Origin: Neobacillus driksii
GTDB lineage: Bacteria > Bacillota > Bacilli > Bacillales > Cytobacillaceae
Assembly: GCF_013409995.1 (NCBI RefSeq)
Contig: NZ_JACCBX010000004.1
Location: forward strand, 248,001 to 312,000
Length of the DNA stretch: 64,000 nucleotides
Direction: 5' to 3'
The notes beneath the pieces are model-generated. The model saw only the letters and a list, made by a program, of their open reading frames with translations. It was not told the DNA's origin and ran no database searches. The translations under genes were made by a program, and so were the position numbers. Below are positions 1 through 64,000 of the stretch, piece by piece. The stretch's first letter is position 1; each line of letters starts with the position of its first letter.

Positions 1-202
1 TTCTTGTTTCTTCCACAGCTAGCTTTGCCAAGTCCTTGTGATGATCGAGTGCTGTATAGGCCATTTGTTTAACGATTTCGTCGACCATTTCCTGGTTGTA
101 ACAGCGAAATTCAGCTAACGCCTTTGCGGCATTTCTAGCCAGAATATCAATCATTTCCACTATTTTTTGTTTTTCATGTACAACTTTATCTTCCACTGCC
201 AT
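1..202 (-). CDS. adhE: AdhE N-terminus (partial): bifunctional acetaldehyde-CoA / alcohol dehydrogenase
   Basis: The reading frame starts at ATG 202-200 behind a GGAGGG ribosome site and runs off the left edge. The 67 visible residues (opening MAVEDKVVHEKQKIVEMIDI, then a QEMVDEIVKQMA segment and DLAKLAVEETR) match the start of AdhE as I know it. AdhE is a roughly 870-residue fusion that reduces acetyl-CoA to ethanol and regenerates NAD+ during fermentation. The catalytic domains lie outside the window, so the call depends on the N-terminus only. A FadR-type palindrome and a Rex-like half-site (TGTGAAATATT, minus strand, 345-355) lie upstream. Confidence 0.8.
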   Translation of the reverse strand, partial: MAVEDKVVHEKQKIVEMIDILARNAAKALAEFRCYNQEMVDEIVKQMAYTALDHHKDLAKLAVEETR

Positions 203-320
203 AACTATCCCTCCAAATTAAACATTCTAGCACGGATGTTTTTCCAACAATCTGTTTAAACTTTTCTGGCTAAAATATATCACGTTGGATAATGCGGAAT
301 TTGTCGAAATACGCTAAAAA

Positions 321-338
321 CGAATGAATATTCATTCA
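321..338. promoter_or_regulatory. FadR-type operator between adhE and ppc
   Basis: The 18 bases match the published B. subtilis FadR (YsiA) operator consensus TGAATGAMTANTCATTCA at every position but the first. The inner 16 bp (322-337) are a perfect palindrome. The site lies about 120 bp upstream of the adhE start and beyond the ppc terminator, so adhE is the only obvious target. FadR is the acyl-CoA-responsive TetR-family repressor of fatty acid degradation. Its action on adhE here is inferred. Confidence 0.6.
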
Positions 339-387
339 TTTTTTAATATTTCACAGAATGTTCAAAACTAGTTTCACACACTAATAA

Positions 388-420
388 AAAACACCCCTCA
401 CCATTAAGGGAGAGGAGCGT
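388..420 (-). terminator. Intrinsic terminator of ppc
   Basis: On the minus strand an 8-bp stem with two wobble pairs (arms 412-419 and 392-399) is followed by TGTTTTTTATT, just after the ppc stop. Confidence 0.7.
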
Positions 421-430
421 TTTTCACTGA

Positions 431-3193
431 TCAACCAGTATTACGTAAACCTGCTGAGATTCCACTAATAGTTAGTAGTACCTCGGTCAATAGTTCTTCT
501 GATGGTTCGTCTTGGTTTCTTAATTCCTTAATTAATTCTACCTGTAAGAAGTTTAAAGGATCAACATAAGGATTTCGACGATAGACTGAGTCTTTAATGT
601 TTGGGGTATGATCCAGTAATTCATTATCCCCTGTAATTTTGAGTAGAATCGCTTTCGTTCTTTCATATTCTTCAAGGATATTCGAGAAAATTCGCTCAGC
701 AATTTTCTGATCTTCCACCAGTGATAAATATTCTTTTGCAGTTGTGATATCTGCTTTCATCAATGCCATTTGAAGATTATCAATGGTGGATCGGAAAAAT
801 GGCCAATTTTCATACATTTGCTGTAATTGTTGTAAATTTTGTTCACTTTTTTGAGCATAACTTTCTAATCCAGTTCCTGCTGCATACCAAGCTGGAAGGA
901 GCTGCCTGCTTTGTGTCCAAGCAAAAACCCACGGAATAGCTCTTAAATCCTCGAAGCGGCCACGATTTTTTCTACTCATTGGTCTTGAACCGATGTTTAA
1001 GTCACCAAGTTCTCTTAATGGGGTTGCTTCATTAAAGTAGGTTAAAAAGTCTGCATCTCCAAAAACGAGCGACTGATATTTTTTAAGTGCTGCACTAGAA
1101 ATCTCTTCAATTGCCGACTCCCAACCTTCATCCCTCAAATTACCAGGCTCTGCCTCTTTTGATACATGAGCTGTTGCGAGCATGAGAGTTGAAGTTGCCT
1201 GTTCTAAACTCCTATAAGCAATGTCTTCAAGCAGATAACGGGAAGATAAAACTTCACCCTGCTCAGTAATCTTCACTCCATCACCAATGGTTTCGGCCGG
1301 TTGAGACAATAAACTTTTGTTTAACGGACCGCCTCCGCGCCCAAGTGAACCGCCTCGACCATGGAAAAACTTTAATCCTATATGGTACTTACTTGCCATC
1401 TCATGAATTTCAAGCTGAGCTTTATAAAGCTTCCAGTTTGCCGTTAACGTCCCGCCGTCTTTACTGCCGTCTGAATATCCAAGCATAATTTCCTGCTGGT
1501 CATTCATAACTTTCAAGTGGTTCCGATATACAGGCATTTGGAACAAAGTTTCCATGATTTTAGGTCCTGCAGTCAAATCATCAATCGTTTCTAATAGTGG
1601 TGCCACATTTAATTGGCTTTCTACCGTTCCATCTGCATGGAGTCTATAAATTCCAGCCTCTTTTGCCAAAACTAGCACTTCAAGTAAGTCACTTGCTGAC
1701 TTTGTCATACTTACAAGATAAACAGAAATGGAACGTTTTCCAAATACTTTATGGGCATTGCTAATCATCTGAAACACCTGAATCATTTGCTGTGTTTCTG
1801 GTGAATAATCTTCGTTTAATAGTAGCAGCGGACGTGGGTCCATTAGGATGCTTTCTAGTATTTTCACCTTTTCATCTTCTGAAAGCTCAGCATAATTATC
1901 CGAAATTTGCACTTTACGTAAAATCTCAGTCATAGCTGCCTCATGCTCACCACTATGATTACGAATATCAAGTGTTGCTAAATGAAAACCGAATAGTTGT
2001 ACTTGACGGATTAGCTTTTGGATGGTTTTTAATTCATGTGCTGCAGGATGATGGTTATTTAAACTTCTTTTCACTACATATAAATCTTCTAATAATTCTT
2101 CAGCAGAAAGATAACCTAAATCTGATTTACCTACTTGTTTCAAGCGTTCAATGATAATAGCAAATTTACGGCGGTATACTTCCCCTTCAACTGGCCATTT
2201 CTTATCATCTGTCAGGTACTTGTTTTCTTCCACCTCTATGGATTGGACTAATTCATCACTGACTTCTACCCGGGAAGTGGAATGACTATAACGTTTCATG
2301 AGATCAACTAAAACGTTTTTATATTTCTTTAAGACAAGCTTTCGCTGCTTATGTAATGTCTCCCACGTTATTTCCGGAGTAACATTTGGATTACCATCCC
2401 TGTCTCCGCCTATCCAAGATCCAAATCTAAGAAAATTAGGGACATCCCACTGTTTCGTGGAGTAATTCTTTTCCAGACAAATCTCTACTTCACGATGGAT
2501 TTCTGGAAGGACTTCAAATAAGGTCTGATCAAAATAATACAGCCCGTTCCGAACTTCATCTAGTACAGTTGGCTTATTATGGCGAAGTTCATCTGTCTGC
2601 CAAAGAATCGTTACTTCATTAAAAAGACTCTCTTCAAGCTTGCTTCGCTCTCTTTTTGTTAATAATGGATAATCGAGTTTCTTCAAGATTACAGCAATTC
2701 GTTGTTGTATTTCTAAGATTGAACGCTTCGCCGCTTCTGTAGGATGTGCAGTAATAACCAGCTCTAGAGATAGTTTGTTTAATACCTCTTGAATTATATC
2801 CTCATTAATATTGTTCTCTTTTAAAGAGAGTATCGCACTTTCGATAGAATGAGGCTGAACAATTGAATCATCTTCAAGTTGATATTGCCTTCTCCTGCGA
2901 ATACGGTGATTTTGTTCAGCAATATTTATCAAATGAAAATACATTGAAAATGCACGGATAACCTGCTTTCTCATTGGGCTCTTCAGGTTTGCAATTTCAT
3001 CCTTTAATTCGAAATAAATTTCGTTATCAAAATGAGTTCTAAGTGTTTTACACATTAGGCGAATTTTTTCCACTTTATCGAATAGTTCGGTTCCGCCATG
3101 GCTGACTAGAATCTCTCCTAGAATTTGACCTAGTAATTTTACATCGCGGCGAAGTGGAAGACTGCTGTCATTCACTTTTAATTCTGTACTCAT
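431..3193 (-). CDS. ppc: Phosphoenolpyruvate carboxylase
   Basis: PEP carboxylase makes oxaloacetate from PEP and bicarbonate to refill the TCA cycle. The protein has 920 residues, the usual length. Visible signatures are the catalytic-histidine motif VITAHPTEAAKRSIL, the glycine-rich FGSWIGGDRDGNPNVT, GYSDGSKDGGTLTANW, FHGRGGSLGRGGGP, and the C-terminal RNTG that ends PEP carboxylases. The ATG follows a GGGTGAAAGG ribosome site. The gene is alone in its transcription unit and has its own terminator. I see no truncation or missing motif. Confidence 0.97.
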   Translation of the reverse strand: MSTELKVNDSSLPLRRDVKLLGQILGEILVSHGGTELFDKVEKIRLMCKTLRTHFDNEIYFELKDEIANLKSPMRKQVIRAFSMYFHLINIAEQNHRIRRRRQYQLEDDSIVQPHSIESAILSLKENNINEDIIQEVLNKLSLELVITAHPTEAAKRSILEIQQRIAVILKKLDYPLLTKRERSKLEESLFNEVTILWQTDELRHNKPTVLDEVRNGLYYFDQTLFEVLPEIHREVEICLEKNYSTKQWDVPNFLRFGSWIGGDRDGNPNVTPEITWETLHKQRKLVLKKYKNVLVDLMKRYSHSTSRVEVSDELVQSIEVEENKYLTDDKKWPVEGEVYRRKFAIIIERLKQVGKSDLGYLSAEELLEDLYVVKRSLNNHHPAAHELKTIQKLIRQVQLFGFHLATLDIRNHSGEHEAAMTEILRKVQISDNYAELSEDEKVKILESILMDPRPLLLLNEDYSPETQQMIQVFQMISNAHKVFGKRSISVYLVSMTKSASDLLEVLVLAKEAGIYRLHADGTVESQLNVAPLLETIDDLTAGPKIMETLFQMPVYRNHLKVMNDQQEIMLGYSDGSKDGGTLTANWKLYKAQLEIHEMASKYHIGLKFFHGRGGSLGRGGGPLNKSLLSQPAETIGDGVKITEQGEVLSSRYLLEDIAYRSLEQATSTLMLATAHVSKEAEPGNLRDEGWESAIEEISSAALKKYQSLVFGDADFLTYFNEATPLRELGDLNIGSRPMSRKNRGRFEDLRAIPWVFAWTQSRQLLPAWYAAGTGLESYAQKSEQNLQQLQQMYENWPFFRSTIDNLQMALMKADITTAKEYLSLVEDQKIAERIFSNILEEYERTKAILLKITGDNELLDHTPNIKDSVYRRNPYVDPLNFLQVELIKELRNQDEPSEELLTEVLLTISGISAGLRNTG

Positions 3194-3297
3194 CCTTTCA
3201 CCCTCCCTGTACTAGTAAATTTACTAAATTTTTTATTTATTAATATAACATAATTTTTGGTCGCATGTTAAAAAATTTTTTAATTATTTAAAAAAAA

Positions 3298-3321
3298 CAA
3301 TCCGAATTTTTACTCGGATTG
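3298..3321 (-). terminator. Terminator of the SRPBCC gene
   Basis: A perfect 8-bp inverted repeat (CAATCCGA / TCGGATTG) is followed on the minus strand by eight T residues. Confidence 0.8.
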
Positions 3322-3332
3322 CCAGATTCTAT

Positions 3333-3782
3333 CTATTTTTGGTTGAATTCTTCCAGTTTATTCGAGATAGCTGCTGCCACTTCTTCGGTTGATTTTGGAA
3401 TCGCATTTTTAAAGAGTGAATTTGCCAAAGAACCTAATGCACCACTAGCATTTATTTCGAGAAATCCGGTTAACAATGTTTTCTTCTGATTAACTGCATG
3501 TGCTTCAAAATAACCTTCACCAATATATTTTTCATTGGTTCTCCTTAATTCAAAGCTTACTCTTGTTGGTTCATTCCACTCTTTAATATCAATAACTAAA
3601 CTTACCTTTTTTTTCATTATGCCAAGGTCACTTTTAAATTCCCATGTTATTAAACTGTTATTAATTTGCTCATGCTGTATATAACCCGGCACGAGTGGTG
3701 CCCAATTATTTGCATCCCTGATGAAGTCCCAAATCACATGTATCGGGATAGCTACTTCTATTTGTTGTTTTTCACTAGGCAT
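3333..3782 (-). CDS. SRPBCC / CoxG-like protein
   Basis: This 149-residue protein has the pattern of the START/SRPBCC helix-grip fold, a small soluble fold with a deep hydrophobic pocket: a conserved N-terminal IPIHVIWDFIRDANNWAPLVPGY, alternating beta strands, and a long amphipathic C-terminal helix. The N-terminal segment resembles CoxG-type carbon-monoxide dehydrogenase accessory proteins, but no cox genes are present, so the ligand is unknown. The start is set at MPSEKQQ, behind AAAGAGGG. An upstream in-frame ATG overlaps that ribosome site and is unlikely. The gene is single and terminated on both sides. Confidence 0.75.
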   Translation of the reverse strand: MPSEKQQIEVAIPIHVIWDFIRDANNWAPLVPGYIQHEQINNSLITWEFKSDLGIMKKKVSLVIDIKEWNEPTRVSFELRRTNEKYIGEGYFEAHAVNQKKTLLTGFLEINASGALGSLANSLFKNAIPKSTEEVAAAISNKLEEFNQK

Positions 3783-3810
3783 ATGGTATCCCTCTTTCAT
3801 CTCAAATGTA

Positions 3811-3840
3811 AAAGACCTTCAACGCTGAAGGTCTTTTTTT
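3811..3840 (-). terminator. Terminator after the aminotransferase gene
   Basis: The inverted repeat AAAGACCTTC / GAAGGTCTTT (3811-3820 and 3827-3836) has T-runs on both strands, the longer one on plus. It separates the aminotransferase from the next minus-strand gene and may also stop antisense transcription. Confidence 0.7.
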
Positions 3841-3890
3841 TATTTATATGATTTATAGTGTCTATATAGAAGAATGAAATTGCCGTGGTT

Positions 3891-5066
3891 TTAGCGTGCA
3901 TATTCGACTAGGAATTCATGAATCCTTGCTGCTGCTTCTGATAGTCTCTCTGCTGGCTGTACTAATGCAATTCGAACGTAGCCTTCGCCTTGTTTTCCAA
4001 ATGCGTCACCTGGGATCACCGCTACACCTGCGTGATTGATTAATGCAAAGGCAAATTGTCTTGATGTCCATCCATCAGGGATTTTTGCCCAAAGAAACAT
4101 CGTTGCGGGTGACTTAGCCACCTGCCAGCCGCTTTTTTCCAGTCCAGCCATAAGGGTATCTCTGCGAAACTCGTACTCTTCTACCTGCTCCTTTAGTAGT
4201 GTGTAATCCGATGCAAGTGCAGCAACTGCTGCTTTTTGAATAGGATAAAATACCCCATAATCAATTTGTGATTTAAAGGTTCCCAGGATGTTTAATGCTT
4301 GTTCATTGCCGACAACGTATCCAATCCGGCAGCCTGCTAAATTAAATGTTTTTGATAAAGAATTAAATTCAATGCCAACCTCCTTCGCACCTGGAACAGA
4401 CATGAAACTTATTTGTGGATGGTTGTCATAGATTAATTCTGAGTAAGCGAAATCATGAACAACTAAAATATTGTGACGTTTTGCAAAATCAATTACCTTT
4501 TCAAAAAAGCACCTATCCGCCAGCGCTGTTACAGGATTACCAGGATAACTAAGGATCATCATTTTGGTGTTTTCCAAGATATGGAGTGGAATATCATCTA
4601 GAATAGGTAAAAAGTTATTTTCTGCTAATAAGGCAACAGGGTACAGAACACCGCCCGCAATGGTAACACTCGCTTCGTAAATAGGATAACCTGGGTCCGG
4701 TACTAATACATAATCCCCTGGGTTAATAATCGCTGTTGCTAAATGCGCAAGGCCATCCTGTGACCCCATTAATTGGAGCACTTCTTTTTCTGGGTCAATG
4801 TCTACAGCATACCGCTGCTTATAAAAGAAAGAAACAGCCTCATGAAATTCTGGTATTCCCTTCAAGGTGTATCCGTAATTTGCTGTGTTACTCGCATATT
4901 TCACTAGTTCTTCCACTACAAAAGCAGGAGGCGGTAAATCAGGGCTTCCCACACTTAAATCAATTACATCAAGCCCCCTGTTTAGTGCTTGCCGTTTTAG
5001 ATCAGCTACCTCTTGAAATATGCTTGCTGTTAATTTTTGAACTTTTTTAGAAGCAACGATATTCAT
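3891..5066 (-). CDS. Class I/II PLP aminotransferase (DAP/alanine aminotransferase-like)
   Basis: The 391-residue enzyme is a fold-type I, PLP-dependent aminotransferase. It shows the N-terminal substrate motif DLSVGSPDLPPP, the substrate loop NYGYTLKGIPEFHEAV, the PYPGNP-like ILSYPGNPVTAL, VVHDFAYSEL, and the PLP-lysine motif SLSKTFNLAGCRIGY. The overall pattern is close to LL-diaminopimelate and alanine-type aminotransferases, but the amino donor cannot be read from sequence. The gene is alone, with a terminator downstream and the YczE-like gene transcribed divergently. Confidence 0.9.
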   Translation of the reverse strand: MNIVASKKVQKLTASIFQEVADLKRQALNRGLDVIDLSVGSPDLPPPAFVVEELVKYASNTANYGYTLKGIPEFHEAVSFFYKQRYAVDIDPEKEVLQLMGSQDGLAHLATAIINPGDYVLVPDPGYPIYEASVTIAGGVLYPVALLAENNFLPILDDIPLHILENTKMMILSYPGNPVTALADRCFFEKVIDFAKRHNILVVHDFAYSELIYDNHPQISFMSVPGAKEVGIEFNSLSKTFNLAGCRIGYVVGNEQALNILGTFKSQIDYGVFYPIQKAAVAALASDYTLLKEQVEEYEFRRDTLMAGLEKSGWQVAKSPATMFLWAKIPDGWTSRQFAFALINHAGVAVIPGDAFGKQGEGYVRIALVQPAERLSEAAARIHEFLVEYAR

Positions 5067-5238
5067 AGATTTATCCCCTCAATTATGTAATTAACCGATT
5101 TTATTGATTAATTTTAACAAATTTTATCTATTTATAAAATTCTTTCTACTCCAATATTCTAAAAAGGATTGATTATCAAATCGACTTCTTTTAAGATTTA
5201 GGATAATTGACAGTTCATAAATTGGAGGTAACGTGCAG

Positions 5239-5877
5239 GTGAAAGTGATTCAGTATGTAATTTTTTTATTAGGATTGACCTTCTTTGGCTTAGGTAATGC
5301 CATAGCCGTAAAGGTTAAGCATGTTGGTTTACATCCCTGGGAGGTTTTAAATGTCGCTTTATATGAACATTTCGGACTTACTATTGGGACTTGGGGAGTA
5401 ATTTGTGGGTTACTATTGGTTAGCATCTCTTATTTTACAGCAAGAAAGTATATTAAAATTGGAACTTTCCTAAATGCCCTTTTAATTGGACCGATTATGG
5501 ACTTTTTTTTATGGATAGATATATTACCCGAGCCAACACATTCTTGGGTAGATTATCTTATACTGTTTTGTGCTATTGTCATTGCTGGTATTGGCGGGGG
5601 AATGTATGTTGCGGCAGGTCTTGGTGCCGGACCCCGAGATGGTTTTATGCTTTACATTTCAAATAAGACGAAATTATCGGTAAGTCAAGCACGTATCCTT
5701 GTTGAAAGTTGTGTTTTAATTATTGGTTTTATATTAGGAGGACCTGTATTTATTGCCACGTTCCTCTATACATTTATCCAAAGTCCAGTATTCCAAAGGT
5801 CCATGACTTTTTTTAGTAGCTTAATTGAATTGTTTAAAAGTAAGAAGAAACAAATGAGAGAAGACGTGTATTTATAA
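5239..5877 (+). CDS. YczE/YyaS/YitT-family membrane protein
   Basis: This 212-residue polytopic membrane protein has about five hydrophobic segments. The conserved pattern GLGNAIAVKVKHVGLHPWEVLNVAL, and GGGMYVAAGLGAGPRDGFML in the second half, is typical of the YczE/YyaS family, whose function is unknown. Two GTG codons are possible starts. The one at 5239 lies 10 nt from GGAGG and the one at 5233 only 4 nt, so 5239 is preferred. The last coding bases form the left arm of a strong hairpin. Confidence 0.8.
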   Translation: MKVIQYVIFLLGLTFFGLGNAIAVKVKHVGLHPWEVLNVALYEHFGLTIGTWGVICGLLLVSISYFTARKYIKIGTFLNALLIGPIMDFFLWIDILPEPTHSWVDYLILFCAIVIAGIGGGMYVAAGLGAGPRDGFMLYISNKTKLSVSQARILVESCVLIIGFILGGPVFIATFLYTFIQSPVFQRSMTFFSSLIELFKSKKKQMREDVYL

Positions 5878-5899
5878 CAGACGACACGTCTTCTCTCAT
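5854..5899. terminator. Long hairpin between convergent genes, overlapping a coding end
   Basis: A 15-bp perfect inverted repeat (5854-5868 and 5885-5899, 16-nt loop) contains the final codons and stop of the YczE-like gene. It precedes the end of the convergent peptidase-like gene. T-runs are weak, so it may stabilise the 3' end as much as terminate. Confidence 0.6.
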
Positions 5900-5903
5900 T
5901 CTA

Positions 5904-6506
5904 CTAGATAACTTCTATTCTATCAGTACTAAAATCGTGATAATATTTTTGATGAGCTAAATCGTTTAAATCCTGTTCATTTGCTTCTTCAAAATAGGAT
6001 GATAATTTTCCTTCATAGACTAATTCCAAAGAATTAGATTCTTTTATGTCATCTGGAGTAACAAGTGAAAGCGGCTTTTGTTTATTGATTTTCACGCCTG
6101 ATTCCTCAAGAAGAGCGGCAACGAAGTGGGAACAAAAAAATGCATTTTTTCGATCCAGTTCTAAATTGAACATGACAGCGAAAAGACCTAATAAATTATA
6201 GCGATAATCCCTCTTATTTTTTTCAATTTCATTAATTTTCCGACAAATCATTTCATACTGCTTTTCAGATATCGTACAACAATAAATCGCACAATCAGCA
6301 TTCCGAAATATGCCACCACGGATATTTTCTCGAACAAAACCAGCTAGAAAAGGATTACGAGGTCTTTTTCTTCCAAAACTATAGACGTCCCATAATTGGT
6401 CATCTAATGCGATGGAAGCATGATTATGAGGCTTCTTCGTATATAGTTTAATAATTTTCGTTAAAACCGTCCCAGTATCAGTAAGAAGTACGTAAATCTT
6501 CCTCAT
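5904..6506 (-). CDS. Permuted papain-fold (YiiX / NlpC-P60-like) protein
   Basis: The 200-residue protein has a His motif near the N-terminus (HNHASIALDD, His27 and His29) and a later Cys motif (FFCSHFVAALLEESG, Cys125). That His-before-Cys order is the signature of circularly permuted NlpC/P60-like hydrolases of the YiiX/DUF830 type. These can be peptidases, amidases or acyl-thioesterases, and the substrate is not predictable here. There is no signal peptide, so it is probably cytoplasmic. The start MRKIYVLL follows AAGGGGG; an upstream ATG overlaps that site. It is an orphan gene convergent with the YczE-like gene. Confidence 0.65.
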   Translation of the reverse strand: MRKIYVLLTDTGTVLTKIIKLYTKKPHNHASIALDDQLWDVYSFGRKRPRNPFLAGFVRENIRGGIFRNADCAIYCCTISEKQYEMICRKINEIEKNKRDYRYNLLGLFAVMFNLELDRKNAFFCSHFVAALLEESGVKINKQKPLSLVTPDDIKESNSLELVYEGKLSSYFEEANEQDLNDLAHQKYYHDFSTDRIEVI

Positions 6507-6807
6507 CCTATATTCCCCCTTCATTTTTCTATAGGAAGGGATTTCTCTCCTTATATCCCTTAATGAAATCGATCTTTTATTTTATTTTAACGTGTCTATC
6601 TTCAGGCTCACACAATCTCGAGCATGATTTTAAACTAAGACTTAAGACTTACCCTGGTAACGGGATTTCTCTTTATGCTCTTATATTATAATTTACTAAA
6701 TTAAATTCCTCATAGAAACACATTTTTCCTGTTTTTTTTATAAAGTTTACCCATTTTTAACAATTCAAGCATAAAATAATACATTCATGATATAAGGGGT
6801 GTAATTA
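6507..6807. other. Divergent intergenic region, no gene seen
   Basis: These 301 AT-rich bases separate two divergent genes. I find no small reading frame with a ribosome site and no clear operator, and presume it holds the two promoters. Confidence 0.4.
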
Positions 6808-7389
6808 ATGGGATTATATATTAACAATGGCAAACATCCTAAAGTTTATAAAAATAAGAAGAAGATATCTGAACCAAACCAAAAGGTGGTGAGGCGAGAT
6901 TATCTTTCAGAAGTAATAGAAGAGCAGCATCAAGCAAATGTTTCACTCTTAAACGCTATCAATGAGATGAAACACCAATATCGAAACCAAGAGGTGGTAC
7001 AAGCAAATAATTTGGATAAAATATCAAATCAATTAAATGAAATTAGCACTAGTAACCAAAAGCATACTGAATATGAAGAATTAATTATTCATTTATTGAA
7101 AACACAAGAGGAACTGCAAAAACAATTATCCGAAAAGATCAGTAAACAAGAAGAGTTTCAAACAGGGGTATTAACTCGGTTGGACCAACAAGAAGCATTG
7201 ACAGAGAAAATTTCTAGGCAATTAAATCATATTCGATCGATTCTTTTTGAAAGGACTAATTACCTTGCAGAAAAAATTGATGAAGGATATAAGATTACTT
7301 CTTCCTATGTTTATAATCTAATGACTGGTTCAGACCAGCCCATAACATTTTATTTAATGAACAATAAAAAAGGTGAAAAACAAAAATAG
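6808..7389 (+). CDS. Coiled-coil protein of unknown function
   Basis: I do not recognise a named family. The 193 residues begin with a basic segment (HPKVYKNKKKISEPNQKVVRR). Residues 35-150 form a long heptad-rich coiled coil (DKISNQLNEISTSNQ, EELQKQLSEKISKQEE, EKISRQLNHIRSIL), and the distinctive tail YLAEKIDEGYKITSSYVYNLMTGSDQP may be a small conserved domain. There is no signal or membrane segment. The gene stands alone, with AAGGGGTG upstream of the ATG and a terminator behind it. Many Bacillus coiled-coil orphans are spore- or envelope-associated, but nothing here proves that. Confidence 0.7.
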   Translation: MGLYINNGKHPKVYKNKKKISEPNQKVVRRDYLSEVIEEQHQANVSLLNAINEMKHQYRNQEVVQANNLDKISNQLNEISTSNQKHTEYEELIIHLLKTQEELQKQLSEKISKQEEFQTGVLTRLDQQEALTEKISRQLNHIRSILFERTNYLAEKIDEGYKITSSYVYNLMTGSDQPITFYLMNNKKGEKQK

Positions 7390-7391
7390 AC

Positions 7392-7421
7392 CGGTGCCAT
7401 AAACAATGGCGCCGTTTTTTT
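7392..7421 (+). terminator. Terminator of the coiled-coil gene
   Basis: CGGTGCCAT pairs with ATGGCGCCG (one wobble) and is followed by a run of seven T. Confidence 0.8.
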
Positions 7422-7438
7422 GCTTTGCTCTTTTGTAC

Positions 7439-8023
7439 CTAAATCGCTTCAACTTTTCCATAGTAATGAACAAAGTTTTTTAGTATCTCTTTTCCACATG
7501 AGGTTAAGATCGATTCAGGGTGAAACTGAACACCTTCGAGTGGAAGTTCTGTATGCCGAATTGCCATAATTTCCCCATTCTCCGTCCACGCGGATATCTC
7601 AAAACAAGGTGGCAGCGTCTCCCTTTTGACGATCAAAGAGTGATACCTCGTTGCCGGAAATGGATTTGGCAGTCCTTTAAATATTGTTTTTCCATCATGG
7701 TATATATCAGAGGTTTTACCATGCATTAATTGCTCAGCAGGAACAACATCACCTTGGTAAGCTTGAGCAATAGATTGGTGCCCAAGACAAACTCCCAAAA
7801 TGGGGATAACTCCTGAAAACGACTTTATAACCTCTAGGCTTATTCCAGCCTCACTAGGATTACCTGGACCTGGGGAAATCATTAAGAATTCGGGTTCCAT
7901 CTTTCTAATTTCATTTAAGCTGGTTTGGTCGTTTCGCTTTACGACTAAATCCTCCCCCAGCTCCCCTAGGTATTGAACTAAGTTAAAGGTAAAGGAATCA
8001 TAATTATCGACCATGAAAATCAT
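7439..8023 (-). CDS. pabA: Glutamine amidotransferase subunit of anthranilate / aminodeoxychorismate synthase
   Basis: This class I glutamine amidotransferase has 194 residues, the normal PabA/TrpG length. It releases ammonia from glutamine for the PabB or TrpE subunit. Visible features are the N-terminal [23 protein letters not shown], oxyanion motif MISPGPGNP, nucleophile [15 protein letters not shown] and the His-Glu motif [18 protein letters not shown]. No pabB, trpE, pabC or folate gene is adjacent, so it could serve para-aminobenzoate synthesis, tryptophan synthesis or both, as the single amphibolic subunit of B. subtilis does. The symbol is tentative. The AGGTGA ribosome site supports the start. 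Confidence 0.85.
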
Positions 8024-8101
8024 CTTTGCTCACCTATTTCCCTTCAAACCATTCATAGTAGTATCAGCTTTTTTCATCATACATGAATATCAAATACAAA
8101 A

Positions 8102-8130
8102 GAAGCCCTTTCTACTATGAAAAGGGCTTC
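8102..8130 (-). terminator. Terminator of the IDEAL-domain gene
   Basis: A perfect 10-bp stem (GAAGCCCTTT / AAAGGGCTTC) with a 9-nt loop is followed on the minus strand by TTTTGTATTTG. Confidence 0.85.
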
Positions 8131-8162
8131 CAATATGATTTAAGTCTTTTAGGTAACTTTTG

Positions 8163-8357
8163 CTATGAGATTTTCTTTAATTCCTCGGATAACTTGAGGA
8201 ATGCTTCTTTATTTCTTTCTTGTAGGGAGAGGTCGATTTCCTTACGGAGCACTTCTCTTCTAAATTCAATCAAGGCGTGGTTTAAAAACATCTCAGCAAT
8301 TACAGAATCGTTGTTCTCATCAGTTTGTTGTGGTGAATTTAATAATCTCTTTTCCAT
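8163..8357 (-). CDS. Small IDEAL-domain protein
   Basis: This 64-residue soluble protein has a C-terminal half, VLRKEIDLSLQERNKEAFLKLSEELKKI, that fits the IDEAL domain: a roughly 40-residue helical module found in small Bacillus proteins such as the C-terminus of YpiB and often named for its I-D-E-A-L stretch. Its molecular role is unknown. The start is the ATG of MEKRLL, 9 nt behind AAGGAG; a TTG directly next to that site is not a plausible start. It is monocistronic. Confidence 0.7.
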   Translation of the reverse strand: MEKRLLNSPQQTDENNDSVIAEMFLNHALIEFRREVLRKEIDLSLQERNKEAFLKLSEELKKIS

Positions 8358-8517
8358 GGAAATCAACTCCTTGAGCTTTTTTTAATTATACTGTTAATTA
8401 TCTAAAAATTCAAACACTTTGTTTGTTATTTTCAAAAGAAATTTTTTCCTACTCTTTTCCTGCATTTACTTGTCTGTTGATTTCCTCTCCACTAAGGAAA
8501 GCTTCTTCGAATAATCA

Positions 8518-8860
8518 CCGCAGGGACAGGCGGTCTTTGCCTGTCACGAGGCACTTCGCGCACCTTAGGGCGGTTCGGGGAGCCTGTCTAGCTACAGCGC
8601 CTAGCCCCTCGAGTCGCTTCGGTCCTGACGATGAAGTCAAAGAGCGACTTCAACGCCAGGCCCTCCAGCGCTTGTCGGGGCTGGACAAGGCGCTTCCGCT
8701 TTTCCTTCTCCTCGACGCTTTGCGCCTGCGGGGTCTCCCCCTGCCCCGTCCTCCCGCAGGACATTGAATTTTACATCCACGAATCCGCCCACTCACGAAG
8801 AAAATGCGATAGCATTTTCGAGGAGTCTTCGTGCCTTCCGTTCCAATCAACAGAGTGCCA
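8518..8860. repeat. GC-rich composite intergenic repeat with nested hairpins
   Basis: This stretch is far richer in G and C than its surroundings and holds no supported gene. At least four inverted repeats are visible: 8525-8531/8539-8545; a large fold with arms 8596-8608 and 8677-8694 enclosing GTCGCT/AGCGAC (8613-8618/8643-8648); 8725-8732/8753-8760; and 8794-8807/8812-8833. The core (TCTAGCTACAGCGCCTAG onward) resembles a dispersed intergenic repeat I recall from several Bacillaceae genomes. The copy number in this genome cannot be judged from one window. The region 8358-8972 otherwise holds only the promoters of the flanking genes. Confidence 0.6.
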
Positions 8861-8972
8861 AAATAAAGAAAACTGCCTTAATTTAAGAAAAATTTAATAG
8901 ATTATTTAGATTGCTTTTATAACTTCTTATTAGACTATGATTGTAACAAAATAATGATTGGAGGATATGTTT

Positions 8973-9818
8973 ATGAATAAGAAGCTTTTGGCAGTTATTG
9001 GGATAAGTGGAACGATTATGTTGGGCAGTGTCTATTCGATTTCAGCAAATACATCTGGTTACGACCTATACAAGGAAGCTTTAAAGAAAACTCATACGGC
9101 TGAGAGCGCAACGTTGGATTTTAACCTTAACATTGAGGACAACAAAAAGTCTATATTTTCATCCCATTCAATTTTTAAATCTGATTCGGTCAATCAATTA
9201 AACTCCATCTCTACTCGTTTAGCCAATGAATCAGAAGTTAGCAATATGAACATGTACAAGCAGGCTGGGAATTGGTATGTAATAAAGGATGGACTAGATC
9301 AAGTTTACAAAATGGATATGTCAAAAAATCCTCATCACAGCAATACAGTTGAATTGAAGGATGATGTAGAGAATCTCATCGATGTTATGACAAAAAATCT
9401 TCAACAGCAAATTACAGTCGCAGAAAAGAAAGACGGCAATCACGTAATTGTGCTTGATTTAACTGGAAAAGAAATTCCTCTATCTGCAAATGCTCTTAGT
9501 ACGTTAATGATTAAACATGCTGTCATGCTTCAAGACAATAATGAAATGGAAAGCTCAGACTTTCACATTAAAACGAAGCTTCCAGAATTGGATCACGAAA
9601 TTACCATAAAGCAAGTCAAACTTACTGCACAGGTGAATAAAGAAAATTACATTGAACAACAGACTATCAAGGTAATCTTAACAGGCAAAGATAAACAGGA
9701 TACCAGACATGAGTTAGTTCTTTCTATTAATTTAAATGCAACTAACTACAATCAAACTACAGTAACACCGGTTGAAATCCCTGCTGATAAAGTAGTCGAA
9801 TTCAACCATGGTAGATAG
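8973..9818 (+). CDS. Secreted protein of unknown function heading the ABC/two-component operon
   Basis: The protein has 281 residues. A Sec signal peptide covers about residues 1-26 (MNKKLLAVIGISGTIMLGSV, then SISA/N); there is no lipobox cysteine. The mature part is rich in beta strands and acidic or amide residues, with YDLYKEALKKTHTAESATLDFNL followed by alternating strands, a layout like LolA-type or DUF-type extracellular beta-sheet proteins. I do not recognise a specific family. ATG 8973 lies 8 nt after GGAGG; an upstream TTG overlaps that site. It precedes the ABC genes by 19 nt and may act as an extracellular sensor or ligand-binding partner of the transporter or kinase (inference). 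Confidence 0.75.
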   Translation: MNKKLLAVIGISGTIMLGSVYSISANTSGYDLYKEALKKTHTAESATLDFNLNIEDNKKSIFSSHSIFKSDSVNQLNSISTRLANESEVSNMNMYKQAGNWYVIKDGLDQVYKMDMSKNPHHSNTVELKDDVENLIDVMTKNLQQQITVAEKKDGNHVIVLDLTGKEIPLSANALSTLMIKHAVMLQDNNEMESSDFHIKTKLPELDHEITIKQVKLTAQVNKENYIEQQTIKVILTGKDKQDTRHELVLSINLNATNYNQTTVTPVEIPADKVVEFNHGR

Positions 9819-9837
9819 TAATCATTAATTAGTATAG

Positions 9838-10554
9838 ATGGTGACAATTTTGGAAAGAGCAGTGGTTATTACAGGAATGACTAAGCAATTCTCAAATGGC
9901 AGAGGTATACAGAATATTGACTTAACCATATACCAAGGGGAGATCGTAGGGATCCTTGGTCCAAATGGAGCCGGTAAAACAACCTTGTTAAAATGCCTGA
10001 CCGGTCTAACTTCTCCAGATAGAGGAAAAGTGGAGCTATTCGGCATCGACATTCAAAGTAATTATAAGGAAGCGATAGGTCCTGTAGGGGCTTTAATTGG
10101 ACCTGCTGTTGCTTATGAAAAAATGTCACCCTATATAAATTTAAAAATGATTTCTCGCTTGTATTCTGGCATTACCGATACAGATATTGACATGGTATTG
10201 CAACAAACAGGTCTAACTCCTTTTAAAGACGAGAAAATTTCCTCCTTTTCTATGGGGATGAAGCAGCGTTTTGGGATTGCCTCAGCACTTATTTCCAAGC
10301 CGCGCTTGATCGTTTTAGATGAACCGACGAATGGCTTAGATATTGATGGTTTGCTTTTGTTAAGAAAAACAATACAGGAAATATCAAAACATTCCGGTGT
10401 AACTTTTGTAATTTCCAGTCACCATATATCAGAATTAGAAAAATTATGTAATCGGTTTTGTTTTCTCATCAATGGGGAAGTTTCATTATATGAAGCAGGT
10501 AACGAGCCATTAGAGGATGTATACGTCAGAAAGGTTGAGGTGGCAGTCAGATGA
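9838..10554 (+). CDS. ABC transporter ATPase (BcrA / lantibiotic-immunity type)
   Basis: This 238-residue ATP-binding subunit has Walker A GPNGAGKTT, a Q-loop region, signature FSMGMKQRFGIA, Walker B LIVLDEPTNGLD and the switch histidine in VISSHHISE. The signature is the SxGMKQR form typical of the drug and lantibiotic immunity subgroup (BcrA, NatA). There is no clear ribosome site at ATG 9838. GTG 9862, behind GGAAAG, gives a more usual N-terminus (VVITGMTKQF) and is a credible alternative start. It overlaps the permease by 4 nt (ATGA). Confidence 0.88.
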   Translation: MVTILERAVVITGMTKQFSNGRGIQNIDLTIYQGEIVGILGPNGAGKTTLLKCLTGLTSPDRGKVELFGIDIQSNYKEAIGPVGALIGPAVAYEKMSPYINLKMISRLYSGITDTDIDMVLQQTGLTPFKDEKISSFSMGMKQRFGIASALISKPRLIVLDEPTNGLDIDGLLLLRKTIQEISKHSGVTFVISSHHISELEKLCNRFCFLINGEVSLYEAGNEPLEDVYVRKVEVAVR

Positions 10555-11288
10555 ACACAATCAAAGCAAATACTTTTAATGAAATACAAAAGCTGCTGAC
10601 GAAAAAGGTTACAAAGCTTTTTCTGCTCTCTACGATACTCGTCCCTGTGCTGACTAAGCTTCTCGTAAATCATTTGTTTTTAATAGATTGGGTGGCGTTA
10701 CCTACAGAAAATATAAATTTCACCTTGTTAGATTTATTTATAACCATTTTAATCCCTTTATTTATCTTTATCGCTGCTACAGATTTATTTACTGGAGAAG
10801 GTGAACGCGGAACTTTATTTCAAGTTAGACCGATCCGTCGAATAGAGCTTTTCTTGACTAAAGTTATCGCGATTAGTGTTTTATGCTTATTTATTCTTTT
10901 ATTGGAATGGTTGGCTGTGATGATTAGCAGCGCTGTTTTTGACAAGGCCTTCGACATAGCTGATATTCCTTCTAGTGTAGGCGCCTTTATTGTGTCCTGG
11001 TTTCCCATTATCGTTCTAACCGCCTTTGCTGTTATGTTAGCACTCTTCGTTCATTCAAGCGTACTCGCTATTTCTGGTATGATTGTCCTATACTTATTCA
11101 TGATGTTTATTCCATATGTTCTGCCTGGTTCCTTATACTTACTTCCATCAACCTATTTAGATTGGTATATGCAGTGGCTTAGCGATGTGTCATTTCGGTG
11201 GATAATACAAACTGTCACTTATTTGTGCTCTTCCTTCGCATTGTTTTTTTCAATAGGCTATTATATGTTTAATAGAAAAGAAGCCTAA
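10551..11288 (+). CDS. ABC-2 type permease
   Basis: This 245-residue integral membrane protein has six predicted hydrophobic segments (about 18-42, 55-75, 100-125, 145-170, 175-200 and 215-238). The segment TDLFTGEGERGTLFQVRPIRRIELFLTKV between segments 2 and 3 matches the cytoplasmic ExERGT loop of ABC-2 permeases, which docks on the ATPase. Translation is coupled to the preceding ATPase through an ATGA overlap. With that ATPase it should form an exporter. The two-component genes that follow suggest antimicrobial or envelope-stress export (inference). Confidence 0.85.
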   Translation: MNTIKANTFNEIQKLLTKKVTKLFLLSTILVPVLTKLLVNHLFLIDWVALPTENINFTLLDLFITILIPLFIFIAATDLFTGEGERGTLFQVRPIRRIELFLTKVIAISVLCLFILLLEWLAVMISSAVFDKAFDIADIPSSVGAFIVSWFPIIVLTAFAVMLALFVHSSVLAISGMIVLYLFMMFIPYVLPGSLYLLPSTYLDWYMQWLSDVSFRWIIQTVTYLCSSFALFFSIGYYMFNRKEA

Positions 11289-11305
11289 CTGAAGGGTGTT
11301 TTTTA

Positions 11306-12778
11306 ATGTCTATTAAACTACGGCTCATTCTTTCAAATATTGCGATGATTACCGTCCCAATTATTTTGTTTATGATTACCTCTTTTCTTTTAATGATTGT
11401 TTTTCTCGGCGATATCCGTGAAATGGCTAATTTCTTACCAGAAAGTCACAATTACCACAAAACAAAACAAGAGGATACATTATTCTTCCTTGAACTAAAG
11501 GAAAAGTCTGCTGTAAATCCTATTGAATTACTAAGTAAGGAGTACTTGGAATCACTGAATAGTGGGCTTAGTAGTATCGATTCTGGATTAATGATTCGTA
11601 AAAACGACGAGATATTCTACAGGACAGATGATCTTGAAAAAGTACGCGCAGAGGAGTTGCCGGTATTTGGTACAGAAAGAAGCTTTCGCAGCTTAGAAGA
11701 AATCGGTGAACAGACTTTTGCCATGAAGCAGCACGATTTCTACTTACAGGATGGCAGTGAAGTCTCACTATTTTTAATGAGAGATGCAAGCCCATGGAAT
11801 CAGTTTGTTCGAACCTTTTTTCCTATTTTATTCGGTTTATGTCTATTAATTTTAATTGCTACAAATGGACTATTAGCCTATTTTGTATCCAAAAGTATTA
11901 TCACACCAATTAATCAATTAAAAAAGGCAGCCCATTTTATAAAGACTGGAGACCTCGAGCATTCCATTACAGCAGTGAGGAATGATGAGATTGGCCAATT
12001 AACACAAGCATTTGAAGAAATGAGGCTTCAATTAAAGCAGTCACACGAGATTCAAAAACAATATGAGGATAACCGCAAGGAATTAATTGCCCATATTTCT
12101 CATGATCTAAAAACACCGATTACTTCGATTAAAGGGTATATAGAAGGCATCCGTGATGGCATAGCAGACACACCGGAAAAGAGAACCCGATATATCCAAA
12201 CCATCTATACAAAGGCTGTGGATATGGACCATCTAATAGATGAATTATTCTTATTCTCGAAGCTGGATTTAGGTAAAATCCCCTTTGAATTTGAACGAAT
12301 TGATATCAAAGATTATTTAACGGATTATTTTGAAGAATTGAGCTTCGATCTTAGGAAACAGAATGTAGATTTACACTTCCAATTTGCCCCTCAGGGTCAT
12401 TATTATGTTTCAGCAGACCGGGAAAAGTTTAAAAGGGTTCTAGCCAATATTATTAACAATAGCTTGAAGTATATGGATAAGGATAAGAAGGAATTAATCA
12501 TCACCATGCATTCTACTGACAAAAATGTAGAGATTTCAATTGCAGATAACGGACCAGGTATCCCAGAAGAATCAATTCCCTTTATCTTTAATCAGTTTTA
12601 TCGGGCCGAGCAATCCAGAAATAAATTAACCGGCGGCAGCGGATTAGGACTTTCCATCGCGAAAATGATTATTGAAGAGCATAACGGTTTGATAAAATTG
12701 GAGAGCACATTAAATGTAGGAACAAAAATTACCATTTGTTTGCCGAACGATACCTGCGCCGGGGAGACAGTATTATGA
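11306..12778 (+). CDS. Membrane sensor histidine kinase
   Basis: The kinase has 490 residues. Two transmembrane helices (about 10-34 and 168-192) flank an extracytoplasmic domain of about 130 residues. A HAMP linker (195-248) follows, then the dimerisation/phosphoacceptor motif AHISHDLKTPITS with His266, and a HATPase domain with the N-box NNSLKY, G1 DNGPGIP and G2 GGSGLGLSIAK. The large sensor domain differs from the short-loop BceS kinases, so direct ligand or secreted-protein sensing is more likely. It overlaps the regulator gene by 4 nt. Confidence 0.93.
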   Translation: MSIKLRLILSNIAMITVPIILFMITSFLLMIVFLGDIREMANFLPESHNYHKTKQEDTLFFLELKEKSAVNPIELLSKEYLESLNSGLSSIDSGLMIRKNDEIFYRTDDLEKVRAEELPVFGTERSFRSLEEIGEQTFAMKQHDFYLQDGSEVSLFLMRDASPWNQFVRTFFPILFGLCLLILIATNGLLAYFVSKSIITPINQLKKAAHFIKTGDLEHSITAVRNDEIGQLTQAFEEMRLQLKQSHEIQKQYEDNRKELIAHISHDLKTPITSIKGYIEGIRDGIADTPEKRTRYIQTIYTKAVDMDHLIDELFLFSKLDLGKIPFEFERIDIKDYLTDYFEELSFDLRKQNVDLHFQFAPQGHYYVSADREKFKRVLANIINNSLKYMDKDKKELIITMHSTDKNVEISIADNGPGIPEESIPFIFNQFYRAEQSRNKLTGGSGLGLSIAKMIIEEHNGLIKLESTLNVGTKITICLPNDTCAGETVL

Positions 12779-13461
12779 AAAAAATATTAATCATAGAAGA
12801 TGAAAGAAGCATTGCAGAATTAGAACAGGATTATTTAGAAATAAACGGCTTCCAAACTGAAATGGTCCATACAGGAGATATCGGTCTCCAAAAAGCACTA
12901 ACCCAGGATTATGATTTAATTCTGCTTGATGTCATGCTGCCAAACATTGACGGTTTTGAAATCTGTAAGAAGATAAGAAGTGTCAAGGATATCCCCATCA
13001 TCATGGTTACGGCAAAAAAAGAAGAGATTGATAAGATTAGAGGTCTTGGACTAGGTGCCGATGATTATTTAGTTAAGCCCTTCAGTCCGAATGAAATGGT
13101 TGCTAGAGTGAAGGCACATTTATCCAGATATGAGAGATTGTCAATGCAACCAACTACAGAATCACAAGGGATTTACATCCGTGGTTTATTCGTAGATCGA
13201 TCTTCACGCCGTGTCTTTGTTAATAACAAAGAAATCACCTTAACAACAAAGGAATTCGATGTTCTCACCTTTCTGGCATTAAACCCAGACCAGGTCTTTA
13301 GCAAAGACCATCTATTTGAAAGAATCTGGGGCTACGACAGTAACGGTGACGTCTCCACCGTCACCGTCCATATACGCAAAATAAGAGAAAAAATCGAACA
13401 CGACCCCTCCAACCCTGAATACATAGAAACTGTTTGGGGATCGGGCTATCGTTTTCATTAA
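12775..13461 (+). CDS. OmpR-family response regulator
   Basis: The 228-residue regulator has a receiver domain with the acidic pair ED (residues 8-9), phospho-acceptor Asp52 in LILLDVMLP, Thr79 and Lys101 (VKPF). A winged-helix DNA-binding domain follows (TTKEFDVLTFLALNPDQVFSKDHLFERIWGY, VTVHIRKIREKIE, TVWGSGYRF). The ATG at 12775 overlaps the kinase stop and follows GGGGAGA. It is the last of five co-oriented genes, so it probably regulates the operon's own transporter. Confidence 0.93.
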   Translation: MKKILIIEDERSIAELEQDYLEINGFQTEMVHTGDIGLQKALTQDYDLILLDVMLPNIDGFEICKKIRSVKDIPIIMVTAKKEEIDKIRGLGLGADDYLVKPFSPNEMVARVKAHLSRYERLSMQPTTESQGIYIRGLFVDRSSRRVFVNNKEITLTTKEFDVLTFLALNPDQVFSKDHLFERIWGYDSNGDVSTVTVHIRKIREKIEHDPSNPEYIETVWGSGYRFH

Positions 13462-13462
13462 C

Positions 13463-13571
13463 TTTGTGACACCTTTAGGTGCTACATTTGTGAACACCTT
13501 TTAGGTGTCACCTTGGTGACAGGCACCACCAAAAGACAGTGTCCACCCCAGGTGGACACTGTCTTTTGGTG
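13463..13571. repeat. Nested inverted-repeat element ending in a 21-bp perfect hairpin
   Basis: Between two convergent genes lie several related short palindromes built on GTGACACCT / AGGTGTCAC (13463-13526), including the segment GGTGACAGGCACC. They are followed by a perfect 21-bp inverted repeat with a 3-nt loop (13527-13547, 13551-13571). The right arm ends exactly one base before the stop codon of the minus-strand permease. It should act as a bidirectional terminator. The extra palindromes look like a small repetitive insertion. Confidence 0.65.
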
Positions 13572-14420
13572 TTAGTGTATTTGGCTTTGGAATAGAGTGT
13601 TTCGGTTGTTGAATTTAGTGACTAGTTTTATTAGGAATAGGTTGCCTGCCAGTAAGACAGCTCCTATTAAGAATAATGTTAATGGGCTTAAGAAGAACAT
13701 TCCACTAGCTTGGCTAATCATGATTCCAACGATTGGCAGCACCAGTATTCCGCCAAATTGCTGAGCTTCTTGGAACGTTTTGACCTTGGCTGAAATTAAG
13801 ACATTTAAAATGATATTAAATAGGACTAAAATCGGGATTACCCAAAACATTAAAATAATCCAGGTAGAGTTAAAGTACAAGATTACCTTAAAATACGGAT
13901 ACGTAATTACATTAACAATAATAAAACTACCGATAAATGTAGCAAACGAAATTCCTAATGATGGAATTAAAGAGGCTAACACTTTCCCAAGAAACAAGTC
14001 CTTGATGGAAATAGGTGAAAACAATAACGTTTCTAACGTGCTTCTTTCCTTTTCCCCTACAAAACTATTTGATGACGTAACCATTGAATTAATAATGGCT
14101 ACCATCAAGAAAAAGGGAATCATCATAAAGGTTAAGAAAAAATAAACAAATTTATACCCAAGGGTCGGCAAGGCGATAAGAGTATTTCTCATATCCTCAT
14201 TGGGAAAGTTTTCAATATATGAATTTAGCGGTTTTTCTATTTCTTCTGAAGAAGTTCCTACTAAATCAAAGTGAATTCCAAAGTAGGCCATACAGGATGG
14301 CACGACAATACACATCAGAAATGCCACGATGACCATAGGCACCCAAACCTTTTTGGATGAAAATGTAGCTTTCATATCTTTCCGTGCAATGGTTAAAATT
14401 GTCTGTTTATTCACCCACAT
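13572..14420 (-). CDS. ABC-2 type permease (NatB-like)
   Basis: This 282-residue membrane protein begins with TILTIARKDMKATFSSKKVW, the usual N-terminal cytoplasmic helix of ABC-2 permeases. It has about six transmembrane segments, a larger external loop after the first (residues 45-85), and the loop motif SFVGEKERSTLETLLFSPIS that contacts the ATPase. It overlaps the upstream ATPase gene by 14 nt, so the two are translationally coupled. Substrate is unknown; sodium/proton-linked export (Nat) and antibiotic export families look alike at this level. Confidence 0.85.
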   Translation of the reverse strand: MWVNKQTILTIARKDMKATFSSKKVWVPMVIVAFLMCIVVPSCMAYFGIHFDLVGTSSEEIEKPLNSYIENFPNEDMRNTLIALPTLGYKFVYFFLTFMMIPFFLMVAIINSMVTSSNSFVGEKERSTLETLLFSPISIKDLFLGKVLASLIPSLGISFATFIGSFIIVNVITYPYFKVILYFNSTWIILMFWVIPILVLFNIILNVLISAKVKTFQEAQQFGGILVLPIVGIMISQASGMFFLSPLTLFLIGAVLLAGNLFLIKLVTKFNNRNTLFQSQIH

Positions 14421-15321
14421 TCCCCCCTCTAATATGAAAATAAATCGCCTCGAGGCTTCTGTTGGTTATCTCGCAATTATGAACCCATGTCTCTTTAAGA
14501 ATATTGGTTAATAAAGGAGTAATCTCTTCTTTCGTGGACAGCAAAAACTCCAATTGATTTTCCCCTTTTCTACTGTATATGCACCCCTTGTAGGTTGGGC
14601 TAGTCAAAGGCTTAAGACCAGTTTCTACTAATAACTTAATTTCCTTTAAGTATTTGTCCTCTAATTGGATCATCGTTCCGTTTTCTACTATTTTGCCATC
14701 TATTAAAAACAAATAGGAATCACAGATGGTTTCTAGTTGATGTAGAACATGAGAGCATATTAAAATCGTTACCCCCTCTTCTTGATTCACCTTACGCAAA
14801 TAATGGATAACTTCATTAATACCTTCAGGGTCTAACCCATTCGTCGGTTCATCAAGAAAAAGCAGAATTGGATTATGCAGTAAAGCTTTCGCCAGTGCAA
14901 TTCTTTTCTTCATGCCGGTAGAAAAGCTCCCAACTAATTGATCCTTAAAGCGCAGCATATCGAACTGGTCAAGTAAATGTATTATTCTCTTCGTATCCGC
15001 ATGGCCATATATTTTTGAAAAAAAGACAAGATTATCCCATGCCGACATATCATGATAAAGACTTGCACTTTCTGTAACAATTCCAACCCTTTTTCTAATT
15101 TCATCGCCTTGTAATTTTGGATCAAAACCCATAACCTTCATTGTCCCAGTAGTTGCTTCAATTACTCCGTTTAATAAACGAATAATCGTTGTCTTTCCTG
15201 CCCCGTTTGGACCAAGCAGACCGTTGATACTTCCTTTCTTTATTGTAAAAGAAACATCCTTTAATATTTCACGTTGATTATACTGCTTGCAGACTTTATC
15301 TACCTCAATAATATTAGTCAA
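14407..15321 (-). CDS. ABC transporter ATPase
   Basis: The ATPase domain carries Walker A GPNGAGKTT, signature GSFSTGMKKRIALAKALL, Walker B LLFLDEPTNGLD and switch His in LICSHVLHQ. A C-terminal extension of about 80 residues (ATPase-accessory type) follows. I place the start at TTG 15321 (reading LTNIIEVDKVCKQY, 304 residues), because GGGGGGAG lies just upstream and the ABC fold begins there. The open frame extends 36 codons further up without another good ribosome site, and ATG 15351 is a weaker alternative. The partner permease is immediately downstream. Confidence 0.85.
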   Translation of the reverse strand: MTNIIEVDKVCKQYNQREILKDVSFTIKKGSINGLLGPNGAGKTTIIRLLNGVIEATTGTMKVMGFDPKLQGDEIRKRVGIVTESASLYHDMSAWDNLVFFSKIYGHADTKRIIHLLDQFDMLRFKDQLVGSFSTGMKKRIALAKALLHNPILLFLDEPTNGLDPEGINEVIHYLRKVNQEEGVTILICSHVLHQLETICDSYLFLIDGKIVENGTMIQLEDKYLKEIKLLVETGLKPLTSPTYKGCIYSRKGENQLEFLLSTKEEITPLLTNILKETWVHNCEITNRSLEAIYFHIRGGNVGE

Positions 15322-15498
15322 ATTTCTCCCCCCATAACCATCATCCATCTTTATAACGATTAAAGATGGGTAATCGTTCACAATAATTTTATATTTTTTT
15401 GATAGTCTCTTTAAAATATGAATGACCATATGTTCGAAAGGTTTTTGTATTTGTGTTGCCGAATAGAATGTAGAAATAAGAGATGAGGAGAATTCATT

Positions 15499-16212
15499 AT
15501 GTCAACAAAAAAAGGAAGTATTCTGGTAGTTGAAGATGAAGAAAAAATTGCAAGAGTATTAGAGCTTGAACTGGAATATGAGGGATACAAAGTAACGAAA
15601 GTAATCGACGGGCTTGAAGCACTCGAAGCCTATCGGACTGGCAGTTGGGATTTAATTTTATTAGATGTCATGCTGCCAGGATTAAGCGGGATTGAACTTC
15701 TTCGGAGAATTAGAAAAAATGATTTTCATACTCCGGTCATCCTATTAACAGCAAAAAGCTCTGTTGAAGACAAAGTATCCGGACTTGACTTGGGTGCCAA
15801 TGATTATATAACAAAGCCCTTTCAAATTGAAGAGCTGTTAGCAAGAATACGTGCTGCCTTAAGAATCAAACGCACTGAAGAAGCACAACCTGAGGATGAA
15901 AACGATAACCTGCTGCGATTTGCCGATTTATCAATAAATCAAAAATCTAGAGAAGTTATTCGAGGTGATGGGGAGTCCATTGATTTGACGCCAAGGGAAT
16001 ATGACTTACTCGTATATCTAATGGTGAATAAACGACAGGTATTGAGCAGGGACCAAATTTTAGAGGCTGTATGGGGATATGACTTTTTCGGAGATACAAA
16101 TGTTGTAGACGTTTATATTCGTTATGTTAGAAAAAAAATTGACCTACCACATCTGCCCTCGTTAATTCATACGGTTCGCGGCGTTGGTTATGTGATGAAG
16201 GATTTAAAATGA
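15499..16212 (+). CDS. OmpR-family response regulator (YkoG-like)
   Basis: The 237-residue regulator has a receiver domain with acidic residues EDEE (12-15), phosphoacceptor Asp56 (LILLDVMLPG) and Lys106 (TKPF), then a winged-helix DNA-binding domain (LTPREYDLLVYLMVNKRQVLSRDQILEAVWGYDFFGDTNVVDVYIRYVRKKI). The set regulator, kinase and two PepSY genes resembles B. subtilis ykoG-ykoH with ykoI and ykoJ. It overlaps the kinase gene by 4 nt. Candidate DNA targets are direct repeats in front of each PepSY gene. Confidence 0.92.
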   Translation: MSTKKGSILVVEDEEKIARVLELELEYEGYKVTKVIDGLEALEAYRTGSWDLILLDVMLPGLSGIELLRRIRKNDFHTPVILLTAKSSVEDKVSGLDLGANDYITKPFQIEELLARIRAALRIKRTEEAQPEDENDNLLRFADLSINQKSREVIRGDGESIDLTPREYDLLVYLMVNKRQVLSRDQILEAVWGYDFFGDTNVVDVYIRYVRKKIDLPHLPSLIHTVRGVGYVMKDLK

Positions 16213-17570
16213 AACTGAGAAATAAAATTAACCTTTATACTGCTTTTTTATTTGCGTTATTGCTCCTCATCATAAATATCACTGTTTATTATTCATTCAG
16301 CAAATTAGTCCTCAACAGCGAACTTAGTACTGCGCATGATGAAATGAAAAATATTTCTATGAATCTTGGAAAATCATTAGGAACGATATCTGAAGATACT
16401 CTTTTAAGATCTTACGTGCCTATAAACGGGATGATTCAAATTGTTACAAAGGACCAAAATGACTCCTCTCCGTATACCAGCCCAGGTGCACATGACTTAA
16501 GTAAGAGGAAATCAGTATTTTATAGTAATGAAGTTAGTGAAACTCTTGAATACCAGGACCGGCTATTTAGCTTTGAATCTATGCCAATCCTATTGCAAGA
16601 CGGAAGCATTGCCAATCTGCAGATAACCAAGAGTATGGAAACTGCAACCAATAATTTATCTACCCTTCGCCTTGTGTTAATTATGGTCACTCTGCTGGCG
16701 TTGATTCCTGTATTAATTTCCAGCCGGATTCTAAGCAATCTAATTACAAAGCCCGTAACCTCTATGATAAGAACGATGAAAGATATAAGGCAAAGCGGAG
16801 CTTTTAAGCGACTAAAGCTTGAGGGCAGCTCGAAGGACGAACTCTTTCAAATGGGGCAAACTTTTAACCATATGATTGATTTGTTAGAAGTCAACTTTGA
16901 AAAACAGAAACAATTTGTCTCCAATGCATCGCATGAACTTAAAACCCCTTTAACCATCATCGAAAGTTACGCAAGTCTTTTAAAAAGAAGAGGTTTAAAG
17001 GAGCCAAAGTTATTCTCTGAATCAATTGAAGCTATTCACTCAGAGGCAATCCGTATGAAAGAAATGACTGAACAGCTGTTAATGTTAGCTAGGCACCATG
17101 AACAATGGAATATTGTGCTTAACCAGTTAAACATTAGCCATTTAATAACCCAAACAATCAAAGCATTTAAAAATGCTTATCATCGTGATATTAAATTTAT
17201 CCAGGAAAATGATACTCCCCTATTCATTGAAACCGATGAAAAAAAGCTCAAGCAGCTGCTGTTTATTTTTTTAGACAATGCTAGGAAATATAGTGATGGA
17301 ACGATTTCGGTACAACTTGGCCATGACCACGATGAAGTCTACATTAAAATAATTGATCATGGAATTGGTATTCCTGAAATTGCCCTCCCTAAGGTGTTCG
17401 ACAGGTTCTATCGGGTGGATAAAGCAAGAAGCAGAAAACAGGGAGGTTCTGGCCTTGGGTTGTCACTTGCAAAAGAAATTGCCGATGCAATCGGTGTTAT
17501 CATACAACTAGATAGTGTGCTTGGTTCAGGAACTATCGTCACGATTCTGAGTAAAAAAATCGAAAAATAA
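16209..17570 (+). CDS. Sensor histidine kinase (YkoH-like)
   Basis: The 453-residue kinase has transmembrane helices at about 10-32 and 151-173, an extracellular domain of roughly 115 residues, HAMP, the phospho-histidine motif SNASHELKTPLTIIES (His242), and an ATPase domain (N-box FLDNARKYS, G1 IIDHGIGIP, G2 GGSGLGLSLAKEI). The first codon lies in the ATGA overlap with the regulator. PepSY genes are encoded just downstream and probably lie in the same envelope-sensing circuit. Confidence 0.92.
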   Translation: MKLRNKINLYTAFLFALLLLIINITVYYSFSKLVLNSELSTAHDEMKNISMNLGKSLGTISEDTLLRSYVPINGMIQIVTKDQNDSSPYTSPGAHDLSKRKSVFYSNEVSETLEYQDRLFSFESMPILLQDGSIANLQITKSMETATNNLSTLRLVLIMVTLLALIPVLISSRILSNLITKPVTSMIRTMKDIRQSGAFKRLKLEGSSKDELFQMGQTFNHMIDLLEVNFEKQKQFVSNASHELKTPLTIIESYASLLKRRGLKEPKLFSESIEAIHSEAIRMKEMTEQLLMLARHHEQWNIVLNQLNISHLITQTIKAFKNAYHRDIKFIQENDTPLFIETDEKKLKQLLFIFLDNARKYSDGTISVQLGHDHDEVYIKIIDHGIGIPEIALPKVFDRFYRVDKARSRKQGGSGLGLSLAKEIADAIGVIIQLDSVLGSGTIVTILSKKIEK

Positions 17571-17576
17571 TAGCAA

Positions 17577-17598
17577 TTTCTCATCACTTTCTCATGTT
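17577..17598 (+). promoter_or_regulatory. Direct-repeat operator upstream of the first PepSY gene
   Basis: TTTCTCAT occurs twice exactly 11 bp apart (17577 and 17588). Tandem half-sites spaced by about one helical turn are typical for OmpR-family regulators. The same arrangement occurs before the next PepSY gene at 18410. Confidence 0.5.
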
Positions 17599-17637
17599 TA
17601 TGTAAGAAAATAAATGGTACTAAGGTGGTGAAAAAAA

Positions 17638-18378
17638 GTGAAAAAATTTTCTTGGTTTTGGGTAACCATGTGTTCTATCATTATCGTAATTGTTTTGGTG
17701 AGCTGGCAGCAATTTGGAAAACTGTCTCCCTCTGCTGACATGTTAACAGAACAGGAAGCTCAGAAACTTGTTCATGATCGTTATCAAGGAGAGGTGACAT
17801 TGCTAAAGCTAGCTGATCAGCGATATCAAATAGAACTACTAAAACAGAATAAACTTTACTCCATCAAGCTTGATGCGAGAAGTGGAAAAATATTATCTTT
17901 TAATGAAAGTACAAAATTGACAGTACCAACTCCCAATTCTCCTTCTATAATAGAGCTGCCAGAAGAAGAACTAAAACAAATTGTACTCAATGCAATAAAA
18001 GGATCGCTTGTTTCTTTTGAGAAAGTTGAGACTAATCAACAACCTTCCTATAAAGCAATTGTGAGAGAAGCTGACAAACAAACAACGATTTTTGTGGACG
18101 CCTCTTCAGGTGCTATCCTGTCAACATCATCTTCTGAAATCAATCAACCTCCTAAAACATTAACTGAAAAGGAGGCAGTTACTATAGCCATTTCTCAGGT
18201 CCAGGGTGAGGTAGATGATGTTTGGCTAGATACACAGGGGGACCAAACCTTTTACCTTGTCAAAATTGACACAAGTGATGACCGTGAAGCAACTGTACAG
18301 ATACATGCCATCACAGGAGACGTAATCGTATCTTGGGATGAACATAATAGTGATAAAAATGACGATGACGATGATTAG
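17638..18378 (+). CDS. Multi-PepSY-domain membrane-anchored protein (YkoI-like)
   Basis: The 246-residue protein has an uncleaved signal or anchor helix (residues 5-24) followed by three PepSY-like repeats: QEAQKLVHDRYQGEVTLL...LDARSGKILSF, EELKQIVLNAIKGSLVSF...VDASSGAILST, and EKEAVTIAISQVQGEVDDV...HAITGDVIVSW. The tail is strongly acidic (DKNDDDDD). PepSY domains are extracytoplasmic and often act as protease inhibitors or modulators of membrane proteases. It starts at GTG 17638 behind AAGGTGG. The location after a two-component system with shared operator repeats suggests induction by that system (inference). Confidence 0.85.
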   Translation: MKKFSWFWVTMCSIIIVIVLVSWQQFGKLSPSADMLTEQEAQKLVHDRYQGEVTLLKLADQRYQIELLKQNKLYSIKLDARSGKILSFNESTKLTVPTPNSPSIIELPEEELKQIVLNAIKGSLVSFEKVETNQQPSYKAIVREADKQTTIFVDASSGAILSTSSSEINQPPKTLTEKEAVTIAISQVQGEVDDVWLDTQGDQTFYLVKIDTSDDREATVQIHAITGDVIVSWDEHNSDKNDDDDD

Positions 18379-18409
18379 TCAATAAAAATGAGTTTTCATA
18401 AAACAAGCT

Positions 18410-18431
18410 TTTCTCATGAAATTCTAATGTT
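18410..18431 (+). promoter_or_regulatory. Direct-repeat operator upstream of the second PepSY gene
   Basis: TTTCTCATGAA at 18410 is followed 11 bp later by ATTCTAATGTT at 18421. This copies the spacing and sequence of the repeat at 17577-17598, whose second unit is TTTCTCATGTT. A -10-like TATACT lies downstream at about 18461. Confidence 0.5.
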
Positions 18432-18505
18432 TCTATCCTTTTACTCTCATATTCGGTGGATATACTGAAATTGTAGAAAGGTAATAAAAAAAGGAGGAAA
18501 TAATA

Positions 18506-19027
18506 ATGAAAAATAAAGTTTTAATAGGTGTAGTGTCATCGATACTCGTTTTGGGTGGAGCTTTTGCAGTAGGTGCTTCAAAGAATGATTCTCGTCCAGA
18601 TGATTCCATTAATCTAGATGACAAATCCTCAGTAATAAATCTTGGTACACAAAGCTTGCCTGAAATCAAAGAAGGTCAGGAAATTGAGCTGGAAACAGAG
18701 CACGGTCAAACATTTTACAAGATAGAATCCGATGATGACAGTAGTAATTCAACAGCTTCTCAAACGAACACATCGGCTTTATCTGTTGAAGAAGCAGCAA
18801 AAATTGCTACCAATGAGGTAAACGGAACTATTACCGAGGTTGAAAAAGAAATGGAACATGGCAGACTCGAATATAAATTTGAGATCCAGTCGGATCAAGG
18901 TGAAGCTGACGTTCGTGTAGATGCTGAAACAGGAAATATAACACGAGTAGAGTTTGATGATGATAGCAGGGATGATCGAAATGATGACAAGAGCAAAGGC
19001 ACTGATGACAGCGGGATTGATGGATAA
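18506..19027 (+). CDS. Secreted PepSY-domain protein (YkoJ-like)
   Basis: The 173-residue protein has an N-terminal hydrophobic helix (VLIGVVSSILVLGGAFAVGA) that looks like a signal peptide or anchor. A low-complexity acidic and serine-rich linker follows, then one PepSY domain (SVEEAAKIATNEVNGTITEVEKE...VDAETGNITRVEF) and a highly acidic C-terminal tail (DDDSRDDRNDDKSKGTDD). ATG 18506 follows AAAGGAGG. It has its own upstream region and a terminator behind it, so it is probably a separate transcript from the first PepSY gene. Confidence 0.85.
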   Translation: MKNKVLIGVVSSILVLGGAFAVGASKNDSRPDDSINLDDKSSVINLGTQSLPEIKEGQEIELETEHGQTFYKIESDDDSSNSTASQTNTSALSVEEAAKIATNEVNGTITEVEKEMEHGRLEYKFEIQSDQGEADVRVDAETGNITRVEFDDDSRDDRNDDKSKGTDDSGIDG

Positions 19028-19039
19028 TTATCAGTAGAG

Positions 19040-19068
19040 GACAATCGTTAAGTCGATTGTTCTTTTTT
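19040..19068 (+). terminator. Terminator after the second PepSY gene
   Basis: ACAATCG / CGATTGT stem followed by TCTTTTTTG. Confidence 0.75.
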
Positions 19069-19212
19069 GTCCATATATATGTAATTTACACCTATTAGTA
19101 ATAATAACCAAAAAATTTATATATAATATGTTAATTACATCATTATACCTGTTTACACTATCCGAATTATGGCTAAAAAGAATACTATTATCAACCATAG
19201 GAGGTAGTTTAT

Positions 19213-19983
19213 TTGGGTAAGATATTATCTGGAATCCCCTATCTACGCATGGGCGCTGGAGAACCTCTGGTTTTTATTCACGGTCTTGGAGAAATTAAGG
19301 AAGGATGGTCCAATCAGTTTGAATTTGCACAACAGTATGACCTGATTATCCCAGATTTACGTGGACATGGAGAGTATATTACAGATGAGAAAATTTCTAT
19401 CAAAAACTTTGCCTTGGATATAATCAATTTGTTAAAAGGTCTTGAGATTGAAAGCGCCCACATTTGTGGACTATCAATGGGTGGAATGGTTGCACAAGAG
19501 CTCTATCGTCAAGCACCCGGCATGTGCCTGTCCCTTACGCTCGTAAGCACGTTTCATTATGCCCCAAGACAATTCGGACAGCTCTTTTTAAAATATCGTA
19601 AGTTACGGACAGAATCAATTTCGCTTGAGGAGCAAAAGAATATTGCTGCACGTGTCTGCCTTTATTCGTGGACTAAGGAAAACTTTGAGAATTTCTATAA
19701 ATTCTATCATCCTAATCGTGACTATTATTTACCTTCAATGAAGGCATGCCTTGAGGTGAATAATCTTTGTCTGCTTCCAATGATAAAGGTTCCAACATTA
19801 ATTATTGGCGGTCAGTACGATACGGTAACCCCTGCTTGGATACAATTTCTGATGCATAAACAAATTAGACATTCCGAATTTGTCATTTTTAGAAATACAG
19901 GGCATATTGCTAAGCTTGAGGCTAAAGAGGCATTTAACGAGGTTCTGCGAAACTTTTTAAACAAACATAAAAAAGCAAGTTAA
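19213..19983 (+). CDS. Alpha/beta hydrolase
   Basis: The 256-residue hydrolase shows the oxyanion motif VFIHGLGE, DLRGHG, nucleophile elbow CGLSMGGMVAQ (Ser), an acid in IIGGQYDTVTP, and the catalytic His in TGHIAKLE. Translation starts at TTG 19213 behind AGGAGG. It ends next to phaC on the opposite strand. Together with the hydrolase on the other side of the PHA cluster it is a candidate intracellular PHA or oligomer hydrolase, but generic esterase activity is equally possible. Confidence 0.82.
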   Translation: MGKILSGIPYLRMGAGEPLVFIHGLGEIKEGWSNQFEFAQQYDLIIPDLRGHGEYITDEKISIKNFALDIINLLKGLEIESAHICGLSMGGMVAQELYRQAPGMCLSLTLVSTFHYAPRQFGQLFLKYRKLRTESISLEEQKNIAARVCLYSWTKENFENFYKFYHPNRDYYLPSMKACLEVNNLCLLPMIKVPTLIIGGQYDTVTPAWIQFLMHKQIRHSEFVIFRNTGHIAKLEAKEAFNEVLRNFLNKHKKAS

Positions 19984-20041
19984 GGGAAGGAACATCTTCC
20001 CTTTCCTCCCTAACCATTATATAATCTTGTACGAATCTTTA

Positions 20042-21118
20042 TTACAACAATTTAAGTGGATTTGAACGAGTGGAAGCCCATTCATCCACCACTAGCGCAA
20101 ACAATCCGGTTAGCGCTAAGGAAACATGACCCGCTTCAACCAGCTTGTAAGTTTTATCCTCACTTGAGACTAAATCCATAATCGGAAGGCTTTGAGATTC
20201 CGGCACTAAATTATCGTTTGATGAGGAAATAACAAGCAAATTCGATTTAATATTTTTTAAATCTACAGGTTTATTGCCAATCATCAATTCCTGTTTAATA
20301 AGCTTGTTCTCCTTAAAAAGATCATTCGCTAATTGTCTAAATGCTTCGCCTGCAAATGGGACCTGGTCAGTTGTCCATTTATTCATTCGACGCCATTTTT
20401 CCACATATCTAGCGTCATGTGCTCGATTCAAAAGTGTCGTATAGTGACTAAAATAAATTGGAGCCGATACTGCACGAAACATTGCCTCCACATAGGTTGA
20501 CGGAACATTTCCATAAACATCAATTAGGCGATCAACATTTATATCACCATTCCTAAAACCCTCCATCCATTTATCTGGACCAGCAAACTCTGTAAAATCT
20601 ATCGGTACAGTTGCAACAATCAAGTTTTTAATCGGTTCTTCTGCTATGGATGCATAAATAGATGCAATCGTCCCGCCTAAGCAATAACCTACAATTGTCA
20701 TTTCGTCGGCACCAGAATGGCGGATAGCACGCCTGACTGCGGTTCTTAAATACTTTTCGATGTATGTATCCATACCAATATTTTTATCTTCATAACCTGG
20801 CGTGCCCCAATCTAATAAATACACATCATATCCACGGTTAGTAAGCCCCTCAATTACACTTACCTTCGGAGCAAAATCAAGAATATATGGTTTATTAAAT
20901 AAAGAATAGACAAAAAATAATGGGATTTGATATTTTTTTTGTGTTGCTGGGTAATGCCATAATACAGATTTATTCTTTCTCCATACCTCAGTCCTAGGTG
21001 TATGACCAATTTTAGGTTCCGGCTCATTTAGCACTTGAAATAGGTGCTTCCAGCGTTTCATTTCTTGTTCATAATCTAACTCTAAAGGTGGAATAAAATC
21101 CTTTGTATCTACTGCCAC
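20042..21118 (-). CDS. phaC: Class IV polyhydroxyalkanoate synthase, catalytic subunit
   Basis: PhaC polymerises (R)-3-hydroxyacyl-CoA into storage polyester at the granule surface. The 358 residues match Bacillus PhaC (about 362). The lipase-like box carries cysteine as nucleophile (GYCLGG, Cys146), and the triad is completed by Asp302 (SSNDNLVPESQ) and His331 (EAGHVSLAL). VYLLDWGTPG and the downstream W-rich stretch are also typical. It starts at GTG 21118 behind GGGGGAAAG and lies 20 nt after phaR. The usual phaB gene between phaR and phaC is absent. Confidence 0.95.
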   Translation of the reverse strand: MAVDTKDFIPPLELDYEQEMKRWKHLFQVLNEPEPKIGHTPRTEVWRKNKSVLWHYPATQKKYQIPLFFVYSLFNKPYILDFAPKVSVIEGLTNRGYDVYLLDWGTPGYEDKNIGMDTYIEKYLRTAVRRAIRHSGADEMTIVGYCLGGTIASIYASIAEEPIKNLIVATVPIDFTEFAGPDKWMEGFRNGDINVDRLIDVYGNVPSTYVEAMFRAVSAPIYFSHYTTLLNRAHDARYVEKWRRMNKWTTDQVPFAGEAFRQLANDLFKENKLIKQELMIGNKPVDLKNIKSNLLVISSSNDNLVPESQSLPIMDLVSSEDKTYKLVEAGHVSLALTGLFALVVDEWASTRSNPLKLL

Positions 21119-21138
21119 TACTTTCCCCCATTTGCTAC

Positions 21139-21705
21139 TTATTTGTTTGACCCAGCCCCTGTTAACACAGGCTCTATAGGATGATCATTCTTAAACTGAC
21201 TTTTAAGAATCTCTAGATCTTCTTTAAGATTATTTAACTTATTAAGCTCGAACCTGATTTCTTGCAATTCACCTTTTAAATTCTTTGAATCTGCAAGTTC
21301 CTTTTTCGTTTTACCTAACTCTGTTTTTAGTTGTTTCGTTAGTTTAATAATTTCCTTGGATACATCTATAACACTTTCAATCTCCTTGCTTTGTGATTTC
21401 AATGAATCCTGTATATCCCAAATTTTTTCTTCAAGGGAATCAATTTTTTCTTCCGTTTGAATGGTTAATGAAGTAACATTCGCCAAGTCATTTTTAGTTG
21501 GAAGATTGAGCACACCTGCAACTGCCTCTTGATTCTTTTTAAAAGCTTCAAGGTAACGGGCGTGTGTGTCAGTCTCTACTTTTGACATTTTGACAAATTC
21601 ATTGTTATTAGACAAAAGAAAAAGAAAATCATTTATTTGTTTCTCCCATATTTCACTATACTTTTTAAATGAATCATATGGGTCAAACGAGCTTTTAGTC
21701 GACAT
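21139..21705 (-). CDS. phaR: Class IV PHA synthase subunit PhaR
   Basis: This 188-residue helical, coiled-coil-rich protein has the profile of the Bacillus PhaR subunit needed for PhaC activity. The N-terminal FDPYDSFKKYSEIWEKQINDFL and the LNLPTKNDLANVTSLTIQTEEKIDSLEEKIWDIQDSL segment are its most distinctive parts. The rest is a long coiled coil (residues 90-170). The start is ATG 21705 behind GAGGTG; an in-frame GTG overlaps that site. The neighbouring 146-residue protein at 22348 aligns with its N-terminal half. Confidence 0.9.
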   Translation of the reverse strand: MSTKSSFDPYDSFKKYSEIWEKQINDFLFLLSNNNEFVKMSKVETDTHARYLEAFKKNQEAVAGVLNLPTKNDLANVTSLTIQTEEKIDSLEEKIWDIQDSLKSQSKEIESVIDVSKEIIKLTKQLKTELGKTKKELADSKNLKGELQEIRFELNKLNNLKEDLEILKSQFKNDHPIEPVLTGAGSNK

Positions 21706-21725
21706 CTGGTTCACCTCAGGATAAT

Positions 21726-22328
21726 TTATGATTTTGAATCTGAAACATTCTTCATATATTTCTGAAAGGGTAAAAGGGCAGACTTTACTTGTTTTTCAAA
21801 AAGATTCACAAAAATCTTTTGATTTTCATATAAAATATTCGTTGTACTCTTTACACCTTCAATATACTTCTCTCTGCTTCTCTTTCTAAAAGATAAATAT
21901 TGTTCGACACTGTCTAGATACTTGTCTAATGCTTGTCCACTGCTTAAAGTACGAATTGGTGTGGTTAATAACGATGTAGTTTTATTTTGAATGTCATCCA
22001 CTACACGGTTGATCTCTTCATAGGACTTTACAGGGAAGAAATTTTGAATCGTAGTCGTGGTCATGAGTAATTCTTCACGTGCATATTTCTCCCATTCAAG
22101 CAGCTCTTTCCGGAATTGCTCCGTAATAGCTTGGCTACTTTCCTGATTTCTTTTAACACTCTCAACAAATTTTTTAGTAGCATTTAAGAATATTTCATCA
22201 CGATGGTTTAATCGATCTGCCCATTCATCCACTTCTTCATATGCAGCTTTCCATACTAATTCAAAGCTTGAAAGTTGGTTTTCTTTGATTTCTTGATTTT
22301 CAATTGCTGATTCATTTTTATTGCCCAT
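21726..22328 (-). CDS. Phasin-like PHA granule protein (PhaP-like)
   Basis: The 200-residue protein is almost wholly helical, with no signal peptide and amphipathic stretches. The C-terminal ALDKYLDSVEQYLSFRKRSREKYIEGVKSTTNILYENQKIFVNLFEKQ resembles Bacillus phasins, which coat PHA granules. Its place between two PhaR-type genes supports this role. Start MGNKNESAIENQ lies 6 nt after GGAGGAG; two upstream ATGs lack such a site. A second possibility is a PhaQ- or PhaM-like accessory protein. Confidence 0.65.
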   Translation of the reverse strand: MGNKNESAIENQEIKENQLSSFELVWKAAYEEVDEWADRLNHRDEIFLNATKKFVESVKRNQESSQAITEQFRKELLEWEKYAREELLMTTTTIQNFFPVKSYEEINRVVDDIQNKTTSLLTTPIRTLSSGQALDKYLDSVEQYLSFRKRSREKYIEGVKSTTNILYENQKIFVNLFEKQVKSALLPFQKYMKNVSDSKS

Positions 22329-22347
22329 TGTTTTCTCCTCCATTTGG

Positions 22348-22788
22348 TTAGTCATCAAATAAACTCTTTAATTCTTCAAGTTCATTCTTCAACGACTTTA
22401 TTTTGACTGCCTTTAAGTCCTTCACTTCATACTCAAAAAAACAAAGCATTCCACGCAAAGAGGTATTAAGTTCTTTCAACCGTGAATGATTGCTTTTTAA
22501 GCCAATGTTTAGCATATACAGTGTTTCTTCCAGATTGTCCAGCCTTTCCTCACAATCTACTTTCCTTACGGCGAGCTGGGCTAAATCTTCTTTCTTAGGA
22601 ATATCAAATACAGATAACCAGTTGTTAATTACCTTTTTTTGAATCACTACATGATTTAAGTGGTGTTCGACAGCTTTACCCAAAGAATGTGTAAAGGTTA
22701 GGCAATTGGCAGATAAATGGATTTGTTTATTCCATTCTTTTTCTAAGTTTTTGTAAAAATTGACAGGGTCTGGTTGTTTTGTTTCCAT
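22348..22788 (-). CDS. PhaR-like protein, first gene of the PHA cluster
   Basis: The 146 residues align by eye with the N-terminal part of PhaR in the same cluster: FYKNLEKEWNKQIHL against FKKYSEIWEKQINDF, and FDIPKKEDLAQLAVRKVDCEERLDNLEETLYMLNIGLKS against LNLPTKNDLANVTSLTIQTEEKIDSLEEKIWDIQDSLKS. The C-terminal coiled coil is shorter. It is probably a diverged PhaR paralogue that could bind PhaC or modulate PhaR. Start MET at 22788 follows GAGGG; ATG 22800, behind AGGTTAG, is also possible. Confidence 0.65.
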   Translation of the reverse strand: METKQPDPVNFYKNLEKEWNKQIHLSANCLTFTHSLGKAVEHHLNHVVIQKKVINNWLSVFDIPKKEDLAQLAVRKVDCEERLDNLEETLYMLNIGLKSNHSRLKELNTSLRGMLCFFEYEVKDLKAVKIKSLKNELEELKSLFDD

Positions 22789-22826
22789 AAAAGCCCTCAT
22801 AATCTAACCTATTTCGTATTGGCTTC

Positions 22827-22855
22827 AATCTAACATGAATAGTACTACAATTCAA
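22827..22855 (-). promoter_or_regulatory. Candidate sigma-A promoter of the pha operon
   Basis: On the minus strand, TTGAAT (22855-22850) and TAGATT (22832-22827) are separated by 17 bp, about 40 nt upstream of the first pha start codon. Confidence 0.45.
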
Positions 22856-23020
22856 ATTATTGAGATAAATGCTACGCTTGTAAAGCTTCGTCGTTCGACA
22901 AATTACACCAATATATTTTAAAAGCGCTCAATCGTACTTCTTTTTCTGCATTCTTCTGTTCTTTAGTAAAATGAGGTTTCATATAATTGACAATATCTAG
23001 TAAAAAAGGAGTTGTTAAGG

Positions 23021-23824
23021 ATGCCTATAACTACGGCTAATGGAATTGATTTATATTATGAAATTCATGGTGAGGGCGAACCTCTGCTATTAATCATGGG
23101 GTTATCACTATCTTCTAAGTCTTGGTTTCGGACAATCCCTGCCCTAAGTAAACAATACAAAGTCATAGTTTTTGATAATCGTGGTGTTGGTCTGAGTGGG
23201 AAACCAAATTCCCCCTATTCGATCGAACAAATGGCTGATGATGCAATAGCAGTCTTAGATGCAGCCGAAGTAGAAAGTGCACATATCTACGGCATTTCTA
23301 TGGGGGGAATGATTGCCCAAAGATTTGCATTAAAATATTCAGAGCGGATTAGGTCTCTCATCCTAGGCTGCACAACATCAGGCGGGGAAAACCATGTGCA
23401 GCCTAGTTCTGAGGTATCGATGTTAATGTTGTCTAGGGCTTCTTCTACTGCAACACCGGAGGAATTAGCCTGGGCCACTGCTCCAATCCTATATAGTCAA
23501 TCTTTTATCGAAAGTCATCGTGACTTGATTGCAGAAGACATTCAGAGACGAATTGAAATTCCAGTACTCCCATATGCCTACATGCTGCAGCTTCAAGCAT
23601 GCTTATCACATGATACGTACAATGAAATTCAACAAATAAAGACACCTGTATTAGTTATTCATGGAGATGAAGATAGATTAGTACCTTATGAAAATGGTGT
23701 GACACTTGTTGAAAAGATTCCGAATGCAGAATTCTTAACGATCAAGGGTGCAGGTCATATTTATATAACAGAAGCAAATGATTTAGTTAATAAACGAGTT
23801 CTTGAATTCCTATCTAAGCAATAA
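23021..23824 (+). CDS. Alpha/beta hydrolase (enol-lactonase-like)
   Basis: The 267-residue enzyme shows LLIMGLSLSSKSW near the oxyanion hole, VFDNRGVGLSGKP, the nucleophile elbow YGISMGGMIAQ (Ser), Asp in VIHGDEDRLVP and His in GAGHIYITEA. This is the 3-oxoadipate enol-lactonase-like subgroup. Bacillus intracellular PHB depolymerases have been annotated under that same label, and this gene is divergent from the pha operon, so a PHA-degrading role deserves consideration. The start is ATG 23021 behind AAAGGAG; an upstream in-frame TTG touches that site. Confidence 0.82.
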   Translation: MPITTANGIDLYYEIHGEGEPLLLIMGLSLSSKSWFRTIPALSKQYKVIVFDNRGVGLSGKPNSPYSIEQMADDAIAVLDAAEVESAHIYGISMGGMIAQRFALKYSERIRSLILGCTTSGGENHVQPSSEVSMLMLSRASSTATPEELAWATAPILYSQSFIESHRDLIAEDIQRRIEIPVLPYAYMLQLQACLSHDTYNEIQQIKTPVLVIHGDEDRLVPYENGVTLVEKIPNAEFLTIKGAGHIYITEANDLVNKRVLEFLSKQ

Positions 23825-23833
23825 ATGAACACG

Positions 23834-23866
23834 AATGCCCAATCAATTTGAATGGGCATTTTTTTC
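23834..23866 (+). terminator. Terminator of the hydrolase gene
   Basis: AATGCCCA / TGGGCATT stem with a run of seven T. It overlaps the end of a remnant short-chain dehydrogenase frame on the other strand. Confidence 0.8.
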
Positions 23867-24019
23867 ATTTATTGCTTGCACTTTTACCGCGATCAACAAC
23901 ACTACTTCATTTGCCCCTGTATCCGCATAGGCTTCAGCAATTTGTTCACCAAGTCCTCTACCTCTGCCGGTTATGATGGCTGTTTTCCCTTGTAATCTAA
24001 ATAGATTTATACTATTCAT
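23843..24019 (-). pseudogene. Remnant of a short-chain dehydrogenase/reductase gene (N-terminus only)
   Basis: A good AAAGGGGG ribosome site precedes ATG 24019. The first 45 residues read LFRLQGKTAIITGRGRGLGEQIAEAYADTGAN, the start of an SDR with the TGxGxGLG cofactor motif. After GAN the frame becomes unrelated (EVVLLIAVKVQAINEK) and stops at residue 58, within the neighbour's terminator. The remaining 200 or so residues of the enzyme, including the YxxxK site, are missing. It is therefore a truncated, dead copy. Confidence 0.7.
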
Positions 24020-24132
24020 CAAAACCCCCTTTCCATTTATACCCTATTAAAATCTTAATACATTTTATTTTATTAAAATATGCATATTTATCAACTTTCA
24101 CAAAAATGTTAAGAATCAAAAAACACTAAACC

Positions 24133-24160
24133 AAAAAAAGAACCCTATTTTTAAATGGGT
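24133..24160 (-). terminator. Possible terminator of the YitT-like gene
   Basis: A short ACCC/GGGT stem with an A/T-rich extension is followed on the minus strand by TTCTTTTTTT. The stem is weak. Confidence 0.4.
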
Positions 24161-24179
24161 GCTTAGATAAATCTGTAAT

Positions 24180-24794
24180 TTATTTTATTGAAAAATCAAT
24201 AGTTTTATAGGCTACGAAGAAAGTTGCTAAAGAAAATACTGCCTCCTTTAAGCCAAATATAAAAATGGCGCTTATGAAGATAAATAAATTAATAAACATC
24301 ACTATTTGGCCAATTGTGAAAGATGACCGTCCACTAAATAAAATTGCTAAGATTTCTGTACCATCTAAAGATCCTCCATATCGAATTACAGTCCCTACAC
24401 CTAATCCGAGTAATCCTCCTCCCAAAAAAATCACTATCAAGGGATTTTGTGATATTGAAGGAAATGGTTCAAGAAGATGGGTAAAGAATGATAGAACCAC
24501 TATCCCAAATAGACTTAATAGAATAAACCTATTGCCAAGATAAGAATAGCCTATAAAGAAAAAAGGGGTATTTAATAATAAGAGAAAGAAACCCACTTCA
24601 ATGCTAGTCAGATGGGAGAGGATTATGCTGACTCCAACGATTCCACCATCAATTACATTATTTTTCATCAATAATAACTGCAAGGCTATAGCTACCAGCA
24701 TAGCACCACAAAATATGAATAGTAATCTTTTTGGTATAGATATATAGTCTGTTCTTTTGTTTAGTACGTAATTTTTCACTCTCTCCCTATACAT
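24180..24794 (-). CDS. YitT-family membrane protein lacking the C-terminal domain
   Basis: The 204 residues contain the DUF161 membrane part of YitT proteins: NVIDGGIVGVSIILSHLT, GFFLLLLNTPFFFIGYSYLG, and RYGGSLDGTEILAILFSGRSSFTIGQIVMFINLFIF. There are about five hydrophobic segments. Typical YitT proteins run to about 280 residues, with a cytoplasmic DUF2179 domain after the sequence FVAYKTIDF. Here the protein stops within three residues of that point. It is either a naturally short family member or a truncation. Function of the family is unknown. Confidence 0.8.
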   Translation of the reverse strand: MYRERVKNYVLNKRTDYISIPKRLLFIFCGAMLVAIALQLLLMKNNVIDGGIVGVSIILSHLTSIEVGFFLLLLNTPFFFIGYSYLGNRFILLSLFGIVVLSFFTHLLEPFPSISQNPLIVIFLGGGLLGLGVGTVIRYGGSLDGTEILAILFSGRSSFTIGQIVMFINLFIFISAIFIFGLKEAVFSLATFFVAYKTIDFSIK

Positions 24795-24928
24795 GTACAG
24801 CCCCTTTTGTTTATTTTATTATGACGGTATAGCTCATTATATTCCCCATAACATGAAACATGCCCGACCAAAAGGTCAGGCAGAGACAATCTTTTCAATA
24901 TGATTATATAAAACAGCATAAAACTATT

Positions 24929-26611
24929 TCAAAATCTTCCTGATTTAACTATAGAATATAAAAGTAAGAGGAACATTGCCGTGGCAATACCAAAGCCGAT
25001 TTCTATGACTGGCAGTCTTTGTAAAAGGATGGATGTTTGCCCTGATAATGAAGCACCGATAATAATGCCTACCAATATAATACTAAAGGAGAGCAGTACA
25101 ATGCTAAAGGAGAGCCTGTTGCTTATCTTATTAAGCTTATTAAGGACCGATTCTATTTCCGGTGTAGTTATTTCAATCTGCATCTTCCCTTTTTTCATAA
25201 CCGATGTAAAATCTTTAATCGTTTTTGGGAAATCTTGAAGGATATCTCCGTATTCTGAAAAGTTTGACCATGCAAACTCAGCCACATTTTTAGGCTTAAA
25301 GCGGTTCATGAGCAGTTGTCTTCCAAATGGTTCTGCAACAGCTAAAATACTAATTTCATGGTTTAATTTTTCGACTGTACCTTCCAATGTGAGCAACGTT
25401 TTCCCTAATATTGTTAAATCGGTTGGGATTAAAATCTTATGGCGATAGGCCACAGAAAAAAGTTCATTCACAGCTGTTCCAACACTCATCTGACTAAAAG
25501 GAACATCTATATACTTTTCACGAAGCTTATCTACATCTGCGTGTAATTGTTTTACATTCACATCATCAGGTACAAGCCCCATACTTGTTATGGCCTTCAC
25601 TACTTCAGTTGTGTTTTTTCTCATTAATGCAATGACAAAGGAAGCGATATGTGCCCTCATTTCAGGAGTAATCCGACCCACCATACCAAAATCCATAAAG
25701 GCAATAACCTGATCTGGAAGTGCAACGATATTGCCTGGATGAGGATCTCCATGGAAAAAACCATCGATTAGAATTTGATGAAAAATAGCATTGACTACCT
25801 TTTCACCTAATACCTTTGTATCATATCCTTCTAGGTGCAGCTTTTCAATTTCATTTAATTTAACTCCATCAATAAATTCCATCGTCAATATTTTTTTGGT
25901 CGTATATTCCCAATATACCTTTGGTATGTGAACTTTTGGATCGTTATGGAATTGTTTAGCAATCTTTTCGGCATTCCTGCCTTCATTTTCATAATCTAAT
26001 TCTTCGCGAAGTGATCTTGATAATTCTTCAACTATCGTCCGAATTTGGTATCTTTCAACCCAATCAATTCTACTTTCTGCTAATCTTGTGAGATCCTGCA
26101 GAATTTCTAAATCCGTTTCAATGACACTGATAATATTAGGGCGCTGAATCTTAACAGCTACACGTTCTCCAGTAAGCAAAACAGCGGAATGAACTTGACC
26201 AATGGAGGCAGCAGCTAACGGGATTTCGCTAAACTCAGTAAATGAATTTTCGAGCGAATCTGCCAATTCTTCTTCCAGTATTCTTTTCACTTCATTAAAT
26301 GAAAAAAGAGAAACTCGGTCCTGAAGCTTGACCAGCTCATGAAGGATCTCAGCAGGAATAATATCCGGTCTCGTACTAGCAATTTGCCCGATTTTCACAA
26401 AAGTTGGACCTAGTTCTTCCAGAAACATTCTAATCCTTTCACCTGTTGTTCTGGTATTTAGTGTTTTATTACCTTCGACAAATACCTTCTTAGGTACGGC
26501 TAACAGATCTAAGAGTCCTAATTCTTTCATTACAAAACCAAATCCATACTTGGTAAAGGTATATACAATATCACGATAGCGTTGAATATGGCGAATCTTT
26601 TTCTTAATCAT
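24929..26611 (-). CDS. UbiB/ABC1/AarF-family atypical kinase
   Basis: The 560-residue protein has the UbiB core: the KxGQ motif VKIGQIASTRPDIIP, AAASIGQVHSAVLLTGERVAVKIQRP (A-rich loop and Lys), the ExD motif, FFHGDPHPGNIVALPD (catalytic) and MDFGMVGRI. Two C-terminal transmembrane helices anchor it. In other bacteria UbiB proteins support isoprenoid-quinone biosynthesis; Bacillus uses menaquinone, so the precise role is unclear. The open frame extends 40 codons upstream, but ATG 26611 has the AGGAGTGGAG site and gives the normal length. Confidence 0.92.
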   Translation of the reverse strand: MIKKKIRHIQRYRDIVYTFTKYGFGFVMKELGLLDLLAVPKKVFVEGNKTLNTRTTGERIRMFLEELGPTFVKIGQIASTRPDIIPAEILHELVKLQDRVSLFSFNEVKRILEEELADSLENSFTEFSEIPLAAASIGQVHSAVLLTGERVAVKIQRPNIISVIETDLEILQDLTRLAESRIDWVERYQIRTIVEELSRSLREELDYENEGRNAEKIAKQFHNDPKVHIPKVYWEYTTKKILTMEFIDGVKLNEIEKLHLEGYDTKVLGEKVVNAIFHQILIDGFFHGDPHPGNIVALPDQVIAFMDFGMVGRITPEMRAHIASFVIALMRKNTTEVVKAITSMGLVPDDVNVKQLHADVDKLREKYIDVPFSQMSVGTAVNELFSVAYRHKILIPTDLTILGKTLLTLEGTVEKLNHEISILAVAEPFGRQLLMNRFKPKNVAEFAWSNFSEYGDILQDFPKTIKDFTSVMKKGKMQIEITTPEIESVLNKLNKISNRLSFSIVLLSFSIILVGIIIGASLSGQTSILLQRLPVIEIGFGIATAMFLLLLYSIVKSGRF

Positions 26612-26759
26612 CTGCTCCACTCCTGTTGGGAGTATTTTAATAACATTTTTCCTCGAATCAAGATTCTCATTTTTTCTTAGATTTTTCAAGGTCCTTCTGC
26701 CAATGTTCGCTGAAATAACAAAAAGACGCATCGTTATCCGACACGTCTAGTCACAGCCA

Positions 26760-27926
26760 TTACTTTTTTAACATATTGAATACTTGCTCTACATCTTTGT
26801 CTCCACGACCTGATAGATTTACGATTAGGACATCATCCTTCGGTAAATCCTTTGCTAGTTTTATTGCATATGCAACAGCGTGAGAACTCTCTAATGCTGG
26901 AATAATCCCTTCTGTTTTACTTAGGAGCAAGAATGCCTCTAATGCTTCTTGCCCAGAAACTGTAACGTATTCAGCTCTTCCGCTGGTTTTCAGGTGGCTA
27001 TGCTCTGGTCCAACACCTGGATAATCCAATCCTGCGGCAATGGAATAGGTTGGCTGAGGATTGCCATGTTCATCTAATAACGTCAAACATTTAAAACCAT
27101 GAATGACTGCTGGCGTTCCTTTTGTTAAGGTCGGAGCTTCTTTTGGCTCAACACCAATTAAACGTACATATTTTTCATCGATATAGTGTGCAAACGCACC
27201 AATTGCATTACTGCCGCCGCCAGCACACGCAATAACTGCTGTTGGAAGCTTACCTTCTTTTTCTATAATTTGTCGCTTTGATTCTTCACTGATAATAGCC
27301 TGGAAGTATTTAACCATGGACGGGTATGGATGAGGACCTACTGCCGATCCTAATAAATAAAAAGTATTCTGGTAGTTTTGAACTAGGTCTGCTAGGGCTT
27401 CATCGACCGCATCCTTTAATCGGCCCTGCCCTTTTTCAACCGGGACCACCTTTGCTCCCAATAATTCCATCCTAAAAACATTTAACGCCTGCCGCTCAGT
27501 ATCGAGTTTTCCCATGTAAATGATACATTCCATACCAAACATTGCACATGCAGTAGCGGTTGCAACACCATGCTGACCTGCCCCTGTTTCAGCAATAATT
27601 CGTTTTGCACCCATTCTTTTTGCCAATAATATTTGACCAATGGCATTATTTATCTTGTGTGCACCAGTATGGTTTAAATCTTCTCGTTTTAGATAGATTT
27701 TTGCTCCACCCATCTGTTTCGTTAAATTTTCTGCATAGGTCAGCGGGTTTTCACGTCCGACATATTCCTTAAGGTAATAGTTTAACTCCTCTATAAAATC
27801 TGGGTCATCTTTATACTTTAAGAACTGTGCTTCCATCTCATTAAGTACTAATTGAAGCTCATCAGGGACAAAGCTTCCTCCAAACTCACCAAAATAACCC
27901 TTAGTTTCTACGCTTACCTTTTCCAT
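26760..27926 (-). CDS. trpB: Tryptophan synthase beta chain, outside a trp operon
   Basis: TrpB joins indole and serine to make tryptophan. The 388 residues show [13 protein letters not shown], the PLP lysine in [15 protein letters not shown] (Lys91), AETGAGQHG, the phosphate loop [10 protein letters not shown], and [19 protein letters not shown]. No other trp biosynthesis gene is adjacent. Start [16 protein letters not shown] lies 11 nt behind AGGAG; the frame is open for 28 more codons without a better site. Three GAG triplets spaced by 2 nt overlap the ribosome site, resembling part of a TRAP-binding array. Confidence 0.93.
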
Positions 27927-28150
27927 ACTCGGCTCGTCTCCTTTTAAACTAATATTCGATTTAATAATTTGGGTTTTAACTATTATAAAATAATATAACA
28001 GAATATTCAAATAACATCTTCAATAAACGAATAGGAATTTTACTAGAATCTCATTTAATTTAGAACCTTTTTGGGTGTTTTCAGTCCTTTTCATATGATT
28101 TACTTTCAGCATAGTGATAATATTAATTTGGACTGAAAGGAGAGATGTGC

Positions 28151-28696
28151 GTGAAAATCGTTGCACTTGTGGGTAGTAATCGGAAGGAATCACTTAACAA
28201 AAAATTAGCTTTATACATGCAAAATCGGTATCAAACGACCGCAGAGATTGAGATTTTGCCGATTGAAAAACTTCCAATGTATAATCAAGATGATGAGCTG
28301 ACACCGCCGGAAATTGTAACGGAGATTAAGAAAAAGGTTGCTGAGAGTGACGGAGTTCTTTTTGTCACACCCGAGTACAACCACTCTATTCCTGCCTTTT
28401 TAAAAAATGCAATTGATTGGTTTTCTCGTGTCGATAAAGTCATGGTCAATAAACCTGTGATGATCGTCGGTAGTTCCCCTGGGGTACTAGGGACGGTTCG
28501 TGCTCAAATGCACTTACGACAGATTTTAAATTCTCCTGGCATATCTGCACTAACACTACCTGGAAATGAAGTATTTATTGGCGCAGTTCATGAAAAGATC
28601 GACGAATCTGGAAAACTGGTTCACCAGCCAACCATTCAGTTCATTGATACTGTGATGGATAACTACATAAATTGGATAAAGAAACAAAGCTTATAA
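28151..28696 (+). CDS. NADPH-dependent FMN reductase
   Basis: The 181-residue flavodoxin-fold enzyme has the phosphate loop ALVGSNRKESLNKKLA near the N-terminus, the family signature FVTPEYNHSIPAFLKNAIDWFSR, and KPVMIVGSSPGVLGTVRAQMHLRQIL. Such enzymes (YhdA, ArsH and azoreductase relatives) reduce FMN, quinones or azo dyes with NAD(P)H. GTG 28151, 8 nt after AAAGGAG, is favoured over ATG 28145, which is only 2 nt from it. It is monocistronic with a terminator. Confidence 0.9.
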   Translation: MKIVALVGSNRKESLNKKLALYMQNRYQTTAEIEILPIEKLPMYNQDDELTPPEIVTEIKKKVAESDGVLFVTPEYNHSIPAFLKNAIDWFSRVDKVMVNKPVMIVGSSPGVLGTVRAQMHLRQILNSPGISALTLPGNEVFIGAVHEKIDESGKLVHQPTIQFIDTVMDNYINWIKKQSL

Positions 28697-28701
28697 ATAC
28701 A

Positions 28702-28734
28702 AAAACGTATGGATACCTTACATCCATGCGTTTT
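28702..28734. terminator. Bidirectional terminator
   Basis: AAAACG-ATGGAT / ATCCAT-CGTTTT stem with one wobble pair, between the convergent reductase and PspA-like genes. Confidence 0.75.
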
Positions 28735-28748
28735 GCATTGTGCAAATT

Positions 28749-29375
28749 CTAATTTGAGTGATTCATTTCTTTTTCTAACTGTTCAATACGTGCTTCAATC
28801 GTTGTTTGATTATAGGAACGGTTGACGTGATTCTCGAGACGATTGATATAATTCTCGATTTCTTCGAAACGTGAGATGGATTTATCTGTGTTAGGTTCTA
28901 ATACTAAATCCATTCGATGGTTTGCTCTTGTTACGTTTTCACGTCCCATCAGCTCCATTCTACGAAGCTGCATATCTTTTAGTTTATTTTTCATATCTCC
29001 ATGCTTTCTTTCTAATTCGGCTAGCTGACCTTTTACTTGCTCAAGAGATGTTCTTAATCTTTCTGCACGATTAGAATATAATTGCTGCTCCTCTAAGGCA
29101 AATTGATAAAGCTCAGATTCTGCCGCCTTTGAAGCTACTTCAGCTTGATATTTCCTTTTTTCAGCTAACTGCTCCGCATGGTACAGCTCTTTTGTAAACT
29201 CATCCTTAAGTGCAGTTTGACGCACCAAGAACTTTGCAACTTTTTCGGTTTCCTGTTCGCATTTGCGAAGGTATTGATTTAGTAAGAAAATAGGATTTTG
29301 TTTTTCTTTTTTATCAAGGACCTCGTTTAAGTCTGCAGTTACCGTATTCTTAATTCTTGTGAAAAGGTTTGTCAT
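28749..29375 (-). CDS. PspA/IM30-family envelope stress protein
   Basis: The 208-residue protein starts NLFTRIKNTVTADLNEVLDKKEKQNPIFLLNQYLRKCEQE, the amphipathic N-terminus of PspA/LiaH/Vipp1 proteins. A long coiled coil follows (residues 45-150), then a shorter helical tail with a break at EPNTDKSISRFEEIENYINRLE. These proteins assemble as ESCRT-III-like rings that protect damaged membranes. The upstream small membrane protein (20-nt gap) would be its membrane partner, as LiaI is for LiaH. No two-component or stress-sigma gene is adjacent. Confidence 0.85.
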   Translation of the reverse strand: MTNLFTRIKNTVTADLNEVLDKKEKQNPIFLLNQYLRKCEQETEKVAKFLVRQTALKDEFTKELYHAEQLAEKRKYQAEVASKAAESELYQFALEEQQLYSNRAERLRTSLEQVKGQLAELERKHGDMKNKLKDMQLRRMELMGRENVTRANHRMDLVLEPNTDKSISRFEEIENYINRLENHVNRSYNQTTIEARIEQLEKEMNHSN

Positions 29376-29394
29376 TTTATATTCTCTCCTTCGA

Positions 29395-29742
29395 TTAATA
29401 ATTTTTCAGTTCATTCCACTGCTTTTCAAAATTTACAAATGGATCAGATTCTTCTTTAATTACAGAGCGTTTGCTGGAATTCCAGTTTTTATAGACAAGA
29501 TAAAGAATGTAAGCAGCCACAACACCAATGATTGCAGGTGCATTAGAGATAGAAGCCATTAGAAAGATGACCCCAATTATGCCCAGTCCAATTTTCCCCC
29601 CTGTTGATTCTGCTTTTAAGAACTGTTTGTAGATGAAATATAAAAGCGCCAAGCTTATTAGTAATCCCACCATCGGACCAAGTGTAGAAAGTAAAACGAT
29701 GGCAGCAATTCCTCCTGCTAAAACTAAACCAAATTTTTTCAT
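29395..29742 (-). CDS. Small membrane protein paired with the PspA homologue
   Basis: The 115-residue protein has three or four hydrophobic segments (VLAGGIAAIVLLSTLGPMVGLLISLALLYFIY; IGLGIIGVIFLMASI; AIIGVVAAYILYLVY) and a cytoplasmic tail EESDPFVNFEKQWNELKNY. Its gene precedes and is probably cotranscribed with the PspA-family gene. The arrangement is that of LiaI-LiaH, although the sequence is not clearly LiaI. It starts at ATG 29742 behind AAGGAGG. Confidence 0.75.
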   Translation of the reverse strand: MKKFGLVLAGGIAAIVLLSTLGPMVGLLISLALLYFIYKQFLKAESTGGKIGLGIIGVIFLMASISNAPAIIGVVAAYILYLVYKNWNSSKRSVIKEESDPFVNFEKQWNELKNY

Positions 29743-29845
29743 TTTGTTTGCCTCCTTTGTTTTCTTGATATCATCTTACCTTTTTACAGCGTTTCACATA
29801 ATTGAGCCTGAGCTTGATTTTTGATTAGGTCTAGAGACGTAGAAA

Positions 29846-29872
29846 GGGTCAGCCTCCTATGGAGACTGACCC
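29846..29872. terminator. Hairpin upstream of the membrane/PspA operon
   Basis: GGGTCAG-CTCC / GGAG-CTGACCC forms a strong stem with a 3-nt loop, 25 nt from the tRNA terminator. It may be a second terminator or an mRNA leader element. Confidence 0.45.
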
Positions 29873-29881
29873 TTCAACAGA

Positions 29882-29915
29882 AAAATCCTAACATCAATTA
29901 GATGTTAGGACTTTT
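29882..29915 (-). terminator. Terminator of tRNA-Val
   Basis: A perfect 10-bp stem (TCCTAACATC / GATGTTAGGA, 5-nt loop) is followed on the minus strand by TTTTT, directly after the tRNA. Confidence 0.85.
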
Positions 29916-29920
29916 TATGA

Positions 29921-29992
29921 TGACCTGTGAGGGATTCGAACCCACGACCCCTTCCCTGTCAAGGAAGTGCTCTCCCACTGAGCTAACAAGTC
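29921..29992 (-). tRNA. tRNA-Val (anticodon GAC)
   Basis: The minus-strand sequence folds as a cloverleaf: acceptor GACTTGT/ACAGGTC with one wobble pair, D-arm TAGCTCAGTGGGAGAGCA, anticodon stem CTTCC/GGAAG around loop TTGACAG (anticodon GAC, valine), and T-arm GTGGGTTCGAATCCCTC. The 3' CCA is not encoded. It is a single isolated tRNA gene with its own terminator. Confidence 0.93.
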
Positions 29993-30053
29993 GTATTTAG
30001 CTACAAATATAATTATAGTAAAAACTCGTAAAAAGTCAATAGTTTTTGGAAAA

Positions 30054-30104
30054 GAACACCCGTTCTAAAATTCCTTGAATAAAGAACAAACGTTCGAATA
30101 TAAT
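30054..30104 (+). promoter_or_regulatory. SOS-type promoter with two LexA (DinR) boxes
   Basis: GAAC-N4-GTTC occurs at 30054-30065 and at 30084-30095, the exact core of the Bacillus LexA box. The centres are 30 bp apart (about three turns). A promoter with TTGAAT (30075-30080), an 18-bp spacer and TATAAT (30099-30104) is intact. The second box fills the spacer and the first lies just upstream of -35, which is the arrangement expected for repression. The target is the 74-codon gene at 30136. Confidence 0.8.
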
Positions 30105-30135
30105 AGTATATAACAACAGGAAAGGCGGGAAGGCA

Positions 30136-30360
30136 ATGGATGGACTTTTGTTACGTTCTATAGAGGAAAATATTCCGTTAGAGATGATTTATCTATCTGA
30201 GGATCATCAGATTTCGCAGCGCAAATTACTTGTGAAGGAAGTCAACGATGAGTATATTCGTGCTTTTTGTCTGCTCCGTAAACAGATTCGTACCTTCCGC
30301 CGGGAAAATATTTTATCCTTACTGCCAAATACTCGCTCCAATGACCGTTTCTTACATTAA
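30136..30360 (+). CDS. Minimal WYL-like protein under SOS control
   Basis: The 74 residues, IEENIPLEMIYLSEDHQISQRKLLVKEVNDEYIRAFCLLRKQIRTFRRENILSLLP, resemble a stripped-down WYL domain: beta strands, a YI+AFC segment where larger proteins have W-Y-L, and the ending RTFR-ENILS. WYL domains bind nucleic acid or nucleotide ligands in regulators, several of them linked to DNA damage (for example PafBC). There is no helix-turn-helix here. It starts at ATG 30136 behind GGGAAGG. Two LexA boxes in its promoter suggest a DNA-damage role (inference). Confidence 0.75.
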   Translation: MDGLLLRSIEENIPLEMIYLSEDHQISQRKLLVKEVNDEYIRAFCLLRKQIRTFRRENILSLLPNTRSNDRFLH

Positions 30361-30454
30361 TCTACCACCCCTCCCCCATCTATCTCCTTGAGCATTTCCA
30401 TGATAGTTATGATAAAATGCAGTTGTATCTATCGAACATTGGGGGAATTGTCGC

Positions 30455-31177
30455 ATGGAGATACCAAAAGGCACGATAAAAGAACATACCATTAAGAGCA
30501 ATGAGCTGGGAGAAGATATCCTGATTCTCATCTATTTACCTGCAAATTTCTCACCATTATATAAATACTCACTGTTAATCGCCCAGGATGGCAGAGATTA
30601 TTTTCAGCTTGGCAAAATCGGACGATTAGCAGATGAGTACCTTTTTAACCGAGAAATTGAGAATTTAATCATTGTTGGGATACCCTATAATAATGTAGGT
30701 GATCGCCGCAGCAAATACCACCCTGACGGTGAACAGCAACAACAGTATATCCGTTTTTTAGCACACGAATTAGTACCGTTCCTAGATCAAGAGTACCCTA
30801 CCTACCATATGGGCTCCACAAGAGCGCTAATTGGTGACTCACTTGGAGCAACCGTATCTTTAATGACTGCTCTCCAATATCCGCACAGTTTTGGAAAGGT
30901 TCTTTTACAATCACCGTACATAAATCAAAAGGTCTTGGACATGGTTAACAGCTTCACAGAAACAGAACTCTTAGAAATATATCACATCGTTGGTAATCAA
31001 GAAACAAAGGTACAAACCACTAACGGCAAAGTAAGTGACTTCCTCAGTCCAAATCGAAAGCTCTCAACTATCTTTACCGATAAGTCATTTACTTACTTCT
31101 ACGATGAGTTTAATGGCGACCATACATGGACATATTGGCAGCCAGATTTAAAGAGAGCTCTTAAGATGATGTTTTAA
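30455..31177 (+). CDS. yjcH: Esterase-fold protein YjcH
   Basis: The 240-residue protein of the alpha/beta-hydrolase esterase (Fes/YbbA-like) class shows SLLIAQDGRDYF, VGIPYNNVGDRRSKYHPDG, and the nucleophile motif ALIGDSLGATVSL (Ser). An acidic stretch FTDKSFTYFYDEFNGDHTW carries the probable His. Sequence and order (yjcH, yjcG, yjcF) match the B. subtilis genes. It starts at ATG 30455 behind GGGGGAA. The physiological substrate is unknown. Confidence 0.85.
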   Translation: MEIPKGTIKEHTIKSNELGEDILILIYLPANFSPLYKYSLLIAQDGRDYFQLGKIGRLADEYLFNREIENLIIVGIPYNNVGDRRSKYHPDGEQQQQYIRFLAHELVPFLDQEYPTYHMGSTRALIGDSLGATVSLMTALQYPHSFGKVLLQSPYINQKVLDMVNSFTETELLEIYHIVGNQETKVQTTNGKVSDFLSPNRKLSTIFTDKSFTYFYDEFNGDHTWTYWQPDLKRALKMMF

Positions 31178-31279
31178 AGGAGATTTCATATTTTTCGAAT
31201 ATTTGCTATAATATCAAGAAGGTCCATGACTGCACCGATTAATCACGGAAAAAATTCTTCTAATCTGGAGGTTAGACAT

Positions 31280-31792
31280 ATGAAATTTGGGGTTGTTATT
31301 TTTCCATCCAAAAAGCTACAAGATTTAGCAAATTCTTATCGTAAGCGTTATGACCCGCATTATTCACTAATTACTCCGCACTTAACATTGAAGAATGCTT
31401 TTGAAGCAACAGAACAAGAAGTAATCCATTTTGCTGATAAATTACGGCAAATTGCTAGTAATAACAGTGCTTTCACCTTAAAAACAACAAAAATCAGCTC
31501 TTTCCAACCAGTAAATAATGTAATTTACTTTAAAGTAGAACCGACTCAAGAATTAAACCAATTGCATCATAAAATCAATCAGGAATTTAGTGAGCAAAAT
31601 TTAGAATATGCTTTCGTTCCTCATATTACGATTGGTCAAAAGCTTTCGAATGATGAGCATTCAGATGTTTACGGTTCATTAAGGATGAAAAATTTTGACC
31701 ATGAAGAGACGATTGACCGCTTCCATTTACTATACCAATTAGAGAATGGTTCTTGGACGGTTTATGAAACATTTCGCCTAGGAAAGGAATAA
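31280..31792 (+). CDS. yjcG: 2H phosphoesterase / 2'-5' RNA ligase-like protein YjcG
   Basis: The 170-residue protein, the same length as B. subtilis YjcG, has two HxT motifs (PHLTLKNAF and PHITIGQKL) that define the two-histidine phosphoesterase family. Members act on cyclic phosphodiesters of RNA or nucleotides. The ATG at 31280 is 8 nt from GGAGG; the longer open frame upstream has no ribosome site. It is 6 nt from the next gene, forming an operon with yjcF. Confidence 0.9.
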
Positions 31793-31798
31793 TCAACT

Positions 31799-32221
31799 GT
31801 GAATGTAAAAGTTTGTGAAAATGAAAAAGAACTGCAAGATGCTTTCTCTGTTAGAAGAACTGTTTTTATCGACGAACAGAATGTCCCTGAAGAAGAAGAG
31901 ATCGATCAATTTGAGAAAGACGCTGTACATTTCGTTTCCTACCAAGAAGGCACATCGGTCGCTGCTGGCCGCTTTCGTGTTGTGGATGGTTTCGGTAAGG
32001 TAGAACGTATCTGTGTACTAAAGGAAGCTAGAAATACTGGTGCTGGAAAAGCAATAATGAGAGAAATCGAATCTTATGCTCAAAAAAAAGCTCTACATAA
32101 GTTAAAGTTAAATGCACAAACACATGCTATCCCGTTCTACGCTAACCTTGGATATGAGGTAGTTTCTGAAGAATTTTTAGACGCAGGTATCCCGCATAAG
32201 ACGATGTTAAAAAAAATTTAA
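31799..32221 (+). CDS. yjcF: GNAT-family N-acetyltransferase YjcF
   Basis: The 140-residue acetyltransferase has the N-terminal motif AFSVRRTVFIDEQNVPEEEEID, the acetyl-CoA loop VERICVLKEARNTGAGKAIMREIE (R/Q-x-x-G-x-G/A), and the C-terminal ANLGYEVVSEEFLDAGIPHKTM. This is the YjcF/ElaA-like GNAT group. It starts at GTG 31799 behind AAAGGAA. The acceptor substrate is unknown. Confidence 0.9.
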   Translation: MNVKVCENEKELQDAFSVRRTVFIDEQNVPEEEEIDQFEKDAVHFVSYQEGTSVAAGRFRVVDGFGKVERICVLKEARNTGAGKAIMREIESYAQKKALHKLKLNAQTHAIPFYANLGYEVVSEEFLDAGIPHKTMLKKI

Positions 32222-32225
32222 TTGG

Positions 32226-32257
32226 AAGCACCTGCCCTTCTAGCGGCGGTGCTTTTT
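32226..32257 (+). terminator. Terminator after yjcF
   Basis: AAGCACC / GGTGCTT stem followed by a run of six T. Confidence 0.75.
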
Positions 32258-32346
32258 TCATTTCTTGAATCCAAGGGCACTTTTCGATATCGACAGGTTT
32301 TGTTATGATAGAGTTTGTCGTATTTTGAATAAAGAGGCTAAAAAAA

Positions 32347-34635
32347 ATGAAAATTGCTATGCACCAAAATCAAAGAATTGTTCTTGACCAATTAGGAAGA
32401 GAACAATATCAACTCCTATATATGCATGGAAAAAATGGTGAATTATCCTGTCCTGTTTGCCACGAAAAAGTCCGGTTATTTCTCGGAATTAAGAAAGAGC
32501 CCTATTTTTATCATATAAAATCGCCCGAACATAAATGCCCAGAACCAGTTATTGAAGAAGAATTGGAACCAGTCATTGTAGAACGGAATGGGTTTCGTAT
32601 CCCCCAAGGAAGAACGATTATTGAAACTACAAGAAATACAAGCTTATACCGTCCATCCAAAACTATAGAATGCTCCCTTCCATTTAAAAGAACTGAAGGT
32701 GTAAATCATCTTGCTAATGACACCTATTTAAGAGAACTGGCAGCAAACGGAGTTATACTTGATAAAAGTCAAGCAGCAGCTGTCGTCGAAACACAAGGAG
32801 CATTATTAGTTCTTGCTGGTGCGGGGAGCGGCAAAACTAGAGTACTTACAGCACGTACTGCTTACATGCTGAATGTAAATAAAATTGATCCGCGTACCAT
32901 TTTACTCGTCACCTTTACCTCAAAAGCAGCGGGAGAAATGAAAACTCGTTTACTTGCCTATCCTCAGATTAAGAAGGACCAAATAGGAAAGCTGGTGACA
33001 GGCACCTTTCACAGTATTTTTTATCGTATTCTTATGTTCCATGAAGGAAACAATTGGTCATCAGATCGTCTGTTGAAGAAAGAATGGCAGCGCGATAAGA
33101 TCTTGAAAGAGGCTGGTAAGGCAATCGAACTGTCTGAAAAGGAATTTGCTTATGATTTAGCACTTCAGCAAATTGGATTCTGGAAGAATTCACTTCTTTT
33201 CCCTCATGAAGTGAAGCCGCTTACTGATTGGGAAGAAAAAGCTGCCTACCTATATAAGAAATATGAGGAATATAAAACACAAAAAGGTCTATTTGATTTT
33301 GACGACATGTTGATTGGCTGCTATCAGCTGTTGAAAAGCTCCCCGTCTCTACTTGAACTCTACCAAAATCGCTTTCAGTATTTTTTGATTGATGAATTTC
33401 AGGATATCAATAAGGTTCAATATGAGCTGATAAAGCTGCTGTCAGACAAGCATAAAAACGTTTGTGCTGTTGGGGATGACGATCAGGCCATCTATTCCTT
33501 CCGAGGTAGTGACCCTAGTTATCTTTTAGAGTTTGAAAAAGACTTTCCTTATGCAAAGTTGGTTACACTAGAGCAAAACTACCGCTCATCACATGAAATT
33601 GTCTCTGCGGCAAATGAGATGATTGCGAAGAATAAGGTTCGAAGAGTAAAGAAAATGAAGGCACAATTTGAATCAAGTATGTCTCCCATCCTCTTTTTCC
33701 CTTTTGATGAGGAAGAAGAAGCAACGATGATTGTATCCGATATCCAAGAGAAGATTGTACAGGGAGCAAAACCATCTGAATTTGCTATTTTATATCGAAC
33801 AAATGCCGGTTCTCGTGCTGTATTTGAACGGTTGGCTAGTTCAAACCTGCCGTTTAAAATTGATTTGGATTCAGAGGCTTTTTATGAACGGCATATTGTG
33901 AGAAGCGTTCTTTCTTTTCTAAAGATAAGCTTAGATGAAGATGACCATCAGGCATTATCTGCCATTTTACCGAGTCTTTTTTTGAGTCAAACGGTGCTTA
34001 AAGATATAAAAGCTGAAAGCATACTGCAAGATTGTACCTATCTAGAAGCCCTTTCTCATTTAAAAACAAAGCATGCTTTTCAAGAAAAGAAATTAAAAAA
34101 AGCAGTACAGCTCATTCGCTCATTGAAATTTGGGTCCCCATTAAAGTCGATTGAAACGATTGAAAAAGACCTGGGTTACCTTGATTTTTTGAAAAAACGC
34201 GGCACTGAATCGAATCAGCAAGATAAAGGTTCTGATGATTTAAAAGATCTAAAAGTTGCAGCCAAATGCTTTACCAGTATTCAAGCTTTCTTGTTTCATG
34301 CTGAACATATGACGGCAATGAACAAGGAGATTAAAAATTTAAGCAAGCATTTTCCCGATGCTATTAGTCTAAGTACTATCCACCGGGCTAAGGGATTAGA
34401 ATATAAAAATGTATATGTCATAGGAGCAGTAGATGGCAGTCTACCGCATGATTACGCATTGGATGGTTTAAGAAATGGTGACTTTGCAGCAATTGAAGAA
34501 GAAAGAAGACTTTTTTATGTGGCGATGACACGTGCTAAGCATGAGCTTCTTATGTCTGTTCCCCAAAATCGAAGAGGCAAAAAAGCGAATCCTTCACGGT
34601 TTTTATCACCTCTAATGAAGCGTAAGAAAAAATAA
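32347..34635 (+). CDS. yjcD: UvrD/Rep-family ATP-dependent DNA helicase YjcD
   Basis: The 762-residue superfamily 1A helicase has the Q-motif area LDKSQAAAVVET, Walker A GAGSGKT (159-165), motif Ia TFTSKAAGEM, TGTFHSIF, Walker B-like FLIDEFQDIN, motif III VGDDDQAIYSFRG, motif IV LEQNYRS, motif V STIHRAKGLEYKNV and motif VI VAMTRAKHEL. N-terminal to the helicase is a zinc-ribbon-like module (Cys35, Cys38, His56, His62, Cys64) much like the start of CoiA at 51857. Length and layout match B. subtilis YjcD. Role: DNA repair or recombination, not specified. Confidence 0.93.
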   Translation: MKIAMHQNQRIVLDQLGREQYQLLYMHGKNGELSCPVCHEKVRLFLGIKKEPYFYHIKSPEHKCPEPVIEEELEPVIVERNGFRIPQGRTIIETTRNTSLYRPSKTIECSLPFKRTEGVNHLANDTYLRELAANGVILDKSQAAAVVETQGALLVLAGAGSGKTRVLTARTAYMLNVNKIDPRTILLVTFTSKAAGEMKTRLLAYPQIKKDQIGKLVTGTFHSIFYRILMFHEGNNWSSDRLLKKEWQRDKILKEAGKAIELSEKEFAYDLALQQIGFWKNSLLFPHEVKPLTDWEEKAAYLYKKYEEYKTQKGLFDFDDMLIGCYQLLKSSPSLLELYQNRFQYFLIDEFQDINKVQYELIKLLSDKHKNVCAVGDDDQAIYSFRGSDPSYLLEFEKDFPYAKLVTLEQNYRSSHEIVSAANEMIAKNKVRRVKKMKAQFESSMSPILFFPFDEEEEATMIVSDIQEKIVQGAKPSEFAILYRTNAGSRAVFERLASSNLPFKIDLDSEAFYERHIVRSVLSFLKISLDEDDHQALSAILPSLFLSQTVLKDIKAESILQDCTYLEALSHLKTKHAFQEKKLKKAVQLIRSLKFGSPLKSIETIEKDLGYLDFLKKRGTESNQQDKGSDDLKDLKVAAKCFTSIQAFLFHAEHMTAMNKEIKNLSKHFPDAISLSTIHRAKGLEYKNVYVIGAVDGSLPHDYALDGLRNGDFAAIEEERRLFYVAMTRAKHELLMSVPQNRRGKKANPSRFLSPLMKRKKK

Positions 34636-34636
34636 C

Positions 34637-34673
34637 AAAAAGACCTGTTTCCATCAAAGGAAAGAGGTCTTTT
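34637..34673 (+). terminator. Terminator of yjcD
   Basis: AAAGACCT-GTTTCC / GGAAAG-AGGTCTTTT stem-loop directly after the stop codon. Confidence 0.75.
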
Positions 34674-34711
34674 ACTTCATTTTTCGTGTGATTTTTCCAA
34701 ATATTGTCTAA

Positions 34712-34816
34712 ATGTACAAAACCCCCGAAAAAGTGTACAAAACTCCGTGAAAAGTGTACATAACCCACTGAAAAGTGTTCAAATCCTCATGAAAAATGTT
34801 CAAAGCTTTTTGCAGC
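34712..34816. repeat. Five tandem 21-bp units
   Basis: Five head-to-tail units of exactly 21 bp start at 34712, 34733, 34754, 34775 and 34796. Each begins RTGTWCA and the first four end GAAAA. A partial ATGTTC occurs once more at about 34823. The array lies between convergent yjcD and spoVIF. The apparent minus-strand frame across it is a by-product of the period (7 codons) and is cut by a stop. Confidence 0.8.
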
Positions 34817-34850
34817 TCTAAAATGTTCACGACATTCTTTCTAGAATCAC

Positions 34851-35105
34851 TTATTTCTTATTAATCATTTTGGAAATCGTATTAAAATCTAGCTGTTTTC
34901 CATCGTTAACAATGGACTGCACAATTTTATCTTCTGTTGCTTTATCTACTGGTTTGTTGGCAATTTGTGAAACACGGCGAATCACATTACGAACCGTTTT
35001 TTCATCTTTAAAGTTTGCATTTTGTAAGGAATTCGCTAAATCAAAAATATCCTTCATATTTACGCCAGTTTTCTTTTCAACATTTTTAAAAAAACCATTA
35101 TCCAT
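34851..35105 (-). CDS. spoVIF: Stage VI sporulation protein F
   Basis: The 84-residue protein reads MDNGFFKNVEKKTGVNMKDIFDLANSLQNANFKDEKTVRNVIRRVSQIANKPVDKATEDKIV, which fits SpoVIF (YjcC) as I know it. In B. subtilis SpoVIF is a late mother-cell protein that stabilises GerR and promotes coat assembly. The start is taken at MDNGFF by family resemblance; a GTG four codons earlier overlaps the ribosome-site region. Other spore genes follow, consistent with the B. subtilis neighbourhood. Confidence 0.88.
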   Translation of the reverse strand: MDNGFFKNVEKKTGVNMKDIFDLANSLQNANFKDEKTVRNVIRRVSQIANKPVDKATEDKIVQSIVNDGKQLDFNTISKMINKK

Positions 35106-35175
35106 GGTAAAAATCACGCTCCTTCATAGGCTACTGATAGTGTATGAAGGAAGGGTAAAAACGTGAAAAAAATGA

Positions 35176-35216
35176 AAAAAAGAAAAGGCTGGCCTACTTA
35201 TATGGCCAACCTTTTC
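35176..35216 (-). terminator. Terminator of the YjcZ-like gene
   Basis: AAAAGG-TGGCC / GGCCA-CCTTTT stem with a T-rich tail on the minus strand. Confidence 0.75.
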
Positions 35217-35240
35217 TTTGCCGCACGTTTATGCAGTTTT

Positions 35241-35357
35241 TTAATAAAAGCTTGCACCGACGATGATTAAAAGAATGAATAATACGACGATTAAAACAAA
35301 AGTTGAACCGCCGCCATATCCACCGCCGTAGCCACAGCCGCCATATCCATAGAACAT
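35241..35357 (-). CDS. YjcZ-family tiny sporulation membrane protein
   Basis: The 38-residue protein is [17 protein letters not shown], followed by [21 protein letters not shown]. This Gly/Tyr-rich head and single transmembrane helix define the YjcZ/YrkL-like family of small Bacillus spore proteins. ATG 35357 is preceded by GAGGTG. The leader contains a long inverted repeat ending at the ribosome site, and the gene has its own terminator. Confidence 0.85.
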
Positions 35358-35369
35358 ATAGTGTCACCT

Positions 35370-35415
35370 CACTTTGTAGTCTCATTTATAACATATGAGA
35401 TATAGCTACAAAGTG
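35370..35415 (-). promoter_or_regulatory. Leader stem-loop abutting the ribosome site of the YjcZ-like gene
   Basis: CACTTTGTAG and CTACAAAGTG (35370-35379, 35406-35415) form a perfect 10-bp outer stem with an inner ATGAG/CTCAT stem. The 3' end of the hairpin touches the GAGGTG ribosome site, so in the mRNA it could stabilise the transcript or control translation. Confidence 0.5.
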
Positions 35416-35453
35416 TACTGGGCGCTTCTCTAAAGACAACCTATAAAAATTTT

Positions 35454-35810
35454 TTAACCTTTGGGCTTAAAGATTAACGCGCCGATAAATCCAAAAATAA
35501 TCGCCGCTGAAATTCCAGAACTGGTTACTTGGAACATGCCAGTCAATACTCCAATTAGACCATGCTTTTCTGCATCCTGCAGTGCACCGTGCACCAATGA
35601 GTTACCAAAGCTTGTTATTGGAATGGTGGCACCTGCACCAGCAAAGTTAATAAGCGGCTCATAGAGACCAAAACCATCTAAAACAGCTCCTATTACGACG
35701 AGTAGGCTTAGGGTATGCCCTGGCGTAAGCTTTGCCACATCAAATAACAGCTGTCCGATAACACATATAATTCCGCCAACCACGAATGCCCAAAAATACA
35801 TCGCTAACAT
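35454..35810 (-). CDS. spoVAE: Stage V sporulation protein AE (SpoVAEb type)
   Basis: The 118-residue membrane protein starts [66 protein letters not shown], the SpoVAEb pattern. It is homologous to SpoVAC: both carry the GxGLY..L..FAGAG..(V/I)P(I/V)T.FGN motif. SpoVA proteins form the channel that moves dipicolinic acid into the forespore. It is the last gene of the set, 5 nt after spoVAD. Confidence 0.93.
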
Positions 35811-35815
35811 AGGAA

Positions 35816-36841
35816 TTACCCTCCCACTTCATTCATTTCAATGCTCACCGCATGTGCAATACATGGTATCGATTCTTTTTGCTGAAAACTAAGCGGCGAT
35901 AACAATGCACCAGTTGCAACCACTAATATTCGCTTATATACTCCCTTTTTCATTTGATTTAACAAATGACCATATAACACAACAGCTGAGCAACCCGCAC
36001 CACTCGCCCCAGATTGAACAGGCTGGTCATCTTTATATAGTAATAGTCCACAATCTTGAAATTGGTTCCGTTCTATATTAAGACCGCTTTTCGTCAGTAA
36101 TTCGAAGGTTGTTTCCTGTCCAATTCTTCCTAAATCACCGGTAATAATCAAATCATAGTAGGAAGGATCTAGTTCCATATCTCGAAAATGTGCCATAATG
36201 GTATCTGCAGCTGCAGGTGCCATAGCACCGCCCATATTAAAAGGATCAGACAATCCCATGTCAATGACTTTCCCAATTGTTGCAGATGAGGTAACGGGGT
36301 GTTGTTGTCCAGGGACATTCTCAGTTACCAAACCTACCCCTGCACCTGTAACCGTCCATTGTGCAGTAGGAGGCTTCTGTCCACCATATTCAGTTGGATA
36401 GCGGAATTGTTTTTCAGTTGCCGCATTATGGCTTGAGGCTCCTGTTAACACATTGCGTGCGCCTTTGTAATTAACAACAAAAGATGCTAACGCTAAGCCT
36501 TCCATTGATGTTGAGCAAGCACCAAACAGTCCGAAATAAGGGATTTGTACAGTCCTCGCTGCAAAGCTGGATGGAGTAATTTGGTTAATTAGATCCCCAG
36601 CAAATAAAAATTCAATTTGCTCTTTATCCATTCCTGCTTTTTCTAATGTCGTGGTTATCGCCTCTTCAAGTAATACTTTCTGTGCTTTTTCGTAAGAATC
36701 CATTCCCATCCATAGGTCTTCATGCAAAGTGTCAAAGTCGTCTGCTAAGTTGCCATTTGCCTCAAAGGGTCCGCCGGAGACACCCGTTGCTAAGATCATT
36801 GGTCTGTTTTCAAAGACCCAAGATTGTTGCCCTTTTAACAA
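35816..36841 (-). CDS. spoVAD: Stage V sporulation protein AD
   Basis: The 341-residue thiolase-fold protein binds dipicolinic acid in the SpoVA channel. Features are [45 protein letters not shown] (the thiolase-like Cys), and the C-terminal [20 protein letters not shown]. It starts at TTG immediately after the spoVAC stop, so translation is coupled. Confidence 0.95.
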
Positions 36842-37318
36842 TTACAAAACCCCCCACATTCCTAATAGCGTTTTTATTAGTGCAACAACAAAAGCAGAGA
36901 AAACGCCGAAAAGAATAACCGAGCCTGCAAGTTTAAACATATTTCCCCCAACACCTAATACGAAGCCTTCTGTTCGGTGCTCAATAGCGGCGGATATCAC
37001 AGCATTTCCAAAACCAGTTACAGGAACGGCACTCCCTGCACCGGCAAATTGTCCTAGACGATCATAAACACCAAATCCCGTTAGCAGCATTGATAAAAAT
37101 ACCATTGTTGCAACGGTTGGATTCCCGACACTTTGTTCAGTGAAGTCAAAGAAGTAAATATAAAAATAACTTATAGCTTGGCCAACAACACAAATTAAAC
37201 CGCCCACAAAAAATGCTTTAATACAATTTTTTAAGACTGGTCGTTTCAATTCATGTTTTTGTTGAAGCTGCTGATACTTTTGCTGCTGAGGCGTCATTTT
37301 TTTCTGTTTGCTCGCCAT
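36842..37318 (-). CDS. spoVAC: Stage V sporulation protein AC
   Basis: The 158-residue membrane protein has a basic N-terminus (KQKKMTPQQQKYQQLQQKHELKRPVLKN), then hydrophobic helices with GFGVYDRLGQFAGAGSAVPVTGFGNAV, the SpoVAC hallmark. SpoVAC forms a mechanosensitive membrane pore for dipicolinic acid. It lies between a YhcN-type lipoprotein gene and spoVAD; spoVAA, AB and AF are absent. Confidence 0.95.
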   Translation of the reverse strand: MASKQKKMTPQQQKYQQLQQKHELKRPVLKNCIKAFFVGGLICVVGQAISYFYIYFFDFTEQSVGNPTVATMVFLSMLLTGFGVYDRLGQFAGAGSAVPVTGFGNAVISAAIEHRTEGFVLGVGGNMFKLAGSVILFGVFSAFVVALIKTLLGMWGVL

Positions 37319-37336
37319 TTGCTGTCCATCCCTTCC

Positions 37337-37804
37337 TTACTTCATATCTGATGTCATTTTTACGATTTCGTTTAACCGTTTTTCAGCCTGCTTATCCGAT
37401 AAGTTACCATTATCTTTTCTTTCAACGAGCCTTACTGCCTCTAGAAAGATCTTATAGTCACTTGAAACTGTGAATTGTTCCTTTGGGTATTTCTCTTCCA
37501 GCTTTTTGGTTAAGTCCTTTTCAATTTGCTTCATTCTAAAACGCTGCATATGCTTCACTTTATAGACAACAAGTGTTGCCTCTTTCCCCTTCACTACAGC
37601 CACATCATAAATCTCATCAATACTCTCGACTTCCCGCTCAATTTTTTCAACGTTATCCTGGCCATAATTTTTCTTGGTAACAGTCGGGTTAGGATTGGTC
37701 GTTTTAATGAGAGCCATTTGGCTTTCTTTTTCAGCTTGTCCCTGACTACAGGAGACTAATAATGTTATGCATATACTCAAAAACACTCGAATTATGTAGA
37801 CCAT
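37337..37804 (-). CDS. YhcN/YlaJ-family sporulation lipoprotein
   Basis: The 155-residue lipoprotein has an N-terminal signal with lipobox LVSC (Cys about residue 19), then the YhcN/YlaJ domain (VEKIEREVESIDEIYDVAVVKGKEATLVVYKVKHMQRFRMKQIEKDLTKKLEEKYP). YhcN proteins sit in the forespore inner membrane. Its place as first gene of a spoVAC-AD-AEb set reproduces the core of the spoVA2-type operon. RBS GGGAAGGGAAAG supports the start. Confidence 0.87.
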   Translation of the reverse strand: MVYIIRVFLSICITLLVSCSQGQAEKESQMALIKTTNPNPTVTKKNYGQDNVEKIEREVESIDEIYDVAVVKGKEATLVVYKVKHMQRFRMKQIEKDLTKKLEEKYPKEQFTVSSDYKIFLEAVRLVERKDNGNLSDKQAEKRLNEIVKMTSDMK

Positions 37805-37917
37805 TTCTTTCCCTTCCCTTTTTCAAATTATTGAAATCACTACATTGTAGTTTTTTCGAGTTTAACGGAAATTATGTGGCAAGGTTAGGACAACTTTTTT
37901 ATTTGTTACTTTTGAGC

Positions 37918-37950
37918 AAAAAAAAACTGCCGTCAAAAAACAGGCAGTTT
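37918..37950 (-). terminator. Terminator of the 33-codon gene
   Basis: AAACTGCC / GGCAGTTT stem, followed on the minus strand by a run of T. Confidence 0.8.
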
Positions 37951-37955
37951 ACCGA

Positions 37956-38057
37956 TTATCTTTGAGTTTTTTTGCCGCAGCCACAGCCTTTTTTCTTAGT
38001 AGTTTTTTTTGTTTGAGATTTTTTCGTTGTTTGCGTTTTCTTATTTTCTATGTTCAC
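37956..38057 (-). CDS. Tiny basic Lys/Thr-rich protein with a CGCG tail
   Basis: The 33 residues, with KKTQTTKKSQTKKTTKKK followed by GCGCGKKTQR, are very basic, with two cysteines near the end (GCGCG). Initiation is at GTG 38057, 9 nt after a GGAG site, and a strong terminator lies just downstream, so it looks like a real gene below normal length cut-offs. I do not know a family. Its position among spore genes suggests a spore-associated, possibly nucleic-acid- or coat-binding peptide (inference). Confidence 0.55.
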   Translation of the reverse strand: MNIENKKTQTTKKSQTKKTTKKKGCGCGKKTQR

Positions 38058-38142
38058 TTTCCACCACTCCTATACTTAGTCCTACTGTTAAGATATGAAA
38101 GTAGTCAAGAACTTGTCTCGGGCGGACAACTATTTTAGCTTA

Positions 38143-38493
38143 TTAAATCCAAAGTTGAACAATGGATTCTAGGATTGCAGCTAAACCCGCCACAGCAAAC
38201 ACTAGGATAATTGGAACGAAAACAAAAGGTAATAAAAGGTATCCAATGACCATTGCCGCTGAAACCCAAACTCCTGTACACCAATAACAACTAAGCAGCT
38301 CCCCAATAAATTTTTTTATTGGCGTTGCCTTTGGAAGGTAATATACCTCCATTGTCCCGTCTTCATTTTCTTCTTCAATCTCATCAAAGAACGGATCACG
38401 GAGAAACTCTGTGATTTTATCAAATACAATGAGCCTTGTTAATCTAAACGAGGCCAATGCCAATAGAGTAAAACTTAAAAGATCAATGTTCAT
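38143..38493 (-). CDS. DUF1360 sporulation membrane protein (YjcA-like)
   Basis: The 116-residue protein has an N-terminal hydrophobic helix (LLSFTLLALASFRLTRLIVFDKI), an acidic cytoplasmic loop, and the motif IGELLSCYWCTGVWVSA followed by two membrane helices. The CxxC in SCYWCTG is typical of DUF1360. B. subtilis YjcA, a sporulation protein from the same neighbourhood, belongs to this family as I recall. The ATG at 38493 follows AAAGGACGG. Confidence 0.75.
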   Translation of the reverse strand: MNIDLLSFTLLALASFRLTRLIVFDKITEFLRDPFFDEIEEENEDGTMEVYYLPKATPIKKFIGELLSCYWCTGVWVSAAMVIGYLLLPFVFVPIILVFAVAGLAAILESIVQLWI

Positions 38494-38620
38494 TTCTACC
38501 GTCCTTTCCGTATAATTGGCCTAATTTTCATCAAAAAGGCGTTTGTCCGTTACCCAATTAGTCCTGCTTAAATATCTTAGTAATGTAAGATAAACATCAC
38601 GGATTAAGGAGGAGTAATTA

Positions 38621-39133
38621 ATGGGTTGTGGCAGAAATAGTGACTCTCGCAGTAATAATGGTTGTGTCTGCGATGTAGTACGTGCAATTAAAGATATCCA
38701 GGATAATGCTGTATTAGATGATGAGTGCGTAGATTGCCCAAGTTGTTTCTTGGAACCACTTGGTTCATTAGTGTCACCGGCAAGGAGAGATCGTGCAGAT
38801 ACTCGTGTTTTTGTATTAAAAAACGCTGATGGCTCACCATTCCACGCGTTCTTTAGCGGCGAAGACAATGCTTGCGTATCAATCTTCTTCCGCGTGGAAG
38901 ATATATTTGATAACTGTTGTGCAACACTTCGTGTCCTCATTCCAGGACGCAGCGACAACGGAGGATTTGTGCCGGTTAATCTCGTAGCTGGCGGAGACCG
39001 ATGCTGTATTAACCTTGAAAGAGTCTGTCAGGTTAATCGCTTCAGAGCAAGCAATGACTGTATTACAGTTGATTTAAATTGTTTCTGTGCAATACAGTGT
39101 ATTGCAGATGTCGATCTTGGTCTTTGTGACTAA
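38621..39133 (+). CDS. CotY/CotZ-family cysteine-rich spore crust protein
   Basis: The 170-residue protein carries about 15 cysteines with the family pattern CVCDVVRAIKDIQD, CPSCFLEPL, TRVFVLKNADGSPFHAFF, FRVEDIFDNCCATLRVL, and DCITVDLNCFCAIQCIADVDL. These are signatures of CotY/CotZ and ExsY, which self-assemble into the outermost spore layer. ATG 38621 follows AAGGAGGAG. Which of cotY or cotZ it corresponds to cannot be decided. A terminator follows. Confidence 0.92.
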   Translation: MGCGRNSDSRSNNGCVCDVVRAIKDIQDNAVLDDECVDCPSCFLEPLGSLVSPARRDRADTRVFVLKNADGSPFHAFFSGEDNACVSIFFRVEDIFDNCCATLRVLIPGRSDNGGFVPVNLVAGGDRCCINLERVCQVNRFRASNDCITVDLNCFCAIQCIADVDLGLCD

Positions 39134-39150
39134 TGCTTGGTAATAAAATG

Positions 39151-39181
39151 AGCCAGTCGATTAATCCGGCTGGCTTTTTTT
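39151..39181 (+). terminator. Terminator of the CotY/CotZ-type gene
   Basis: AGCCAG / CTGGCT stem extended by wobble pairs, then a run of seven T. Confidence 0.8.
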
Positions 39182-39183
39182 GT

Positions 39184-39681
39184 TTATCGCTTTATTCCTA
39201 TCAACATAACATCTTTTAAACTCTTAAAAGGTATCGTTTCAGTTGTTTGATTTGGAAATCGAATGGTTACATCTTGTTCGTTGTACTCGACTAAATAGCC
39301 CTGGTAATTCTTTTCTTCGGTATAAAAAACACATGGAACAGGTGGTAATGCTTTAGGGAAATTGTCCAGGTATTCTAAACGCTCCATAAGATTCATTTCC
39401 TTAAAGCCTTTTACGCGGTTAAATGCACGTTGTTTTTCTTGATTACTTTTGGTTTTTTTCTCCTGCTTTACTTCTTTAACTTTAGACTCTTTAGGTAAAT
39501 CAGTCTTAGCCAATGAAACCTCAATGACTTTCTTGTTGTTTTCCTCCTCTAGCTGTGGTTCTTCCATCGGCAGTTGGACCTCCTGCCGGTTTGTAAAAAT
39601 TTCCTGCATGTTTTTTACAGGTGTATCTAAAAAAGTCTGTGAAACGTAAAGTAACGGTCCACGTTTTGTCTTTTTCTCCAT
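39184..39681 (-). CDS. cotO: CotO-type spore coat protein
   Basis: The 165-residue protein starts MEKKTKRGPLLYVSQTFLDTPVKNMQE, then a charged, low-complexity linker (residues 30-100). A conserved C-terminal domain follows: MNLMERLEYLDNFPKALPPVPCVFYTEEKNYQGYLVEYNEQDVTIRF. This matches the CotO (YjbX) layout, and cotO also borders fabI in B. subtilis. CotO is needed for outer coat morphogenesis. The start is the ATG behind GGAGGTG; an upstream ATG overlaps that site. Confidence 0.83.
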   Translation of the reverse strand: MEKKTKRGPLLYVSQTFLDTPVKNMQEIFTNRQEVQLPMEEPQLEEENNKKVIEVSLAKTDLPKESKVKEVKQEKKTKSNQEKQRAFNRVKGFKEMNLMERLEYLDNFPKALPPVPCVFYTEEKNYQGYLVEYNEQDVTIRFPNQTTETIPFKSLKDVMLIGIKR

Positions 39682-39761
39682 CCAATTCACCTCCATTTAC
39701 CTACCCCTACACTCTATATGTATGCAATTTGCCTATACTCGTTCTTAAAAAAATCGATATA

Positions 39762-39789
39762 AAAAGCCCGCTAATAAATTTTAGCGGGC
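39762..39789 (-). terminator. Terminator of fabI
   Basis: Perfect 9-bp stem GCCCGCTAA / TTAGCGGGC, then TTTTTATAT on the minus strand. Confidence 0.85.
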
Positions 39790-39797
39790 ATGACAAT

Positions 39798-40568
39798 TTA
39801 TAAAATATGAAATCCTGAATCGACGTGAATATTTTCTCCTGTAATACCCCGAGACAGATTGCTGAATAGGAAAAGTGCAGTATCACCGACTTCTTCTGGC
39901 GTTGTAGCTCTACGTAAAGGTGCTTTTTCTTCAATCACCTTTGTAATCTGATTAAAATCACTAATACCTTTTGCTGATAGAGTTCTAATTGGACCAGCTG
40001 AGATTGAATTGACACGAATCCCTTGCTTGCCTAGGTCTTCAGCCAAATAACGAACGCTTGCGTCCAAGGAAGCCTTCGCAACACCCATGACATTATAATT
40101 CGGTATGACTCGTTCCCCGCCTAAATAAGTTAGAGTGACAATACTTCCGCCTTCGGTCATTAATCCTCTAGCCTCTTTTGCCACAGCTGTTAAAGAGTAA
40201 GAACTAATATTATGCGCCAACAAAAAGCCTTCTCTTGTTGTGTTCAAATATTCTCCGCTTAATTCTTCTTTATTTGCAAATGCAATACAGTGTGCAACAC
40301 CATGGATGGTACCTACAGCTTCCTTGATTTCAGTAAAGCATTTCGCTACTTCCTCATCCTTTGTTACATCACACGGCAGCACAAGGGTACCTTCTGCTTC
40401 CAAGGACTCCGCCAATTCTCTAACACTGCTTTCAAGTCTTTCACCTGCATATGTGAAAATTAACCGTGCTCCTGCATTGTTCAGCGAACGTGCAATTCCC
40501 CATGCAATACTACGTTTATTTGCAACACCCATTACTACATATGTTTTTCCTGCTAAAGAAAGATTCAT
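39798..40568 (-). CDS. fabI: Enoyl-ACP reductase (NADH)
   Basis: FabI performs the last reduction of fatty acid elongation. The 256-residue SDR-type protein has the FabI cofactor motif VMGVANKRSIAWGIA, the active-site pair Tyr/Lys in YNVMGVAKASLDASVRYLA, the flexible substrate loop GPIRTLSAKGISDF, and the C-terminal GENIHVDSGFHI. A FapR-type operator lies upstream, as in B. subtilis. Confidence 0.96.
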   Translation of the reverse strand: MNLSLAGKTYVVMGVANKRSIAWGIARSLNNAGARLIFTYAGERLESSVRELAESLEAEGTLVLPCDVTKDEEVAKCFTEIKEAVGTIHGVAHCIAFANKEELSGEYLNTTREGFLLAHNISSYSLTAVAKEARGLMTEGGSIVTLTYLGGERVIPNYNVMGVAKASLDASVRYLAEDLGKQGIRVNSISAGPIRTLSAKGISDFNQITKVIEEKAPLRRATTPEEVGDTALFLFSNLSRGITGENIHVDSGFHIL

Positions 40569-40606
40569 AAATGAACTAGTCCCCCTACTTAAACTTTTAT
40601 ATTAGT

Positions 40607-40627
40607 TATTAGTACTTGGTACTAATA
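40607..40627. promoter_or_regulatory. FapR-type operator upstream of fabI
   Basis: TATTAGTAC and GTACTAATA (40607-40615, 40619-40627) are perfect inverted copies around TTG. They match the FapR operator (ATTAGTAC-N3-GTACTAAT type) that senses malonyl-CoA. The site lies about 40 bp upstream of the fabI ATG. Confidence 0.85.
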
Positions 40628-40671
40628 TTACACTATTTACTAAAAAATGAAAAGTACAGCATTTTTAGCAT

Positions 40672-42519
40672 TTAGAATTCGAGTTCCCTTTTTAATTCAT
40701 CCACATATTCTTTCGATCCAGTAACAATCAAACGATCTTTCAATAACAACTCAGTGTCACCATGAGGAACTATGGAATCCTTTCCTCGGAAAATCCGTAC
40801 AAAAATGACATCACCTGTAAACGGGAACCTCCTTAATGTCATACCATCAAACTGTTCATTTTGCATTCTTATTTCATATAGTGAGGTTTCTTGATTTGTT
40901 AGGATGTTAATAACACTAGGAGTTTCGATTAAGGCCCGAAGTAAAGTTTTGGTTGACATGAAGGATGAGAAAACCTCAATATCCTTTTCTCTCAAGCTTT
41001 GCTCAAGTTCAGGACCTTCAATACGAGCGATTACCCTCGATACTCCCATTTCCTTCGCTTTTATCGCTAAATCTGCGTTTGTCTGTTCATTACCTGTAGA
41101 AAGAACAATGATTTCATTTAGAAAAATTTTATTTTTTTCGATCGTATCTAACGAATAATCAACGATCTCGACGATATCAAACAATGAATTTGAAGTCATT
41201 TTTTCAGATTTTTCCATTTTGGTATGATATAATACCGGTTCGTATAGACCCGACTTAAGTTCCCTTGATACAGGCAATGTTACTTGGTTTGCTCCTAAAA
41301 AGGCAATTCTTACTTTTTGGTGCGCCGAAGCTTCTAATGGGAATAATTTTTTAAAAGCAATCGGTGTAAAAATAGAAGTTATGACCGCAACAAGAATCAG
41401 TGTTCCACTCATCTCCGGAGTAATAACCTCCATACGCTCCCCAATGGTAGCTGCAGCAATTACTAAGGATAGAGTAGATGTAAGTAAAAAACCTGAAGCT
41501 AGTACAGTCTTGGTATCGTACCAGATCTTCAGTAAATAAACCGGGACAACCTTTGAAAGTAAAAGTCCTACTAATAATAATGGGATTAATAACAATAGCT
41601 TTTTATCTGCAAAAAGTGACCAAATATCTAGTTCCACACCAATCATTACAAAAAAGATTGGTATTAAGAAACCATAGCCGAAGGAATCTAGTTTATGGAC
41701 CAGTTCTTGGTTTGGAGAAAGAAGAGAAACTAATACGCCGGCCAGGAATGCTCCTAGAATGTTTTCCGCCCCTACCGTTTCCGAGAGGCCTACCAACACG
41801 ATAATGAGCATAAAAACCGCGCGAGTCCCTATTTGTACGGTCCCTTTTGACAACGACTCTAGTAAGGGACGATTCTTAAAGCGTTTGCCCACAAAATACA
41901 AAACAACTCCGGCTGCAAACAATATGAGTAACAGCCATGTATTCCCCTGTCCTGGGTCATAGATAGACACAAAGACAGCCAAGAGTATCATGGTCACTAA
42001 GTCCGCCACAACGGCCACCAATAAAATAATTTGACCTATATTTGTCTTCATGAGGTGTGCTTCCTTTAAGGTCGGAACCACGACTCCTAAAGAAATCGTT
42101 GATATAATGAGTGTCATTAAAAAGACATTTTCAATAAAACCAGCAAAAACAAACAAATAGGATAAACCTAATGAAAAGATAAATATTCCTGTAAAAATCA
42201 TAGACGAGACCATGAAGGTATTTGGTTCTTTTTTACCACTAGGCAACGTGATAGGTTTCTTACTACCTCTAAAAGCAGTAAAATCAATCTCTAATCCACT
42301 AAGGAACATCAAGAAAATAAATCCTAGAGTAGAGAGTGTTGATAACCACATATCTTCGTGAACCACGTTAAAACCGCTTTTTCCAATCACAAGCCCCATA
42401 ATGATTTCGGCGACCACCACAGGAATATAATTTAATCGAAACCTGTGGAGCAGAATAGGCGTTACAAAGGCAACTGTCACGACCACTAATAAAGAGATTA
42501 CAGAAGCATGCTGTTCCAT
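40672..42519 (-). CDS. yjbQ: CPA2-family cation/proton antiporter with TrkA domains (YjbQ-like)
   Basis: The 615-residue protein has about 12 N-terminal transmembrane segments of the Na+/H+ exchanger fold ([53 protein letters not shown]). A TrkA-N-like domain follows ([22 protein letters not shown]...[30 protein letters not shown]), then a TrkA-C domain ([26 protein letters not shown]). Such proteins are K+ or Na+ antiporters gated by nucleotides. RBS GGAGGACGATTT precedes ATG 42519. Confidence 0.9.
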
Positions 42520-42594
42520 AAATCGTCCTCCTTCGTTTCTTTTATAAAAATCATCAAATCTACAAAAAATAAATATAAAGGGGGAATCATTTCA

Positions 42595-43335
42595 ATGAAA
42601 ATTGATATCATCGGTGATATACATGGGTGTTTACCCGAATTTGAAGCCTTAACAAAAAAATGCGGTTACGAATGGAAGGAAGGAATCCCTGTACACCCAG
42701 AAGACAGGCGCTTAGCCTTTGTTGGGGATTTAACGGACCGCGGTCCAGCTTCCTTAAAAATTGCAGAAATAGTCTGGCGGCTTGTAATCGAACAGAAACA
42801 GGCATTTTATACGCCAGGGAACCATTGCAATAAGCTTTATCGGTACTTCATTGGGAATAAGGTCCAGGAAACACATGGACTTGAAACGACTGTAGCAGAA
42901 TACAAGTCATTAGCTAAAAAAGATCAGCAGTCCATTCGAAATAAATTTGTCGACCTTTACGAAAAATCACCACTTCATTTAATATTAGATCAAAAAAAGT
43001 TAGTAATTGCACACGCTGGGATAAAAGAAGAATTTATCGGAAAAACAAATTCTAAAGTAAAGACCTTTGTCCTTTATGGAGATATAACGGGTGAAAAACA
43101 TCCTGACGGTTCCCCAGTTAGAAGAGATTGGGCGAAACACTACACAGGTAAAGCAATTATCGTATATGGGCATACCCCAGTAAAAGAACCAAGAGTAATC
43201 AATAATACATATAATATTGATACTGGAGCTGTTTTTGGCGGTAAGTTAACTGCGCTTCGTTATCCCGAGTTGGAAATCGTTTCTGTAGATTCTACTATGC
43301 CATATATCAAAGAGAAGTTTAAAGACTTTGATTAA
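42595..43335 (+). CDS. prpE: Bis(5'-nucleosyl)-tetraphosphatase PrpE
   Basis: The 246-residue calcineurin-like metallophosphatase has the motifs GDIHG (7-11), [24 protein letters not shown] and VYGHTP. In Bacillus PrpE cleaves diadenosine polyphosphates and has been linked to spore germination. ATG 42595 lies behind AAAGGGGG; the open frame upstream lacks a site. It is divergent from yjbQ and convergent with the RluA-type gene, as in B. subtilis. Confidence 0.9.
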
Positions 43336-43395
43336 AAATAGGGAAAATAATCCTAAGGACATCGACAAATTTCCTAGGAAATCATCAAAAAATGC

Positions 43396-43426
43396 AAAAG
43401 GCTGGCCTATTAAAGGGCAGCCTTTA
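43396..43426 (-). terminator. Terminator overlapping the end of the RluA-type gene
   Basis: AAAGGCTG / CAGCCTTT plus inner pairs form the stem. One arm consists of the last codons (KAAL) of the pseudouridine synthase gene, so the terminator and coding end share bases. A TTTTTT tract follows. Confidence 0.75.
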
Positions 43427-44309
43427 TTATTTCATCCATATCTAAAGGAAGTGGTGCAGTGAAGGTCATTTCCCTGCCGTTAAAAGGGTGCATAAAGTGG
43501 ATTTTTTTACAATGCAGTGCCTGTCGCTCAATAAGTATAAGATTTCCCCCATATAAGTCATCTCCCAGTAAGGGATGACCAATAAATGACATATGAACCC
43601 GAATTTGATGAGTTCTGCCAGTCTCCAGTTGCAGCTCTAAATGAGTGAAATCTTTATACCTCTTTAACACATTGTAATGGGTGCAGGCATATTGTCCATC
43701 ATTACGGACTTCTCTCTCTATTATACTGTCAGTCTTCCTGCCGATTGGTTCTTCAATCGAGCCCATTTCAAGCTTTAAACTACCCTGAGCAAATGCTTCA
43801 TACGTTCTTTTAACATGACCGTTTTGCTGCTGCTTACTGAATAAATGATGGACATGCCTATGTTTTGCAATTAAAACAATCCCTGAGGTATCCCGGTCTA
43901 AACGAGTAACAATATGAGAGGTAGCCCTAATACCTATTTCTTCGTAATACCCTACCAAGGCATTTGCCAAACTTCCACTAGGATGTTCCCTAGATGGAAT
44001 CGTACTCATCCCCGCTCGTTTATTAACTACTAGGATAAATGGATCTTCAAAAAGGATCGCTAATTTGATTTTTTCCCCGATAACGCCTTCGCTTGGGTTT
44101 TCAGGAGGAAAAATTACGGTCACAATATCATCTGCTTTTAACAAATAGCGGACATTCACTTCTATGTTATTAACCAGAATCTTACCGCCTTTGAATTTTA
44201 TATCGGTTAGAGCAATCCTAGATATTTCCTTTTCTTTCAGGAACTCCTTGATCATTCGACCCTCATGTTCTTCATTAATAGTCCACTGCAATTCAAAATT
44301 TGGTTTCAC
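43410..44309 (-). CDS. yjbO: RluA-family pseudouridine synthase (YjbO)
   Basis: The 299-residue enzyme has an S4-like N-terminal domain (EGRMIKEFLKEKEISRIALTDIKFKGGKILVNN) and a catalytic domain with HIVTRLDRDTSGIVLIAK (catalytic Asp in RLDRDTSG), GRTHQIRVHMSFIGHPLLGDDLYGG. It isomerises uridines in rRNA or tRNA; exact targets are unknown. It starts at GTG 44309 behind GGAGGACG. It follows nadK by 21 nt and forms one operon with nadK and yjbM. Confidence 0.9.
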   Translation of the reverse strand: MKPNFELQWTINEEHEGRMIKEFLKEKEISRIALTDIKFKGGKILVNNIEVNVRYLLKADDIVTVIFPPENPSEGVIGEKIKLAILFEDPFILVVNKRAGMSTIPSREHPSGSLANALVGYYEEIGIRATSHIVTRLDRDTSGIVLIAKHRHVHHLFSKQQQNGHVKRTYEAFAQGSLKLEMGSIEEPIGRKTDSIIEREVRNDGQYACTHYNVLKRYKDFTHLELQLETGRTHQIRVHMSFIGHPLLGDDLYGGNLILIERQALHCKKIHFMHPFNGREMTFTAPLPLDMDEIIKAAL

Positions 44310-44330
44310 GTGGCGTCCTCCGCATGATAA

Positions 44331-45131
44331 TTAGTCTGAATCTGATATAAAGGAGTCATGAACCCTCTTCCAGAAAGGAAATGGCCGGAAACGTGCAAAA
44401 CGAATTTTTTCATCTGGCACCCTAAATTGAATCGATTTTACATCTTTATGAAGTAAAGTTAGATGATCAACAGTTACCTGAAAATCCAGTCGATTAACTG
44501 GTTTTAACATACAAGTATGATGGGACGGCAGAATGAGCGGTGAACCGACTGTTCGAAAGACACGGTTATTAATCGAAGCCATCTCCGCAACCTGCAATGC
44601 GGATATTGAAGGATGGATAATCGCCCCGCCAAGTGCTTTATTATATGCGGTACTGCCGGAGGGTGTGGAAACACATAAACCATCACCCCGGAAGCGTTCA
44701 AAGTGCTGACCGCGGATTTCGACATCCATAACCAATGTGCCCTCGACACTTTTTACGGTTGATTCGTTAAGCGCCAGATATCGAGATTCCTTTCCAGCAT
44801 GCTGATAACGAATAATGACCTCTATTAAAGGATATTCAACAACCTGATAGGGAGTTTTGGCAATGGCAATCACAAGTTTTTCGATTTCATCAGGTGTCCA
44901 GTCTGCATAAAAGCCAAGATGGCCTGTATGTATTCCGACAAAAGCAGTTTTATCCAAGCGGCTGCTGTAACGGTGAAAAGCATATAGAAGTGTCCCATCT
45001 CCGCCAATCGAAACGACAATATCCGGTTGATCCTCATCGTATATAAGATCAAAATCGAGTAAATAAGTACGCATTTTATGCATTAAGATATTCGATTTTT
45101 GATCCCCTTTGGATGTAATCGCAAATTTCAT
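44331..45131 (-). CDS. nadK: NAD kinase
   Basis: The 266-residue enzyme makes NADP from NAD. It contains the catalytic [77 protein letters not shown], all standard NAD-kinase motifs. The length is normal. It lies between the small (p)ppGpp synthetase and yjbO as in B. subtilis (yjbM-yjbN-yjbO). Confidence 0.96.
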
Positions 45132-45167
45132 AAATGTTTTCTCCTTGTACTGAAATGCTTACTCTTA

Positions 45168-45806
45168 TCAGCTTTTCTCTTCCTGCTTAAACTCCTTATT
45201 TCTTGTAAAAAATGCTTGTGCCTCTTGAATCTCACCACGAATCAAGGACATTTCCTCATCAAGACGAAACGCCGCCTCTGCAGCACTTTGCAGTCTCATT
45301 TTAATATCTGCAGGGAAAATTCCTTTGTATTTATAATTTAACGTGTGTTCTATTGTCGCCCAGAAGTTCATTGCCAATGTTCTGATTTGAATTTCAGCCA
45401 ATATCTTCTTTTCTCCATGTATCGTTTGTACAGGATAACGGATCACAACATGGTAAGAACGATATCCGCTCGTTTTTTTATGTGATATATAATCCCTTTC
45501 CTCGACGATTTCAAGGTCATTTCGGTTCCTTAATAACCTGACAACATAGTGAATATCATCGACAAATTGACACATGATACGCATACCGGCAATGTCCTGC
45601 ATTTCCTCTTCCAATTTATCTAGTGGAATACCTTTTTGATTTGCCTTATCAAGGATACTTGCAATCGGCTTGACTCGACCGGTGACAAATTCAATCGGTG
45701 AATGGCTGGAGTCTAACTCAAATTGTCCTCTCATGCCCTTTAATTTTATTTTCAGCTCTGATACTGCTTGTTTATATGGAGCTAAGAATTGGTCCCAATG
45801 CTTCAT
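45168..45806 (-). CDS. relP: Small alarmone synthetase (RelP / SAS1, YjbM)
   Basis: The 212-residue protein consists only of the RelA/SpoT synthetase domain: SHSPIEFVTGRVKPIASILDKANQKG, ITARIM-type IAGMRIMCQFVDDIHYVVRLL, RDYISHKKTSGYRSYHVVIRYPV, AEIQIRTLAMNFWATIEHTLNYKYKG, with a C-terminal helix used for tetramer formation. It lacks the hydrolase, TGS and ACT domains. It synthesises (p)ppGpp in response to cell-wall or other stress. RBS GAGGTGG precedes the ATG. Confidence 0.93.
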   Translation of the reverse strand: MKHWDQFLAPYKQAVSELKIKLKGMRGQFELDSSHSPIEFVTGRVKPIASILDKANQKGIPLDKLEEEMQDIAGMRIMCQFVDDIHYVVRLLRNRNDLEIVEERDYISHKKTSGYRSYHVVIRYPVQTIHGEKKILAEIQIRTLAMNFWATIEHTLNYKYKGIFPADIKMRLQSAAEAAFRLDEEMSLIRGEIQEAQAFFTRNKEFKQEEKS

Positions 45807-45837
45807 AATTCCACCTCAATAACAAACTATAATATTT

Positions 45838-46197
45838 TTAAAATATCCCTTCTACTTTTGTGACCATCTCTTCACCATAATTACTATTTCCTCTTATGTT
45901 GTTGATAACTTCAACTAATTCCTCATTAAAGTTAGTTAACTCCAATTCTTCCTTATCAAAGTGAATCCAAACTGGAATTTGTTTTGTTATTGTCTCCTTT
46001 AATAATGGCCAAATGGGTTCAGGAATCTCGATATATGTATAACCCTCTTGATTCTCCATTAAATAAACAAAGGAAAATTGCTTAGAATCAACAAGAATTT
46101 GGTCTGTTTGGGTTAACCCAGTGATTGACCCGGTTGCTTGTAATCGTAACTTATTATTTGAAATGTTCGCCGTGCTAATTAGTATTCTTTTATTCAT
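45838..46197 (-). CDS. yjbL: YjbL-like UPF0738 protein
   Basis: The 119-residue protein (ISTANISNNKLRLQATGSITGLTQTDQILVDSKQFSFVYLME) has the pattern and position of the UPF0738 (YjbL) family. It has no membrane segments or catalytic motifs that I can see. Start MNKRILIS follows GGAGG; a TTG directly upstream overlaps that site. It opens the yjbL-yjbM-nadK-yjbO gene string. Confidence 0.8.
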   Translation of the reverse strand: MNKRILISTANISNNKLRLQATGSITGLTQTDQILVDSKQFSFVYLMENQEGYTYIEIPEPIWPLLKETITKQIPVWIHFDKEELELTNFNEELVEVINNIRGNSNYGEEMVTKVEGIF

Positions 46198-46319
46198 TAT
46201 TATTACCTCCAACATTTACCCTACTATTTTAGCATAATCTATCCATTTCTCCCAAGAATTGCGGTTTGGTCAAATGCTAAGATAAAATAAAAGGACGAAA
46301 AGAAAGGAATGGGCTAAGG

Positions 46320-46892
46320 ATGTCAGAGACAATTGAAATAGAATTTAAAAACCTGCTTACAAAAGTGGGGTATGAAAAACTGCTTAATGCATTTAACGTA
46401 AAGGATGAACAAATCATCAGCCAAACAAATCATTATTTTGACACACCGGATTTTACATTAAAGGATTTAGGTTCAGCTTTAAGGATCAGGGAAAAAAATG
46501 ATCACTATGAAATGACATTAAAGCAGCCGGCTGACATTGGTCTGTTAGAAACCACACAAACTTTATCTAAAAATGAATTCCTGGCTGCGATCAATACTGG
46601 AATACTCCCTAAGGGAATTATTCAGGAGCGTTTGGAACAATTAAATATACTGTTTACGGATTTAGAATATTTCGGCTCTCTCACAACTAAAAGGGCTGAA
46701 TTTCCATACAACGAAGGGCTCCTCGTATTAGACCATAGCCTATATCTAAATACGGAAGACTTCGAGATTGAATACGAAGTGCTGGATTTTCGACGTGGTC
46801 AGGTTGCATTCAAAGAGCTGCTCGAACAATATAATATACCGATACGAATAACCCCAAATAAGATTGCTCGGTTTTATCAGCAAAAAATATAA
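46320..46892 (+). CDS. yjbK: CYTH-domain (triphosphate tunnel) protein YjbK
   Basis: The 190-residue protein starts with TIEIEFKNLL, the ExExK-like motif of CYTH/TTM proteins. It continues with HYFDTPDFTLKDLGSALRIREKNDHYEMTLKQP and ALVLDHS-type strands that build an eight-stranded tunnel for triphosphates. The biological substrate of YjbK is not established. It starts the yjbK-yjbI-spxH group on the plus strand. Confidence 0.88.
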   Translation: MSETIEIEFKNLLTKVGYEKLLNAFNVKDEQIISQTNHYFDTPDFTLKDLGSALRIREKNDHYEMTLKQPADIGLLETTQTLSKNEFLAAINTGILPKGIIQERLEQLNILFTDLEYFGSLTTKRAEFPYNEGLLVLDHSLYLNTEDFEIEYEVLDFRRGQVAFKELLEQYNIPIRITPNKIARFYQQKI

Positions 46893-46963
46893 GCGGTTTA
46901 TTTGAGATATGAAAAATGCATTGATAAAATAATAATACAAACATATTTAAAGGAGTTGTCAAC

Positions 46964-47371
46964 ATGTATGAGAAAAAGCCTACTCCATATGAAGCCCTTG
47001 GCGAAGATACCTTACACCGCCTAGTGGATACTTTTTATGGTCTAGTTGCACAACATCCTGATCTTGCACCTATCTTTCCAAATGAATTTTCCGAAATTGC
47101 CCGTAAACAAAAGCAATTTTTAACACAATATTTGGGGGGACCGCACGTTTATACAGAAGAGCATGGTCATCCGATGATGCGTGCACGTCATTTGCCTTTT
47201 CCCATTACTCCTACCCGTGCAAAAGCATGGTTATCTTGCATGAAACAAGCGATGGACAAGACTGGATTAGAGGGTCCAATAAGGGATGAATTTTATTCTA
47301 GGCTCTATCTTACTGCACAACACATGATTAATAAACCAGATGACAGCGAGATAACAGGTGAAGATTCGTGA
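46964..47371 (+). CDS. yjbI: Truncated hemoglobin (group II) YjbI
   Basis: The 135-residue protein has [85 protein letters not shown], the group II truncated globin pattern (proximal His in the RARHLPF segment). YjbI binds oxygen or NO and in B. subtilis is reported to protect a surface protein from oxidation. ATG follows AAAGGAG. It overlaps the spxH start by 4 nt. Confidence 0.93.
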
Positions 47372-48234
47372 GTAACCCTTGGTTCACTTCAAAGCAGCAA
47401 GTCTACAATTACGATAAGAAACCACTTGAAATATATATGTTTATCGATCCTTTATGCCCAGAGTGTTGGGCACTCGAGCCAATCTTAAAAAAACTGCACA
47501 TTGAATATGGCCGCTATTTTTCCATTAAACACGTTTTAAGTGGGCGTATCGCAAATTTAAATGTTAGCAAAAAGAAAAATTATGAAGTAATTGCAGAATT
47601 ATGGGAAAAGACAGCTAGCAGATCGGGAATGTCCTGTGATGGGAGCCTTTGGTTAGAAAACCCTGTAGCTTCCCCGTACATTGCTTCTGTTGCAATTAAG
47701 GCAGCAGAGCTGCAAGGCAGACGAGCGGGTATTCGGTTTCTTCGCAAGGTGCAAGAAAAACTCTTTATTGATAAACAAAACATCTCCCATTTTGATGTAT
47801 TAAAAACTTGTGCAAAGAGTGCAGGGTTAGATGTAGAGGAATTCATTTCTGATTTCCATTCTGAAAGTTCGGCGAAAGCATTTCAGTGTGATTTAAAAAT
47901 CACTACTGAAATGGAGGTACAAGAAATTCCCACCCTTGTATTTTTTAACGAGAATGTAGAAGACGAAGGAATTAAAATTACAGGTTCTTACCCGTATGAA
48001 GTCTATGTGCAAATTCTTGAAGAAATGCTTTCTGAACAGCCAGTAAAAAATCCGCCGCCGCCATTAGAGACATTTTTGAAATATTTTAAACTAGTGGCCT
48101 CAAAGGAAATTGCAGTCGTTTATAACATGTCTATTTCTCAGGTTGAACGGGAAATGAAAAAATTGTTATTACTCCAAAAGGTTGAACAGCTTCCAGCAAA
48201 ATACGGGACTTTTTGGCGATATGTTGAAGAATAG
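47368..48234 (+). CDS. spxH: ClpXP adaptor SpxH (YjbH)
   Basis: The 288-residue protein starts at GTG 47368 within the trHb stop (GTGA). The thioredoxin-fold DsbA-like part contains [12 protein letters not shown] (Cys30-Pro-Glu-Cys33). The C-terminal part ([23 protein letters not shown]) is typical. SpxH binds Spx and speeds its degradation by ClpXP, and it is turned off by stress-induced aggregation. Spx itself is encoded at 54511. Confidence 0.94.
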
Positions 48235-48252
48235 TAACTATTTCCTAAACAT

Positions 48253-48288
48253 AAAAAGACCTTGCAGCTATAACTGCAAGGCCTTTTT
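48253..48288 (+). terminator. Terminator after spxH
   Basis: CTTGCAG / CTGCAAG core stem extended to AAAAAG-CC / GG-CTTTTT; T-run follows. Confidence 0.8.
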
Positions 48289-48409
48289 CTATTAATACGA
48301 ACAAAGGGGATGGGAGAAATTTTTCACGGTCAAACAAAGGGGTATATGTTTGTTGTGATTAACTTCACGTAAAGAATATACCATGTGATCGACCCCGTTG
48401 ACAATGTGT

Positions 48410-48427
48410 TTGTGCGTTATTTCACAT
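48410..48427. promoter_or_regulatory. Rex/Fnr-like palindrome upstream of a small membrane gene
   Basis: TTGTG-N8-CACAT departs by one base from the Rex pattern TTGTG-N8-CACAA. The same site fits the Fnr box TGTGA-N6-TCACA with one mismatch. It sits between a TTGACA (48398) and the start of the 57-codon gene at 48502, within a larger TTGACAAT / ATTGTCAA inverted repeat. Binding is untested. Confidence 0.35.
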
Positions 48428-48501
48428 AATTGTCAAAATATCATATTTTATAATTTTGGACAATACACTATAGTAACTCCAAAAATAAGGTGGCATTTCC
48501 C

Positions 48502-48675
48502 ATGTTTAATTTACCTGTTATTCTTATGATTTTGTTTATTTTTTTCGGATTTTCTCTCCATATCCTTGCGTTAATGAAGGTGTTTCCTTTGATCATTAGT
48601 ATTCCACTTTTTTTTATTGCCATTTTTATGTTTCTTTTTTACCTGAATGATAGAAAAAGATTTAAAGGATTTTAA
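48502..48675 (+). CDS. Small two-helix membrane protein
   Basis: The 57-residue protein is mostly hydrophobic: two membrane helices (about 4-24 and 28-48) joined by KVFP, ending with a basic YLNDRKRFKGF. I recognise no named family. ATG 48502 lies 8 nt behind AAGGTGG. It is alone, between spxH and pepF, with a redox-regulator-like palindrome upstream. Confidence 0.65.
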   Translation: MFNLPVILMILFIFFGFSLHILALMKVFPLIISIPLFFIAIFMFLFYLNDRKRFKGF

Positions 48676-48711
48676 AGGGAGAGTACCTTTCGATACTCCC
48701 CCTTTAGCTTG

Positions 48712-50529
48712 TTATGATAATAACTGTTCTAATTCATTGAGTTTCTCTTCAAATACTTTACATGCGTCTCTAATTGGGTCGGCGCTTGTCATGTCTACTC
48801 CCGCCTTTTTTAGTACTTCAATTGGGTAATCAGAGCTTCCAGCGCTTAAGAAATCGATATAGCGTTTAACCGCTGGCTCGCCTTCCTCTAGTATCTGCTT
48901 GCTTAACGCGGTTGCTGCACTAAAGCCGGTTGCATATTGATATACATAATAGTTGTAATAGAAATGTGGAATTCTAGCCCATTCTAAGCCGATTTCCTCA
49001 TCGATAACGATATCTTCTTCACCAAAATACTTCTTATTCAGAGCATAGTATTCACTCGTTAATGAATCCGCTGTTAAAGCTTCATTATTTTGAGCTTTTT
49101 GATGAATGAGATGTTCATACTCTGCAAACATCGTTTGACGGAAAACAGTACCTCTGAAGCCTTCTAAATAATGATTTAACAAATAGATTCTTTTTTGCTC
49201 ATCGTCAATGGTTTTTAATAAATAATCATTTAATAATGCTTCGTTACAAGTTGAGGCAACTTCCGCAACAAAAATAGAATAGTTTCCATAAGGATACGGC
49301 TGATTTTTTCTTGTATAGTAGCTATGGACGGAATGGCCAAATTCATGAGCCAATGTAAATAAGTTATTTACATTATCCTGCCAATTCATAAGAATATATG
49401 GATTTGTTCCATAGGCTCCAGAAGAATAAGCTCCGCTGCGCTTTCCTTTATTTTCGTGTACATCTACCCAGCGGTTCTCAAAACCTTCTTTTAAAATTCG
49501 GGAATATTCTTCGCCTAGTGGAGCAAGCCCATTTATTACAAGCTCTTCTGCCTGTTTATAAGGTATTTCCATTTTGACATCTTTTACAAGAGGAGTGTAA
49601 AGATCGTACATATGCAGTTCGTCTACTCCTAAAACTTTTTTACGGAGTTTCACGTAACGGTGCAATAGGTGTAAGTGATCATTTACCGTGTTTACTAAAT
49701 TATCATACACGCTTTCAGGAATATTATTGGCAGATAGTGCTGCATGCCTGGCAGAATCATATTTTCTGATTCTTGCATTAAAATTATCCTTTTTCACATT
49801 GCCGCTGATTGTACTTGCAAAGGTATTGCGGAAATTTCCATACGTGTCGTAAACTGCTTTGAAAGCATCACGGCGCACCCTTTGGTCGGCACTTTCGAGA
49901 AAACGGATATATCGGCCGTGGGTAATCTCAACTTCTTCACCATTTTCATCTTTTACAGAAGGGAATTTTAAATCTGCATTATTTAACATCCCGAAGGTAT
50001 TGCTGGAGGCATCCATTACCTCACTAGCTTCTGCTAATAACGCTTCCATCTCTCCGGACAAAACGTGCGGTCTCTGAAGATTAATCTCTTCGATTGCATG
50101 CTCATAAAGCTTTAATTCAGTTTTTTCATTTAAAAATCCCTTAACTTTACTTTCCTCTAACGAAAGAATTTCAGGAACAATAAATGCCAATTGACTACCA
50201 GCTTGTGAATATAAATTTTTCATCCTGTCATCTAATCCTTGGTAAAAGGAGTTCGTTGTATCCTGGTCATAACGCATATGGGCGTATGTATAAAGCTTGC
50301 CGATTCTTTCAAGCAGCTTATCCTGAAATTGAAGAGCATTATAAAGAGTGTCGGCACTCTCCCCAAGTTTCCCTTCAAACTCTTTGATTCCTGATATTTG
50401 ACTTTTGACGTCTTGAAATTCATTTTCCCATTCTTTATCGCTAGCGAAGATATCTTCCAATCTCCATGTCTCTTCAACAGGAATTTCACTTCTTGAAGGC
50501 AACGCCTTTACTGCAGCTTCGTTTGCCAT
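48712..50529 (-). CDS. pepF: Oligoendopeptidase F
   Basis: The 605-residue M3-family zinc metallopeptidase digests peptides of about 7-17 residues in the cytosol. Visible are the zinc motif LAHEFGHSVHS (HExxH) with the downstream EVAS(T)CNE glutamate, GAYSSGAYGTNPYILMNW, the N-terminal RSEIPVEETWRLEDIFASD, and the C-terminal YNYYVYQYATGFSAATALS. Start MANEAAVK follows GGAGG at 7 nt; upstream in-frame codons do not. It matches B. subtilis YjbG. Confidence 0.95.
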   Translation of the reverse strand: MANEAAVKALPSRSEIPVEETWRLEDIFASDKEWENEFQDVKSQISGIKEFEGKLGESADTLYNALQFQDKLLERIGKLYTYAHMRYDQDTTNSFYQGLDDRMKNLYSQAGSQLAFIVPEILSLEESKVKGFLNEKTELKLYEHAIEEINLQRPHVLSGEMEALLAEASEVMDASSNTFGMLNNADLKFPSVKDENGEEVEITHGRYIRFLESADQRVRRDAFKAVYDTYGNFRNTFASTISGNVKKDNFNARIRKYDSARHAALSANNIPESVYDNLVNTVNDHLHLLHRYVKLRKKVLGVDELHMYDLYTPLVKDVKMEIPYKQAEELVINGLAPLGEEYSRILKEGFENRWVDVHENKGKRSGAYSSGAYGTNPYILMNWQDNVNNLFTLAHEFGHSVHSYYTRKNQPYPYGNYSIFVAEVASTCNEALLNDYLLKTIDDEQKRIYLLNHYLEGFRGTVFRQTMFAEYEHLIHQKAQNNEALTADSLTSEYYALNKKYFGEEDIVIDEEIGLEWARIPHFYYNYYVYQYATGFSAATALSKQILEEGEPAVKRYIDFLSAGSSDYPIEVLKKAGVDMTSADPIRDACKVFEEKLNELEQLLS

Positions 50530-50660
50530 AAACATCCTCCATTCAAAAAATATTCGGATCACGAAAAATGTTAACCCTGTTAATTATTCTCCTTTTTTCA
50601 TGTTATTTCCTTTAATTTTTTGTTTTACCCAATATATTATGCCCTAAAGTTATATTTCAT

Positions 50661-51857
50661 TTATATTTTTGCAAGGAGGAACTTATTTTTTTGACAAAAT
50701 TCATTCCTCCGTTCTTCCTTTTCCCGATTAGATTTTGGGATGAAAATACTAGTTTCGAGTTGAAAAACAGTTTCGCTTTTTCTCACGAGTATACCCAGTC
50801 TCTCAAGCTGTTGAAAATAATCCTTCACTGCATTAAATGATCTTTCACTTGGAAGTTGAGGTATATTCCTGTTGATAATCTCTTTTTTGATTAATCTCTT
50901 ATTGTAATGTTTTTCAACTTCATTTAAGTCTATTAGGTCTTTCGGCATTTTATCCTGCAAAACATCTAAGTACAAATAGGTTTGCCAAATAATTGAAGGT
51001 GTTTGAATGAATAGGGAATGGCTGACTGGTAGACCAATTTCTGGAGGAAGTAAATATATGTTGAGGTTATGCCTATAGATTTCGCGAAGAAATCGATTTA
51101 GGTCGGGACTCGGATGGAGTGACAAGTTAAATGTGAATTTCTCCATTTCCATTGACCATTTAGCAAGGCTGAAATGATTGATTATTTTGGGTGATAGAAT
51201 TTCTTCAATTCCTGTTTTTTGAATAGAATGATGGGTGATGTTTGCAAGTGCATTTTTTATTGAATAAGGATAGATCGAACTGAGGATTTTAAATTGTTTT
51301 TCTTCGGGGCAATAAGAAGGAAGTATCAAATGGTTGTCCTTTGTTTCTCTGAAAAAGAAATAATCGAAGTTCGACAAGGAAAAGACATTACTTCTTTTGG
51401 CTTTCAAATGTTTACTGCCCATGATCCAGAGAGGAATGTAATTCTGTTCGTAATATGCGGTTGTTCGCTTGATAAATATTTCTTCTGAAATCGGCGAACA
51501 CTGGTATTCCATAGCGTATTTGATTCCATCGAAGTGGAATACGATATCAGGGCGCTGATTTATTTTAGCATCATAATATTCTAATGCTACAGGGATTCCT
51601 TGTCTTTCAAGCCACTGATAAAGTTGAAGTTTTCCTTTCATATGATAAACCGTTTCACCTTCATAAAAATCCCTACACACAGTACCGCCTCGATGGGCAA
51701 AATGGTAAATTCGTTGATTCCCCAATTTAAGAGAGACCCGCTCCCCACAAGCTGGACAAAAAAACTCCTCATTGTTGCGGATAATCATCAGTGTTTCTTT
51801 CTTATATTCCGTGCCTAAGCTAAATATTGTTCCTGATTTCGTTTGTGCCGTCAGCAA
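50661..51857 (-). CDS. coiA: Competence protein CoiA
   Basis: The 398-residue protein is needed for transformation in competent relatives. It has an N-terminal zinc-ribbon-like module (Cys34, Cys37, His52, His55, Cys61 in FFCPACGERVSLKLGNQRIYHFAH and GGTVC). A restriction-nuclease-like core follows (VYHMKGKLQLYQWLERQ, RPDIVFHFDGIKYAMEYQCSPIS), then an extended C-terminal region. It starts at TTG 51857 behind GGAGG. Location near mecA agrees with B. subtilis. Confidence 0.9.
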   Translation of the reverse strand: MLTAQTKSGTIFSLGTEYKKETLMIIRNNEEFFCPACGERVSLKLGNQRIYHFAHRGGTVCRDFYEGETVYHMKGKLQLYQWLERQGIPVALEYYDAKINQRPDIVFHFDGIKYAMEYQCSPISEEIFIKRTTAYYEQNYIPLWIMGSKHLKAKRSNVFSLSNFDYFFFRETKDNHLILPSYCPEEKQFKILSSIYPYSIKNALANITHHSIQKTGIEEILSPKIINHFSLAKWSMEMEKFTFNLSLHPSPDLNRFLREIYRHNLNIYLLPPEIGLPVSHSLFIQTPSIIWQTYLYLDVLQDKMPKDLIDLNEVEKHYNKRLIKKEIINRNIPQLPSERSFNAVKDYFQQLERLGILVRKSETVFQLETSIFIPKSNREKEERRNEFCQKNKFLLAKI

Positions 51858-51956
51858 TGGTTCTCTACCTCCTTTTATTTCTAAATTTCGTGTTTCCTTA
51901 TAGAAAATCCTTTTTTATATAAAAAGAAAACCCGCCATTATGACGAGTTTGTGAAC

Positions 51957-53474
51957 TTAAAGCAACGGTGATAGTAACCTTGCAGTAGACTCAATTAACC
52001 GTAAGCCAATATGTCTTTTCCTAAAAGAGGTTAAATCAAGCTGTTTCGCATATTCAAGATCATTAATATACTCCGCTACTAGTTTTTGAGTACTTTTGGT
52101 TCGAAATAAAAAGGCATTTACCTCAAAATTTAAATGAAAACTACGCATATCCATATTTGAGGTTCCAATAGAAGCAAGCTCATGGTCGACAATTACAATT
52201 TTACTATGCATAAACCCCCGTTCATATTCATAGACCTTTACACCAGCTTCCAAAAGCTCAGGGAAATAAGATCTTGAAGCATGAAACACAATTCTTTTAT
52301 CAGGGCGGTTAGGAACAAGTAATCTTACATCTATGCCACTAAGTGCTGCCACTTTTAACGCTGAAAAGATATCTTCATCAGGGATAAAGTATGGTGAGGC
52401 TATCCAAACAGATACCTTTGCCGACGTAATCATCGAGAAAAAGATATTCTTAATAACACTCCATTCATTGTCGGGACCGCCGGCGATTAATTGAACGCCT
52501 CCATGATTTTTCTCATCGATCTGCGGTGACAAATATTCGGCTGTTAAAAAGCTGTGGTTCGTCATGTAATACCAATCTTGTAAAAAGATTAACTGCAGCG
52601 ACCTTACAGCTTCTCCTCGTAACATTAAGTGGGTGTCACGCCAAAAGCCATATGTATCATTTCTTCCTAAGTATTCATCTCCAATATTTAGCCCGCCTAC
52701 AAATCCAATCATCCCATCAATAACAATTATTTTCCGGTGGTTTCTGAAATTAAATTTATTATTTAAAAATGGCAGCTTAACAGGGCCGAAACATACTGTT
52801 TCTATTCCAGCGTTTTTCAGGTCATCAATATACTTTTTAGATAATTTCCAAGAACCTACTGCGTCATATAAAAAGCGGACTTTAACCCCTTGTGCAGCCT
52901 GATTAATTAAAATCTCTTTAATTTCTTGTCCAATCCTGTCATCCCGGACAATGTAATATTCAATATGGATATGATGCCTGGCTTTATTCAATTGCTCAAG
53001 AATGTGATGAAAGGTTTCCTCCCCGTTTGTTAGCACCTTCGTAGCTGTATCAAAGGAAATCGGACTGTTACCCAATTTTTGCGCCAAAGTAAATAGTCTT
53101 GCCTGGTGTTCGGCCATCAATCCAAGTTTTTCTTCACTGCGCGGGTCATTTTCACCCTCCACTGTCAAAAATGCTTGTTTATCAAGAAAGTATTTCTTCC
53201 GATACATTTTCTCCTTACGATAATTCCTTCCGAAAAGCAAATAAAAAAAGAAACCCACTAATGGAAAGCTCCCTAATACAACCAACCAAGTTATCGTTTG
53301 GGTCGGGTGTCGATTCTCTAAAAAAATAACGAAGCCAATAAAAATAACAGATAACGTTATTAAAAGGCTCAGAAAACCAAATATTCCACCCTGTAAATAT
53401 TCCCTAAAGAAAAACATAAGCATGGATAGAACCAGTAAAAACAATACAACCCTTACTGTGTTTTTCAGTCTCAT
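51957..53474 (-). CDS. cls: Cardiolipin synthase
   Basis: The 505-residue membrane enzyme has two N-terminal helices (VVLFLLVLSMLMFFF and FLSLLITLSVIFIGFVIFL) and two HKD phospholipase-D motifs (NFRNHRKIIVIDGMIGFVGGLN and FMHSKIVIVDHELASIGTSNMD). It condenses two phosphatidylglycerols into cardiolipin. The start ATG 53474 is close to a GAGGG site; TTG 53483 is a less likely alternative. It sits between coiA and mecA. Confidence 0.94.
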   Translation of the reverse strand: MRLKNTVRVVLFLLVLSMLMFFFREYLQGGIFGFLSLLITLSVIFIGFVIFLENRHPTQTITWLVVLGSFPLVGFFFYLLFGRNYRKEKMYRKKYFLDKQAFLTVEGENDPRSEEKLGLMAEHQARLFTLAQKLGNSPISFDTATKVLTNGEETFHHILEQLNKARHHIHIEYYIVRDDRIGQEIKEILINQAAQGVKVRFLYDAVGSWKLSKKYIDDLKNAGIETVCFGPVKLPFLNNKFNFRNHRKIIVIDGMIGFVGGLNIGDEYLGRNDTYGFWRDTHLMLRGEAVRSLQLIFLQDWYYMTNHSFLTAEYLSPQIDEKNHGGVQLIAGGPDNEWSVIKNIFFSMITSAKVSVWIASPYFIPDEDIFSALKVAALSGIDVRLLVPNRPDKRIVFHASRSYFPELLEAGVKVYEYERGFMHSKIVIVDHELASIGTSNMDMRSFHLNFEVNAFLFRTKSTQKLVAEYINDLEYAKQLDLTSFRKRHIGLRLIESTARLLSPLL

Positions 53475-53539
53475 CACCCTCAAAGAGAAATTAAACCCTA
53501 TGTAAAAAATACCGATTTCAATAATCGAAATCGGTACGT

Positions 53540-54211
53540 TTATTTAAAATGTTTTCTTATTTCAGCAAAAACATTCTCAGAAATAATCTTTTTACCATAT
53601 TCCTGAATTCGATGGATGGTTAATTGAGTTTCATATCCATATTCGAGCAGGATACTTAGAATATCATCGATTTCGTCCTCTTCAAACAAATCTTCAGGAA
53701 ACTCAGTAAATAAATAATATTTATTATTATAGTTGTACAACACTGTGATTAAATCATCAAGTCCGCCCCGATTTGACAACATAATAACATCTTCAAAATC
53801 TTTGAAGGCAATTAAAAATTCTAAAGACTCTTCTTCAAGTAAAAGGTCATCATCATCACGGTGGTCAGGATTAAAATGGTGATCCAAGATATCTTCAATA
53901 TTGCCATCAACAGGTAGATCTTTTAATTTTTCATTTGGTATTGGCAGCTCAAACTTTTGTCCATCCTTTGATACCTGTGCTTTGGTTACAAGAATTTCTA
54001 ACCCTTTCTCTAACGCCTGCACTTGAATCCACAGCGGACCTTCGACAACGAACTCTTCCTCTTGATGAACTTCATCCATCATTTCCCAGAAAAGCTCCTC
54101 ACTTCGCTCCCGATTGTACCAAATTTCTTCGCGATCAAAACCACGTTCTTCTATATCACCATAAGAGATGTAAAACTTTACTGTATTCTCATTAATTCGT
54201 TCGATTTCCAT
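53540..54211 (-). CDS. mecA: Adaptor protein MecA
   Basis: The 223-residue adaptor has the N-terminal substrate-binding domain MEIERINENTVKFYISYGDIEERGFDREEIWYNRERSEELFWEMMDEV, an acidic linker, and the C-terminal ClpC-binding domain (FLIAFKDFEDVIMLS...YNNKYYLFTEFPEDLF). MecA delivers ComK and other proteins to ClpCP. Start behind GGGAGAGG; the longer open frame has no site. It is monocistronic. Confidence 0.95.
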   Translation of the reverse strand: MEIERINENTVKFYISYGDIEERGFDREEIWYNRERSEELFWEMMDEVHQEEEFVVEGPLWIQVQALEKGLEILVTKAQVSKDGQKFELPIPNEKLKDLPVDGNIEDILDHHFNPDHRDDDDLLLEEESLEFLIAFKDFEDVIMLSNRGGLDDLITVLYNYNNKYYLFTEFPEDLFEEDEIDDILSILLEYGYETQLTIHRIQEYGKKIISENVFAEIRKHFK

Positions 54212-54472
54212 CGTTACCTCTCCCTTCCGTTTCCTTATTGAAGGGACAAAATACCCCCAGCAGACAATGCTTTTCAGCAATTACCTTAGTAGAAAGGATC
54301 AATTATTGTAATGTAAAAAAGAATATAATCCTTGTACTTTCATTTTATGACAAAAGTGTTAAATTGGGAAATAAATTTACCTGTAATTGCAAAAACCATT
54401 AATTTGCCTATTAATTAGATATTCCTTACATTGTAACAAAATGACAGCGAAATCTCAAACCAAAAGAGGTGC

Positions 54473-54499
54473 AAAAAAAGCCTTCAGTTTGAAGGCTTT
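54473..54499 (-). terminator. Terminator of spx
   Basis: AAAGCCTTCA / TGAAGGCTTT stem, with a run of seven T on the minus strand. Confidence 0.85.
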
Positions 54500-54510
54500 G
54501 TCTTATTAGT

Positions 54511-54906
54511 TTAATTTACCATACGCTGAGCTTCTCTTAATTGGAAGGTACGAACTCTTCTCGGTAGAAATCTCCGAATTTCGTCTTCGTTATATCCAAC
54601 CTGCAGTCGCTTTTCATCGATAATAATTGGCCGGCGTAATAATCCAGGATTTGCTTTAATTAATTCAAATAAATCCTGCAGCGGCATAGTATCCAAATTA
54701 ACATCTAATTTTTGAAAAGTCTTTGATCTTGTCGAGATAATCTCATCTGTACCATCCTCAGTCATACGGAGAATTTCTTTAATTTCTTCGATTGATAATG
54801 GCTCAGAAAAAATATTTCGTTCAGTATATGGAATTTCATGTTCTTCTAACCATGATTTTGCTTTCCGGCATGATGTACAACTTGGTGAAGTGTATAATGT
54901 TACCAT
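54511..54906 (-). CDS. spx: Transcriptional regulator Spx
   Basis: The 131-residue ArsC-like protein has the redox switch Cys10-Thr-Ser-Cys13 ([17 protein letters not shown]), [15 protein letters not shown], and [28 protein letters not shown]. Spx binds the RNA polymerase alpha subunit and reprograms transcription during disulfide stress; SpxH and ClpXP destroy it otherwise. The start is ATG 54906 behind GGAG, giving exactly the B. subtilis length. A PerR-box-like sequence lies upstream. Confidence 0.96.
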
Positions 54907-55319
54907 TCGTCTCCACACTCCTCTTTTAATTACTATCCAATTCTATAGTAAATCTATCAAAAATTATGTTTCTTGATTAAAATTATTATAAATAAGTAAT
55001 TTATATCATTAATTATACACCACTGTTTCTAAAAAAGGTATCCCTTTTTCAAAATTTATTGAATGTCAAACTATTAGCCTATTTTTTCTTTTCATTATAT
55101 TAGACGAATAACAATCGAAAAAGTTTCATCCTTTATATACCCGGAGAATTCTCAATTAAACCTCATTCAGTGAAAACGCATTCATTTTTTTGTGCACATT
55201 TAATCTTTTTATTGCTTTACCTCTTTCAATACTTCTCAAGTTCTTTTAAAATATAAATAAGGGGAAATAAACAATACAAACAGTTGATTATAACTTTTAC
55301 TGGATATGGAGGGATTTTC
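54907..55319. other. Long AT-rich divergent intergenic region
   Basis: These 413 bases between spx and a small membrane gene hold no reading frame with a good ribosome site. I assume several promoters. The only distinct element I can identify is a PerR-like box at 54977-54991. Confidence 0.5.
54977..54991. promoter_or_regulatory. PerR-box-like operator upstream of spx
   Basis: The 15 bases match the PerR consensus TTATAATNATTATAA at all positions but the fourth. In B. subtilis one spx promoter is repressed by PerR, so the site is plausible. The region is AT-rich, which raises the chance of accidental matches. Confidence 0.5.
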
Positions 55320-55505
55320 ATGGCTGGCTACATAGCTGATTTATCTATGGTTGCCATATTAATTATTGGAATTACTGCATTTATGGGTGTAATGACAAAC
55401 GGTTTCGGAGAAAAGGTTTTCGGAGGAAAAAAACGCTCAGAATTCGTTGACCAAAGCGCAAGATTCCAAACAGGCTGGAAAAGCATTGGCGGGAAGAAGA
55501 AGTAA
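55320..55505 (+). CDS. Small single-helix membrane protein
   Basis: The 61-residue protein has a membrane helix (LSMVAILIIGITAFMGVM) followed by a basic tail NGFGEKVFGGKKRSEFVDQSARFQTGWKSIGGKKK. I do not know the family. ATG 55320 is 7 nt behind GGAGG. It lies between spx and the trpS leader, where B. subtilis has the opp operon. Confidence 0.6.
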   Translation: MAGYIADLSMVAILIIGITAFMGVMTNGFGEKVFGGKKRSEFVDQSARFQTGWKSIGGKKK

Positions 55506-55570
55506 TTCTTCGCTGACTTGATTCCCAATTTACATTTAATTATAATAAGAATAAATCAATTATTAGCTTA

Positions 55571-56856
<1,286 letters not shown>

Positions 56857-56857
<1 letters not shown>

Positions 56858-56905
56858 AAAAAAGCTGGTCATGAAAGATTTTTTATCTTTCTGACCAGCT
56901 TTTTT
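56857..56905. terminator. Bidirectional terminator between trpS and yjbA
   Basis: Two adjoining perfect stems (AAAAAAGCTGGTCA / TGACCAGCTTTTTT and GAAAGAT / ATCTTTC) give a long hairpin with A and T tracts on both sides. Confidence 0.85.
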
Positions 56906-57650
56906 AATTTACTTTCGGTCCGTGCTCCATTTCCCATAGCTTTTCAAAAAATGGCTGACCTTTTATTAGATTCTCACAAAATGTTTCATGCCGTTTAGAC
57001 CAGCCGTATTTCGTTTCCTCAAACAGCTGCTCCCAAGCTTTCTCAAAATTCAATTCCTGAATCGCCGAGTATCGCTCTGGACACCATTCTGTGAACCAAT
57101 AACGCACTTCTGCTTCATTCTTAGATGTATGTAATTGATCAAGGGCCATAAACAACAACTGTTTTAGCTGACGCTCTTTTCTTGTTAACCCTGTCATTAA
57201 TTCAGGCTCAGGTGATAAAATATGAAAATCCTTATCCACTGAATTCTGTTGAAAATGATATTTTTTTGCATCGTGATTGGCAATCATTTCGTAGACAAGC
57301 TGTTCCTGTCTCGGTATGAGCCTGCTCTTTCTAATGGGTATTGAATATCCAATTGTATCAACTGCTAATATACCAACCCCATCTGTAACCACAAAGCAAT
57401 ACTCAAGCTGCACTCTTTCATGGTTTTTTCTTAAATATGCCTTTTGGAAAATATCATCTAGAAGCTGTTGAGGTAATTCTGAAAGATCGTTCTCAATATA
57501 ATTAAAGAGAATCGGTTCTACTTTTAACAGAGGAGCTTGGTCTAACAGCTCTACACCGTCATCTTTGCGCCATTCATGAAAGTGGCACACATTATATCCG
57601 TTTTCTTCACCTTCAAACCAATTTACCCAAACATCATGAAGATACAACAT
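56904..57650 (-). CDS. yjbA: UPF0736 protein YjbA
   Basis: The 248-residue protein starts [44 protein letters not shown], typical for the YjbA/UPF0736 family, and has the right length and place next to trpS. It is soluble and rich in aromatic residues; I see no catalytic motif. Function is unknown. Start is ATG 57650 behind GAGGGG. Confidence 0.85.
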
Positions 57651-57747
57651 TGTACAACCCCTCACTTCAAGAAACTGTTTGTCAATCAGTATGGGCAGAC
57701 ATAAGTTAATTTATTCCTTAAGAACCAAATACTCTTTGCCTGGTGAA

Positions 57748-57780
57748 CAAAAAAAAGCCTATTTTTTTCGGCCTTTTTTT
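57748..57780 (-). terminator. Terminator overlapping the yjaZ stop codon
   Basis: A GGCC/GGC stem flanked by long A/T tracts overlaps the last codons (KKGRKK) and stop of the upstream gene on the minus strand. Confidence 0.65.
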
Positions 57781-58568
57781 GTATAGTTACGTTCAGTTTG
57801 TAAATACGTCTTTGCAGGAAGTGTAAAGGAAAGTTTTGTAGAATAATGATTCTGGCGATAATAATCTTCAACAATTTTAAAGCCAGCAGCATATCCAAGT
57901 AACTTTGGAATTCTTCCTGCTCCATACAACAGGTCATCATGTTTCCTCTCATTCTTTTTTATGTTTAAGTTCCCTTCTAAAAATTTTCCCCAATAATCAT
58001 CAAGTTCTGCTCCTGAATACATCCTACACCAATCCGCTAAATAGTTTCTCCCACAATGAACTAAAACAGAGTATTCTGCGAGCCCTTCAATAATAATTGA
58101 ATCCAGTAATGTATAATCACTAAATTTTTTAGTTTCTTTATTTAACCTGCAAATGTGGTGGTATTCATGTACAAATAGTGCCTCTAACTCTGGTGAAGTT
58201 ATTTTGTCGGAAAGAAATAAAAACATTTTATCTGGATAGGAAACCCCACCCTTTAATTTATCTTCTTGTCTAAAAAAAAGGCTTCTATTTTGTTCAATTG
58301 GAAACAGGTAGATTGGTACATCTGGTCCTCCCCATTTCTTTTTATATTCCTGAAAAATATCTTCCACTTCTTCCCAAATCATGTTTTCCTTCATCGAATT
58401 AAAAATTTCCTCGGTCCTCCGAGAGGCTCTGTACATCCCGAAATTAGTCAATTGATTATAGACTTTTGAAGGACTTTGCCCATTGAAAACAGGGAGCAGT
58501 TTTTCACATATTTTTATTGGACGGTCAAACTCCTCCTCTAGCCACTTATCCGTTCGAATGATGCCCAT
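57759..58568 (-). CDS. yjaZ: DUF2268 zinc-protease-like protein YjaZ
   Basis: The 269-residue protein carries an HEXXH metalloprotease motif (FVHEYHHICRL), with a following acidic region (IIEGLAEY, probably the third ligand Glu), and the DUF2268 context. Cleavage targets are unknown. Start MGIIRTDK follows GGAGTGAGG; an ATG 18 nt earlier is less likely. The very basic tail TKKGRKK coincides with the terminator. Order fabH, fabF, yjaZ, yjbA matches B. subtilis. Confidence 0.83.
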   Translation of the reverse strand: MGIIRTDKWLEEEFDRPIKICEKLLPVFNGQSPSKVYNQLTNFGMYRASRRTEEIFNSMKENMIWEEVEDIFQEYKKKWGGPDVPIYLFPIEQNRSLFFRQEDKLKGGVSYPDKMFLFLSDKITSPELEALFVHEYHHICRLNKETKKFSDYTLLDSIIIEGLAEYSVLVHCGRNYLADWCRMYSGAELDDYWGKFLEGNLNIKKNERKHDDLLYGAGRIPKLLGYAAGFKIVEDYYRQNHYSTKLSFTLPAKTYLQTERNYTKKGRKK

Positions 58569-58646
58569 TTCCTCACTCCATACCATTCTTTTTTTTACAT
58601 TTTATGAATGATATGAAAAGTGGTTCGGGGTGGTTGTCCTATAAAT

Positions 58647-58683
58647 ACAAAAAAGCCGACCAGGAATGTTCCTGGTCAAGCTG
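58647..58683 (-). terminator. Terminator of fabF
   Basis: GACCAGGAA / TTCCTGGTC perfect 9-bp stem with a 2-nt loop, extended by AGC/GCT, then TTTTTTG on the minus strand. Confidence 0.85.
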
Positions 58684-58684
58684 C

Positions 58685-59926
58685 TTATTTTTCATATTTT
58701 TTGAAGACGATTGTTGCATTGTGGCCGCCAAAGCCTAAAGAATTACTCATTGCTGCTTTAATTTCTTTTTGACGCGCCTTATTTGGTACATAATCTAAAT
58801 CACATTCTGGGTCTGCCGTTACATAATTAATGGTTGGTGGCAGGATGCTGTCTTTCATCGCAAGTACCGTAAAGATTGCCTCAACACCGCCTGCTGCTCC
58901 AAGAAGATGACCAGTCATTGATTTAGTTGAACTGATTGCCAGCTTGTATGCATGAACCCCAAAAACTTCTTTCACTGCCAACGTCTCAAATTTATCATTA
59001 TACTCTGTACTAGTTCCATGAGCATTGATATAATCAATCTCTTCAATATTTAGTCCCGCGTCGTTAATGGCCATGTTCATCGCGCGCGCTCCGCCTTCAC
59101 CACCAGGGGCTGGTGCTGTTATATGATACGCATCCCCTGTTGCGCCATAGCCAACAATCTCCGCATATATTTTCGCACCGCGTGCTAATGCATGCTCTAA
59201 TTCTTCGAGAACAATAATACCCGCACCCTCACCGATAACGAAGCCATCACGATTTTTATCAAATGGTCTGCTAGCACTCGCAGGATCTGGATTTGTCGAT
59301 AGAGCTGTATTCGCACAGAAGCCAGCAACCGACATTTTTGTAATCGGTGCTTCTGCTCCACCTGTAATCATCGCGTCAGCATCACCACGCTGAATGACTT
59401 TAAAGGCGTCTCCGATTGAGTTCGTTCCTGTTGCACATGCCGTTACGGTACAAGAATTAAATCCTTTTGCACCTAGTCTAATCGAGACTTGACCAGTTGC
59501 CATATCAGGAATCAGCATTGGTACAAAGAATGGACTTACTCTCTTATAACCTCTTTTTTGAAATATTTCATATTGTTCTTCAAAAGTTTCCATTCCGCCA
59601 ATACCGGAACCAATCCAGACTCCAATACGGTCTGCATTTTCATCTGTAATTGTTAACTTTGCATCTTCAACAGCCATTAATGCTGAAGCGACCGCATACT
59701 GAGTAAAACGGTCCATCTTTCTCGCATCTTTTCTATCCATAATGGATTCAGGATTAAAGTCATTAATCTGTGCGGCAACTTTTGCAGGATACTCTTCCGC
59801 ATTCACTCGTGTTAGAGGACCGATCCCAGATTTCCCTTCAATAATCCCTTTCCATGTTGTTTCAACATCTAATCCAAGCGGGGTAACCGCTCCTAAACCT
59901 GTAACCACAACCCTGCGCTTATCCAT
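58685..59926 (-). CDS. fabF: Beta-ketoacyl-ACP synthase II
   Basis: The 413-residue condensing enzyme extends acyl-ACP chains. The active-site triad is in [15 protein letters not shown] (Cys), [16 protein letters not shown] (His) and [13 protein letters not shown] (His). The start [12 protein letters not shown] follows AAAGGAG at 9 nt; an ATG three codons earlier is too close. It is 49 nt downstream of fabH in one operon. Confidence 0.96.
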
Positions 59927-59975
59927 ATAAGACATCTCCTTTAATACACTTCATTGTATATATAACTAATTCCCT

Positions 59976-60908
59976 TTATTTACCCCATCTAATCGCAATG
60001 GCGCCCCACGTTAATCCGCCGCCAAAACCTACCATAACAATAAGATCATCGTCTTTTATTTTTCCAGCCTCTATCTCCTCAACAATTGAAATCGGTATAG
60101 ATGCCGCTGAAGTGTTTCCGTATTTATGAACGGTCTTAGACATTTTTTCTACAGGAAGCTCAAGCCTTTGTCTAGAAGCCTCCATAATACGGATATTCGC
60201 TTGATGAGGTATTAGGAAATCTACATCTTCTTTTGTGAGCCCAGCTTTTTCGAGTACATTAATACAGCTTTCACCCATCTGGCGAACTGCAAATTTAAAG
60301 ACTTCCCGTCCATTCATGATAATATACTCATCTTGATATAAATGCTTAGCACCCGTTCCATCTGCACCCAATTCAAACGAAAGAATTCCTCTACCTTCAG
60401 AAACCTCTCCAACGATAACGGCACCAGCACCGTCTCCAAATAGTACAGCAGTGTTCCGATCATTCCAGTCGGTTATCTTGGAAAGTTTTTCAACCCCCAC
60501 TACTAGAACATGCTTATAAGCTCCTGATTCTACAAACTGCTTTCCGGTAATAATACCGTACATAAAACCTGCACAGGCGGCACTAACATCCATTGCTGCT
60601 GCTTTTTTAGCACCTAAACGTTCTTGAAGCATACAAGCAACAGATGGGAATGGCTGATCTGGTGTTACAGTGGCAACCAAAATTAAATCGATATCCTCAG
60701 GTGTGATTCCGGCATCTTGTATCGCTTTTTGAGCAGCAGCAAACCCCATATCAGAGGTGTTAGTGTTATCATCTGCGATACGGCGTTCTTCAATGCCTGT
60801 TCGTGTTCGAATCCATTCATCTGATGTATCCATTATTTTTTCTAAGTCTGCATTCGTAACAATCTTTTCTGGCAAATACCTTCCAATTCCAACAATTCCA
60901 GCGTTCAA
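59976..60908 (-). CDS. fabH: Beta-ketoacyl-ACP synthase III
   Basis: The 310-residue FabH starts fatty acid synthesis by joining an acyl-CoA primer to malonyl-ACP. It contains Cys112 ([12 protein letters not shown]), the [11 protein letters not shown] histidine and [10 protein letters not shown] asparagine of the Cys-His-Asn triad. It begins at TTG 60908, 8 nt behind AGGGGATG. The FapR-type operator upstream and the fabH-fabF order fit B. subtilis fabHA. Confidence 0.95.
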
Positions 60909-60947
60909 GGAATCATCCCCTTATATAAATAAAATTTATTATCAATT

Positions 60948-60966
60948 ATTATGACTTGGTACTAAT
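60948..60966. promoter_or_regulatory. FapR-type operator upstream of fabH
   Basis: ATTATGAC-TTG-GTACTAAT shares the right half and spacer with the perfect operator before fabI; the left half has two mismatches. It lies about 40 bp upstream of the fabH start. Confidence 0.7.
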
Positions 60967-61089
60967 TTTATCAAACAAAAGTATAATTAAGCAACATTTA
61001 AATCAACGATCCCCCGCTTATGTCCATACCATTTGTTCATAAACTTCATAATCTAAAGGAGAATCATACTATAAGGAGGGGGCAGAAAG

Positions 61090-61314
61090 ATGGGAAAAGA
61101 AAGACAGGATGATCGCTTTTCAAGAATGATGTTTGGCGATAGAAGAGAGAGCATAGGGAGCAAACATCATAATCAAACTCAGTTCAATCCAACTTCACTT
61201 GATATTGAATCAATATTAGACAACATAAACAAATTAAGGGATTCCTCCCAGAATCTAAAACCATTACTTCAAATGGTTTATCCCTTTGTAGAAGGTTTTA
61301 TAAAGAAAAAATAA
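61090..61314 (+). CDS. Small conserved protein of unknown function
   Basis: The 74-residue soluble protein has a basic N-terminus (MGKERQDDRFSRMMFGDRRESIGSKHH) and a helical C-terminus (LDIESILDNINKLRDSSQNLKPLLQMVYPFVEGFIKKK). I recognise no named family. Its orientation and place next to fabH recall B. subtilis yjzB, but sequence identity is not established. ATG 61090 follows AAGGAGGGGG. A terminator follows immediately. Confidence 0.7.
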   Translation: MGKERQDDRFSRMMFGDRRESIGSKHHNQTQFNPTSLDIESILDNINKLRDSSQNLKPLLQMVYPFVEGFIKKK

Positions 61315-61336
61315 GCTGCCATTTTGGCAGCTTTTT
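61313..61336. terminator. Bidirectional terminator
   Basis: AAGCTGCC / GGCAGCTT perfect stem with T-runs both ways, between convergent genes. Confidence 0.85.
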
Positions 61337-61341
61337 TACTA

Positions 61342-62154
61342 TTATTCACTATATAATCGATTCGCATGTTCTACTTGCTTAGTCAAGCCAACAGTTATTG
61401 GTACAGTGCTATTAACAATGATCTTAGTTAAACCCTCTTCCCTTATTTGTAAAATGGGGTTTGATTCTTGTTCGTTTATCCCAAGAAATGCTGCACATTT
61501 CTCCCATTGATTACTCTTCCCGCTATGGAGCAGGTATCTTCCAGGCTTTTGGTTTTCGATAATTTCTAGTATAAATTGGGCAGTATCCTGAACAAACAGG
61601 GCGTCGCCAGTCTCCTCCCGTAGTCCCTTATATGGTTTTCCTCTATTCCTTTCATTTAAAATAGAAGATTGAAACATAAAGGTATCAGGCTGCCAGGGTC
61701 CATAAATTGTTGGTAAATAGAGTAAATGAATATTTTTATTCCAAGCATATGTCCTTTTTATGAAATCTTGAATAATTACTTCAGGCTTTGAATCAATTAC
61801 CTCATTTAACAATTGGCTTGGTACTAAAATAGCCACTTTTTCCCACTGGTTCTTTCTTATTAAATTGAATAACATATCTTCGTTTAGCAGGTATTCTTCC
61901 TTATATCGCATATAAATGTCGTAAACAGAAAGTACAATCGTCTCGTTTTTGTTTTTATCTTTAGTAATATCCCCAAATGAAACCTCAGTAAAGTTAGCAT
62001 TTCGACCAATCTCTAATCGTTTTTCAATGATCATATCCTCATCTTCTTCTGATTCGATTTGTACTCCCCTGACCTCAATCCCTTTATCAAGTAATGCTTT
62101 GCATACATGAAAATTCACAAAGTCAAATACTCCAACCATTACGACCTTGTCCAT
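61342..62154 (-). CDS. NAD(P)-binding extended-SDR-like protein (YjaV position)
   Basis: The 270-residue Rossmann-fold protein starts KVVMVGVFDFVNFHVCKALLDKGIEVRGVQIE. It later shows VAILVPSQL, LLYLPTIYGPWQPDTFMFQSSILNERNRGKPYKG and FVQDTAQFILEIIE, the layout of extended-SDR epimerases. The usual glycine-rich GxxGxxG is degraded to GVFDFVN and no YxxxK is visible, so enzyme activity is doubtful. Position corresponds to B. subtilis yjaV. The start is at GGAGGAAGG-ATG. Confidence 0.65.
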   Translation of the reverse strand: MDKVVMVGVFDFVNFHVCKALLDKGIEVRGVQIESEEDEDMIIEKRLEIGRNANFTEVSFGDITKDKNKNETIVLSVYDIYMRYKEEYLLNEDMLFNLIRKNQWEKVAILVPSQLLNEVIDSKPEVIIQDFIKRTYAWNKNIHLLYLPTIYGPWQPDTFMFQSSILNERNRGKPYKGLREETGDALFVQDTAQFILEIIENQKPGRYLLHSGKSNQWEKCAAFLGINEQESNPILQIREEGLTKIIVNSTVPITVGLTKQVEHANRLYSE

Positions 62155-62238
62155 TACTAATCCTTCCTCCCCAAACTTCATTAGTGAATCCTATGCGGTA
62201 TATGGGTGAATTATATCTATCTTCAGGGAGGCTGGTGT

Positions 62239-62961
62239 TTATAGAACCTTTTCAAACTGATTAAAAAACTTCTCCATCATATTTCCGAGCTGTTGCTTTT
62301 TTTCCGGTACAATATATGTTGGGCTAATATCCGTATGCGCCAGTAACTTTTGCAGCTGTTTTGATTGATTATAAGATTTGCCACTGGACATTACATGGAT
62401 AATTTTTATTGGAATATCCGTATTGAATTTAATTTTATCTTCCATACCTTGAAGTTCTTGTTCAAGAGTGACTTGGTCCAACTCATGGGCAGCTGTTATT
62501 TCTCTCATTAGCTTTTTATAGAAAAACTTGTGTTCTTTTTCAAGTTCGATATGTTTTTTTAAAGAAAGAATGGGATTTAATAATACGACTGACCTTAATT
62601 GACCCTGCATTTTCTCCATTAATCGAACAGCCACAAGAGCACCCATGCCTTCAGCTATCAGATGAACTTTACTATTAAGAATTTCACTTCTTATTACCTG
62701 CTGATATAGCCTTTGTGCAAGCTCAACAGCATGTTCACTTCCCCAGTTTCGCCCATACAAATTTGAGGAAAAAATAGTATATCCTGATTCTTTCAACTGG
62801 TTGATAATGGACAGTTTACCTTCATTCTGAGTCCAAAAGCATTTACTTTCATCAACAAAATGCCTTTCATCTCCAATTATTAATATTCCAAAACCTGTGG
62901 GCTTTTCAGGGTAATGGATGATATTCCACTGGGTATCCATCTGAAAATTCCGGTTCTCCAT
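62239..62961 (-). CDS. Alpha/beta-hydrolase-like protein with a defective nucleophile elbow (YjaU position)
   Basis: The 240-residue protein has the fold pattern FGILIIGDERHFVDESKCFW...GYTIFSSNLYGRNWGSEHAVEL...KVHLIAEGMGALVAVRLMEKMQGQLRSVVLLNP. Where active enzymes have GHSMGG, this reads AEGMGA, so the nucleophilic serine is replaced by glycine. It may be a binding or scaffold protein. Start ATG 62961 follows AAAGGAG. It occupies the place of B. subtilis yjaU, upstream of the SDR-like gene. Confidence 0.65.
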   Translation of the reverse strand: MENRNFQMDTQWNIIHYPEKPTGFGILIIGDERHFVDESKCFWTQNEGKLSIINQLKESGYTIFSSNLYGRNWGSEHAVELAQRLYQQVIRSEILNSKVHLIAEGMGALVAVRLMEKMQGQLRSVVLLNPILSLKKHIELEKEHKFFYKKLMREITAAHELDQVTLEQELQGMEDKIKFNTDIPIKIIHVMSSGKSYNQSKQLQKLLAHTDISPTYIVPEKKQQLGNMMEKFFNQFEKVL

Positions 62962-63225
62962 CGCTAAATCTCCTTTTACATATTTCCTCAAAATATTGTA
63001 TGTGATTTCACATGAGATGAAAGGGATATAGCCTATTCGGACAATCATACACAAGTGTTTTTATTGTTAAACTTGGTCATTACCACTCCGATAAGCTTCA
63101 AATCGCCTGTTTCTTTAACGAAGCTTATTGTAGAGGGGGCTAGTGTTTTGAATTTTTGCTTTTATTATTTCAATAGCATATGGTAATATTATTAGAGATG
63201 ATAAATAGGGTAGAGGTGAAAGATA

Positions 63226-63411
63226 GTGCGATACTTTTGGACTTTTTTTTGGGTGTTTGTTTTAGTACAAATGCTTTCATATGTAGTTAGTTCAATGACA
63301 GAAGGCGGAGTTTTCAACTTCCAGTCAGGTGCGATAATTTCTGTGGGCGTTTTCATTTTGATTGTTATTGCAACGGCAGTACTTCCTAATGATCCTGTTG
63401 AAAAACACTAA
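63226..63411 (+). CDS. yjzD: DUF2929 two-helix membrane protein YjzD
   Basis: The 61-residue protein MRYFWTFFWVFVLVQMLSYVVSSMTEGGVFNFQSGAIISVGVFILIVIATAVLPNDPVEKH has two membrane helices and matches the DUF2929 (YjzD) pattern. It starts at GTG 63226 behind AGAGGTG. Its gene lies opposite clpB with a shared terminator. Function unknown. Confidence 0.8.
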   Translation: MRYFWTFFWVFVLVQMLSYVVSSMTEGGVFNFQSGAIISVGVFILIVIATAVLPNDPVEKH

Positions 63412-63419
63412 ATAAAGCG

Positions 63420-63453
63420 AAAAAGGTCATCCGTTATACTGGATGACCTTTTT
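63420..63453. terminator. Bidirectional terminator between yjzD and clpB
   Basis: Perfect 13-bp stem AAAAAGGTCATCC / GGATGACCTTTTT with an 8-nt loop. Confidence 0.9.
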
Positions 63454-63460
63454 GGTTTCG

Positions 63461-64000
63461 TTACCTAATAGAAATGGTTAATTCTTCATTTTCTAATGTA
63501 ACACTGATGACGGAGTGGTCATGAATATTACCAGCAATAATGGCCCTAGCGAGTTTTGTCTCGATATTCCGTTGAATAAATCGTTTTAATGGTCTTGCAC
63601 CATAAATAGGGTCGAAGCCATTCACTGCAATGAACTCTTTCGCACTGTCCGTAATGATTACTTCAATATCCTGTTCCTTCAGCCTGCTTTGAAGTTCTTT
63701 CATCATTTTTACAACAATCTCTTTTATTTCTGTTAACGATAAAGGTTTAAACAAGATGGTTTCATCGATTCGATTTAAAAATTCAGGTCGGTAATGACTC
63801 TTTAGTTGTCCTAGAACCTTTTCCCTTGTTGTTTCAGAAATTTCAATTTCATTTTCATTTCGTTCCAATAAGAAATGAGAACCAATATTGGAGGTCATAA
63901 TAATGACTGTATTTTTAAAGTCCACTATTCGTCCTTGTGAATCGGTAATCCTGCCGTCATCAAGTGCCTGCAGGAGAATATTAAAAACCTCTGGATGGGC
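63461..64000 (-). CDS. clpB: ClpB chaperone (C-terminal part)
   Basis: The right edge cuts the gene; 179 C-terminal residues are visible. [41 protein letters not shown] belongs to the second AAA+ domain of ClpB (the equivalent of its sensor-1 region). [14 protein letters not shown] and [28 protein letters not shown] (arginine finger and sensor 2) follow. ClpB disaggregates proteins with DnaK. Clp family members share this end, and ClpC or ClpE are less likely given the tail. Confidence 0.9.

Follow-up and report, generated by a model that had tools for sequence, protein, structure and literature searches.

A conserved small gene behind a LexA-type operator in Neobacillus driksii is predicted to encode a stand-alone WYL domain

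The window, that is, the whole stretch of 64,000 nucleotides of Neobacillus driksii that was analyzed, contains a gene for a 74-residue protein preceded by a compact promoter region (Table 1). A scan of the window sequence recovered the two exact GAAC-N4-GTTC boxes announced in the preliminary description, GAACACCCGTTC and GAACAAACGTTC, with a start-to-start distance of 30 bp. They frame a TTGAAT/TATAAT promoter that matches 10 of 12 consensus positions overall: the distal box ends 9 nt before the -35 hexamer, and the proximal one is located, as had also been claimed, inside the 18-nt spacer. A GAAC-N4-GTTC operator thus overlaps the promoter, as expected of the LexA (SOS) regulon. Sequences resembling the probable ribosome-binding site, AAAGGCGG, were present in most of the Neobacillus loci inspected.

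Table 1. Features of the locus, in window coordinates
Feature	Position	Strand	Basis or remark
Distal LexA (SOS) box GAACACCCGTTC	30054..30065	.	Exact match; -82 from ATG
-35 hexamer TTGAAT	30075..30080	+	4/6 consensus positions
Proximal LexA box GAACAAACGTTC	30084..30095	.	Exact match; within promoter spacer
-10 hexamer TATAAT	30099..30104	+	Perfect match, 18-nt spacer
Probable ribosome-binding site AAAGGCGG	30121..30128	+	Sequence reading
Gene for the 74-aa predicted stand-alone WYL protein	30136..30360 (stop codon included)	+	ORF, homologs, structure model, dN/dS
Arg29 codon	30220..30222	+	Aligns with DdPif1 R464; kept in 134/134 sequences of three sets
Arg48, Arg52, Arg55 codon stretch, putative nucleic acid contacts	30277..30300	+	Aligned with DdPif1 R491, R495, R498

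Upstream, a tRNA-Val gene (29921-29992, minus strand) is divergent from the 74-aa ORF. A promoter-like site on the minus strand (TTGACT/TATAAT, 30039-30012, 11/12 consensus positions), which probably belongs to this tRNA, lies with its start 14 nt away from the distal LexA box, and LexA might therefore influence tRNA-Val transcription. Downstream, no terminator was found between the 74-aa gene and an esterase gene at 30455, and read-through into the latter is possible. Since the gene that follows the WYL gene varies between genera, we set aside cotranscription with the esterase and treated the 74-aa gene as its own transcription unit. Further along, after the esterase and genes for 2'-5' RNA ligase-like and GNAT proteins, the window encodes a 762-aa UvrD/PcrA-like helicase (32347-34635) with a CoiA-type N-terminal domain (26.2 bits, Pfam cutoff of 26.3).

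The presence of two boxes is not informative by itself. The number of exact boxes expected in 64 kb is 0.69, and shuffling the window 100 times produced at least two of them in 13 cases. The longer, 14-bp Bacillus LexA consensus is CGAAC-N4-GTTYG; only the proximal box fits it, with one mismatch, and 89 of 100 shuffles equaled that. Genome-wide, we counted 56 exact 12-bp sites versus 78 for the reversed control pattern. Box counts in the window or in the genome, being no higher than chance, therefore prove nothing and were rejected as evidence; placement and conservation carry the case. LexA itself is encoded in this genome (263.7 bits), and the motif recurs at genes expected to belong to the SOS regulon. 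The region between lexA and a divergent gene encoding a LysM protein, which we take to be yneA-like, holds three sites, each with one mismatch. All four yolD genes of the genome are associated with a LexA-type motif (at most one mismatch), exact at some of them. An exact box directly precedes the likely start of two of these genes, and a third has a pair of one-mismatch sites. The fourth follows a Y-family polymerase gene (PF00817); the called frame of the polymerase opens with an exact box and a site with one mismatch, and another exact site is located well within it.

One of the outcomes that, according to the preliminary description, would refute its case was a lack of conserved boxes upstream of orthologs; in the relatives, the boxes are conserved. 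Within the genus, the 160 bp upstream contained at least one exact box in 29 of 31 loci (that of the window included) and at least two in 15 of them. A set of 39 loci (24 Neobacillus, 12 Bacillus sp., and 1 each of Paenibacillus sp., Siminovitchia, and Virgibacillus), whose species largely overlap with those of the former and which retains the broken copies L127 and L128, carried the proximal box with at most one mismatch in 38/39 cases (exact in 29/39) and the distal one in 34/39 (exact in 17/39), and the remaining 229,319 bp of this set held 2 exact sites. A box with at most one mismatch was present within 200 bp upstream in all of the 40 further loci, 37 of them from 18 other genera and 3 of them same-genus paralogs. 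Outside the family, we took the 60 best-scoring matches of the order, in listed order; this set skips G216 and G259 (stop inside the match), mixes orthologs and paralogs, and includes several matches from one genome. The 130 bp upstream of these matches showed an exact box in 40/60 loci and a box with at most one mismatch in 58/60, versus 1/661 and 20/661, respectively, in control windows of equal length, in which L157 and L168, near contig ends, were not properly excluded, an effect that could only raise the control count.

The arrangement of box and promoter is conserved as well. In three sets of loci, a box followed within 8 nt by a -10 hexamer (at least 5/6 positions) was found in 38/39, 38/39, and 50/60 cases, and the gap between them was exactly 3 nt long in 33/39, 33/39, and 29/60 (95/138 overall). 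The script took the first box that had a -10 at most 8 nt away, and these counts retain L127 and L128; the broken copy L086 was left out here and in the residue and dN/dS counts below. A second upstream box, where present, was spaced by 29 to 31 bp in 27/27, 22/24, and 9/11 loci, and the -35 hexamer was weak in many loci of the three sets, mostly matching 3 to 5 of 6 positions. Start codons in the 40-locus, order-set, and box/-10 counts were chosen by script, and the distances to the ATG may be off. Because the boxes are conserved in relatives, LexA control of the 74-aa gene is very likely on comparative grounds.

Homologs, paralogs included, were matched in 58 of the 60 Neobacillus genomes and in 169 of the 193 genomes of the family. 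The tallies for the order (190/249) and the class (116/200) are upper bounds, those of the class also counting WYL domains in ORFs of roughly 300 aa. The family profile had one match in the present genome, the window protein. The gene is dispensable, since it was unmatched in two of the 60 genus genomes, and three others (G030, G039, and G051) matched it only in disjoint or incomplete parts. It is under purifying selection, the median dN/dS being 0.11 among those pairs (77 of 595) whose synonymous sites were not saturated. A tRNA-Val(gac) was found in the stretch around the gene, at varying distance, in 20 of the 22 loci scanned (17 from the 40-locus set and 5 from the 39-locus set), which supports orthology across genera. 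L049, L050, and L081 encode a phage-type integrase (PF00589) near the tRNA-Val(gac) beside the WYL gene, and mobile elements may therefore integrate at this tRNA, next to an SOS promoter.

The product had been described as a minimal WYL-like fold devoid of a DNA-binding domain, for which a comparison with the WYL profile was proposed. In this comparison, the match covered 63 of the 70 positions of PF13280 at a score of 19.9 bits, slightly below the cutoff of 21.8. None of the proteins of the genome, that of the window included, matched the Pfam WYL model at an E value of 0.001, and NCBIfam gave no match for the 74-aa protein. Of 38 aligned family members, 37 matched PF13280 at E values up to 0.01, and of three distant relatives, two reached the cutoff (21.9 and 26.2 bits) and one did not (21.7 bits). 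In PHROGs, the protein matched an uncharacterized family (phrog_6785; E = 1.7e-12). An AlphaFold2 model built from 38 aligned sequences (pLDDT, 91.1; pTM, 0.76) has one helix and five strands. Foldseek ranked PafBC (6sj9) first, the only match with an E value below 0.001, followed by BrxR and CapW and then by Hfq. VIA gave a Z of 10.5 and an rmsd of 1.5 over 67 residues to PafBC; Hfq and Sm chains reached a Z of 9.3 to 10.1 and are, by the rule of the tool (Z within 1), tied with PafBC. With this tie in mind, the predicted model has the Sm-like barrel fold of solved WYL domains. Neither the Pfam scan nor the structure model revealed an HTH or other DNA-binding domain in the 74 residues, only WYL. 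Sequence, relatives, and structure model all support the description, and the protein, as modeled, is a single stand-alone WYL/Sm-like barrel domain.

A sequence profile comparison placed the Pif1 helicases 8bnv (E = 1.1e-12) and 8bns (E = 1.7e-10) closest among PDB chains; both match through their C-terminal WYL stretch. In Pif1 (DdPif1, the 8bnv chain sequence, and TePif1), this domain is the tail of a helicase, whereas here it makes up the whole protein and is encoded behind a LexA-type promoter. According to excerpts of PMC9964779, single-stranded DNA (ssDNA) was modeled on the DdPif1 WYL domain via R464, R491, R495, R498, and R501, the crystals being of the helicase core and both the WYL part and its contacts being modeled, and the WYL domain of TePif1 is cited as binding the 5' end of ssDNA. 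Counted along the profile alignment, the five arginines align with R29, R48, R52, R55, and N58, so that four of them are kept in the window protein and the fifth is replaced by asparagine. R29 was invariant in three sets of sequences (35/35, 39/39, and 60/60). R52 was kept in 35/35, 39/39, and 58/60 sequences, with lysine in the other two (132/134 in total), and position 48 was arginine or lysine in the same proportions (35/35, 39/39, and 58/60; 132/134 in total). Position 55 was arginine or lysine in 35/35, 31/39, and 41/60 sequences, position 58 was mostly asparagine across the three sets, and C45 was kept in 133 of 134 sequences. The tyrosine of the WYL motif, Y40, was kept in only 13/39 and 18/60 sequences outside the main genus set. 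We read R29, R52, C45, and position 48 as the positions described for WYL domains in the literature. PafB requires conserved WYL arginines to bind ssDNA, and arginine mutants lose this ability (excerpts of PMC11804915); their correspondence to residues of the window protein is our reading of the motif. Since the Pif1-aligned arginines are kept and those of PafB are needed for ssDNA binding, ssDNA is, by analogy, the most likely ligand of the 74-aa protein. RNA is a possible ligand on the structural model, because Hfq and Sm proteins tie with PafBC in the structural alignment.

The modeled fold is common to the WYL transcription factors PafBC, DriD, CapW, and BrxR. Two of them, PafBC and DriD, are ssDNA-binding proteins of the DNA damage response. 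All these regulators carry an HTH, unlike the 74-aa protein, and DriD is summarized in the literature consulted as SOS independent, whereas the 74-aa gene is itself under a LexA-type operator. RspWYL1 of type VI-D CRISPR systems is an accessory protein with a WYL domain; it is likened here by its summary description, and it differs in being a CRISPR accessory. Standalone SOS domains are discussed in PMC3765255, in the excerpts of which none resembles the 74-aa WYL protein. The titles and abstract beginnings of the open-access literature searched yielded no description of a LexA-controlled single-domain WYL protein, in agreement with the preliminary description, which did not know it as a described SOS gene.

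We favor, at somewhat better than even confidence, a reading in which LexA represses the locus as an SOS unit of one gene, whose WYL product would bind ssDNA as an accessory that tunes repair, translesion synthesis, or SOS signaling. In the undamaged cell, LexA would occupy the two boxes, about three helical turns apart, and, with the inner one covering the -35/-10 spacer, RNA polymerase would be blocked. Upon damage, RecA assembled on ssDNA would induce the self-cleavage of LexA, and the 74-aa gene would be expressed. Its product may then bind ssDNA at stalled or broken forks via Arg29, Arg48, Arg52, and Arg55, in the manner of the Pif1, PafBC, and DriD WYL domains, and would act as an accessory factor and not as a transcription factor of its own. 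Several of the observations above speak against this reading: the asparagine at position 58, the limited conservation of Y40, the modeled nature of the Pif1 contacts, the lack of the HTH that known ssDNA-sensing WYL regulators carry, the tie with Hfq and Sm proteins, the missing profile link to YolD, and the dispensability of the gene.

The protein could instead belong to the SOS mutasome of Gram-positive bacteria as a YolD-like subunit, binding a Y-family polymerase (UvrX/YqjW type) or RecA and not naked DNA, as proposed for YolD, which we consider unlikely. According to excerpts of PMC6511836 and PMC4012209, YolD (PF08863) is assigned to the WYL-like superfamily, is encoded in SOS operons, and is SOS induced, and some paralogs of the 74-aa gene adjoin yolD. 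This is the case in 12 of the 60 order loci, as judged by a profile made from YolD proteins confirmed by Pfam and others that look alike. In three other loci, L065, L075, and L083, a yolD gene recognized by Pfam is divergent from the paralog across the box region, and L083 also has a truncated yolD (42.5 bits) directly after the paralog. The association of one of the four yolD genes of the present genome with a Y-family polymerase gene, mentioned above, points the same way. However, the window gene is not near yolD, and the protein lacks the N-terminal part of YolD. It had no match to PF08863 at E values up to 1, and hhalign gave the link between the profiles a probability of only 6.9%; membership in YolD was rejected on these profiles, YolD being kept as a functional rival. 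Furthermore, among the 15 genomes of the order that lack YolD, the family match was strong in 3 (G256, G271, and G337), weak in 3, and absent in 9. The three strong matches weaken a strict dependence on YolD, and nine of the 15 genomes have neither.

Other small genes recur around the paralogs. In L065, L075, L083, and L085, the divergent operon on the minus strand upstream of the paralog has, immediately behind its yolD-like gene, a gene for a similar-looking protein of 119 to 132 aa; this protein had no Pfam match in the two copies scanned (L065 and L083). In L073, L078, and L090, a similar-looking protein of 77 to 82 aa is encoded divergently from the WYL paralog across the LexA boxes, and its L073 copy had no Pfam match.

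Paralogs are also found next to LexA-type DNA-binding domains (PF01726). In eight loci (L079, L084, L087, L088, L092, L142, L144, and L158), the paralog is followed by a frame of 71 to 98 aa with such a domain and no match to the S24 peptidase, L084 having two of these frames in a row, and in L161 the WYL paralog and a peptidase-less LexA-type domain are fused in one frame. These units of WYL and solo LexA-type domain sit behind LexA-type boxes, and three of them (L087, L088, and L092) are on plasmids. In L164, the paralog is tail to tail with a full-length lexA encoding both the S24 peptidase and the DNA-binding domain. Matches were found in 24 phage and 11 plasmid records, and the 6 of these 35 that we examined (5 plasmids and 1 phage) all have an exact box at most 55 bp upstream of the match, the three plasmid units just named being those among the six that then carry the LexA-type domain. 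A number of the phage and plasmid copies are either annotated as hypothetical or lack an annotated gene.

These neighborhoods are what speaks for a regulatory subunit acting on LexA boxes, which would partner LexA or a solo LexA-type DNA-binding domain in an ssDNA-dependent SOS feedback. For the window protein, we find this rather improbable: it has no DNA-binding domain, its gene has no such neighbor, and a LexA-type DNA-binding domain occurs within about 1 kb in only 5 of the 60 order loci (L161 and L164 counted), one of them being a full LexA. The paralogs beside or fused to a peptidase-less LexA-type domain suggest a split SOS regulator, in which the stand-alone WYL domain would be the damage-sensing half, the solo LexA-type domain would read the boxes, and the ssDNA-loaded WYL half would decide the output, with the chromosomal copy of the window working in trans on the same boxes. 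We regard this proposal as doubtful. If true, LexA boxes could also be read by a second route, one directly dependent on ssDNA and not on RecA-driven cleavage of LexA. Finally, a damage-induced, Hfq/Sm-like RNA-binding protein acting on transcripts would fit the tied Hfq and Sm chains and their presence among the Foldseek matches, but it is very improbable, because the best sequence relatives are WYL domains with roles in DNA repair or DNA damage, Foldseek ranks WYL chains first, and the identity to Hfq is 9 to 17%.

Candidate roles in the cell are an accessory function in repair or in the mutasome, feedback on the SOS response, and binding of RNA, the LexA-repressed unit with an ssDNA-binding accessory being the reading we prefer. 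The best reading of the sequence data is that the 74-aa gene is a conserved SOS-type gene for a stand-alone WYL protein, undescribed as far as the literature was searched. Such a gene is easily missed by annotation, because it is small and its product falls just under the Pfam cutoff. As the LexA-type operator is kept in almost every relative examined and the only domain is of an ssDNA-sensing type, the protein is likely to be an overlooked component of DNA damage tolerance in Bacillales. The paralogs beside LexA-type domains suggest, in turn, how mobile elements might read or rewire the SOS switch of their host.
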